Of a DNA stretch of 43,670 nt, positions 1 to 43,670 are shown piece by piece. The DNA comes from Fragilaria crotonensis (taxonomy: Eukaryota; Bacillariophyta; Fragilariophyceae; Fragilariales; Fragilariaceae), in assembly GCA_022925895.1 (NCBI GenBank), contig JAKSYS010000531.1, positions 1-43,670 of the forward strand, read 5' to 3'. A model generated the notes under the pieces. The model was not told the origin of the DNA. It saw only the letters and a program-made list of their open reading frames with translations, and searched no databases. The position numbers and the translations under genes are program-made. Within the stretch, counting starts at the first letter, position 1. Each line of letters begins with the position of its first letter.

Positions 1-1389
<1,389 letters not shown>

Positions 1390-1752
1390 GCTTCTTAGTC
1401 CATGTTTCAGTTATGACCTAAACTTTACGTTCATGTACAAGCCTTTCATTGCCGTCCCGAACGACGTTTTAGAAACGCCGTAACTTCACTCGTATGTTGT
1501 GATTGCCTTGAGCGTAGATCGCTCAGTATCACTAGCTAGATATGCGCTATCGTCTGGTGGTTGTAGACGAATTCAACATGTGAATTTGTATAGCAGTTGC
1601 AAGGTGACATAAAACTTGTAATTTGAAGGACAACACCTGTAATAAGCCCGACGTTCCGTTCCCATAATCATTGGCATGAATGACACTGGATAGGCAACCA
1701 GAATGTGCAATTCCTACCGCTATGGCGATTCTACACTCGACATTCGAAATCA
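1390..1752. other. Convergent intergenic gap, calmodulin / PGM2
   Basis: Gap between the calmodulin stop and the stop of the minus-strand phosphoglucomutase. It must hold the 3' UTRs and termination signals of both genes. I see no gene, RNA gene or repeat in it. Confidence 0.6.
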
Positions 1753-3721
1753 CTATAGTTTTGCCGTGCTATCCTTGCGAATGGTTGTTGAAAGTCCATT
1801 CTCCTCCGGCTTGAGAAGAGTGTTGATCACGACGGTGGACATTTCTGCGAGTTCCTTTTGAACTACATCTCGCGAAATTCCTGGTTTCCCTTTCATTTCC
1901 ATGTAGTACTTGAACTTGGGTTCAGTTCCACTAGCTCGGAACTGAGCGACGCAACCATTCGTAAACGTTAAAGTCAACATTGGTGAGGATTCAGAAGTTG
2001 GTAGAGTTGGCTTTTTATCGGGCGAGGTGGAATCGTAGCCTGGTTCCCCCAAGTCGCGAATCGATTCGATTCGGTAGGGACCCACCGCAGTGAGATAAGT
2101 ACCATCATTGCGAATATCATTAAAGATCTTCGTAATGACAGATGGGTCTTTGTAGAAGTAGTATCCATTGTTGCTAACGAATTCGCCGTATTTGAGGTAT
2201 AGATCTTTCAGGTGAGACACGAGACTTGACCCTCGACTGTAGACACTGTACGTAAGCTCCGCGAAAACTCCAAGGGCGCTGATACCATCCTTATCGAAGA
2301 TGACATCACCGCAGCAAAACCCAATTGCTTCTTCGTAGCAGAAGATGGAGCGATACTCTCCGGCATTCAAGGCTGCGGCACGAGATCCAATCCATTTGAA
2401 ACCTGTCAATGTGTCTTCAAAATAAAAGCCTTCGACACGGGCCATTTCTGCAAGCACCTTAGACGAGACTACGGAAGCACACATGGCAATGGGCTACCCA
2501 TGGAAGAGACACGGGCGTGAGATTTGACAATTCCGGATTGAGGAAATACGACGGAAACCGAGGAGCAAAACTGCATCGTACCTTGTCGCTCGTCTTGCCT
2601 ATTATTTCCCACAACCAGCTGCCCAACAAAGCACCAATCTGATCACCGGTGAAGACAGTCCATTCTCCAGTCTCTCGGCTTCGTTCCGCGACAGCGAGTC
2701 GATCTGCATCGGGATCATTGGCCAAGACAACATCACATCCTTGCAGCTCTGCATGAGATTTCGCCATGTCCAGCGCTCCCTTTTCCTCCGGATTAGGGAA
2801 GGATACAGTTGGAAAAGAAGGGTCGGCTTCCTCTTGTTGCGGAAGCGACACGAATGGTGGTAAGGCAAAGACTGAAAATACACGTTTGGCGAAGGGAAGA
2901 CCGACTCCGTGCATGGCAGTGTAACAAAACTTGGGAGGCTCCATTGTCGAAGGGCATTGGCTTGCTTGGCCTGATACAAGACCACTCCCCACAATAGCCT
3001 CAAAATACTTCGTTTGCAGTGAATGAGTCAGTGTTGCATCCGCCAAACCCAATGTTGGACTTCCACCGTGCTGCATTCGGCGTTCCGCGAGCTTTTGTCG
3101 ATAGTCCACCCAGGGCGTCAAGTTCTCCATTATCGATTTCGCGATACCTTTATCAATAGGTGGTCGAATCTGGCATCCGTCACTCCAATAAACTTTATAG
3201 CCATTGTCTTCTTTCGGATTATGCGACGCCGTCACCATGATTCCAGCTGCGGCATTAAGTCGTGTCGTGCAAAAGGGAATCATCGGTGTTGCTGTAAGAC
3301 CTTCGAGGAGGACGCATTCAATACCCGCTTGCTGAAAGACCAGAACCGACAAGATGGCGAAGGACAGCGACGAAAGCCCCATATCGGAATTAGAGCGATG
3401 GTCGTAACCAATGACAATCTTCAACTTCTCCGTCACTGGATTCTGTTCCTGGCAGTATTTTGCAATCCCCTGCGCCGTTTGCAAAACGACAAGATCATTC
3501 ATCCGCAACGGACCAATATTCATTGAAGCTCGCAAGCCAGCTGTTCCGAATCCAATACGGCTGTAGTCATCTGGAAAAAGTATAGAGAGTTCTTTCTCGG
3601 CGTTATCGTCACCACGTTCGACACGACCAAGAAGATCGCGAAGGCAAATCGTTGTCGTTTCGTTGGGATCCCAACGACACCATTCTTGTGCTCGTTCTAG
3701 GGTGACTTTTGAGATCACCAT
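1753..3721 (-). CDS. PGM2: Phosphoglucomutase-2 / phosphopentomutase family
   Basis: Interconverts hexose or pentose 1- and 6(5)-phosphates through a phosphoserine enzyme, linking nucleotide-sugar or nucleoside breakdown with central carbon metabolism; no targeting peptide is seen, so probably cytosolic. Exons are 3721-2582 and 2493-1753, with an 88-base GT-AG intron (2581-2494, phase 0). The protein is 626 residues, close to the 610-625 usual for PGM2. The active serine lies in TASHNPK (residues 164-170), the metal loop is DPDADR (336-341), the sugar-binding loop contains CYEEAIGF and the C-terminal phosphate loop is RASGTEPK. GTAGLRA near residue 59 is typical of the PGM2 subgroup rather than classic PGM1. 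The start at 3721 has a good context (caccATGG); a longer upstream open frame lacks family similarity. The frame is unbroken. Substrate preference (glucose versus ribose phosphate) cannot be told here. Confidence 0.94.
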
Positions 3722-4264
3722 GGTGAAATATATCAGGAGAGGAGGTACAATGATGATGCGGAAGGACGACAGAGCGACTGAGAATGACAACAATAATGGT
3801 GCGTTTGATTTGTTCCTTCTGAAACGAACTCCTACGTATGTTAACCCGCTGATGTGGATCATGGTATCGGGTATCGGGTTCGTACTTGTATGTACCGATA
3901 TGCTGCATAGTTGGGGCTTCGTACAGTACCGACGGCAGTAGTAGCAGCACTCCCTACGAGAGAGTATTACCGCTTTACCTAGTACAAGCACGTATGACAT
4001 ACAAGTACCAGGAAAGCACTCCCTTGAGGACGTTTGTACTATACGGGACTACGACACTGATACAGGAAGTACTGCTCATAGCAAGCCTGTTAGCATCAAT
4101 TCAAATTTTGGGGAGACGGGGGCGGGGCTGCAAACAAGATTCGGCTTTTTGGGAGTCATTTTGGAGGCAGATGTTGACCCTGCCTGCGCGTCCTCACTTA
4201 GTCCGGTGCTCAACATTCTGTTGTATACCATCAAAAAGCCTGCTCCACACGAATCCGGCAAACC
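3722..4264. promoter_or_regulatory. Divergent promoter region, PGM2 / calmodulin-like
   Basis: The 543 bases separate the divergent starts of PGM2 (minus) and the calmodulin-like gene (plus), so both promoters should lie here. Repeated GTAC words occur between about 3880 and 4070 (gtacttgtatgtacc, gtacagtac, agtaccagg). No gene is seen. Open frames crossing the region are extensions or shadows. Confidence 0.5.
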
Positions 4265-5093
4265 ATGTCAGATTCAAGGGATCTCAGCGAGGAAGAGATC
4301 GCCGACCTCAAGGAGGCGTTCTCCATGTTCGATATCAACGGCGATGGTGAGTCAATCGAAAGCGAAGAAAGAAACGACTGAAAGGCGAGACGAAAACGTT
4401 TGGTCACTTGAGACCGCGTGGAAATGCCTCTTGACCTATGATGCACTCCTTTTGTCCTTCTTACGGCAGTTCTTCGGCTGGAAGTGACAGGAAGCAGCAA
4501 TGCTGAGAAATGTGATGTTTTAAGTTACTAAGTTCAATCCTCGTGTCAACGATGGACGATGTCCTGTTGATGGCTACCCGTTCAGTTAACCTCGTATCGC
4601 GCTTTGGATGCGAATGTCGGCGATGACCACAAGAAGATTCGCTTCTCAAGTATTGGAAGTCCCAGTCGTCCTACTGGTTTCGTGTATCTCACCATTTTCA
4701 TCCTGTTCCTTTTACTTCTTAGGTACTATTGAACTCCATGAACTTCAGTTAGTCATGAAGAAGCTTGGTCAGAACCCAACAGAACACGAACTGATTGAAA
4801 TGATTAATTCGGTTGATGACAATGGTGACAACGAAATTGATTTTAACGAATTTCTTGTTCTAATGAAATCCAGAATCGGCGAGCGAGATCCCGAGAAGGA
4901 GTTGAGGGATGCCTTTGCTGTGTTCGACACCGATGGAAGCGGAAGTATCGACCGCAAAGAACTCAAGAGACTGATGAAGAAGCTCGGACAAGCACTTACA
5001 GAGGGCGAGCTTGATGCCATGATGGATGAGGTGGACACGAATGGGGATGGTGAAATTAGTTTTGAGGAATTCAAGGCGATGATGGTACGTTGA
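4265..5093 (+). CDS. Calmodulin-like protein, four EF-hands
   Basis: A predicted Ca2+ sensor related to calmodulin. Exon 1 is 4265-4346, the intron is 4347-4722 (376 bases, GT-AG, phase 1) and exon 2 starts at 4723. The four EF loops read [36 protein letters not shown] and [12 protein letters not shown]. Each keeps acidic or amide ligands at 1, 3, 5 and a Glu at 12; loop 2 has Asn instead of Gly at position 6. Read to the first in-frame stop it is about 151 residues, ending KAMMVR. A strong donor (gtacgt at 5085) and an acceptor (agcag, ending 5205) could instead splice out 5085-5205 and end the protein KAMMS with a stop at 5209-5211, a more calmodulin-like tail. Intron 1 interrupts the same Gly codon as in the calmodulin gene at 510-1389, which argues for duplication. 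Targets are unknown; centrin is less likely by sequence. Confidence 0.9.
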
Positions 5094-5211
5094 CGTTTGC
5101 TTTGTATTATGTTTTCTGACTTCTACCAGTTGGATCGGTCATTGAGGCATTGCCCCAACTCCAGGACTAACTTGTTTTCTCGGTTTCAACATTGACTTTG
5201 AGCAGTCGTAA

Positions 5212-5924
5212 GAAGGCGTAGAGCGCCGTTCCTCGTTTCAATGAAGCAAGTCTCGTCCACGCAGAGATATGGAGGGGAGTTCTGGTCGTAGTGGAAAGTT
5301 GTTAAACGTGTCTCGAAATTTTAGCAGTTTATTGGTGATCCTTGCGAGCAGACGACTTGATTCTTATCCTTTATGTAGTGGTACAAGTACGCAGTAGGGA
5401 GTACATCTTAACGACGAACTGGGACTATCATATGAATCCAATGCCCCCTTGCCTGAGGGTTTGTGCTGTCTAGCTAGAATAGTAGCAATACAATCCGGAG
5501 TGATATGAAATTGTTGATCGTGTTCAACTTGAGAAATTGTCATCAGAGTACTACCGGCTACCGGTAGTACCCGGTAGTGGCGGGTGGCGGGTGGCGGGTA
5601 CAGTACCAACATTTCTGTTTCAGGCCCTCAGCAATCCAGTTCCCACTTCATTTGCCTACATTTACCAAGACACGAGGACTGAGACTCGAACAAGTGTCGA
5701 CACACGACACTTGACACGCCGAAGCATTACAATCTTAGACCTTTATCTTGGCCAAGAAGACGAGACCGGACTGGAGTACGATGCTCTCTGCCGAAGAGGC
5801 GCCATGTCTGACAATACCACCACCAGTGAGCCGTCGCCGCTGCCACCGTTACTTGGCGATGGTCGCGAGGCGGTTCCAAAGCTGAATATCGCTTCCCCTG
5901 GCACGACGAGCGTACGACGCCACC
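5212..5924. other. Intergenic region upstream of the TPR gene
   Basis: GTAC and ACCGGTAGTAC palindromes are dense around 5385-5400 and 5545-5580. An open frame whose ATG is at 5804 (MSDNTTTSEPSPLPP...) overlaps the start of the next gene in a different frame. It has plausible composition, so it may be the true N-terminal exon joined by splicing or by a corrected indel, but I cannot show the junction. Confidence 0.4.
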
Positions 5925-6674
5925 ATGATTCGTCAACATGGCCTCCTCCGTCGCGAAGACAATACCGCCTACCATCAGCTATCGCACACGCCCTGGGTAC
6001 TGCGCTACAGTGAGGATGCGTCTCAATCTCCCAATCAGCCGTATCCGTCCTTCTCGTATCTCGATTTGCGACGACAACAAGGAGATTCGTGGGCCGCATC
6101 TAATCTAGCGGAGGGTATCGCGTTGGCCAAAGCGGGGAAGTCGAAGGAAGCCGAGGCATGTTATCAACAGAGCCTGGACTTGGTCGCGAATCATGCTCCT
6201 ACATTAGTCGCGTATGGTGCTTTGTGTGCGAATCTGGGACGGACTGACGAAGGAATCGCAAGATTGAAGGAAGCGTTGGCAGTGGATTCATCTGTAGAAA
6301 ACGGAAAGAAGTACTTGGATGCGATTGAACAACAGCAACTAGTCAAACAACAGCGAGAGATACGGAGTCGAGAGAATGCTAACACGTTAACGCTGCGAGC
6401 TGATAACGCGTTGCAGAGCGCCATCGCGGAAAGTGCCATATCTTTCTCGGATGGACAACAACATGACTTGGCAGATGCGAAGTATCCGTTGCTTCCAGAG
6501 AACTACACCAGTAGCAGCGAAGATGACAATCGTCGTCGGAAACGCAAAAAGAAAAAGAAGAAACGCAAAAGGAAGCGACACGACTCTGACGATAGCAGCG
6601 AAGAGGGGTCACGACGACGACGCAAGATGAGAAAGAAACACCGCCGTAGGTCCAGAGACAGCTCCAGTCCATGA
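5925..6674 (+). CDS. TPR protein with Lys/Arg/Ser-rich tail, TTC14-like
   Basis: 249 residues. Two tetratricopeptide-type helical hairpins are visible at about residues 60-130: a unit containing EGIALAKAGKSKEAEACYQQ, then one beginning LVAYGALCANLGRTDEG, followed by KKYLDAI. This pattern resembles the TPR part of metazoan TTC14. The last 75 residues are a run of Lys/Arg interrupted by Ser/Asp clusters (SSSEDDN, DSDDSSEEGS), as in RNA-processing proteins that localise to the nucleus; that location is inferred. The S1 RNA-binding domain found upstream of the TPRs in TTC14 is absent here, unless it was lost or the start is wrong. The start at 5925 has a good context (caccATG). The gene ends 48 bases from the stop of a splicing-factor gene on the other strand. 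Confidence 0.7.
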   Translation: MIRQHGLLRREDNTAYHQLSHTPWVLRYSEDASQSPNQPYPSFSYLDLRRQQGDSWAASNLAEGIALAKAGKSKEAEACYQQSLDLVANHAPTLVAYGALCANLGRTDEGIARLKEALAVDSSVENGKKYLDAIEQQQLVKQQREIRSRENANTLTLRADNALQSAIAESAISFSDGQQHDLADAKYPLLPENYTSSSEDDNRRRKRKKKKKKRKRKRHDSDDSSEEGSRRRRKMRKKHRRRSRDSSSP

Positions 6675-6722
6675 AAAAGACGCGGTAAGCCATTAGGAAG
6701 CAACGCAAGCAACTGGTAGCTT

Positions 6723-7794
6723 TCAATCACTGTCGGAGCCGTAAGTTGCCAACAAGTTCAGGGATGTTGGTAGCACTGGTGGTCGAAACTCAGTGACTGT
6801 CACCTTCCCTCGATTTGAATTCAATATAAGTTTCTTCCTTGCTTTTGCAGAGGTGTGATGTGGATCACTCGAATTACTTCCTGTCACTCGAGAGGCTACT
6901 TTATCTGGTGTGAAATCTTGCTTGGCGGTGGTTAACTTCACCCGACTGCCTTGCCCCGACCTTTCTTGAGAAGGAACCTGTTGAGTCTGCAGTTCAACTG
7001 TTACGCTGCGTTTGGCGCTGGAAAATATAGAACCACAGCGGGCACGCCGCCATTTCAGTCGCTCTGTCATTTTGCCGTCAGAATAAGTTATCGATTTAGC
7101 AGCGACGACGTCTTCCATCCGGTCATGGTCTAACACCTCCATGCCCTTCGCCCAACCAAGTTTTGCACCCTCCTCAATCCGAGCTTTCTTTTATGGCGAT
7201 CTTTTCGGTAATGTTTTCGGATGACTGCATTGTTGGAAGCATCTTCTCCAAATGTTTTGCTGTTTACCTTGAGCAAACTATCCAGGGCATCTCGTTCTGT
7301 CGCTGCTTTTCGTTTTCCGTCTGCAAAAGTTTCCAAGTGTGCCAAGCTGTTTGGTTCCGCACTTCTAACCAATCGATTTCCATCGTCCGTAGTCTCTAAG
7401 ATTACACCAGCAGCATCCACGGACTCTTGAACTCGTTTATGAATCCCACTCAGATAGTCGAAGCCTTGTTCCTTGGGATTGGTCCGAATCACAAATTCAA
7501 CAGCAGCGCAGATACGGCACTTCATTCGAAATTCATAGATAGGGCTTGTCAGATAGGCCCCGGCCTTTGACTTGAGAGCATTGAAGCGCGTTCCTCGGCC
7601 GGCGTTCGCGCCACATGCGATGCAAAAACCATCGTATGGCAACTCGAATCGCACCACGCCCTTTTTGCAAATATTGATTGTGACCTTTCGAGCCATTGAA
7701 TTGGCTGACCGACTTCTTCTTGTATTGGCCACTTGTGAAGTACTCTGGGGGAGACATAATAACCATCGGCTTGTGTTGCCGCAAGAGATGACAT
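6723..7794 (-). CDS. YJU2B: YJU2B/CCDC130 (Saf4)-type splicing factor, frameshifted in this sequence
   Basis: CWC16-family proteins join the spliceosome around the catalytic steps. The conserved core is visible: VVRFELPYDGFCIACGA, then a region with PIYEFRMKCRICAA and the following RTNPKEQGFDYLSG, with paired cysteines for zinc. The C-terminus ends LLATYGSDSD, also typical of the family. The N-terminus starts at 7794 (MSSLAATQADGYYVSP) and should run through a YFTSGQYKKKSVSQFNGSKG segment, but these pieces lie in three frames. One base too many occurs at the G-run 7747-7751 and another at 7659-7666; one base too few near 7184-7192 separates the core from the tail (ARIEEGAKLGW then MEVLDHDRMED). 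Conservation across all breaks argues for sequence error over decay. No intron fits the jumps. Confidence 0.82.
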
Positions 7795-8059
7795 GGTTTA
7801 CGACTGCTGCAGTACAACTTGTTTTGGAAGACAAGTCCACCAAGGTACTACAGTACTAGTACCGGAAGTCTACGAATATCGAGTACAAGTACTGATTTCT
7901 GATCTGCTGTTTGCATACGTACTACTATGCACCAGCTATGTCATACAGTAATAATTTAGGGACGTGAACATCAACATCTAAACTCGTGCAATTGCGTAGA
8001 AATGATATTAGCCAGAACTAAGGATTTCACGACTAATTTTGCCACCATCCTTTCCAACG
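7795..8059. other. Intergenic gap with GTAC palindromes
   Basis: The gap lies ahead of the divergent YJU2B start and the coiled-coil ORF. Around 7843-7900 it holds a cluster such as gtactacagtactagtacc and gtacaagtactg. Nothing else is recognised. Confidence 0.5.
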
Positions 8060-8581
8060 ATGTCCCCACCAAGTGACGATAGCAACAAACAAGGAAATGC
8101 CATCCTTCAACAAATGGAACATTTCAACGTTGAGTATGTTGAAAGAGAACTGCAGAAACAAAGTGCCTTGCAGGTAGCTATTGTTGTCCAGGACAAGAGG
8201 ATATCTGCACTCACAAGTAGAAAATGTGACAGAGCAAGAGAGAAGCTATTCCGAATGAAGAAGGATAAGGCTGCTGATGAGTTGAACAATGTTGTGGAGA
8301 ACTTGGACAGAGAAATTAAAAATCTTGTAATGGAGTTGAGGACTTTGCAAGAGACAGAAATCCAGCATGATCGTGACAAGAAGGTGATCATGATGACATG
8401 TCAAGTGATGGTCAAAGAGAACATTCATCATTGTCTGGAGGGTCATGAAGTTATTGAGAATGACGTTCTCATCAAGAAGAGCACTCCAGACAAGAGCACC
8501 CCGGACAGAAACACTCCCGGCTTATACAGTCGATATGGCGACTATCCTGTGTATGTTGTTTTGCACCAGGATCTGCCCTAG
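8060..8581 (+). CDS. Coiled-coil ORF, probably transposon-associated
   Basis: About 173 residues from the ATG at 8060 (MSPPSDDSNKQGNAILQQ). Charged heptad-like stretches from about residue 25 to 115 predict a coiled coil (for example NNVVENLDREIKNLVMELR). No catalytic domain is seen. The reading ends just before a Cys-rich stretch in other frames, so the original protein was probably longer. Base composition is poorer in GC than the flanking host genes and similar to the decayed transposase that follows on the opposite strand. It may be an accessory ORF of that element, which is inference from proximity. Not recognised as a known family. Confidence 0.4.
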   Translation: MSPPSDDSNKQGNAILQQMEHFNVEYVERELQKQSALQVAIVVQDKRISALTSRKCDRAREKLFRMKKDKAADELNNVVENLDREIKNLVMELRTLQETEIQHDRDKKVIMMTCQVMVKENIHHCLEGHEVIENDVLIKKSTPDKSTPDRNTPGLYSRYGDYPVYVVLHQDLP

Positions 8582-8818
8582 CACCACTATGATGAGGAAG
8601 TTTGTGTGGAATGTTCCACCACTCCATGTATTTACAAGAGCCAGTGGTGTCGGTGATTTGTCTGCACTTTGTGTTGTGAAGAGAAGCAGGATCTTGTGGA
8701 TATGATTAGGTGGTGTGGCAAGTGCTTTGACAACAAAAGTATCACCAATCAACAACAACTTCATCATGACGGAAAAGAATATTTGTCAGACGGAGAAGGG
8801 TACTACTATAAATGTTAA
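8582..8818 (+). pseudogene. Decayed Cys-rich (zinc-binding-like) continuation of the coiled-coil ORF
   Basis: Reading the frame through VCVECSTTPCIYKSQWC, a TGA stop, then FVCTLCCEEKQDLVD and IRWCGKCFDNK gives repeated Cys pairs typical of a zinc-binding module. One internal stop and a frame jump relative to the preceding ORF mean it is not intact. It ends at a TAA at 8816-8818. The gap from here to about 9100 holds only short frames. Confidence 0.4.
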
Positions 8819-9099
8819 CTAGTGAAGGTTTACTAATGAAGTCTGATGAATTTAATGTCGTCCACATGAAAAAGTTGTTAGTTGGAACTTCTTCTCTTGG
8901 TTTCTTGGCAAGTTGCGTTGGTCATATGATATCGTTGTCATGTAATTCAGTGTCAAAATTATCAATAAGCATCAAACAGAAACAACTCAATCACATCCTT
9001 CACTGCCATTCCATTGCTAACAATTGTGCTTGGAGAATAATTTTCAGCGAAGTCATCAACACTGTTGCAACCATCATGCATCATTACCATAGATGTTCT

Positions 9100-9765
9100 T
9101 ATATCCAGCCAATTGTGGTACCATTGTAGGTATGGATTGGAGATGAATTTGCTCCAGATGGGTCAACCAGCCTCCGAATGATCGCACCGGGAACATCCCT
9201 TTCATCGAATACTCTCTTACCCAGTGGAATGGCACAACATTTCTCCAACTGTTGCATCCAACAGAAGGTTGAGCAGATCACAACACATCAGCCAGATTTT
9301 ATCTGCAACTTTGCTGTTGTGCATCCTGGGGCCTGTCTTTAGAACTTCTTGCCATTGTCCTCAGCCTCTTGTCAATATTCCAAATACACACTTGACATCC
9401 TTTTGCAAGGATTCAAGCCATTGTGAGAATCGAATCTCACTGTGATTCATAGAATGTTTCAGTGGAGGCACAGTAGTAAGACATTTCAGGTTGCTGTTGT
9501 CTACAATGACATTTGCACCCTTGATCATGATAGCCCGTCCACATTTGTTTGACAGAACAAACAACATCGTGAATCAAACTTGCCTGCTCGGAGTTGCTGC
9601 ACCATGAAGCCGTCAAATTGTATTAGAGTTTTATCATTCAACCTTCCAGAGTGGCCTGGCGTGGTGTGCAATATCTTGCAACAGTGATTGACTGTCGAAT
9701 TGTATGTACAAGTGATGCAAGGCGTCTTGTAGTATTTTAGCCGAGATGGCTTGCCTTAATCCAGT
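9100..9765 (-). pseudogene. PIF/Harbinger-type DDE transposase remnant
   Basis: Read from right to left it keeps hallmarks of the Harbinger/'plant transposon protein' DDE family in several frames. These are a SGRLNDKTLIQFDGF block (the family's GR-NDK motif) near 9680, VDNSNLKCLTTVPPLKHS, then HSEIRFSQWLESLQKDVKCV leading into FGILTR (the family's R..E..FG.L block), and VADKIWLMCC near 9300. Stops and shifts break the frame throughout. The 5' part of the gene is missing: similarity runs to within a few tens of bases of the TTAA at 9766, where the piggyBac-like element starts, and I see no continuation beyond 13763. Not functional as read. Confidence 0.75.
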
Positions 9766-9769
9766 TTAA
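9766..9769. repeat. TTAA target site duplication, left
   Basis: TTAA immediately precedes CCCCAGT and matches the TTAA at 13760-13763. Tetranucleotide TTAA duplications are specific to piggyBac-superfamily insertions. Confidence 0.85.
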
Positions 9770-10020
9770 CCCCAGTGCGAAAATTCCGTGCGACAAAAAA
9801 GACGACAAAATGTTGAAACCCAATAACAGAGGAACAACCCACAACCATTTGATTCTGAAAAGTGCGATCTGTAATGCTTTTAACCTTCTTCCTACATCTG
9901 TGAGGATAACTTCCTAATCATGATGCTCGCAAAGTTACAACATTGCAAACTTCATCAATTTTTTTTCGGAGTTCGCACGAGTTTGTCGCATGAAAAAAGC
10001 TAGCATGCGACAAAAAAAAA
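9770..10020. repeat. Left terminal and subterminal repeats of the piggyBac-like element
   Basis: CCCCAGT at the tip is followed by GTGCGACAAAAAA (9788-9800). An inverted pair then occurs: TTTGTCGCATG (9982-9992) and CATGCGACAAAAAAAAA (10004-10020), with GCTAGC between (9999-10004). The same words recur at the right end, so they are good candidates for transposase-binding sites. Confidence 0.75.
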
Positions 10021-10077
10021 TACGACTATTGAAAAATTAACACGAGGAGACTCGCATTGACACAATGATGTTCAGTC

Positions 10078-13000
10078 TTAAAACCGCCGTATTGGAGCTC
10101 TCCTTGGTCTCAGCGATCTCCGAAGTCTTCGTGTTACCACAGGAGTAATCCGAGATCGAACTCTGCGAGGAGCAGGTGGCTCCTCGTTTTCCTGAGAAGA
10201 ATCATCTGGATTCACTGAACCTCGATTCGGAGGTGGTGGTCGGTTTCGATGCGGGATGACGTGAACCACAGCATCCATCTCGGCTGTGCAATAGTCTACC
10301 AATGATCTGCTTGTATGAAATAACTCATGGCAGCTCATGCCGTTGAAACGCTTGACACGACAAAGGCTGACCATGCACACAGGACACATGAACTTCGTCG
10401 TACGACCATGCCTGCAGTGCTTCGGATCTGGTTGATCATGCCTCTTTCTGCAGCACCAGACACAGCTTGTTGGTTTCGATTCCACTTTGCATAGAACATG
10501 TGGCAATGACTGGTCCAATCGTCTTTGAATCATCTCGCGACTTGTGAAGTACAGCTCGCGCTTGTTGTATGTAAAAGACCTTCCGCTTGTGTTCAGAACA
10601 CTTCCTTCTCCCGTCTGCTGGATGCTGATACCACCATCATCTCCTCCTTCACTGTCGCTGCTGTCATCACCTGAAACCTCGAGTGTTAGGTCTTTAGCAA
10701 GAGAACTGCAGAACTTTGAAAAAGACCCATACAGCTTTCGGTGTGCCTGGAATGCAGCATACGAATTGCACCCATCACTTAGCAGGAATGCAACAGAGCG
10801 ACTGAGAATGTAGCTCTGATATGCATTATAAACTCGAGACATCAGAAGACGAAGCCATATGTGTGCCAATGGTGAGAGCTGTGCATGCCGAGCATGGCAG
10901 TTCTTCATGTACCGCGAGAACACATCAACAGGACCTTTGCTTCGATTCCACATTGCTACAATGGTCGGAATCAACATGCGTCCTGCTGGCAACGGTCTGC
11001 CCGGGTCTTCACAAGATTATAGATTGCTCTCCATAGTTCCAACGTATTTTGAACAGTGTACTCGTCAACTGCATGCCTCAGCTTCATTCCTCCCAAACAC
11101 GGTAAACGACCATGAAGTACCCAGGAAAGCTCACGATCATGTACCTCTTGCAATGCACATCGATATTGCTCAACCACCTGCTCATCAACATTCACATGAA
11201 CAACACGAATTATCTTGTGCAATGATGCCACCACATAGAAAGCATGTCGCAGATTGCCACATGCAATGCCATGCAACAATTGACACCTGTACTCGGGCTC
11301 AGGAATCATTCGTTTAAAGTCGTCGTTCGTAGGAGGATCCGTCATAACAACATAAATCGTTGGACACGTGCCGTAGGTCCTGGCCAATGCGGTCTCTTTC
11401 ATTACTGTTGCGGGGGGTGCATTTGCTCTTGATCTCCACTATGAAAGGAATACCTTCGTCCTCGCCAAATATGTTTTCGTTCTCCGCAACTGCAATCGCA
11501 TCGGGCGAGAATGCTGCATAGAACATACCTTTTGCACATAACAAGCCATATTCCCTGATATGTGTCACAACGAAATCGCTTTCCTGATCAAGAAACAGGG
11601 GAAGTCTTGACAATACATTTGACTCATTGAGGGTACCTTCACGCATTGAGGTCGATGAGGCAAAGGGCGACATAAACCACTTCTCCAGAAGAAGTTCCAG
11701 TATTGGGCATTCCCCGTTTGACTGATCAGATCCTCCCCATGAAAGCACTCTATCAATGAGAATTGTTTTGCTCCCTGTCACCAGCAGAGATTTCGCTCGG
11801 CAAATATCTTTTAGGTGTGCAACCGACAACCCCACTAACTCATGTCTACTGTAAATCCGATCAGCCACAGCCTCATTTGGAATGAGTTCATTCGAGCATT
11901 TCAACCCAAGTATTTTACAGCTTGACAGGATATTGTGCGACAGCTCCCCCCTCCACTGGTGACACTGGCGGTGTAACGAGCCCGATGCGCATAGCGCTTC
12001 CATAGTGCAAGAGCAGTGGTTCCAGTAATTTGAAACTGACGCTGGTTGAACCATTCTGGAGATCGTTGCGTATCTGTCAGCTGCTCAACATGGTCTGCTT
12101 CAAACAGTCTAATTACTTCATCATCTGTAGGTTCTGGAGCGACATCGCATCCTCGTTGTCGGGTTACAAGGGTAAACTTTCCCGGTCCGTACCTGTCATC
12201 AGTCGTTTGCATGAGAACCACCCGGCCTAAGCCGTTTCGACTGGCCAGTGCATATTGATGTGTAACTCTTGAACCATTTCTTATCGCCTTCGTAGCCCAA
12301 TAATGGGCTGATGCACCTTTCTCTGCAATAAGCCGCCGGTCTGGGCCCGGATGTTGGTCGTATGTAAAAGGGAACGATCGCATTCTCTTTGTTGTTCCCA
12401 AAAGCATAGCTCCAACCGACACACTCCACTGGTTGACTTCTCCATTCACTCCACCATATCCTCGATCCCAGAAGAAAGTGTTGCCATCGAGTCGGATTTG
12501 CGATTCGGATGATACGCCTGTCATACTCCTCTGCAATATTTTCACACAGTCCAAAGTTGACTCACCCCGAGCTGCAACATGCCCGCCAATATACAAACCA
12601 GTGACCACTGACACTGCTCCATGATGAATGACTCCTAACCCTTTGCAGGGGTTGTTGATCTGTGAGAACCCGTGATTGATGACCCTCTTTGATCGCATCC
12701 GAAGTAAGTCATCGTCCAAACCAACTTGGGTCACTCCTGCAACAAAAGCTAGCTCTGACCCAGTTGAACGAACAATTTCCATTGCTGCAGCCATTTCTCT
12801 GTCATGCTGCATAGGAGGTGTCAAGTTGATGCTGATTCCTGCCTTGAAGTGCCAGACCGTGACAAAGCCTTCAAGATCTCTCGGTATCGAATGAGGTCCA
12901 TACCCTGTCCTGCAGATGGAAAATTTGCTCGCTCATCCATATCAAAGTACAACGAAGGGGAGACTCGGTAGAATGAGAGCATCAATTCAATCCGAATGAA

Positions 13001-13392
13001 GGCAAGTATCTCTGAATTCGAGACGGAATCCCAAGATAAGTTCTTATTGATGAATTGCTTGATATGTCCCAGCAAATTAGCATCCATCCACGCCTCTAAA
13101 AACGAGCAGGTTCAACCTTCCACAGATTCCTGACTCTTCCGCCAAACATCTTGGCTTTCAGACGGTTAAGGACAATTGGTACCTCCTGGCGGGCCACCTC
13201 CAGCAGATGTCGGTCTACTACATCGATCTCGATAGTTGTCTCAAACTCTCTGATGAAGTTCCATTCTCCTATCGGTTCCTCATCGTCGTCTGCATCATCC
13301 AAATCAGCATCACCAGCTGAACCAGACATCAAATACATCATATCCTCAAGATCAGAGTCACTTTCATCGCCACCATCACTGTTGTTTGACAT
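10078..13392 (-). pseudogene. piggyBac-like transposase with embedded SAP-YqaJ nuclease (frameshifted)
   Basis: Starts at 13392 with an acidic N-terminus (MSNNSDGGDESDSDLEDMM) and ends at 10078. Blocks in order: DDE_Tnp_1_7-like helices (NSEILAFIRIELMLSFYR, then MDLIRYREIL); first Asp block QVGLDDDLLRMRSK; second Asp block FFWDRGYGG followed by LLGTTKRMRSFPFTYD; a SAP-YqaJ nuclease region; third Asp block IPTIVAMWNRSKGPVDVF, matching the piggyBac YN..KGGVD motif; then a Cys/His domain (CVWCCRKRH ... CPVCMVSLC ... CHELFHT) and an Arg-rich tail. The blocks lie in six consecutive open frames. One added base at each of 13098-13102, 12868-12869, 11946-11951, 11412-11417 and 11003-11005 would join them; four are homopolymer runs of three or more and one is a GG pair. 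All five need an addition, so sequence error is a fair alternative to decay. Total length would be about 1,100 residues, roughly twice a usual piggyBac transposase. Confidence 0.8.
11010..12110 (-). other. SAP domain within a YqaJ/lambda-exonuclease-like nuclease, inside the transposase
   Basis: After the second Asp block the protein enters RSPEWFNQRQFQITGT, the W...R....TGT opening seen in YqaJ/lambda-exonuclease proteins. A SAP motif follows (LSVAHLKDICRAKSLLVTGS, then KTILIDRVL), a DNA-binding helix-extended loop-helix. Next come EGTLNESNVLSRLPLFL, then SPDAIAV and, about 15 residues on, PFIVEIKSKC: the D...ExK catalytic signature of PD-(D/E)XK nucleases. YRCQLLHGIACGN and FYVVAS fit the family's Q-containing helix and final strand. 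The catalytic residues appear intact. Two single-base shifts (11946-11951, 11412-11417) cross the region. Activity and role in transposition are inference. Confidence 0.75.
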
Positions 13393-13651
13393 GATTGAGG
13401 GACCTTTCAAGAGCAAGAATTGATTTCTTGTTGATGCAATGGCGGGTGCTTGTTGTTGCTGCGCACTTCAAAGTGCACATACACCTCTGTATGAGGGTCT
13501 ACAGATAATACCTACCGTATGTAGAACCTACAGTGTACAAAGACCTGAACTTTTAGTACGGAGACAGGGTGCACAACTGGTCTCTGGAATGCATGCAAGG
13601 GGCAACAAGGGAACTTCAATTGTAGGCATCAATGAGAATCGCTGAAAAACA

Positions 13652-13759
13652 TTTGTCGCACGAAATTTCTCGCTAGCTTTTTCGTAGGACAAAAATTTTG
13701 GGATATCCCAAAACTCGGAAGATTTTTTGTCGCATGCCATGCGACAAAAAATACTGGGG
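13652..13759. repeat. Right terminal and subterminal repeats of the piggyBac-like element
   Basis: TTTGTCGCA (13652-13660) and GCTAGC (13672-13677) mirror the left end. They are followed by the perfect 18-base palindrome TTTTGGGATATCCCAAAA (13696-13713) and a 13-base-arm hairpin whose arms are TTTTTTGTCGCAT and ATGCGACAAAAAA (13723-13751). The element ends ACTGGGG at 13759. Confidence 0.75.
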
Positions 13760-13763
13760 TTAA
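13760..13763. repeat. TTAA target site duplication, right
   Basis: TTAA follows ACTGGGG, the inverted copy of the left end CCCCAGT. Confidence 0.85.
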
Positions 13764-14057
13764 GTTACGCTATTTACGGTAGTAGACTAGTACATAGTAC
13801 TGTAGTACTCTGGGAGTTCCAGTACGATTTACAGCACCGGAACCAGATTGTGCTTCACATTACCGGCATAGTATGACACTGGTCCAGCTGCCGCATTCGC
13901 CCGCATTCGTCGACCTCGAAACTCGAACCTCACCTAACGGTTTCGTCTGTCTGTCGGCAAAACCCGAAACCCCAATTCATACTGGCACCATGCAATCCTC
14001 AATGAAAAAAAAAATCCGACACTTTTGGCCCTCCTTCAGCATATTATGTTCGTGACG
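13764..14057. promoter_or_regulatory. 5' flank of RRP45
   Basis: The gap contains gtagtactctggg and other GTAC words at 13790-13830. The rest is unremarkable. The promoter of the following exosome gene should lie here. Confidence 0.4.
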
Positions 14058-15662
14058 ATGTCGTCAACGACTTACATTTCCATTCGCGATGATGGCCGAT
14101 CTCTATCCTCAAACGAGCGCAACTTTGTTCGGGAAAGTGCCTTCTCATCACGTCGGATTGACGGTCGCGGTCCTGGTGATCTTCGCAAGATCAAGCTCCA
14201 CCTGAGTCGCAAAGAAAACGCTGCGGAATGTACTGTGCAATGGGGCGAGACAAGAGTTTCTGCCGAGATAACTGCTTCCCTCCAACCACCGCCGTCAGAA
14301 GATAGACCTTCCGAAGGTATGGTGAGTATAACAGTCGATATCAGTCCAATGGCATCGTCAGCCTTTGGTATGACACAACCACTAACCACAACTCCTGGCG
14401 AAGGCAATCGAGCAAATTTCGCACCGACCGCGGATGATTCGCAAAAGCTGCTGGGTAACCGCATATTGAGATGTCTTGAACGAACGATAATGCTGGGAGG
14501 TGCCCTGGACACTGAAGCCCTCTGCGTTCAATCGGGGGCTTGGGTGTGGAAGCTATCCCTATCCGTGAAAATATTTGATCACGGTGGGAATCTCCTAGAC
14601 TCGGCAGTCATGGCTGCCATGGCCAGCTTAAGACACTATCGTAAACCACAAGTGGACGTTGTGGAAACTGGAATACCTATTTTAGTCCCCTCGGATACTC
14701 GAGAACCAACTCCCCTGCCTCTGCATCATACACCTCTTAGTATGTCCTTTGCCCTGATTCATGCCGACGACGTTGCACTCTCCTCTTCATCAACATTGAC
14801 GGTTGCTGCTCTGGTTGATCCAACGGAACGAGAAGAGCTGGTTCAAACTGGATCCATATCTATCGCCATGAACTTGCACGGCGAAGTCTGTCTGCTAGAT
14901 TTTGGTGGAGGATGTGAGTTGCAACCTTCTCAACTCAAACGATGTTGGCAATTGGCAGAGCGATGCGTCAAACAGCTGTGCCAGATGCTCGAAACCTCCT
15001 TAGCAGAGGCCGATAAGAAGGCGCAGCGTGAGCGATTGCATAGATTGCAAGAGGAACAGCTCGGTGGTTTGATATCTCCACAGCCACATGACCAACCGGA
15101 GGTACCCTTTTGGTCAGAAGATGGTGATGTGGTGGTGGATACTGCAAGCCCGTTTGCTGATGCAACGCGTGAGATGCATACTGCGGAAAGTAAGGTCAAG
15201 GATCTGGAGCAAGAGAATTATCGACTGCAGGCATTGGAATACAATCAGGGGCATGTTGCTGCTAAGGTGAAGGAGAACGACAAGACAAGGAAGAAGAAGC
15301 AAGAAGGCAGCACGTTATTAACCGCTATGCTCCAGTCCGTTCAAAAGGCTTCCGATGTAGGTGTTGCGTTTCAGGTGAGCACGCAGACTGAGGGTGTGAA
15401 AGCTGAATCCGTGTCAACCGAACTCGCTTCCGACGAACAAATGGATGAATTCGCGAAGTTTGCCACGGCAGCCAAAGCTAAGGTCGACATGGATATTGAC
15501 GATGACGACGAGGAAGAGGAAGCCCCAGTGATGCTCAAGACAGAGTTTGAGTCTATCGCGCTAACAAAGGAATCGACAACAGTTGGTGTCGCCGATGGCG
15601 ATGATGTTGACGACTTGGCCATGGCAATCAAGAGTAAATCGAAAAAGAAGAAAAAGAAATGA
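14058..15662 (+). CDS. RRP45: Exosome core subunit RRP45/EXOSC9 (RNase PH fold)
   Basis: One of six RNase PH-like subunits forming the ring of the RNA exosome, which processes rRNA and degrades RNA in nucleus and cytoplasm; the eukaryotic ring itself is usually inactive. From the ATG at 14058 the protein is 534 residues (an in-frame ATG at 14046 would add four). It begins MSSTTYISIRDDGRSLSSNE, then RRIDGRGPGDLRKIKLHLSR and WGETRVSAEITASL, the RNase PH N-terminal signature. GALDTEALCVQSGAWVWKL, DSAVMAAMASLRHYR and LLDFGGGCELQPSQL mark the two RNase PH subdomains, to about residue 305. The remaining 230 residues are a charged coiled coil with acidic clusters and a terminal KSKSKKKKKK, probably a nuclear signal. 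Human EXOSC9 also has an extended tail. The frame is intact. Confidence 0.93.
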   Translation: MSSTTYISIRDDGRSLSSNERNFVRESAFSSRRIDGRGPGDLRKIKLHLSRKENAAECTVQWGETRVSAEITASLQPPPSEDRPSEGMVSITVDISPMASSAFGMTQPLTTTPGEGNRANFAPTADDSQKLLGNRILRCLERTIMLGGALDTEALCVQSGAWVWKLSLSVKIFDHGGNLLDSAVMAAMASLRHYRKPQVDVVETGIPILVPSDTREPTPLPLHHTPLSMSFALIHADDVALSSSSTLTVAALVDPTEREELVQTGSISIAMNLHGEVCLLDFGGGCELQPSQLKRCWQLAERCVKQLCQMLETSLAEADKKAQRERLHRLQEEQLGGLISPQPHDQPEVPFWSEDGDVVVDTASPFADATREMHTAESKVKDLEQENYRLQALEYNQGHVAAKVKENDKTRKKKQEGSTLLTAMLQSVQKASDVGVAFQVSTQTEGVKAESVSTELASDEQMDEFAKFATAAKAKVDMDIDDDDEEEEAPVMLKTEFESIALTKESTTVGVADGDDVDDLAMAIKSKSKKKKKK

Positions 15663-15831
15663 TACTTCGAGCAGGCAGATGCACAAAAGTGTCCTCGCGG
15701 CGTTCGATGCATCCATAATGTCTCTGTTCTAGGCTGTACGACAATGAGGGAAGGGTTCTCACAACTCTAGATTGCGAAAGGTCACGTGTAGCTAGTCAAC
15801 AAAACGAGTGTACAACTAAATGATTTCATGC

Positions 15832-16793
15832 CTACTGTTGCGGTGCGAAGTCAGCATGCGTTTTATGGTACTTGTCCAACAAATGCTGCCCTGTTGTCGT
15901 GGGTGGATACCTGGGTGGATTGTCTTCAGAACAACAAACATCCAATACTTGTACTTCAGTATCAAAGTGAGGGTCGAAGAAGCACGGCAAGGAATACCGT
16001 TCCGCACTGCCATTGGTCAAGACACGGTGCACGGTCGAACGACAGAGGCCATTGGTCCATCTCTCCAACATATCGCCTAGATTGACGACAAAGCAGTGGG
16101 ACGAGGAGGCACATCTATCCATGTCTCATCCTTGGTTAAGATTTGAAGTCCTGGATTTTCATCAGTCAAGAGGAGCGTAATCATTCCATAATCCGAATGA
16201 GCTCCGCAGGCGAAGATGCCCTCATCTGGTTCGCTGACTTCCTTTGCATAACGAAGCAGTCGTAAGGTCGTTAGAGGATCAGCAAAGGCTTGATCGAAAA
16301 AGTGTTCATCAAGTCCAATAGCAAGAGCAATCAATTGCACCAGTCGAAAACCAACTCGAATGCATTCACTCCTGTATTCATTCATAACGTCTTGAAAGGC
16401 CTGGCAGTCCTTCATCGAAGGGCACTTTTCAGGAGATGGCCACTGATTCGGGCCAGTTAATTTGGTAGGATTATACTCAGGCGAGTCTGCAGGTACATCT
16501 TTGCCGATGTAAAAACCTTCTTTTGAATCTCCCTTGGTTTGCCGTTCTGGATCAAGCGTCTCTTCCTCGAAGGCAGTATATCCTCGACTCATGGATTTGT
16601 CCGAGATGAGCTGCTTTTCCTCCAAGGGAAGATCGAACAGGAGTTTCGATTGATCCATCACTCGTTGAATCAAAGTCTGTGAGATGCCATGATTTTCAAG
16701 GTAGAAAAAGCCCACATGGACACACGCAGAGCGCAGATCCTTCACAAGCGTATCGATGTCAGTGTTGTCAAGTTGAATGCTGGGAATACTCAT
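15832..16793 (-). CDS. 2-oxoglutarate/Fe(II)-dependent dioxygenase, isopenicillin-N-synthase-like
   Basis: Belongs to the large plant/microbial 2OG oxygenase superfamily (DIOX_N plus 2OG-FeII domains). The start at 16793 gives MSIPSIQLDNTDIDTLVKDL and the N-terminal GFFYLENHGIS motif. The iron facial triad is H199/D201 in GAHSDYGMITLLL and the His of STVHRV; the 2OG-binding Arg is in RYSLPCFF. One base is missing at the A-run 16090-16092: before it the frame reads DVPPRPTA and stops, after it the next frame reads FVVNLGDMLERWTNGL and continues to 15832. The joined length of about 320 residues is normal. It converges on RRP45 with a 169-base gap. The substrate cannot be inferred. Confidence 0.88.
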
Positions 16794-17079
16794 AATGAGA
16801 GGTCACTGGAAGGCAAAATTGTAATCACTGATGCTGCGCCTATGTGTCTCTTTCACAAGAGTGCACACATTATTGTTCTGTTGTTGTCATGCTCGATATG
16901 TAGCCGCGAACGAGCTCCCTTGTTCAGAGCGGAAATGCGGTCATGTGTCATACCGTCATACGTCGTACATCGTACATGAGGGTATGAGTCACACTGTCAC
17001 CTGTCACACTGGACACTCTACACTCTACTGGTACCTTGTATGCATACCAGCATACCAGCAGTCCAACATCCTGTGTTGT
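16794..17079. other. Intergenic gap before the minisatellite
   Basis: Upstream region of the 2OG oxygenase. It contains short near-repeats (cgtcatacgtcgtacatcgtac at about 16957, and cacactctac-type runs at 16988-17030). No gene is seen. Confidence 0.4.
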
Positions 17080-17886
17080 GGTTGTCGGTTGTCGGTTGTT
17101 GGTTGTTGGTTGTTGGTTGTCGGTTGTCGGTTGTCGGTTGTCGGTTGTCGTCGGTTGTCGGTTGTCGGTTGTTGTCGGTTGTTGTCGGTTGTTGTCGGTT
17201 GTTGTCGGTTGTTGTCGGTTGTTGTCGGTTGTTGTCGGTTGTTGTCGGTTGTTGTCGGTTGTTGTCGGTTGTTGTCGGTTGTTGTCGGTTGTTGTCGGTT
17301 GTTGTCGGTTGTTGTCGGTTGTTGTCGGTTGTTGTCGGTTGTTGTCGGTTGTTGTCGGTTGTTGTCCGGTTGTTGTCGGTTGTTGTCGGTTGTTGTCGGT
17401 TGTTGTCGGTTGTTGTCGGTTGTTGTCGGTTGTTGTCGGTTGTTGTCGGTTGTTGTCGGTTGTTGTCGGTTGTTGTCGGTTGTTGTCGGTTGTTGTCGGT
17501 TGTTGTCGGTTGTTGTCGGTTGTTGTCGGTTGTTGTCGGTTGTTGTCGGTTGTTGTCGGTTGTTGTCGGTTGTTGTCGGTTGTTGTCGGTTGTTGTCGGT
17601 TGTTGTCGGTTGTTGTCGGTTGTTGTCGGTTGTTGTCGGTTGTTGTCGGTTGTTGTCGGTTGTTGTCGGTTGTTGTCGGTTGTTGTCGGTTGTTGTCGGT
17701 TGTTGTCGATTGTTGTCGGTTGTTGTCGGTTGTTGTCGGTTGTTGTCGGTTGTCGGTTGTCGGTTGTCGGTTGTCGGTTGTCGGTTGTCGGTTGTCGGTT
17801 GTCGGTTGTTGGTTGTTGGTTGTTGGTTGTTGGTTGTTGGTTGTCGGTTGTCGGTTGTCGGTTGTCGGTTGTCGGTTGTCGGTTGT
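17080..17886. repeat. Minisatellite: (GGTTGTTGTC)58 with mirrored heptamer flanks
   Basis: The core is 58 head-to-tail copies of the 10-mer GGTTGTTGTC, 17167-17366 (20 copies) and 17368-17747 (38 copies). They are separated by a single extra C at 17367, and one copy has G to A at about 17709. Both flanks are built of 7-mers: on the left GGTTGTC, then GGTTGTT, then GGTTGTC again; on the right GGTTGTC, GGTTGTT, GGTTGTC. The plus strand has almost no A. Because neither unit creates a stop, three long open frames (300-400 residues of Cys/Val/Leu/Ser repeats) run through it; they are artefacts of the repeat. Confidence 0.97.
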
Positions 17887-19868
17887 ATCGGTTATGGGCT
17901 CTTCATCAAAGAACAGAATTTTCGAGAAGACACCATGACTGCATATTCTGTACTACAGTACTCTAGTACTACTGTAGTACTCCGAATACAAGTACAAGTA
18001 TCGATAGACATACCGACATGCCTATCACGAATTTCCGCTTGAAATGTGTATGACTACGGATGTATGGCCTATAACCTATGTATAACTTTTATACTAATAC
18101 TACAAGTCTACAGTATATTCGTGCAATAAATCAATCACGTATTCCTTGGTATATTAACCAAGCAGGAAAAAACTCTGTGCTGTCGCCGTGATAAAAACGG
18201 AGTACTTGGAGGACGACAAAAAAAAAAACAAAAAAAAACCCAACATCTATTTAACGTACTATCGCTATGCCCGTACCAGGGGCATTCGACCTAAATGAGA
18301 ACACTAAAAATATGCATAAATTATTTGATTTTCCATACCATTGAAAGCATACAGCGAGCTAAATGCGGAAGTTGGGATTGAGAGTCCCATTCTTCTCATC
18401 CCTCTTCAGTCCATTGATGTCATTGGTAATGCTTGTTGCACCCTTTTAGAAACAAATTCAAAATGGAAAACAAGCCCAGCAGTGTAGCCCTTGATCCCCT
18501 GAGACTGACAAGAATGAAGCTGATGAACTTGTCACTCAACACAAATAGTAGAGTACATCAGGAAAAAGCTGCCTATCCTGAACTCCCATTTGCTGGCAGA
18601 TACTGCTTGCCCAGCACTGTGCTTGCCACAGTTGTCACAGTTTTTAGTGTACATACAGCAAAGGCTTGTACTACAGTACCAGAATTGTCAAGGGATTTTG
18701 TTATTGATGTAGTTCTCCACACTTCCTTACTCCCCAGCAAATGCTGCGGGAACTAGATGACCCACCCTGTGTGCTGACACATCCCTTGAAGTGAGATCCC
18801 CAAACCATGTTGGCAATTTTTTGACTGTCTTGATATGGAAGGCCTGCACTTTGCGGGAGCATAATTCAAAGAGGTTGACAATTCTATTTCGGAAAAGGCT
18901 GCGTAAAAGACCAGTATCATGGATGTGGGAAAGATGACCAACATTGTAGTGGGAGCTTCATCCTGACTGTCAAATCGCATGCTTGAATAATGTCCATGAG
19001 AATTTCAACTGTCTCCGTCACCATGCATGTGTTTGAAATCATCCTTGATAATGACACGTGATTGCCATAATAGAAGTTGTAATTTGTTGCTCCATTGTCA
19101 TCCAAGGCAAGGGTGGAAAACAAACAAGTTACAGGGAGATTTATCAATCACATGGAACATACAGATCATTATGAAAAACTTGCTCTGAGTACCATCCTGC
19201 CATCCTGTTGGAATAAATGTAGGCCAATATGCGAAGGAGTGCCTCTGGAGATAAGTAGCATTTGCTACTAAGAAATCCTAGGAGTGAAACAATTACAAAA
19301 AATCCAGCTCCAGCATTTTTTAATGACTCAATTACCAACAACATTGAGAAACCCTCCGTGCTCCTCCTCGCCCCAATTGGGGTTGATCTCAATGACATCA
19401 TGTCACAGTCACACCTTCCTGGTGGGAATGGAAAAAATCACCTAGAAAAGATCGGCTCCATAATTTTTATTGAGCAATCCGCTATTGAACTTTGAACGAT
19501 GCCACATTTCATTGCTCCAAGAAGATTTGCAAGTTTTGGAGTCCAACAGACATCGCACAAGATTTGAGGGAGCATTTCTGAATTGGCGAATACAGGATAC
19601 GAGATTCATGAATACCAAAAGGTGTTTATTCGTCCCATTGGGTGGCTAGTCAGTATGTAGCCCCTCATTTAGGACCCACACCTGCAAATGGAGAACGATC
19701 AGCCAAGGAAACGGGGGAAGGGAATGAGGACCAGATTCTGAGGACTGACGCTGATTGCCAACTTAATGCTACAACTAATTATTAGATTCATTGGGATGCC
19801 AATGCCGACAGAAGTGTGCGACCCCAGGACGCAGAATCAACGGCAAAAGTCAATCGCACATAACCATG
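17887..19868. other. Long intergenic region, possible decayed transposon DNA
   Basis: Palindromic GTAC words (tactctagtactactgtagtactc at 17957-17981) are followed by an A-rich patch (18218-18238). An open frame at 18433-18756 (107 residues) has no recognisable domain. From about 18400 to 19500 base composition is AT-richer, and minus-strand frames contain protein-like pieces (for example LALDDNGATNYNFYYGNHVS near 19090), as in the other decayed-transposon stretches. I cannot assign a family and no intact gene is supported. Confidence 0.4.
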
Positions 19869-21031
19869 CTAGACACTTTCGTTAACTTTTCTTGTAGCCC
19901 GTCCGTTTCTAACGAAAGCAGATGGCACTTCTAGCATAATTGAATCCGCCTGAAATGACATTGGCACCAGGCGAAGCTTCCACCCAGCGGGTTGAGTCCC
20001 CAGGTCAACTTTCTTGTTTCGATATTGAGGTAACGGAAAGAACTTCCAGCCTCCCGCAACGGGCAATGCGTCATGCCCCTCTTGCAACGTCGGGACGACA
20101 ATATCATGCAGAAACCTCACGTATCGTTTGCTAGCTTCCTTTTTAGCTGGTGGATGCGTTATTTCCGAGGATTCATTTCCCTTGCACTCACTGCCGTTTT
20201 GGAAGAAACCATTCACTAGCACAGAAGCAGCAGTCTTTTCAGCTGTCTGTTCAGTCTCAGTGCTGAATCGAAGCTTTTTGCCATTCCTTGAGGCATCCCC
20301 CGCTAAACTGCCTGCACTGTCCATAAGCTCTGCAGCCCTTTTAGCTCCAGATAACTCCGATCTCCCAGACGACAGTTCGAGCAAACAAGATGCACCGATG
20401 GCGTCGTGGTTTTGGCATATCATCACGGGCGTGTGGTCTTTAATATCGCGACGTCCTTGCGCCTGTCGAGAAGGGCCAATCCCGTCACGAGATCTCGCGT
20501 ATGCCCATTCAGTAATCATCTCGCGTTTTTTACCTACTGGAGTTACCATCTCAACGTAGTCCATTATTGCAATACCTTCCCTCTTCAGCTGATTCCTTGT
20601 TTTAAGATTCAAGTCAAGATGCTTCTGCACCAACCCTGATCGGTCTCGAAGAGAATGTCCGACCTGCAAAGGAGAAAATTGTGAGGCTTCTGAGGACTGC
20701 GCTGGTGGCTCAATTCTACGAGTAGAATCCACGCTTCAAACCTTACCTTCATTTTCGTCGCACTGTACGTGATCTCTGCAAATATTCCTCTCTTGTCTCG
20801 CTTCAGAAAGCGATATCCTGCTGCTAGTGCAATATCGATGACGGAGCGGACGAGACCGGTTTTAAAGCTGCGGGATCTACTATCAACGTACTCCTGAATA
20901 AACATGTCCACAAGTCGTCGAAAGCGTCTATTCCCAATGAAGTTGTACATATTGTGCCCCCGACCGATCAATATGTCTCGGTCTCCTGGTCGTACCAGAT
21001 AACTCGATTCTGAGCGAGGAGATTTCTCCAT
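19869..21031 (-). CDS. DUF6824-domain protein, two exons
   Basis: DUF6824 is an uncharacterised domain strongly expanded in diatoms. The start at 21031 gives MEKSPRSESSYLVRPGDRDI; the domain spans about residues 15-95 with DRDILIGRGHNMYNFIGNRR, then a V(D)MFIQEY helix and KRGIFAEI. The intron is 20664-20746 (83 bases, GTAAGG...GCAG, phase 0), in the domain's usual last helix. Exon 2 continues GHSLRDRSGL and ends at 19869. The protein is 359 residues and intact. The C-terminal part has no known domain. It contains a basic stretch (NGKKLRF) and two blocks near the end (YVRFLHDIVVPTLQEGH and GWKLRLVPMSFQ) that look folded. Nuclear or DNA-binding roles have been guessed for such proteins, but nothing here proves one. 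Confidence 0.85.
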
Positions 21032-22146
21032 CGTGCAATTTGTGCTGTCAGGCACGTCGAGGCATTCGCTGCTGTTGATTCGTGTGATTTTTGTGACACT
21101 GATGTACGAAAGGACCACGAAAGTAGTTTCGATGTGTTCAGAAAATTGGTACCTGGTAACACCGACGATACAATGCTTGTATTCAAATACATATGCATGT
21201 ACCAGAGTTTACATCAATGTGTTTACGATTACAGTAGTCTATCATGCAAAAAAACACCGAGGTCGTGTGTACCACTACCTGGTACAAGTACCACTGTTTA
21301 CATGAAGGATTCAGTTTGAATGTACAATGCACGGAGTACTGAACCATAAAGCATATGTCTACTAGAGTACAAGTATCTGGTATTGTTAGCCGTATGCTAT
21401 GGTACACGGTATGTATGTTCGTGAAGAAAAGTATGCATACGTCACACAGGACGCACCCGCAAAGGGACGGAACTTTGGCATGACCCATAACCCATATCTC
21501 ATATCATGCAGAACGTGCTGTCTGCTGACTGCATAGAATTGGAACTAGTAGGGGTCTACTTCTTGGTTAATAAGAATACGGACTACACGTATGTCATACC
21601 TTTGCACATGGATACCTATGACATAGTAGAATCGGTGTATGGGATCCTATGTACGACTGACCGAAGCGAACGATGCGTACATGTACCAGAACTCTTAGTT
21701 GCAGAATACAGTAGAAGCCACTATCACCTGCGAAGGCAAAAGAACGAACTTGCGCGAGCAAGGCTGCAAAATTGAGGATCATAAACTAGATGCGATTGGT
21801 TTTTCTACCAGGTACAAGTACCGTGTTCGTAGTACAATTATTAACATAAGTTGTTGCGTTCCCGGTTCCGGGCGCCAGTGCTCCGCGGCAAAAAAACGAT
21901 TGTTGAGTCTATTTAATTTTTCATACAGACGTCGACAGGGATCATGAACCGTTTCGAATTCGTGCGCATGAAACTGCACCATCGTTGACTTTCGGAAACG
22001 TCAATTTGCGAACACGAAACACTGACGCACCTTCATAATTTTACTTTGTTGAGTAAAAGGCAGCAAGCATCCTGAGAACAACAGCGAAGTCATATTACGA
22101 TATAGCCTTCAATTTAGTTTATGGGCAAGGGTACCAGGTACCCTTA
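21032..22146. other. Intergenic region, GTAC-rich
   Basis: More than 1 kb with dense GTAC and CATATG words (ggtacaagtaccac near 21280, gagtacaagtatctgg near 21366, accaggtacaagtacc near 21809). An open frame at 21506-21775 has no domain and no supporting context. No gene is supported. Confidence 0.45.
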
Positions 22147-22610
22147 CTAACCTTCGGACCTCATGTCGTACAGCCCGACCAAATGGTCATGCTTCTGTTT
22201 ACAAAGTGGTACGGTCATAGTACACAAGTCGGTAGGATGCACTTGGCCAAACGCTACACACTTCTTGCACTGCATGGAAACATGATAAATTGGACTTTTT
22301 CCTTGAAATTGACTTGGGTTTGGATGACTGACATGTTGTAACAATAGATTAAATGGTCTTCTAAATTGAACATCCTCATTATGTACACGATAGTTTTGAT
22401 TGTTGCCTGCTTCTTCAACAACCATGATATGACAGAAGACATGTTGAGGTTGATTAGGAAACCAGTTTGTGATCGCCTTGTATGTTGATCATGTGTGATT
22501 GGAGTCTACAAAGAGTTGTACATCCACATCCTTCCCTTGGGGTGGAACTTCATTCGGTGTGATTGACTCTCTCATGTAACCATAAAATGATACCTTTAAA
22601 AAAGACAAAT
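22147..22610 (-). pseudogene. Ty1/Copia retrotransposon remnant: RNase H end of pol
   Basis: In two minus-strand frames I see the diatom Copia (CoDi-like) RNase H region: FYGYMRES and LFVDSNHT (family FVDSDHAG), WLLKKQATIKTIV (family WFSKKQATIETSV), YNMSVIQTQ (family DNMSVIHNTQ), then VHPTDLCTMTVP and HDHLVGLYD, which match the end of pol. Stops and shifts are many and the second Asp of the DNMS motif is lost, so this is a dead copy. No LTR pair was found by eye. Confidence 0.7.
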
Positions 22611-22619
22611 CTGATTATA

Positions 22620-24972
22620 TAGGTTGACCTCTGGTAGGAACTTTTCCAAGGATAAACAAAGTACCTAGCCATGGCAGATTTCTCCTATTGGTGATAGTGC
22701 AAAGAATTCTGGGATTGATTATGACAATGGTTGGGAGATTGTCCACGGTAGTGGGTGGCCATACACCAATCATACTTGGTAGCATATTTCTAGCTGTGTT
22801 GGGTGGAAATCAAGGGTGTGGAGGAGTGCAGGTGGATTGTTCCCTAAGCATTGGACAAGGAATCATGTATTGGCTGCTAGTAAACCATTTTTGTGTTTTT
22901 CCACCTTTGGGGTATGCAGCTGGAGCTGACTTAGCTTCCTGTTCCAGCCATTGCCATCAGAGGGGCAAGTTGCGGCATTAGTGTTGATCTGGTAGTTTAC
23001 GACAGTTTGCTAGTATAAGAAAATGTGGATCCAGTGGGGACAGCCAAGGGATGCTACAGTTTTGTTGAACTGTCATCCCAAGTCAATTTGCTGCACACAA
23101 CAAAGTGGTTCATGAATGACAAACTTTAATCAAGTCATGCATGTACTTACTATGATGCATCACATGGATAGAAGAGATAGGTGTCAGAGTCTGCTTTGCC
23201 AAAATAGTACCAATGAACTTGTTGTTGGATTTCTGATGATGTGGTGGTCAGCTGTTGGTGTGCCTCATGCTGATTCACATCACAGAACTTGCACAAAACT
23301 TGGGAAGAGCAAAAGAAATGCAACTCATCAGTTGCCTTGCAAAAGCAGGCATGGGCTGTCATTTGAACAAATAACCACCCAGACATAGTACAATATGGAA
23401 TAAGAAGACAATGAAAAAGTAGTAGTAGTCTCTAGAGGTAAGGAAACAAAATCCCACACAACAAAGCACAATTTTCAAGTGATGGAGACATGCTTTTCTA
23501 CAAGAAATATCTTTAGCGCTCACCATCTTTTCTGCAATTTGCTGCACTTCATTTTGATCATAAGATTGAGCCCAAGCACTGGTGTTCAAGTCATCAAACT
23601 TTGCAAATGCGTGCCTGGTCTTGAAGGTCAGCAATTCGTTGACGGACCTGACGGTTATCTTCTGCTTGTTTGGTCAGGGAGCAAATTGACTCATAGTAAA
23701 GAGCACAGATGTCATGGATGATGTTCATCATGTTGCTGTTAATGTTGTGGACCATCAGCCAGTGGCATGGTTGCTTGTGGCACTTGCTGGAGCTGATGAT
23801 ATATCCAATGCACCAACATAATCATCAAGTTGCTGAAGACTTGACTGCATCTGTTGGTGAAGATCACCAGCTAACTCCCAGAAGTAGAGAAAACAAGATG
23901 GCTTCCCATTATGAAATGAGGCTCAATTCTGCAGTGCACATTCAGAACGGGTTGTCAGCAATCCAAATCTGACGGAGGATGTGTCAAATATGATATAGTA
24001 ATCCTCGGGATCCTCATGTTCATTATCATCGCCAGCATGCCTTCCCGCCTTGGCTTGTCCACGCTTATCCCAGTTCTGAATGATTCCTAGACGGTTGGAC
24101 CAAATGGAGGCCAAAACATCCTCTAGTACCTTCTCTGGAGTGGCTTACATCAGTGCAGTAACTTCACGATCATGCTGAGAACAGTTAGTAGGGATTGCAA
24201 AATTTTTATGGCATCCTGATAGTTGTGCAACTGGATTGAAAAATTCATCATTTCACCTATCAGAGATTAGCTCAAATGCAGTTGGAGGTCTTACAAACTG
24301 AATTCCCTGCAGCATCAATTTCAAGATGAATCCTTGCATTTGCACGCTGAAGAAAAGCAGACTTGATATCATCCTGGGTGAGGCACATAGATAACTGCAT
24401 GTATGGAATAAGACCTTGCCACTATCTACTACCAGCAGATTGACAACGTGCTTCTTCTGCTGTTCTTGCTGGGCACTCAAAACAATTTCTCAAGTCTGTT
24501 TAGCTACCTGCCTTGTGTGGGTCCAGGACACCAGGGTGTTCTTGAAGCCATTCAATCTAGTAGTACGTGGTGCAACTCCAGCAGTTTGTGGGCTAGTAGC
24601 TGTGGTGGACACGATCCATGACACTGGACACAAGTTTGCTACGCCAGCACATTTCACCTGCATATTCAATTCTTGCGGGCTTAATGTCTTGTTTCTTGAC
24701 AGATTGCCATGGCTTGGCATCAAGATCAAACACCAGAGTCCCTCTTTCTGCTGGAAGGCCAGAAACAACTGCCTTTTAGCATTTGAAATAATGTTTTCAT
24801 CATGATCGTCTGCACTGTCATTGCAATCATCAGCTAGATCAGGCTGAAGACAACAACTCACCTCTTGCAGACTGCTCATCGCAGTTGGAAAGAAACGAAA
24901 CAAACCTTCATGAGCGAATACATGTGACAATTGTAGCAATAGGCTATAAATGTTCAAAACTTCCAACTTCAA
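22620..24972 (-). pseudogene. Unassigned decayed coding DNA upstream of the Copia remnant
   Basis: A series of minus-strand frames with protein-like composition runs toward the Copia RNase H remnant. They include 24972-24490 (160 residues with LFLAFQQKEGLWCLILMPSH), 24114-23923 (IWSNRLGIIQNWDKRGQAKA, then DPEDYYIIFDTS) and 23634-23359. All are short and broken by stops. I do not recognise a family; the Copia gag/integrase part is one option but the hallmark motifs are missing. An unrelated ancient transposon is equally possible. Confidence 0.35.
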
Positions 24973-24997
24973 TGTTGGGGCATGGTGACATAATGGA

Positions 24998-25057
24998 TTT
25001 TGAAGTTTCGAACATTCATCTCAATACATTGGTCATGAATGTTTCGAAACTTCAAAA
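24998..25057. repeat. Inverted repeat (hairpin)
   Basis: The left arm (24998-25019) starts TTTTGAAGTTTCGAA and ends CATTCAT. The right arm (25035-25057) is its reverse complement apart from one extra A. A 15-base loop separates them. It lies at the right edge of the decayed coding DNA and could be a MITE-like relic or an element end. Confidence 0.8.
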
Positions 25058-26423
25058 CTTTGATGTTTTGTTAGAGTTGGTACAAGTACTACGTCCCGTT
25101 ATATTGTTGCATTATGCTACTACTACATACAAAATACAAAATACAATATGCCATAGCAAGATTATTCTGATGGAAGTACCGTTCGGAGCATTCGAGTACA
25201 GTACTGGTCCTAGTCTTGAGTCTTGAGGTCAACGGCGGTTTGCGAGGCAGCCAAACTTCATATGCTATTCCGTTGGGAGTTGGCGGTCTGGAGTGTGGAT
25301 ACAATAGTGGGTCCGGAATTGTACGACATTTTAAAGAGTTGAGTTTAAGATCGTTCTTCGGACGCTCAAGATCGGGCCGACTGTATATAAGGTAACCGTC
25401 GTTAAAGTACTTTGAGCTGTGAGTGCAGACGGAAGCGAAGGTTGAATGTTAGGTCTATGGTACAAGCATAAACATAGTACCTGGACTAGAAAAATTATTC
25501 GCTGTATCGGCACACTTCATACACAACTTCTAACGGCAGCAAATTGAAGATCTCATAAAGGGCTTTCTTTTCAGCTACTCAAAGCAGTGATACAGTGTAT
25601 ATTGATGGAGTTATGAGTGGTCTAATTTTATTTTTCGAGATTTTTTTAAACATAGTAACTGGACATTCAGTCACTAGTGTGGCAAATTGAGTCCCTTTTG
25701 ACAATCTCAAGTCGGAACAGGTTTTTCTTCACGTTACAAATACATCGGAAGGGTCTATTCTAGGAGTCTGCCATCTTGGAATTTATCTATTCAGCAATGA
25801 TTACATTCGAATTGCAGTTGACATGGACAGCAGGAATATTTCGTGGTTCGTAATTGAACGCATGCTTTTGCGACCGTAAATGCGATTAAATTAGTAGCAT
25901 GTAATTTTTTGTATGGAAGGTGCCGTAGGATTAAAAAATTGCGACGTGAACGCACTTCTATAATCAAAATTGACTTTGACCATGTTGACTTTGAAGCGGC
26001 CGCAAGAAATGCAAAAGTTGGATATTTGACTGCAAATTTGACAGAATATTAGATTACCGGCATACCAACAAGTACTAACAGTGTAATAGAAGCAGTACTG
26101 ACGTTCGTTGCTTTGACATGATACAAAATGTGCAATTTAATTACAAGCGAAAGTTTACATTCCCAAAAAAATCCAAAATTTTAACTCGCCCCATCTTTTG
26201 AACTGTCCCACCTAACCACAAACAAGCTACGGTAACCCCATATGTTTAAGGGCGTAGTACTACTCTCTAGTTAGTGAAATCGTCAATCTTCGTGCATGTA
26301 TGTGGTGAAATTAGCGGTTTCTAAATCCGTCCAGCTACTCTCGTAATTTTGGTTGTCCAGATACTATGTTTATGCGAGTACGACAAAAACGTGAGTAGGC
26401 GTTCAACGGCTCAAGATAGTGCA
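25058..26423. other. Long intergenic region
   Basis: AT-rich DNA without a supported gene. It contains GTAC words near 25080-25210 and poly-T/poly-A patches near 25620-25650 and 26160-26170. A short direct repeat (ttgactttgaccatgttgactttga) lies near 25970-25994. The last part borders the left TIR of the Tc1/mariner-like element. Confidence 0.4.
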
Positions 26424-26425
26424 TA

Positions 26426-26470
26426 TGGCTTGTTTCGCTTCGTAGCAAAATATAGTGCAACTCGTGTAGG
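26426..26470. repeat. Left TIR of the Tc1/mariner-like element
   Basis: TGGCTTGTTTC plus imperfect continuation, inverted relative to the right end at 30049-30093; flanked by TA. Confidence 0.75.
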
Positions 26471-26696
26471 ATCAGTACAAAATCCGTGACGTCTTCGTTT
26501 TATGCCAGGGGATGGCAGCCTCGCACATCGAAACAAGACGATCGAAACCACACCAAAAAAAGTTGTTCGGACCATGATATTGTAACGACAACTTCACCAA
26601 CTTACACTTCGTAACTGCCGAGCCTTTTGTTGCGACTGGATCAATAATATACTTCAAGGCAGAGTTTAACTTGCGAGGGTCGGCAGTTGAGACATA

Positions 26697-29600
26697 ATGA
26701 AGACGCTCGCAACGTATTATCAGTGTTGGCTTGAAATCACCAAGCAACAACGATACCGAGACAAATGGCTGTCAGACGAACTCTATTTCCGTGCAATCAA
26801 TGCCCAGTTTCCAACTCTCAAGGCCCTTGGATTCGATAGAGGCATGTTGAACAAAGCAATTTCATCATGCGAAGGCGCAACACTTGATGACTTCACAGAA
26901 TTGAATGATACTGGCCGATTCCGGAGGTCAGCCAAAGGCCTTGATATCTTCGGCAATCCAAAACGAAAGATCTGGGGATACTACGTAACAGATCCCGGAG
27001 GATTGGTCGAACGTCCGCCAGATGGAAAGAAATGTTTCTTGTCTCTGTTGCAAGACGCAGGAATAAATGATCGCTATAGTGTGGCACGTGGTTCATCGGA
27101 AATTGTGGATCTGACGACGGAAATTCATATCAATCGAGAGCAAAGAGGAAAGCTGAAGCAGGTGCAGCTGTTGCGGCACAATCTCCTGGTAGTCAGAAGA
27201 AAGCAAAGGCTTCTCAACTTGCTTCTGGATCTGATTCGGCAATTATCTCGGTAGAGAGCTACTGGGACAGTCCGGGGCAAAAAGCTCTTCCTTGGGAGCT
27301 CAACCGACAACCGAAGCGTTGTTGATGTTCTTCAGCAACGTATAGAAAGGCTGCAGCAAGTCAATAGAAGTCCTGACGGGTGGAGAGACCTCATTGATAA
27401 GCATGATGTAGACAATCTCTGTTCTCCGTATGATATCTTCATAATACGACAGCGATGCTCCATTCTTTGCTTAGCATATATCATGGCCTTGGAGGAGATG
27501 AACTCTGCTCGGTGGGTAGAAGATTGCTGCTCCCAGGCTGTCTATGATAGCAATAGGATGGGCATTGAAGCCGCAACCAGCAAGCTTACAGTTGCAGGCT
27601 GGAATATCCTACTGCGAGCGAATCGCGAGCACTTTCCGTTACCAGACCCGAAGATACATAAACAAAAGAAACCACTCCCTGATCTTCTAGAGTACTTCCG
27701 TGAAGAAATCACATTACCATGGATTGACTACTGTATTGGAAGCCTTGCTGACCTAACAGTGGAATCGGCACGTAACGAGCTGATCACTAAGATAATTCCT
27801 AACTATTGTTCGCAGGTGAATGACGATGACACGGAGGAGAATGCAACAAACGAGAACGGTGAATCTAGTACTACAATTAAAGACTGCTGCCCACTCCTTC
27901 AGACGTATCTAGATTCTCCTATCTCATTGACGACAACCTGGCGATGGCTTCGACGTCTCGGCTTTCATTACGACAGTCGCAAGAAATCCTTCTTTGTTGA
28001 TGGGCATGAGAGACCCAATGTCGTATTCCACCGGAACGAGTTCTGCACGAAATACCTATCGAAGCTTGAACCTCGAACCCATCGATGGATTCAAGTGAGA
28101 AGAGAAACTGTGGAAAAGTGGAAGTCAGAGAAAAGAATTTCAGACGACGTCGGAGGTCAAGGATATTCTTACCAAGAGCAGCCTTCGGGCAAAGAAATGA
28201 TTGAATTCCACGTGGACGATTTTGATTTTCTTCATTCGGTTGCGGAGGAAATGGGCTTTGGTATGTTTGGAGGGAACCTCAGCGTTCGCAAGCCGCTAGG
28301 TCTGAAACCACTGATGATCTTCGGCCAAGATGAAAGCGTGTTCAACCAGTTTCTGCTCAAATCACGCCAATGGGTTGGGCCACTAGGTCAACGTCCACTT
28401 TTGCCAAAGACGGACGGAATGAGCCTCATGCTCTCCGCAATTCAATCGCGTGAAACCGGATTCGAGTTCCGATCAGTCGGATTCAGATGGAAGAAATAAA
28501 TGAGACTCGTCGTGGTCATAACTATGTTGACCTTGATGCAGCGATTGCAGTTCATGGCCAAGTGTCCAAGAAAGACCTGGAAGAATCGCCATTTGTTGTG
28601 AGTTTCGGTGGGAGCAAACAACGAAGGGTATTGGACTTACAATCACATGAGCATGCAGTTTGAGGACTGCGTCGACTGCATCAAAGTTATATACCCCCAA
28701 TTTGACTTCGTTTTTCTGTTTGATCATTCGCAGGGACATTCAAAGAAATTGACGGGCGGTCTAGATGCTTACAGTATGAATAGAAGCTATGGAGGAGCAC
28801 AACCAATAATGCGTGAGTCAAAAATAAAGGAACACGATGGGTACCTCGGGATGCATGCTGCACGAACCTTAAACGTTGGCGACACACAATCTTTTGTGTT
28901 TACCTCGGAGGATGATGGTCCATTCTGGATGTCACCACAAGAACGGAACTTAACCGTGATGACCGCATACTCCCATCTCCGGCAGGCATTCCGCGAATGC
29001 GAAACAAAACCATCGCTGAACTCAAATCGGAGCTCGCTCCACTCAATATCTTGAGCAATCGCCGCCAATATCGCCTGACCGAATTACAACAGATTGCAAG
29101 GGATAACAATTTGGATCCAAAAGTGGAAAGGACAAGGGAGAAAAAGGTTGGTTAGGCCAGCCGAAAGGTCTCATGCAAGTCCTTTGGGAGCGAGGATGGA
29201 TAGATGAAGGCAATATTGACAAGTATACAATGGATATTGCGAAGGACAAGAATGATGGTGAAGATATGGAGGATGCCGAAAATTGGAGCTTAAAATATCT
29301 GATGGCATCGTGTCTTGACTTTGCTGAAGAGATGACAGCGTTGCAGCATGGACATGCACTTGGAGTTTCGGTCCTCATCACTCCAAAGTTCCACGCCGAA
29401 ATGGCCGGCGAGGGAATTGAATACAGTTGGGGGTGTCGAAGAGTGTCTACCGCAAAATGCCACTGGATTCTAAAAGGGAAAGACATCTTTCAAGGCGTTA
29501 GTGAAAGAATGTACAAGCAGAGATGTCCTCAAAACAGTGACAGTGCGAAAGCTTTCGACGGGCACGATCATACATATGTGCATACTTTGTCCTTCATCAA

Positions 29601-30032
29601 CAAAACCTGAACAGTTGCGAGGACAGTATTCCTACAGCACTCACCTTGCCTCGGATTGAACGCGTCAGGAAGGAATTCAAAACCCACCGAGCTGTAGTTG
29701 ACTTTGATGCTGGCTTTGTGCAAAGCTTTGTCTCGCCTGCAATAGAGGACGTTGTTCTGATGGCAGCAAAGAATGAAACGCCAGCAGCAGGAGTATAACG
29801 TCTGAGACGCTATCGGTACTTTCGGAAATGCAAGACCGATAAAGACGAATCTGTTCAACGTGCAGCTCACCTTCAATTATTCTCGTTGCTTCTTCATCGT
29901 TTCGGCCTCGTAGTGCAAATAGATGCGAATGAAACAGATTGTCGAAGATATAGATTTATGGATCATACCGAATTCTTGTTCTATTTTGAGGAGACTGCCG
30001 GAGGATTGGAGGCAGTTTCTCAGTTCAACTAA
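26697..30032 (+). pseudogene. IS630/Tc1-mariner-type DDE transposase, multiply frameshifted
   Basis: The N-terminal part at 26697-27170 (MKTLATYYQCWLEITKQQ) probably binds DNA. The largest intact block is 27483-28499 (338 residues): TTTWRWLRRLGFHYDSRKKS, FFVDGHERPNVVFHR, then the first acidic block FGQDESVFNQF. The second Asp is in FLFDHSQGHSKK (about 28722), followed by SYGGAQPIMRES. The third acidic residue is in ITPKFHAEMAGEGIEYSWG (29380-29440). C-terminal coding similarity runs to a TAA at 30030, about 60 bases before the right TIR. At least four frame jumps occur (near 27140, 27300, 28490-28600 and 29590), so it is not translatable as read. A broadly distributed fungal/algal family has the same VDGHE and DDE blocks. 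Confidence 0.82.
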
Positions 30033-30048
30033 AATTTTAGAATACTGA

Positions 30049-30093
30049 GTCTACGTGCTCCTACCATATATTGCCTCATGGTGAAACAAGCCA
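30049..30093. repeat. Right TIR of the Tc1/mariner-like element
   Basis: Ends GAAACAAGCCA followed by TA; reverse complement matches the left tip over 11 bases and then partially. Confidence 0.75.
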
Positions 30094-30095
30094 TA

Positions 30096-30619
30096 CTTAC
30101 TGCATACGTGTCTTCCTTATTACAACAACAAGTACTGTACCGGTAGCATCGCCCTCGAAACTATGCATACAAGTCTACACGAGTGCTGCAAGATTGTACG
30201 TGTATGCACGAGGGTGAAACGTCGTGCAACATAGTCATATGAGTACAGTTCTTAAGTGAATCTGAATGTCTAACGAAGTATCTACCACAAGTTTTCTGTA
30301 TTCATACGTCCTATGTTATACCGATATGCCCTTCGTGAAACAGTTAGAGACGGTCGATGATTGAAGGAGAAGCACAGATTGCACTTAGCGATATCCGCCT
30401 ATGATTGGCACATGGTACATGGTTCATGTACTCACTTACACGTGCACCTATAGTCTATAGTCAAGAGCTGCTGTAGGGGAGTAAAGCAGACGAGAAACGA
30501 GAAATGAGCATGAAACATGAAACACTTCTAACGAAGGCCTTCTTGTACGAAACTTCTACTGAGGTTGTCGCTCTTTTGCTCGCAGTATAATACGTCCCTA
30601 TCACAAGGAAATCCCAACG
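30096..30619. promoter_or_regulatory. 5' flank of the zinc-ribbon gene
   Basis: The stretch carries GTAC words (aagtactgtacc at 30130, ggtacatggttcatgtactc near 30415). The promoter of the following gene should be here. No gene is seen. Confidence 0.4.
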
Positions 30620-31618
30620 ATGATGGATGTGAGCTGTGTTACTAGCGCAGAACCGCAGCGACAGTCTTCGCTGCTTCTGTTGAAAGTTGAGGGAAGAGAG
30701 TTCGATCTCACAAACCTTGTTCCAGCACGAAAGGTGAATGATTTGAGCGAACCATCGTTGTATCCAGCGAAAGCAGAGCTTCTGAAGTGTTCAGTTGAAG
30801 TTGAAGGAATCAACTCAACCGCTGATGGAAGGTCGCCTATGATTAGATCGCAAAGCTGTCGAGAAGCAGACAAGCTGCGACCATCGCTATACCCAAACCT
30901 TAAGGATTTGGACTTGTCTTTCGATACGCAAGACGTTGCTGACATCTTCAGCAGACTGTCACGTCGAAAATCCACTGGCACTCTATCAAGCCGGCCTCTA
31001 GATGACGTGAGCCAAGCAGACCTTTTGATGAAAGCCAAAATGAAGCTCACACCGACTTCGTCATTAAAATCCGACTCCGTATTTGACGAAGTGAGAAGCC
31101 CCAAGGCTGCGATGGCGTTCCTCTCGAGAGCTCCTGATCCACCGCTATCTTATTCTATCAACAGAGAATTACCGCACCGACAATCAGAAATGATGCACGA
31201 TGCCGTCAACGAATCGTTGCCAGGCGCTTTATACGCCAATACATCAACGCAGCATGGCCACTCTGTCACTATTGAGCGCCACCGCTGGTCTCCTGAACGA
31301 GAAGTAAGATCAACGACCTTTGGACAAGTCCAACATTCACCACGAGCTACCAGCCCTCTCCATAAGATCGAAGTTGCTCCAGGGTTCGTTATGGATCTCC
31401 GTGGAGCGCATGAGACCGTTCAGGCTGTAGAGTCTGGAGTTGCCGCCTCCGTGCCATGTGCCTGGTGTGATGTCTGCCTGCTGTGTGTCCCTGATGCGGA
31501 AGCAGTGATTTGCCCGGATTGTCGAGTGCTTACTCCAGTGGTGGAGGAGGAAGGGAGAACAAAGTATCTGATGAGAAGAGGAGTCGGACTTGGTCTCAAG
31601 GACGATCCAGTTGATTGA
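30620..31618 (+). CDS. Hypothetical protein with C-terminal zinc ribbon
   Basis: 332 residues from ATGATGGATG (MMDVSCVTSAEPQRQSSLLL). The first 250 residues are Ser/Arg-rich and probably disordered, with several SR/SP phosphorylation-like sites (RSQSC, RRKSTG, RWSPER). Near the C-terminus a folded module begins APGFVMDLRGAHETVQAVES and contains CAWCDVCLLC followed by VICPDCRVLTP: CxxC and CxxC pairs for a zinc ribbon. Similar modules at protein C-termini occur in other diatom hypotheticals, as far as I recall. The frame is intact. A further open frame (31590-31886) overlaps the end and could be a missed extension. Function unknown. Confidence 0.72.
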   Translation: MMDVSCVTSAEPQRQSSLLLLKVEGREFDLTNLVPARKVNDLSEPSLYPAKAELLKCSVEVEGINSTADGRSPMIRSQSCREADKLRPSLYPNLKDLDLSFDTQDVADIFSRLSRRKSTGTLSSRPLDDVSQADLLMKAKMKLTPTSSLKSDSVFDEVRSPKAAMAFLSRAPDPPLSYSINRELPHRQSEMMHDAVNESLPGALYANTSTQHGHSVTIERHRWSPEREVRSTTFGQVQHSPRATSPLHKIEVAPGFVMDLRGAHETVQAVESGVAASVPCAWCDVCLLCVPDAEAVICPDCRVLTPVVEEEGRTKYLMRRGVGLGLKDDPVD

Positions 31619-32600
31619 AAGGTTGAACAGCGTACTCGAGCTGAAACGCGGTGATATCTCTAAAAAAGTTGTCAATGACTTCATGAAGATGCCACCATCA
31701 TTGAGACTCCCACAACAGCCCTCCCTTAAATTTTCGCCAACCAGCAATTCGGGCTTCGGGAAGCGATATGACCCCAGTTTAAAACAGATTCGTCGGATGC
31801 GTCGTGCACTGTGCCGAAGTACATTGTTACTCCAGCTGCCATGCGAGTCGAGTACTACATTCCTTTTGTCAGATAATGCATGTTAGGTTTTTGTTTATAA
31901 AGTACTTCTGATGACCAATGAAAGTTCTGATCTATGTACTCCGAGATACGAGTACAACTTAAATGGTCAATGATTGACGCGAAGATGAACGAATTTGATA
32001 GGGTTCAATATCTGCAGCGGGAATTGTCGCGTGCACTGAGTACGTCATACTGACTGCCTGTTCCTGATGCGTCCTGACGCCTCTGCACCCTTATTCAAAG
32101 GACGGCGTCTTTTATTTCCAAGTTCGCTGCATAAAGTAGAATCTAACACATGGCCACAACCCACAACCCATCAACTTCGAAAAAGTTCAGCCACTTTTCA
32201 GTTTATCTATCGCGTATACAACCACAAGAGATCAGCCATTTGGCGAGCCTACTCGTCGATCACTTACCTGCAGGACTCTGCGTTAAATCGAAATTAATTT
32301 TTATTTTTAGCTGAGCTGAATGCACTGTCGAACAAATTGATGTGTTCTTGCCCCGTGCTTAGTTATGCACAGAACGGAGCTGGAGTTTCCCAATGTCGTA
32401 TTTCTTGGCAAAGGTAGGAGCGAGGTAATCATTAAGGTCACCGTCGTCAGACCATTCTCATTTGGTATAACAAACAAACACTAGTAGTAGTGATTGCCTT
32501 GCGATAGTGGTAGTGCTGGGACTGACCGTTATTAAATCGGAACAAGCTACACACAAAGCATCGCAAACCTAAATTACAATACTCTCAATCGAAAAAACAC
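31619..32600. other. Intergenic region between convergent genes
   Basis: About 980 bases. Open frames at 31590-31886 and 32067-32297 have no domain. A GTAC cluster lies at 31937-31955. The stretch must contain the 3' ends of the zinc-ribbon gene and Rab11. Nothing else is recognised. Confidence 0.45.
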
Positions 32601-33540
32601 TTAGCAGCACCCTCCACTCTTCTGCGGTTGCATGTGTTCCGGTTCTGGTGGATTGTGCAGACTGATGGCCTGTCCGCGCCCGGCCTGGAAACCATCACCA
32701 GTTCCCCCTGAATGGCCTTCGGTCGCCCGGTTGACATTCTTAAGTTGCTTTTTCGTCTGCGTCTTGTAGATTTCCTGCAGAATTCGTTGAAAGGCAGTGT
32801 CAACACCAGTGGCATCCAGGGCAGAAGTTTCAATGAAGGCTAGTCCATTCTTTCTTGCAAAAGACCGCCCGTCTCTTACGAATACTGTGCGCTGATCATT
32901 AAGATCTGTCTTGTTCCCAACCAACATGATCAAACAGTCCTTTTCAGCATTTTCTTCAACCTCCTTGAGCCACATCGGAACATGATTAAAGGAGTTTCTA
33001 TCGGTAACGTCGTACACCAACAATGCACCTACAGCACCGCGGTAATAGGACGATGCGATACTGCGATAGCGTTCCTGCCCGGCAGTGTCCCAGATCTGTG
33101 CTTTCACCAGCTTGTTGTCTTCAATCTGCACCGTTTTGGTGGCAAACTCCACTCCAATGGTGGACTTTGAGTCTTTATTGAACTCGTTTTTAGTAAAGCG
33201 AAAGACCAAGTTTGACTTTCCAACACCCGAATCTCCAAGAAGAACAATTTTAAAGATGAACTGAAGGTGAGGGAGGGAGAAATGATGTGAGGGGTTTCGT
33301 CAACGCGTTAATCAAATATCATGCTGCCGTTGGGGTACATTTCGTCAAACAGAGCTCGTCAGTTGCTATTAAAATAGGCGCACATAAGACATCCAGTGAA
33401 CCTCCCATAGCTCGTACAATAGTTATTCCTGGTTGGGGCTTGGAAGTCAACTGGGCAAGAAATTGCGGAGCGTTCGCTCACTGCCAGTCTGCCGGAAACC
33501 TTCAATGGGAAACACTCACATCGTAGCTTTCGTTGTCCAT
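32601..33540 (-). CDS. RAB11: Rab11-type small GTPase, two exons
   Basis: Controls recycling-endosome and post-Golgi vesicle traffic. Exon 1 (33540-33520) encodes MDNESYD; the intron is 33519-33261 (259 bases, GTGAGT...TTCAG, phase 0); exon 2 is 33260-32601. The 226-residue protein has G1 GDSGVGKSN, switch [13 protein letters not shown]3 [11 protein letters not shown]4 VGNKTDL and G5 [26 protein letters not shown] and [16 protein letters not shown] are the best Rab11 discriminators. It ends GGCC, a double-Cys site for geranylgeranyl anchors. Downstream of G5 the tail is Gly-rich and variable as in all Rabs. Intact. Confidence 0.95.
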
Positions 33541-34016
33541 GATAACTGAAAGTAGACAAGGCCGCTGCAATCTATTCAATAATGAAGTGGTGGTCGACGG
33601 GAAGTTTCTTATTTCGTCTGTGTGGGAAAAATGCACATAAAATACGTGCTATGCAATCCAGCAGATTTTCTGGGAGCCGGTCACATGACTAATGACTCGA
33701 TCAGCACAACACCTAGTGCAGTAATGGTATAGTACCCAGTAGGCGTGAACGATATAGTAGAAGTACACATCGCACACAAGAGGATACACCCCATGCTCTG
33801 CCCATGCTCAACATACAGCAGTTGCCAGTTGCCAGCTGACACTCGTAGGCACTGGTGGAGTACGGCGTACTTGTACTAGTAGCACGTATGTATATTTTGT
33901 CTTCAGTTACTTAATGACTTGAGTCTTTCCTTTCTTGCACACAGCAAAAGAGGAACTCCCTCCGACCTCCGACCACCACACACCATACAAACCGACGGAC
34001 AATTGACAACAACAAG
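33541..34016. promoter_or_regulatory. Divergent promoter region, RAB11 / tRNA dehydratase
   Basis: 476 bases between divergent starts. GTAC words are seen at 33730-33770 and 33858-33890 (ggagtacggcgtacttgtactagtagc). No gene. Confidence 0.5.
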
Positions 34017-35407
34017 ATGAGTGCACATGCCAACGCAGTGTTGTTACGGTCGACCTTGACAAGTTTTATCAGCAGAGCAACGGCATCGCGCTGGTCCTGT
34101 CAATATGGAATCGAAAGAAACAGTCTGATAGGTCCAGCGAAAGTGAAAAAGGCCGCCACAATACAAATAGCAGCATACCCGAGGAACTCCGTGACGAGCA
34201 ATTGTCGCGACACACGCTGTACTTCGGCGATGACGGCATGGAACGACTTCGAGGTGCAAAGATTGTCGTTGTTGGTCTCGGTGGAGTGGGCTCTCATGCG
34301 GCCCATATGCTGGCGCGATCTGGGGTTGGTCACCTGCGAATGATTGACTTTGATCAAGTCTCACTGTCGTCATTAAACCGTCATGCTTGTGCAACTCTTG
34401 CCGATGTAGGAACCCCCAAGGCAAGCTGCATGAAGCGATTCTGCGAGCGTCTATGTCCTGATCCAGAATACTTGGTACTTGAAGACATCGTGCAAATGTA
34501 TACCGCAGAAACTGGACCCCAGCTGCTCGATGGTCACGATTGGGATTTGGTAATTGATGCCATTGACGACATTCCCACCAAGGCGGCCTTGCTGGCACAA
34601 TGCATGAAGCTCAATGTACGAGTCATTTCCTGCATGGGTGCGGGTGGGAAGTCTGATGTCACTCGTCTCCACATTTCGGACCTTCGGACTGCCAGTCGCG
34701 ACCCTCTGGCCAGCAAACTTCGCCAATCCATCAAACGTCTGCTACACGGAGACACGTCATACATGGATGATATGGAGAAGCTGACGGTGGTGTATAGTTC
34801 GGAAAAGACCGTTGTCAAGCTAGCGGATTTTACGGATGAGCAAAAGGAGCAAGGCGTTCATCAATTTGGTGCTGTCGACGGCATGAGAATCCGTATCATA
34901 CCTGTGTTGGGCACCATGCCTGCAGTGATGGGACAGACTCTTGCCGCCACGGCACTTTGTGAGCTAGAAATAAGCCTTTCGCCCCTGTCACTGGAGAACG
35001 AGTTGGTCGCAATGTTCGGAACCGTATTTTTCAACACGCGAAGCGGCGCGAGCTGAAGATAAGAATCAGTAGAAGGTGTCGTCCCAGCAACCGAGCATGG
35101 CGACGATGAGAATGACATGGAAGGCCGAATTGTCAATGGAATTTGGGTCAGGCCTATTCAGATAGACGGAGACGACGTTGAATATCTCCTCGAGGTCTGG
35201 AGAAACCGATGCGGTGTCACCGGAGATAAGCTTGGGACTGTTTTGGAGCTTGTTCGATGGGATCTGACAAAGCCTTCGAGATGCGACAACTTGGTCCTGA
35301 TGGGATGCAGAGCACTGAAAAAGTTTGATGTCGACAATCAAGAAAGCGTGCCTGAGAATGTCCGCCAGAAGATTGAACAGCGACTTCGATCGTGTCGCAT
35401 CGATTGA
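34017..35407 (+). CDS. TCD1: tRNA threonylcarbamoyladenosine dehydratase, TcdA/Tcd1-type (frameshifted)
   Basis: An E1-like ATP-dependent enzyme that cyclises t6A at tRNA position 37 to ct6A. The core reads at 34202-35056: LSRHTLYFGDDGMERLRGA, the nucleotide-binding GLGGVGSHAA, DFDQVSLSSLNRHA, DAIDDIPTKAALL and PVLGTMPAVMGQTLAA. The C-terminal domain typical of yeast Tcd1/Tcd2 follows in 35117-35407 (DDVEYLLEVWRNRC ... LELVRWDLTKPSRCDNLVLM). Between the two are an in-frame TGA and TAA, bridged by a coding-like adjacent frame, so at least two indels lie between 35040 and 35075. The likely start is 34017 (MSAHANAV); a further single-base gain near 34040 would bring it into a frame with DLDKFYQQSNGIALVLSIWN. 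That would give one N-terminal membrane segment, as in the yeast outer-mitochondrial-membrane enzymes. Core identity is firm; ends are less so. Confidence 0.88.
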
Positions 35408-35553
35408 ATTACTTGAATATCTACAGCTACGTTTGTACAAAGAACTCTTATAGAATAATCCCTGCGCGCCACTGTAGTTCTTTTCTCCTCCAACGATGTA
35501 ACGGTTGCAAAATGTGCCATACGTGCAGGCAGCTGAGCCCATCATCTTACAAC

Positions 35554-36009
35554 CTACGCACGCGGCGGACCTTCAGTCGTTGCAATTTGCTTAAGCTTTT
35601 CATTTGCCATGTAGGCCTTAACTATTGGCTGGATCGTCGCATCAACGTCTGCAACTGTCACGGGAAGAGCAGGGCGCTGCTCAGTGAAACCAAGGATTCT
35701 TTCCATGTACAAAACGCTCTCAATGTCGTCTTCTATTTGTTGTTGTCGTTGCATATATTTGTTGAGCTGTTCCTCCATCCGTTCATCTAGTTCCTTTTGA
35801 ATAGCATCATCGATTTCTTGTTCCAGTTGACGCTGAATCTCATCATCAGCCTCACGGAAATATCGGTTCTGTTCTTGCTCCCATTCGTAGTCAAGCTCTC
35901 GCACCAGTTCGTCTTGTTCCGCTGGTGCATCACATTCGACATCACTCTCTGGCCAATCGTCTATGTCTGTGCCGTCATCGACAACTGCTTCGGGCAACTC
36001 AAAAACCAT
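35554..36009 (-). CDS. Acidic coiled-coil hypothetical protein
   Basis: About 151 residues from the ATG at 36009 (MVFELPEAVVDDGTDIDDWP). The middle (about 45-105) is an almost continuous Glu/Gln/Arg-rich helix (QRQLEQEIDDAIQKELDERM) that should form a coiled coil. The last part contains MERILGFTEQRPALPVTVAD. No domain is recognised and no targeting signal is seen. It converges on the t6A dehydratase with a 146-base gap. Real coding is supported by the length and bias of the frame only. Confidence 0.6.
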   Translation of the reverse strand: MVFELPEAVVDDGTDIDDWPESDVECDAPAEQDELVRELDYEWEQEQNRYFREADDEIQRQLEQEIDDAIQKELDERMEEQLNKYMQRQQQIEDDIESVLYMERILGFTEQRPALPVTVADVDATIQPIVKAYMANEKLKQIATTEGPPRA

Positions 36010-36585
36010 CGTATCCTGACGAGGACGGCGATTGACAACCAACTACAGTGTTCTCCGGAGTATCCTGGAACCTGAAACCAGACGATGTTGGATGCTACCA
36101 GGGACTGCAGTCCTTGACGACACGGCAGTGGTAAGTTGCTTTTACTTCTTCTTCTATGGGATGTTTCCCTTGGTGGTGAAGGACTGGTACTGTACATTTC
36201 ATAGATATATTCCATACTGGAGTACTGGCGATGTACAAGTACCTTGTATGAGATACAGTACCTGGTACTGGAGTACACGTGCATGACTTGCATGAGGTAC
36301 TACCAGTACCTGGTAACCGCCAATACCTCGCACAGTACGCCATCTAAATAACAGATCACACACCCGTTGCAACAACGCCAGCCACAAGCCTCTCGCAACG
36401 CCCGTCGCGCCACCTCCCAAATACCACTAGTAAGGATGTCACATGTCATGAGTCATGAGTCATGAGTCATGAACCAGGAGTCATGACTCACTCATGACAG
36501 CATCAGTAAAAGCGAAAAAAACTACCGCCATCGGATTGAAATCACGTCATCGTGCACATCAACAAGTATATACTCGAAACTCATC
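36010..36585. promoter_or_regulatory. Intergenic region with GTAC palindromes upstream of the lumen-protein gene
   Basis: Dense palindromes lie at 36180-36320 (acaagtaccttgt, acagtacctggtactggagtac, ggtactaccagtacctgg). Next comes a tandem TGAGTCA array at 36449-36490, about 100 bases before the ATG at 36586. A TATA-like tatata lies at 36568-36573. Confidence 0.5.
36449..36490. promoter_or_regulatory. Tandem TGAGTCA (bZIP/AP-1-like) sites
   Basis: TGAGTCA occurs at 36449-36455, 36456-36462 and 36463-36469 without gaps, and inverted (TGACTCA) at 36484-36490. TGA(G/C)TCA is the classic GCN4/AP-1 bZIP target. Regulation of the gene at 36586 is inference from distance and copy number. Confidence 0.5.
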
Positions 36586-37138
36586 ATGAAGTTAACGTTG
36601 TTGCTTCTCTCTTGCCTGACGGTGGTCCAAGGATTTTCGGTAGTCTCCCCTTCTTCCCGTCGACAGCTTCTGGATGCAGCAGCGGCATCGCTTGCCGGAT
36701 CCGTCCTACTTCCACACGCAGCTCACGCTGACGTTACAAACAAGGTCGCCTCATCCACCGCCATTCGAGGCGTCAAGCGTGCCCAGAAGCTGATTGATGC
36801 ACTAGAACTTTATGTCGTGAATGATCAGTACCTGGAGTTAATGGCAGCGATCCGAGAGCCTCCATTTCCGAGATTCGCAAGGCATGCACCACGCTGGTCC
36901 GTGGGGAGAAGATGGCATGGATGCCGAAAAACTGGCTTCTTCGTACCAAAGCTTTATTTCATCGTTCGAAAAGTTGTACACTACGGCTGGATTCGGTGTC
37001 AGGGGCAGAAAGCTGAAAGATGGCGAGCTATTGGGAGTCTACAAGGACAGTGTCACGGCATTGGCAAGTTTTGTGGCTGTTGCGGAAGACTCCTTGACCA
37101 TACCGTTGCAGTATAGCGATGAGGCAACAATGCCTTGA
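36586..37138 (+). CDS. Predicted thylakoid-lumen protein with bipartite plus twin-arginine targeting (frameshifted)
   Basis: The N-terminus MKLTLLLLSCLTVVQG is a signal peptide; the next residue is Phe (FSVVSPSS), fitting the diatom plastid rule of Phe after cleavage. A second signal follows: SRR (24-26), LLDAAAASLAGSVLLPHAAHA, with AHA/D as probable lumen cleavage. The mature part is helical (VKRAQKLIDALELYVVNDQY ... KLASSYQSFISSFEKLYTT, then GELLGVYKDSVTALASF) and about 135 residues long. It looks like the PsbQ/MPH2-like lumen proteins of photosystem II but I cannot fix the family. Single bases are missing near 36865-36867 (before SEIRKACTTLVRG) and near 36903-36911 (before DGMDAEKLASS); the tail ends QYSDEATMP at 37138. 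Confidence 0.75.
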
Positions 37139-37469
37139 GTATTATCAGTCTTATGATGTTACCTGCTACTGATGGATGGATGACCTTCTCCGATAGACAC
37201 TACCTTGTCAACAAGTTGAACGTCGTTGATGAGTCTACCTGACTCGAATAAAGCATCCACGTCGAAAATAGCTAGCATAGCATATGTAGATATCGGAAAT
37301 AGTAGCCAATAGCCAACACTAAGTGACTAATGGCAGAAGCGAGGTTTGACTGCAGCAAGCATGAATTGAGCTTCGGAATTATATCGACAGTGGAAGGTCA
37401 AGAAGTTGGTTTAGGTAGATCTCAATAGCGCCACAAGACCATTTTCCTGTCAGCAAGCAAACGGCTCAA
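37139..37469. other. Convergent intergenic gap
   Basis: 3' ends of the lumen-protein gene and XPF. No gene or repeat is seen. Confidence 0.5.
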
Positions 37470-40400
37470 TTACGTCGCTCCCATCTTTTGGCGAAAGAAC
37501 GTGAAGAGCTTTTGCCCGGTAACAGGTCCAGCGATGCGTTTCAGTTCGTCGCGTGGCAAGTCTACTAATTCTGCAATCGAATCACACCCTTGCATGATCT
37601 TCCTTGCGTTGTGGACGTTGACTCCCGGTAACCGCAACAGCATGTCACGTGCAACTTCATTGATTTCGTCGTCGTCTTCGTCCGCTTCCTTCAGGAAAGC
37701 TTCAACTGATTCGTTTCTGCCCATTTCCACAGCCTTGTCAACATCTACCTCATCGTGGTTCTGCTTCAAATCCTTGAAGATCCGCAGAGTCTCGTGGGGA
37801 CTCCGCGACCAGAGGAGCCGTAATTGAGGAAAGTGCGACGTCAGTAGAACCATCTTTGAGCAAACCGAGTCTGTTCGAATTTCGATTCCCATTTCGTTAA
37901 CGTTCTGTAAGCAAAACGACTTGCTGGGGTCAAATTCGATTAGAAGGCAAGGGCACTTGTAACATTTGGACATGCTCTCGGCTTGTGTGAAGAGCCGACC
38001 GGATGCAAAGCTCCCAAAAAGATCAGAGATTGATTTCCTTTCGACACAATGCACATTGCTGAGGACGAAATCGCCGACGGTCAGAGTCACTGGGGCAAGG
38101 CGCATGCCTCCTTGGTGCAATATGGAGGGTAGAGCCGAACGAAATTCTCGCACATCAACAGCAATGTCTCGTTTCTCAGTGTCAGCCTTGGCCTTCCCTC
38201 TTCCAGTGCGAGTGTCAACAGACAACGGCAATGAACCGCCGGCATACGTTCCTGCCACACACCCACTCTCCATAGCCTGCTGCATCTCTTGAGTAGTTCC
38301 GGACAATGTGTTAAGGTGGGTGCCATTATCTTTTGTGGTGAATCAGCCGTTCAAAGGCGTTCTGCTCTCGTTCAAGTGCCTTTCAGATTTCTTTTCTTCT
38401 GCACTGGCTTCGAACAGCATGAAATATACCCGAATACGTTCCTGATCATCAGGTTGCAAACTGGAGTGGATTTCAACTGCTCGAACGAAAGAGACATCCG
38501 CGTCATAGAGGACGACATAACGAGGTTGAGATCTTGAAGCAATAAACTTGCTTGATCTCCATCAATCGATGAATAACTTCTGATGAACAGTCGCATTTCG
38601 TTTGCCATGTGAACGTCGAACCACTTGGATTCATCGTTGTCATCGTTGTCCTCCTCGTTCCTTTCTAATAAGCGCGGCAACGTGGAACCTAAATCGTGGT
38701 CTGTGACCTCCAACGCTTCATCGAGTACAGCCCTGCGTTCTAGGTCTTCGGTCTGTCTCGTAGCTATGCCTCGACTCTTTTCAGCAGCAACCTTGCGATG
38801 CTTGCGCATGTAGTCAGGGACTTGGTTTAAGTTCTTGCGTTTCGATCCTGTCAAGGCCCTCGATGAGTTTCGACCATAGAGAGCTTGTCGAGCACGTTGT
38901 TCATCTTCGAGTAGCAGTCGACTTTCTTCAGTGATGGCAGAGGAGCCACCGGCGTTTTTGGTAATTGATCTGGACCGATCGTTGTGACCTTCTAGATATC
39001 GTAGCCAGCGACCTGTCATAGTCTTTTCTTTGCCATCCACAAGATAGCTGCGTATCACTTCCACTGATGTCTCATCTTTGACCATGATGAGGACATTTAC
39101 AGGAGCCGTTGTATTTGGAGATTTCGCGGTTTCGTCATGAATTTCCTTGACAATCTGTCGCAAAAGCCGCCATTTGGGATTCTCTTCCAAGATAGGTTCA
39201 AGTTTGGCAACGAGGTCAGGCACATTCTGTGTCGGCTTTGGCCTTACAACATTGTACAAGCGCTCTTTGGCTTTTCGAAAAAGCATATCGGCAGCAGGAG
39301 TAAACAACCACATGCTTGGCTGCCGCGATGCAGCGGAAATCGTCTTGATAGAGTTAATCAGTTTCCAAAGGCAATGCAATCATAATGAATCAGAGACAGA
39401 AAAAGAGTTCGGAGTGTGCGGAGGTCTTGAACTAGTTGCTTTGTCTGAGGTTTGAGACGGTGCCAGTCACCTTCCAACTGCCGTGAAATAGCCCGATCAA
39501 AATCTTGGGTGACACAGTTCTCAACAGACAGCTCGTCGTCCTTCCACTCCAGCAAGGTTGTTGACGCCTTAAGCTCTCGAATACATGTTTGCACTGCAGC
39601 AGCTATTGCATTTTGGATCTCCTTCATCTTTGGCGTCAATTGTTGATGGAGTTCATCCACATGAGGGGGGCTCGTCGCTCAAGTTCATCAGCGATGGTTG
39701 AGTGAAATCGTGGGTACAAATATAGTCGCCGCACATACAGAGCCTTCATCACCTTGTCAATCTTGGCAAAACCCGAAAGAAGCACCTCAGGTGATTCCGA
39801 AAAAGCTTTGATGAATCCCTTACCAGTTCCATCCTTCGAGGCGAATTGCTTTTGCGTCTGAAAGATTCTAAGAATGAATGCCTCGGTGGATTGTTCTGTC
39901 ACATTCTCGGCATGCGCAACCAGCATTCCCTCAATGTCGCTGGGGTTGGCGATGCTAGTCAAAAGGTCTACAATAAGAATACGCGTCGTTATACAAAAAA
40001 TTCCACCTTGCTGGTAAAGAACTGAGAGAAATCAGTGAGTTCTCGCCAGGGGGAAATATAAGTAAACCTGATTACAAAAGCCTCGAAGAAACCTACCGGC
40101 TCGATCTTTTCCCTGTCCACTCTCGTTCGTCACCATCGTCGGAAGAAGATGTGGAGGTGTTCCCCATGTTTCCAGTATCGATACCAGCGCGTTGCGTTCA
40201 TTGTCCTTGAGACCCAAAACAAAGACAAGCGGAGGCTTCTTTGCGTTGGAATCTGCACTATATCCTTCTTCAACGTCACCGTAGAAACGGACAAAGGCAG
40301 CTAACAGAGGCAACAGCCCCAATCCCTTACCCAAAACCAAGAGGCCGTCTTCTTCATAGATTTCTCCGAAGGCTTCCGCCAAGTACGCGGGCAGGAGGCC

Positions 40401-40475
40401 GGTTGGAACCAGTGGATGTTGAGTGCTGGACTCGTCATCGTCGTTCCTTGTATCATTTCTATTCGAAGTCGACAT
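37470..40475 (-). CDS. ERCC4: XPF/ERCC4 (Rad1) structure-specific endonuclease, frameshifted
   Basis: Catalytic half of the XPF-ERCC1 nuclease that cuts 5' of lesions in nucleotide-excision and crosslink repair. Exon 1 starts at 40475 (MSTSNRNDTRNDDD) and reads EEDGLLVLGKGLGLLPLLAA. The intron is 40096-40022 (75 bases, phase 1). Exon 2 opens YQQGGIFCITTRILIVDLLT, then STEAFILRIFQTQK, KGFIKAFSESPE and RRLYLYPRFHS, all typical of the degenerate helicase-like half. The nuclease motif is AVDVREFRSALPSIL ... HCVERKSISDLFGSFASGRL, followed by two HhH motifs (MLLRLPGVNVHNARKIMQGC) and the end QKMGAT. The frame shifts at 39665-39670, 39367-39369, 38524-38525, about 38378-38380 and 38331-38334; four need one base added, one needs one removed. 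All family blocks are present in order, so a functional gene with sequence errors is the best reading. Confidence 0.9.
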
Positions 40476-41038
40476 TTGCAAAACACGGATTAGGGTCGGA
40501 AACAATCAGGAGCTAATGTGTCTTTCTCTGGCTCCATGACGGCTGCTGGCAACCCGCATGAGGAAACGGGGGGCAATGGTCTCGTCTGCTACGATCCATC
40601 TGATACTGTAGTATTCTTCTCGGAATGCGTTTTGTTGTGTTCGTCGATGTGTGTGCTGGTCCAAGTGTGTTGGTAATTTTATCTACGCAGACAAACAAAC
40701 AAACAACAGTAGACAATTCGTCCTCCATACCTGGTACAAGTAGTTGTACCACAACTTCGGTATGATTACCACCTGGTACTACCGGTAGGTACTCGCATGC
40801 TGACATATCCTACCGGTATAGTATACAGATGGGCAAACAGAAAACTTCTACCGGTAGTTTGACGGTTTACCACGCATCACAATCTGTAAGCACTGGCTTG
40901 TAGTATTTGCGCTACGCCGATCAATTCTTAAACTACAATAGCTGTTGTTGTAGAGTCAGGAAATCAAACACTTCTCGTAGAAGAATGTGGAGCGAAGCAA
41001 GAGGGTTGATTTAAGCAGAAGCAAACACTATAAGGTGG
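40476..41038. promoter_or_regulatory. 5' flank of XPF, GTAC-rich
   Basis: The stretch holds palindromes such as ctggtacaagtagttgtacc (about 40731), ggtactaccggtaggtactc (40774) and taccggtatag (40810). A caaacaaacaaac run lies at 40690-40704. No gene is seen. The 3' end of the next minus-strand gene begins at 41039. Confidence 0.5.
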
Positions 41039-43670
41039 CTAATGGGAAGGTATTGGAGAACGAAAGTTGTCGTCGGCACGGGCAATAATGTCTTCTGCCA
41101 CCGACTGGGGAACGGTTTCCAACAAACCATGGCAAGACTGCGCAAGTTGGACAAGGAAGGTGCTCTCAACCCCATGATTGTGGCTAATTCGTCTGTAGAC
41201 TGATCCGAGGTCAGCCACATCAGGACTCGCGTGAGCGCGGCACAGGCAAGCCTTTTGGGACTAATTTTTCGCCGTCAATCTCAAGATTGCGGCGCAACCA
41301 TTCACTAACCAAGGGTTTGAGTCTGTTGAACTAGACAATGCCAACCATGTTCGCAGACAAGCTTGCGCGGCAAATACGGGGTCCACCTTACCCCGCATGT
41401 GGATGGGACGAAACTCTCGAACGTTCGCACGTTAAGCACGTGGTTCAAGAGCAGCCACAAGACCTGGCGGTGCCCGTCAGTAATCGCGAAGGCATTTTCT
41501 CGATCAGCTTCACGTGAAGTCAAAACTGCCGGTGACAGATTGTCATCTAATATATATGATTCAGCTGTCGCCATGTCGAATTGCCGCGCCTTGGATCAGA
41601 ATATCACAGCAACTCAGGACCAAGCCATTCGTGCCTCCGAGTAAGTTGGCTCCAGCAGCTACATTGCTTGCCGATACGCATTGCCGCATGACAGTCGAGC
41701 CATCGAAGGGAAAAGTGCTATGTCCATGACGACCTGCCATGTAACATGCTGCATCCAAGACACGTTGAGTTGAGACCACAGCTTCCTCGTTCCAAGTCAT
41801 TTCGCGCTGCTGCAAAATGAGAAGCGCAGGAATAATGAGGTCAAAATCAAGCCCGCCACTAGATGAGGTAGCCGTGAGGGCTTGCTGAATGTTCGCGAAT
41901 TCAGTCACGTAATTCAGCGTCCCCTCGTCATCGTCATCGGGACTGTCAGAAACGCCATATGTTAGAATCTGACCGAAGTCGCATTCTGCGTTTTGTAAGC
42001 AGCCCTCGCACAACCTTCGCAACCAGCTCGTGGGCATCAAATCATTCAGATTGACTGCAGTTGGTGACGCTTCCTGGGTGACACACTCGTCTAAGCACTT
42101 CAGCGCCCATATTCGAACTTCTTCCTGGCACAGCAACGGACATTTGTCGTCAACATCAATGAGTGCAAACTCAAGTTGAGCCTCCCGTGAAAGAGACCTC
42201 CAATATCTTTTCCGAGACTCCTCATCAACTAAGCCCAGCAGAAGAGACGCCGCATCCGGAGACGCTGATATGATAGTGGAAACCATAGCCTTGCAGAAGT
42301 CCAGAGGGGGCGAGCGCGCATCGGAGCTCGTGGGTTTTCGGTACCGTAATTCGTCAGGCATAGCAACGTTCACAAGCACAATAGCTCGGGACAATTCATC
42401 TCTCGCAACACCAACAGATAGAAGCGCCCTCAGAGCCCAAAGCAGGTCTTCCGGATTGGAGTTTTCGGAGTATTCGTACCCTGATCCCATAGCAATATTT
42501 ACCGTCTCAGGCTCACGGACACACATCTTGTAGTCACGGCCGCAAGCATTAACTCGGCCTTTGCTGAGTCATAGTCTGTGTTGCGTCGCAAGAGGAATCC
42601 AAGATCGTTGACATGACAAGGCCACCTTTCGCTAAGCAACCTACCATTATCGGCCACGTGAGACAACGGACTGTCTAGGATACAATGATAGCGTTCCTTT
42701 CGGATAAGGGGACAATACTGTCAAAAATACACTCGAGGCTGTCTTGATCATCGTCGTAGTCATCTTCTCCAGTGCATTTGAGGAGCTTAAGTTCGTGCCA
42801 CGATTCCACATCACCAAGGAGCCCAAGGGCGATGCAAGAGGCAGTAAAATAATCCTCACGCTGAGACAGCCAGCTCAGGACATGATAAAAGTCGCTTCAA
42901 CGTTCCTAACGAAACAATGTCAGGTGAAAATACCTGAGCATGACTGTGGAGGACGGATAGGAGGACTGGCACTTGTGATTCAAAGGTGGCACGACTCTCC
43001 TCTGTATCTCCTAGCATTGCCCAAGTCGCACTTTTGCACAAGTCGATGTGACTTCTCAAGGTGAGACAGACGTTGTGATCGCTTGACTTTGGGAGTTCGA
43101 CGGGGATAGCATCGATTCGGTGCCACGATAACTTAACGATGAGATATCTCAATGCATCGATCACAATGTTGCTGCCATCTCCACGTTCGTCGTCGGATGT
43201 TGCGGTTTCAAAATTACCTTGCTCAGTTTGAGTGATGACAAATAAATTCGGCTCTTTAAGCGAGTTCGGTATCTTAGTAGCAGTCACATAGAGCTCGTCA
43301 GCGAGGTTGGAGTACGCATGGTTGGATTGCTCTAGTGCTAAAAATCGTGCAAGTGACAGGACCATTGTTCATGTCACCTAGGTGAATCCACCAACTCCAC
43401 CACGTAGGCGCCTTCACCTTCCGTCGCACCATCCCAGCAGATGAAAAAAGGGCTCGTTCAATGTAGAAGGAACAGCCCTGGAAAGAGCGCGACCAAGCGC
43501 TTTCGATAGATCTCAAGTCGAATGATCGAGATAGTCGAGCAGCGTTTCTGACACTCTGTCTGGTCGAATGACAGGTATGGGTGAGGACTTATTTGTATAG
43601 TGGGCATACGAAGGCAGGTCGCTTGATTCCAATGTATCGAAGCAATGGAATAGTTCAAGGTCATTGCCAC
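41039..43670 (-). CDS. Large unidentified protein, 5' end outside the window, frameshifted
   Basis: A minus-strand coding region that enters at the right edge and ends at a TAG at 41039-41041. The clearest uninterrupted part is 42526-41561 (about 320 residues, helical, Leu- and acidic-rich: PEDLLWALRALLSVGVARDE, WALKCLDECVTQ). Upstream blocks are LSLARFLALEQSNHAYSNLA (about 43340), then SWLSQREDYFTASCIALGLL (about 42840) and IFDSIVPLSERN (about 42715). Downstream ones are LKPLVSEWLRRNLEIDGEKL and HGVESTFLVQLAQSCHGLLE near the end. They lie in alternating frames, so at least four single-base shifts occur (near 43370, 42860, 42690 and 41560). No domain is recognised; a helical-repeat scaffold is my guess. 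Total length over 870 residues. Confidence 0.6.

What the first reader, a model, noticed from the sequence alone, without database searches (positions are those of the whole stretch)
10078..13392. A PD-(D/E)XK nuclease with a SAP domain embedded between the second and third catalytic aspartates of a piggyBac-like transposase
The piggyBac blocks around the first (VGLDDD) and second (WDRGY) aspartates lie upstream, and the third block (NRSKGPVDVF) plus the Cys/His tail lie downstream. About 370 residues of different character separate them: a YqaJ opening motif, a SAP motif, then SPDAIA...VEIKSKC, the D...ExK centre of lambda-exonuclease-type enzymes. Separate YqaJ ORFs are known in some eukaryotic DNA transposons (for example ISL2EU, as I recall), but I know of no described piggyBac protein with the nuclease built in. 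It could trim ends, process excision intermediates or act in single-strand annealing repair of the donor site.
Basis: partly seen in the sequence, partly recalled or inferred. Interest (0 to 1): 0.88.

Follow-up and report, generated by a model that had tools for sequence, protein, structure and literature searches.

The report
Jumping gene with nuclease built in
A diatom jumping gene makes one protein in which a second DNA-cutting enzyme sits inside the catalytic core of the enzyme that moves the element, an arrangement that recurs in related elements and may change how the broken donor DNA is repaired.

The parts
9770..13759 (.). Whole transposon, 3,990 bp
   Evidence: CCCCAGT...ACTGGGG ends flanked by TTAA on both sides; 6 other near-full copies at 98-99% identity match to within a few bases of both ends, one of them starting at a contig edge
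9766..9769 (.). Target-site duplication, left (TTAA)
13760..13763 (.). Target-site duplication, right (TTAA)
13753..13759 (-). Terminal inverted repeat CCCCAGT at the gene's 5' end; partner at 9770-9776
   Evidence: 29 matches to the 22-bp end in the genome at up to 2 mismatches, reversed control 0
13722..13752 (.). 31-bp perfect palindrome just inside that end, candidate binding site for a dimeric Cys/His tail (inference)
   Evidence: repeat I8: 15-nt arms, 100% complementary, 1 nt apart
10078..13392 (-). Transposase-nuclease gene, frameshifted in this copy
   Evidence: six collinear pieces against P0013
12854..13392 (-). Acidic N-terminus and first half of the helical dimerisation/DNA-binding domain
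   Evidence: tblastn to P0013 1-174; Pfam DDE_Tnp_1_7 at 12836-13087
12699..12725 (-). First catalytic Asp block, VGLDDDLLR
   Evidence: first D conserved in 45 of 46 rows
12450..12476 (-). Second catalytic Asp block, FFWDRGYGG
   Evidence: D in 39 of 45 rows
12201..12221 (-). VVLMQTT, a strand of the piggyBac-type insertion domain before the nuclease
11025..12100 (-). Embedded lambda-exonuclease/YqaJ nuclease (approximate limits, mapped from P0013 423-774)
12048..12065 (-). Nuclease opening motif RSPEWF
   Evidence: W conserved 29 of 29 rows
11737..11835 (-). SAP domain nested in the nuclease
11617..11637 (-). Nuclease GTLNE motif
   Evidence: E in 20 of 23 rows
11491..11511 (-). Nuclease catalytic SPDAIA
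   Evidence: D in 17 of 18 rows
11422..11439 (-). Nuclease catalytic VEIKSK (ExK)
   Evidence: E and K in 17 of 17 rows
11265..11285 (-). Nuclease CQLLHG (Q motif)
   Evidence: Q in 15 of 16 rows
10924..10947 (-). Third catalytic Asp block, NRSKGPVD
   Evidence: D in 14 of 15 rows
10309..10467 (-). Cys/His-rich tail
   Evidence: zf-Tnp_2 E 0.0036 in L061 and 0.0035 in P0009, both below its cut-off

Best explanation
It is a cut-and-paste DNA transposon of the piggyBac superfamily whose single protein carries two DNA-cutting sites. Shown here by sequence and predicted structure: the transposase core (D1, D2, D3 on an RNase H fold) is complete, and a lambda-exonuclease-type nuclease with a SAP DNA-binding motif nested in it is set into the loop after the piggyBac-type insertion domain, just before the helix carrying D3. 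Inferred: the DDE site excises and integrates as piggyBac does. The nuclease hangs on the domain that in piggyBac lines the target DNA channel, so it is held at DNA outside the transposon. After excision it would load on the donor break and chew back 5' strands. That removes the short overhangs piggyBac uses for seamless religation and pushes the break into homologous repair from a sister or homologue still carrying the element, so the donor copy is restored and copy number rises.
Against: No activity is shown for either site. The repair role rests only on what lambda-type enzymes do and on domain placement. No empty donor site was found for the one copy tested, so excision footprints could not be read. 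Lambda exonuclease works as a ring of three (recalled; entry 1avq is titled 'toroidal'), and whether a nuclease held in a transposase dimer can do so is unknown. dS is near saturation (1.1-3.0), so the omega values are rough. Sequence comparison with five ordinary piggyBacs of the same genome is weak outside the N-terminal part. Pfam YqaJ stays below its cut-off.
Confidence: 0.4

Rival explanations
1. The nuclease processes the transposition intermediate itself: it opens or trims the hairpins on the excised transposon ends, or trims flanking nucleotides, replacing part of piggyBac's own hairpin resolution.
For: Relaxed duplications: of 8 elements with perfect 4-bp duplications, 4 are TTAA and 4 are TTAG, TTAT, CTAG and TTAG; 6 of 13 end pairs of the window family and its short derivatives do not match, as expected if ends are sometimes trimmed.
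Against: piggyBac resolves its own hairpins with the DDE site, and that site is intact here. Mismatched duplications can also be assembly errors or decay; in 2 of the 6 (L025, L030) the far end itself is altered.
Confidence: 0.2
2. The nuclease fold is a DNA-binding module: with SAP it tethers the transpososome to AT-rich target or flanking DNA, and cutting by it does not matter.
For: SAP domains bind AT-rich DNA (established knowledge); the position on the insertion domain suits target contact.
Against: D, E, K and Q of the nuclease site are kept in 17 of 18, 17 of 17, 17 of 17 and 15 of 16 rows; full-length members are only 35-47% identical to the reference.
Confidence: 0.15
3. The nuclease makes single-strand ends for single-strand annealing or for recombination of circular or tandem forms of the element, as in phage Red systems, perhaps with a host annealing protein.
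For: Lambda exonuclease works with an annealing partner; a structure with the Red beta C-terminal domain is among the top matches.
Against: No partner gene was noticed in the 4-kb element (not searched for by profile); circular forms were not looked for.
Confidence: 0.15
4. Artefact or chance: an unrelated gene landed in a dead transposase, or a misassembly joined two genes.
For: This copy and its 7 close copies are all frameshifted.
Against: The order is kept in open frames of divergent families and in database proteins from several sources; 25 of 25 nuclease-core loci are embedded.
Confidence: 0.01

Closest known systems
piggyBac / piggyBat transposases (PDB 6x67, 9c0f)
   Same: Helical DNA-binding domain, RNase H core with DDD, insertion domain after strand 5, Cys/His tail, 4-bp TTAA-type duplication, CCC-type ends
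   Different: About 380 extra residues (nuclease plus SAP) between insertion domain and D3; half of the perfect duplications are not TTAA
Lambda exonuclease / YqaJ / RecE family (PDB 3sm4, 3sz4; Mimivirus R354 5yeu)
   Different: Not a separate protein; carries a SAP domain inside it and sits inside another enzyme; below the Pfam YqaJ cut-off
KolobokE DNA transposons (PMC9587614, passages seen)
   Same: TTAA-targeting eukaryotic DNA transposon with a lambda-exonuclease-like PD-(D/E)XK nuclease
   Different: Nuclease lies downstream of the transposase domain, in another superfamily with 5'-RR ends
ISL2EU / PHIS transposons (PMC4482050, PMC9179366, passages seen)
   Same: YqaJ exonuclease carried by a eukaryotic DNA transposon
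   Different: Nuclease is in a separate ORF; Harbinger-like transposase
Teratorn (piggyBac-herpesvirus fusion; seen only as a reference title, otherwise recalled)
   Same: piggyBac transposase and an alkaline nuclease gene in one element (recalled)
   Different: A virus carried between the ends, nuclease as a separate gene (recalled)

Membership tests
piggyBac superfamily | RNase H core with three aspartates in piggyBac topology | tested here: met
piggyBac superfamily | Curated family signature (Pfam DDE_Tnp_1_7) | tested here: met
   Over the cut-off in the window and in copy L013, P0013, P0015, P0028 and P0030, N-terminal part only; not over it in L059, L060, P0009, P0010, P0012 and P0021
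piggyBac superfamily | Insertion domain after the fifth strand | tested here: met
   Strand 323-327 then strands 356-403; first-model match to 6x67 up to residue 429
piggyBac superfamily | C-terminal cysteine-rich domain | tested here: inconclusive
   Conserved Cys/His pattern; zf-Tnp_2 in L061 and P0009, below cut-off
piggyBac superfamily | TTAA target duplication | tested here: inconclusive
   TTAA in this copy and in 4 of 8 perfect duplications; the other 4 differ at one or both outer bases
piggyBac superfamily | Hairpin excision and seamless repair | not testable with these tools
   Needs biochemistry
Lambda exonuclease / YqaJ | Fold | tested here: met
Lambda exonuclease / YqaJ | SPD...ExK catalytic residues and Q motif | tested here: met
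Lambda exonuclease / YqaJ | Pfam YqaJ score over cut-off | tested here: not met
   Best E 0.015, in 2 of 10 members; 12.7 bits against 22 in P0015; none in the genome
Lambda exonuclease / YqaJ | 5'-3' exonuclease activity, toroidal trimer | not testable with these tools
   Needs biochemistry
KolobokE | 5'-RR termini and nuclease downstream of the transposase | tested here: not met
   Ends are CCCC; nuclease lies between D2 and D3
ISL2EU | Two ORFs, YqaJ in its own ORF | tested here: not met
   Nuclease and D1-D3 in one frame in L059 and L060

The most novel reading that the evidence does not exclude
A 'cut and resect' transposase: the enzyme that breaks the donor site also resects it within the same complex, turning seamless-excision piggyBac chemistry into donor-restoring, effectively replicative transposition. 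The DDE insertion-domain site would then be a socket into which a whole second enzyme can be fitted.
Probability: 0.3. Interest if true: 0.92.

Novelty: new variant of a known kind. Interest (0 to 1): 0.8.

Why it matters
DDE transposases with insertion domains carry them at the same place, after the fifth strand (PMC7351741 passage). Here that place holds a complete second enzyme of a different nuclease fold, with its own SAP motif nested inside, and the arrangement has lasted through deep divergence. It offers a natural test of a long-standing question: do transposons steer the repair of the breaks they make? Because piggyBac is known for seamless excision, an embedded end-resecting nuclease predicts a measurable switch from religation to homologous repair. 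Lambda-type nucleases were also recruited by ISL2EU and KolobokE, so the gain may be general. The architecture was probably hidden because the five F. crotonensis gene models of this family that I met are hypothetical proteins of only 282-711 aa.

Tried and rejected

Literature: no paper describing a piggyBac with an embedded YqaJ or lambda-exonuclease domain was seen in searches (3 of 3 listed; 8 of 8; 7 of 7; 20 of 109 listed; 15 of 59; 10 of 1,088; 12 of 136). They cover open-licence papers only; Repbase reports and most subscription papers were not searched. Papers seen as passages: PMC9476933, PMC4482050, PMC9587614, PMC9179366, PMC7351741, PMC13289751, PMC7826175; others only in listings.

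Full report
Where it is. The window is contig C483 of a 62.1-Mb, 881-contig genome. Proteins of the family named as Fragilaria crotonensis (MHU86_1600, MHU86_10528, MHU86_5018) lie on contigs of exactly the lengths of C23, C65 and C471, and the published F. crotonensis SAG 28.96 nuclear assembly is 61.85 Mb in 879 contigs (PMC9476933, passages). So the source is almost certainly this diatom. That assembly is Nanopore R9.4.1 polished with short reads, which can explain indels in repeated DNA.

The element. It spans 9770-13759 (3,990 bp), ends in CCCCAGT/ACTGGGG, and is flanked by TTAA at 9766-9769 and 13760-13763. Just inside the gene-proximal end lies a 31-bp perfect palindrome. The genome holds 6 further near-full copies at 98-99% identity, an eighth copy interrupted by about 8.7 kb on C261, a 95% fragment on C437, and ~1.4-kb derivatives sharing both ends. 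The 22-bp end occurs 29 times; the reversed control pattern 0 times. None of the 8 near-identical copies has an unbroken frame. Some frame changes are shared between copies and some are private, so I cannot say which are errors and which are decay.

Duplications. Of 13 end pairs from the family and its short derivatives, 7 have perfect 4-bp duplications: TTAA four times, TTAG, TTAT and CTAG once each; 6 do not match (L013, L014, L025, L028, L030, L038). A distant relative (L059) shows TTAG on both sides. Canonical piggyBac is nearly strict for TTAA (established knowledge), so target choice looks relaxed here.

The protein. Pieces of the close copies give Pfam DDE_Tnp_1_7 and SAP. Searching the genome with these pieces uncovered diverged relatives that are open across the insert: L059, 1,041 aa, and L060, 995 aa, each one frame containing D1, D2, nuclease, SAP, D3 and tail; L061 is open from just after D2. 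In L059 and L060 the frame begins at an exon boundary: the N-terminal ~140 residues lie upstream of a GT-AG intron of about 100 bp, well outside the nuclease; the window's family has no intron there. Protein database searches, each scoring only the ~8,000 candidates sharing most words, gave 17, 30 and 53 family members. Six are complete: P0009, P0010, P0012, P0013, P0015 (1,066-1,130 aa) and P0021 (1,195 aa), and all six have the same order. Many of the other hits are fragments on short contigs. Pfam did not call SAP in P0021, whose SAP region looks degenerate.

Nuclease identity. Besides the fold: a profile of 10 core sequences finds Mimivirus R354 at E 0.007 with SPDG and ExK aligned, RecE-like exonuclease PHROG in 5 of 10 members, best 4.4e-4, and Pfam YqaJ in 2 of 10, best 0.015, below cut-off (a Pfam family of unknown function, DUF5365, also matched 2 of 10, best 4e-4). 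Among predicted viral proteins the top match is a phage exonuclease, the second an IS4-type transposase of a giant virus, and the third and fourth YqaJ exonucleases, so both halves are recognised there too.

Is it kept working? In the 54-row alignment (rows with no letters near a site left out; some rows are close relatives of each other) the counts are D1 45 of 46, D2 39 of 45, D3 14 of 15, nuclease E583 20 of 23, D624 17 of 18, E642 17 of 17, K644 17 of 17 and Q689 15 of 16. Between the window family and four ~70%-identical families, dN/dS is 0.05-0.15 in the N-terminal DDE part, 0.15-0.30 in the nuclease and 0.13-0.33 in the C-terminal part; 5 of 19 stretches had saturated dS and were dropped, and stretches under 60 residues were not taken. 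dS is high and some stretches overlap, so this shows purifying selection but not its exact strength. Trees of the transposase and nuclease parts for 13 proteins share 6 of 10 splits. Of the rest, two are strong in one tree and only weakly contradicted in the other (position of P0013, 0.98 against 0.48; position of L059, 1.0 against 0.71). This fits a single old acquisition but does not exclude some later exchange. Nuclease-core matches in the genome fall in 25 loci, all with transposase N-part upstream and C-part, reaching to or beyond D3, downstream on the same strand; five weaker loci matching only the longer query are told under Tried and rejected.

What it probably does. Shown: architecture, conservation, and copies with common ends and target duplications. 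Inferred: the DDE core cuts and joins as in piggyBac; the nuclease acts on DNA held by the insertion domain, that is flanking donor or target DNA. Lambda-type enzymes resect 5' strands from ends; at a donor break this would favour homologous repair and restore the element. I give this role about 0.4, and the architecture itself about 0.95.

What is known. ISL2EU carries YqaJ in a second ORF (PMC4482050, PMC9179366, passages). [quoted passage not shown] My searches (long listings seen only in part) showed no piggyBac with such a domain, nor a transposase with it inside the catalytic core; they cover open-licence papers only. I therefore call it a new variant of a known kind.

Noticed in passing
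window 17095-17851: Tandem array of a 10-bp unit, about 74 copies, inside overlapping long open frames.
   Followed up: no
L011, L015, L027, L059: Perfect 4-bp duplications that are not TTAA (TTAG, TTAT, CTAG, TTAG), suggesting relaxed target choice compared with canonical piggyBac.
   Followed up: partly
L025-L030, L038: About 1.4-kb derivatives share both ends with the element but are too short for the gene; probably moved in trans.
   Followed up: partly
L059 about 4529-4630 and the matching place in L060: GT-AG intron of about 100 bp in the distant relatives, absent from the window's family.
   Followed up: partly
window 9620-9769: The left flank is itself part of a repeat with four other copies at 80-84% identity.
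   Followed up: no
L016/L017 (contig C261): A copy of the element split by about 8.7 kb of other DNA.
   Followed up: no
window 1756-4000, 14025-15659, 34202-35053: Ordinary nuclear genes nearby: phosphoglucomutase (over two frames), RNase PH family, ThiF family.
   Followed up: no
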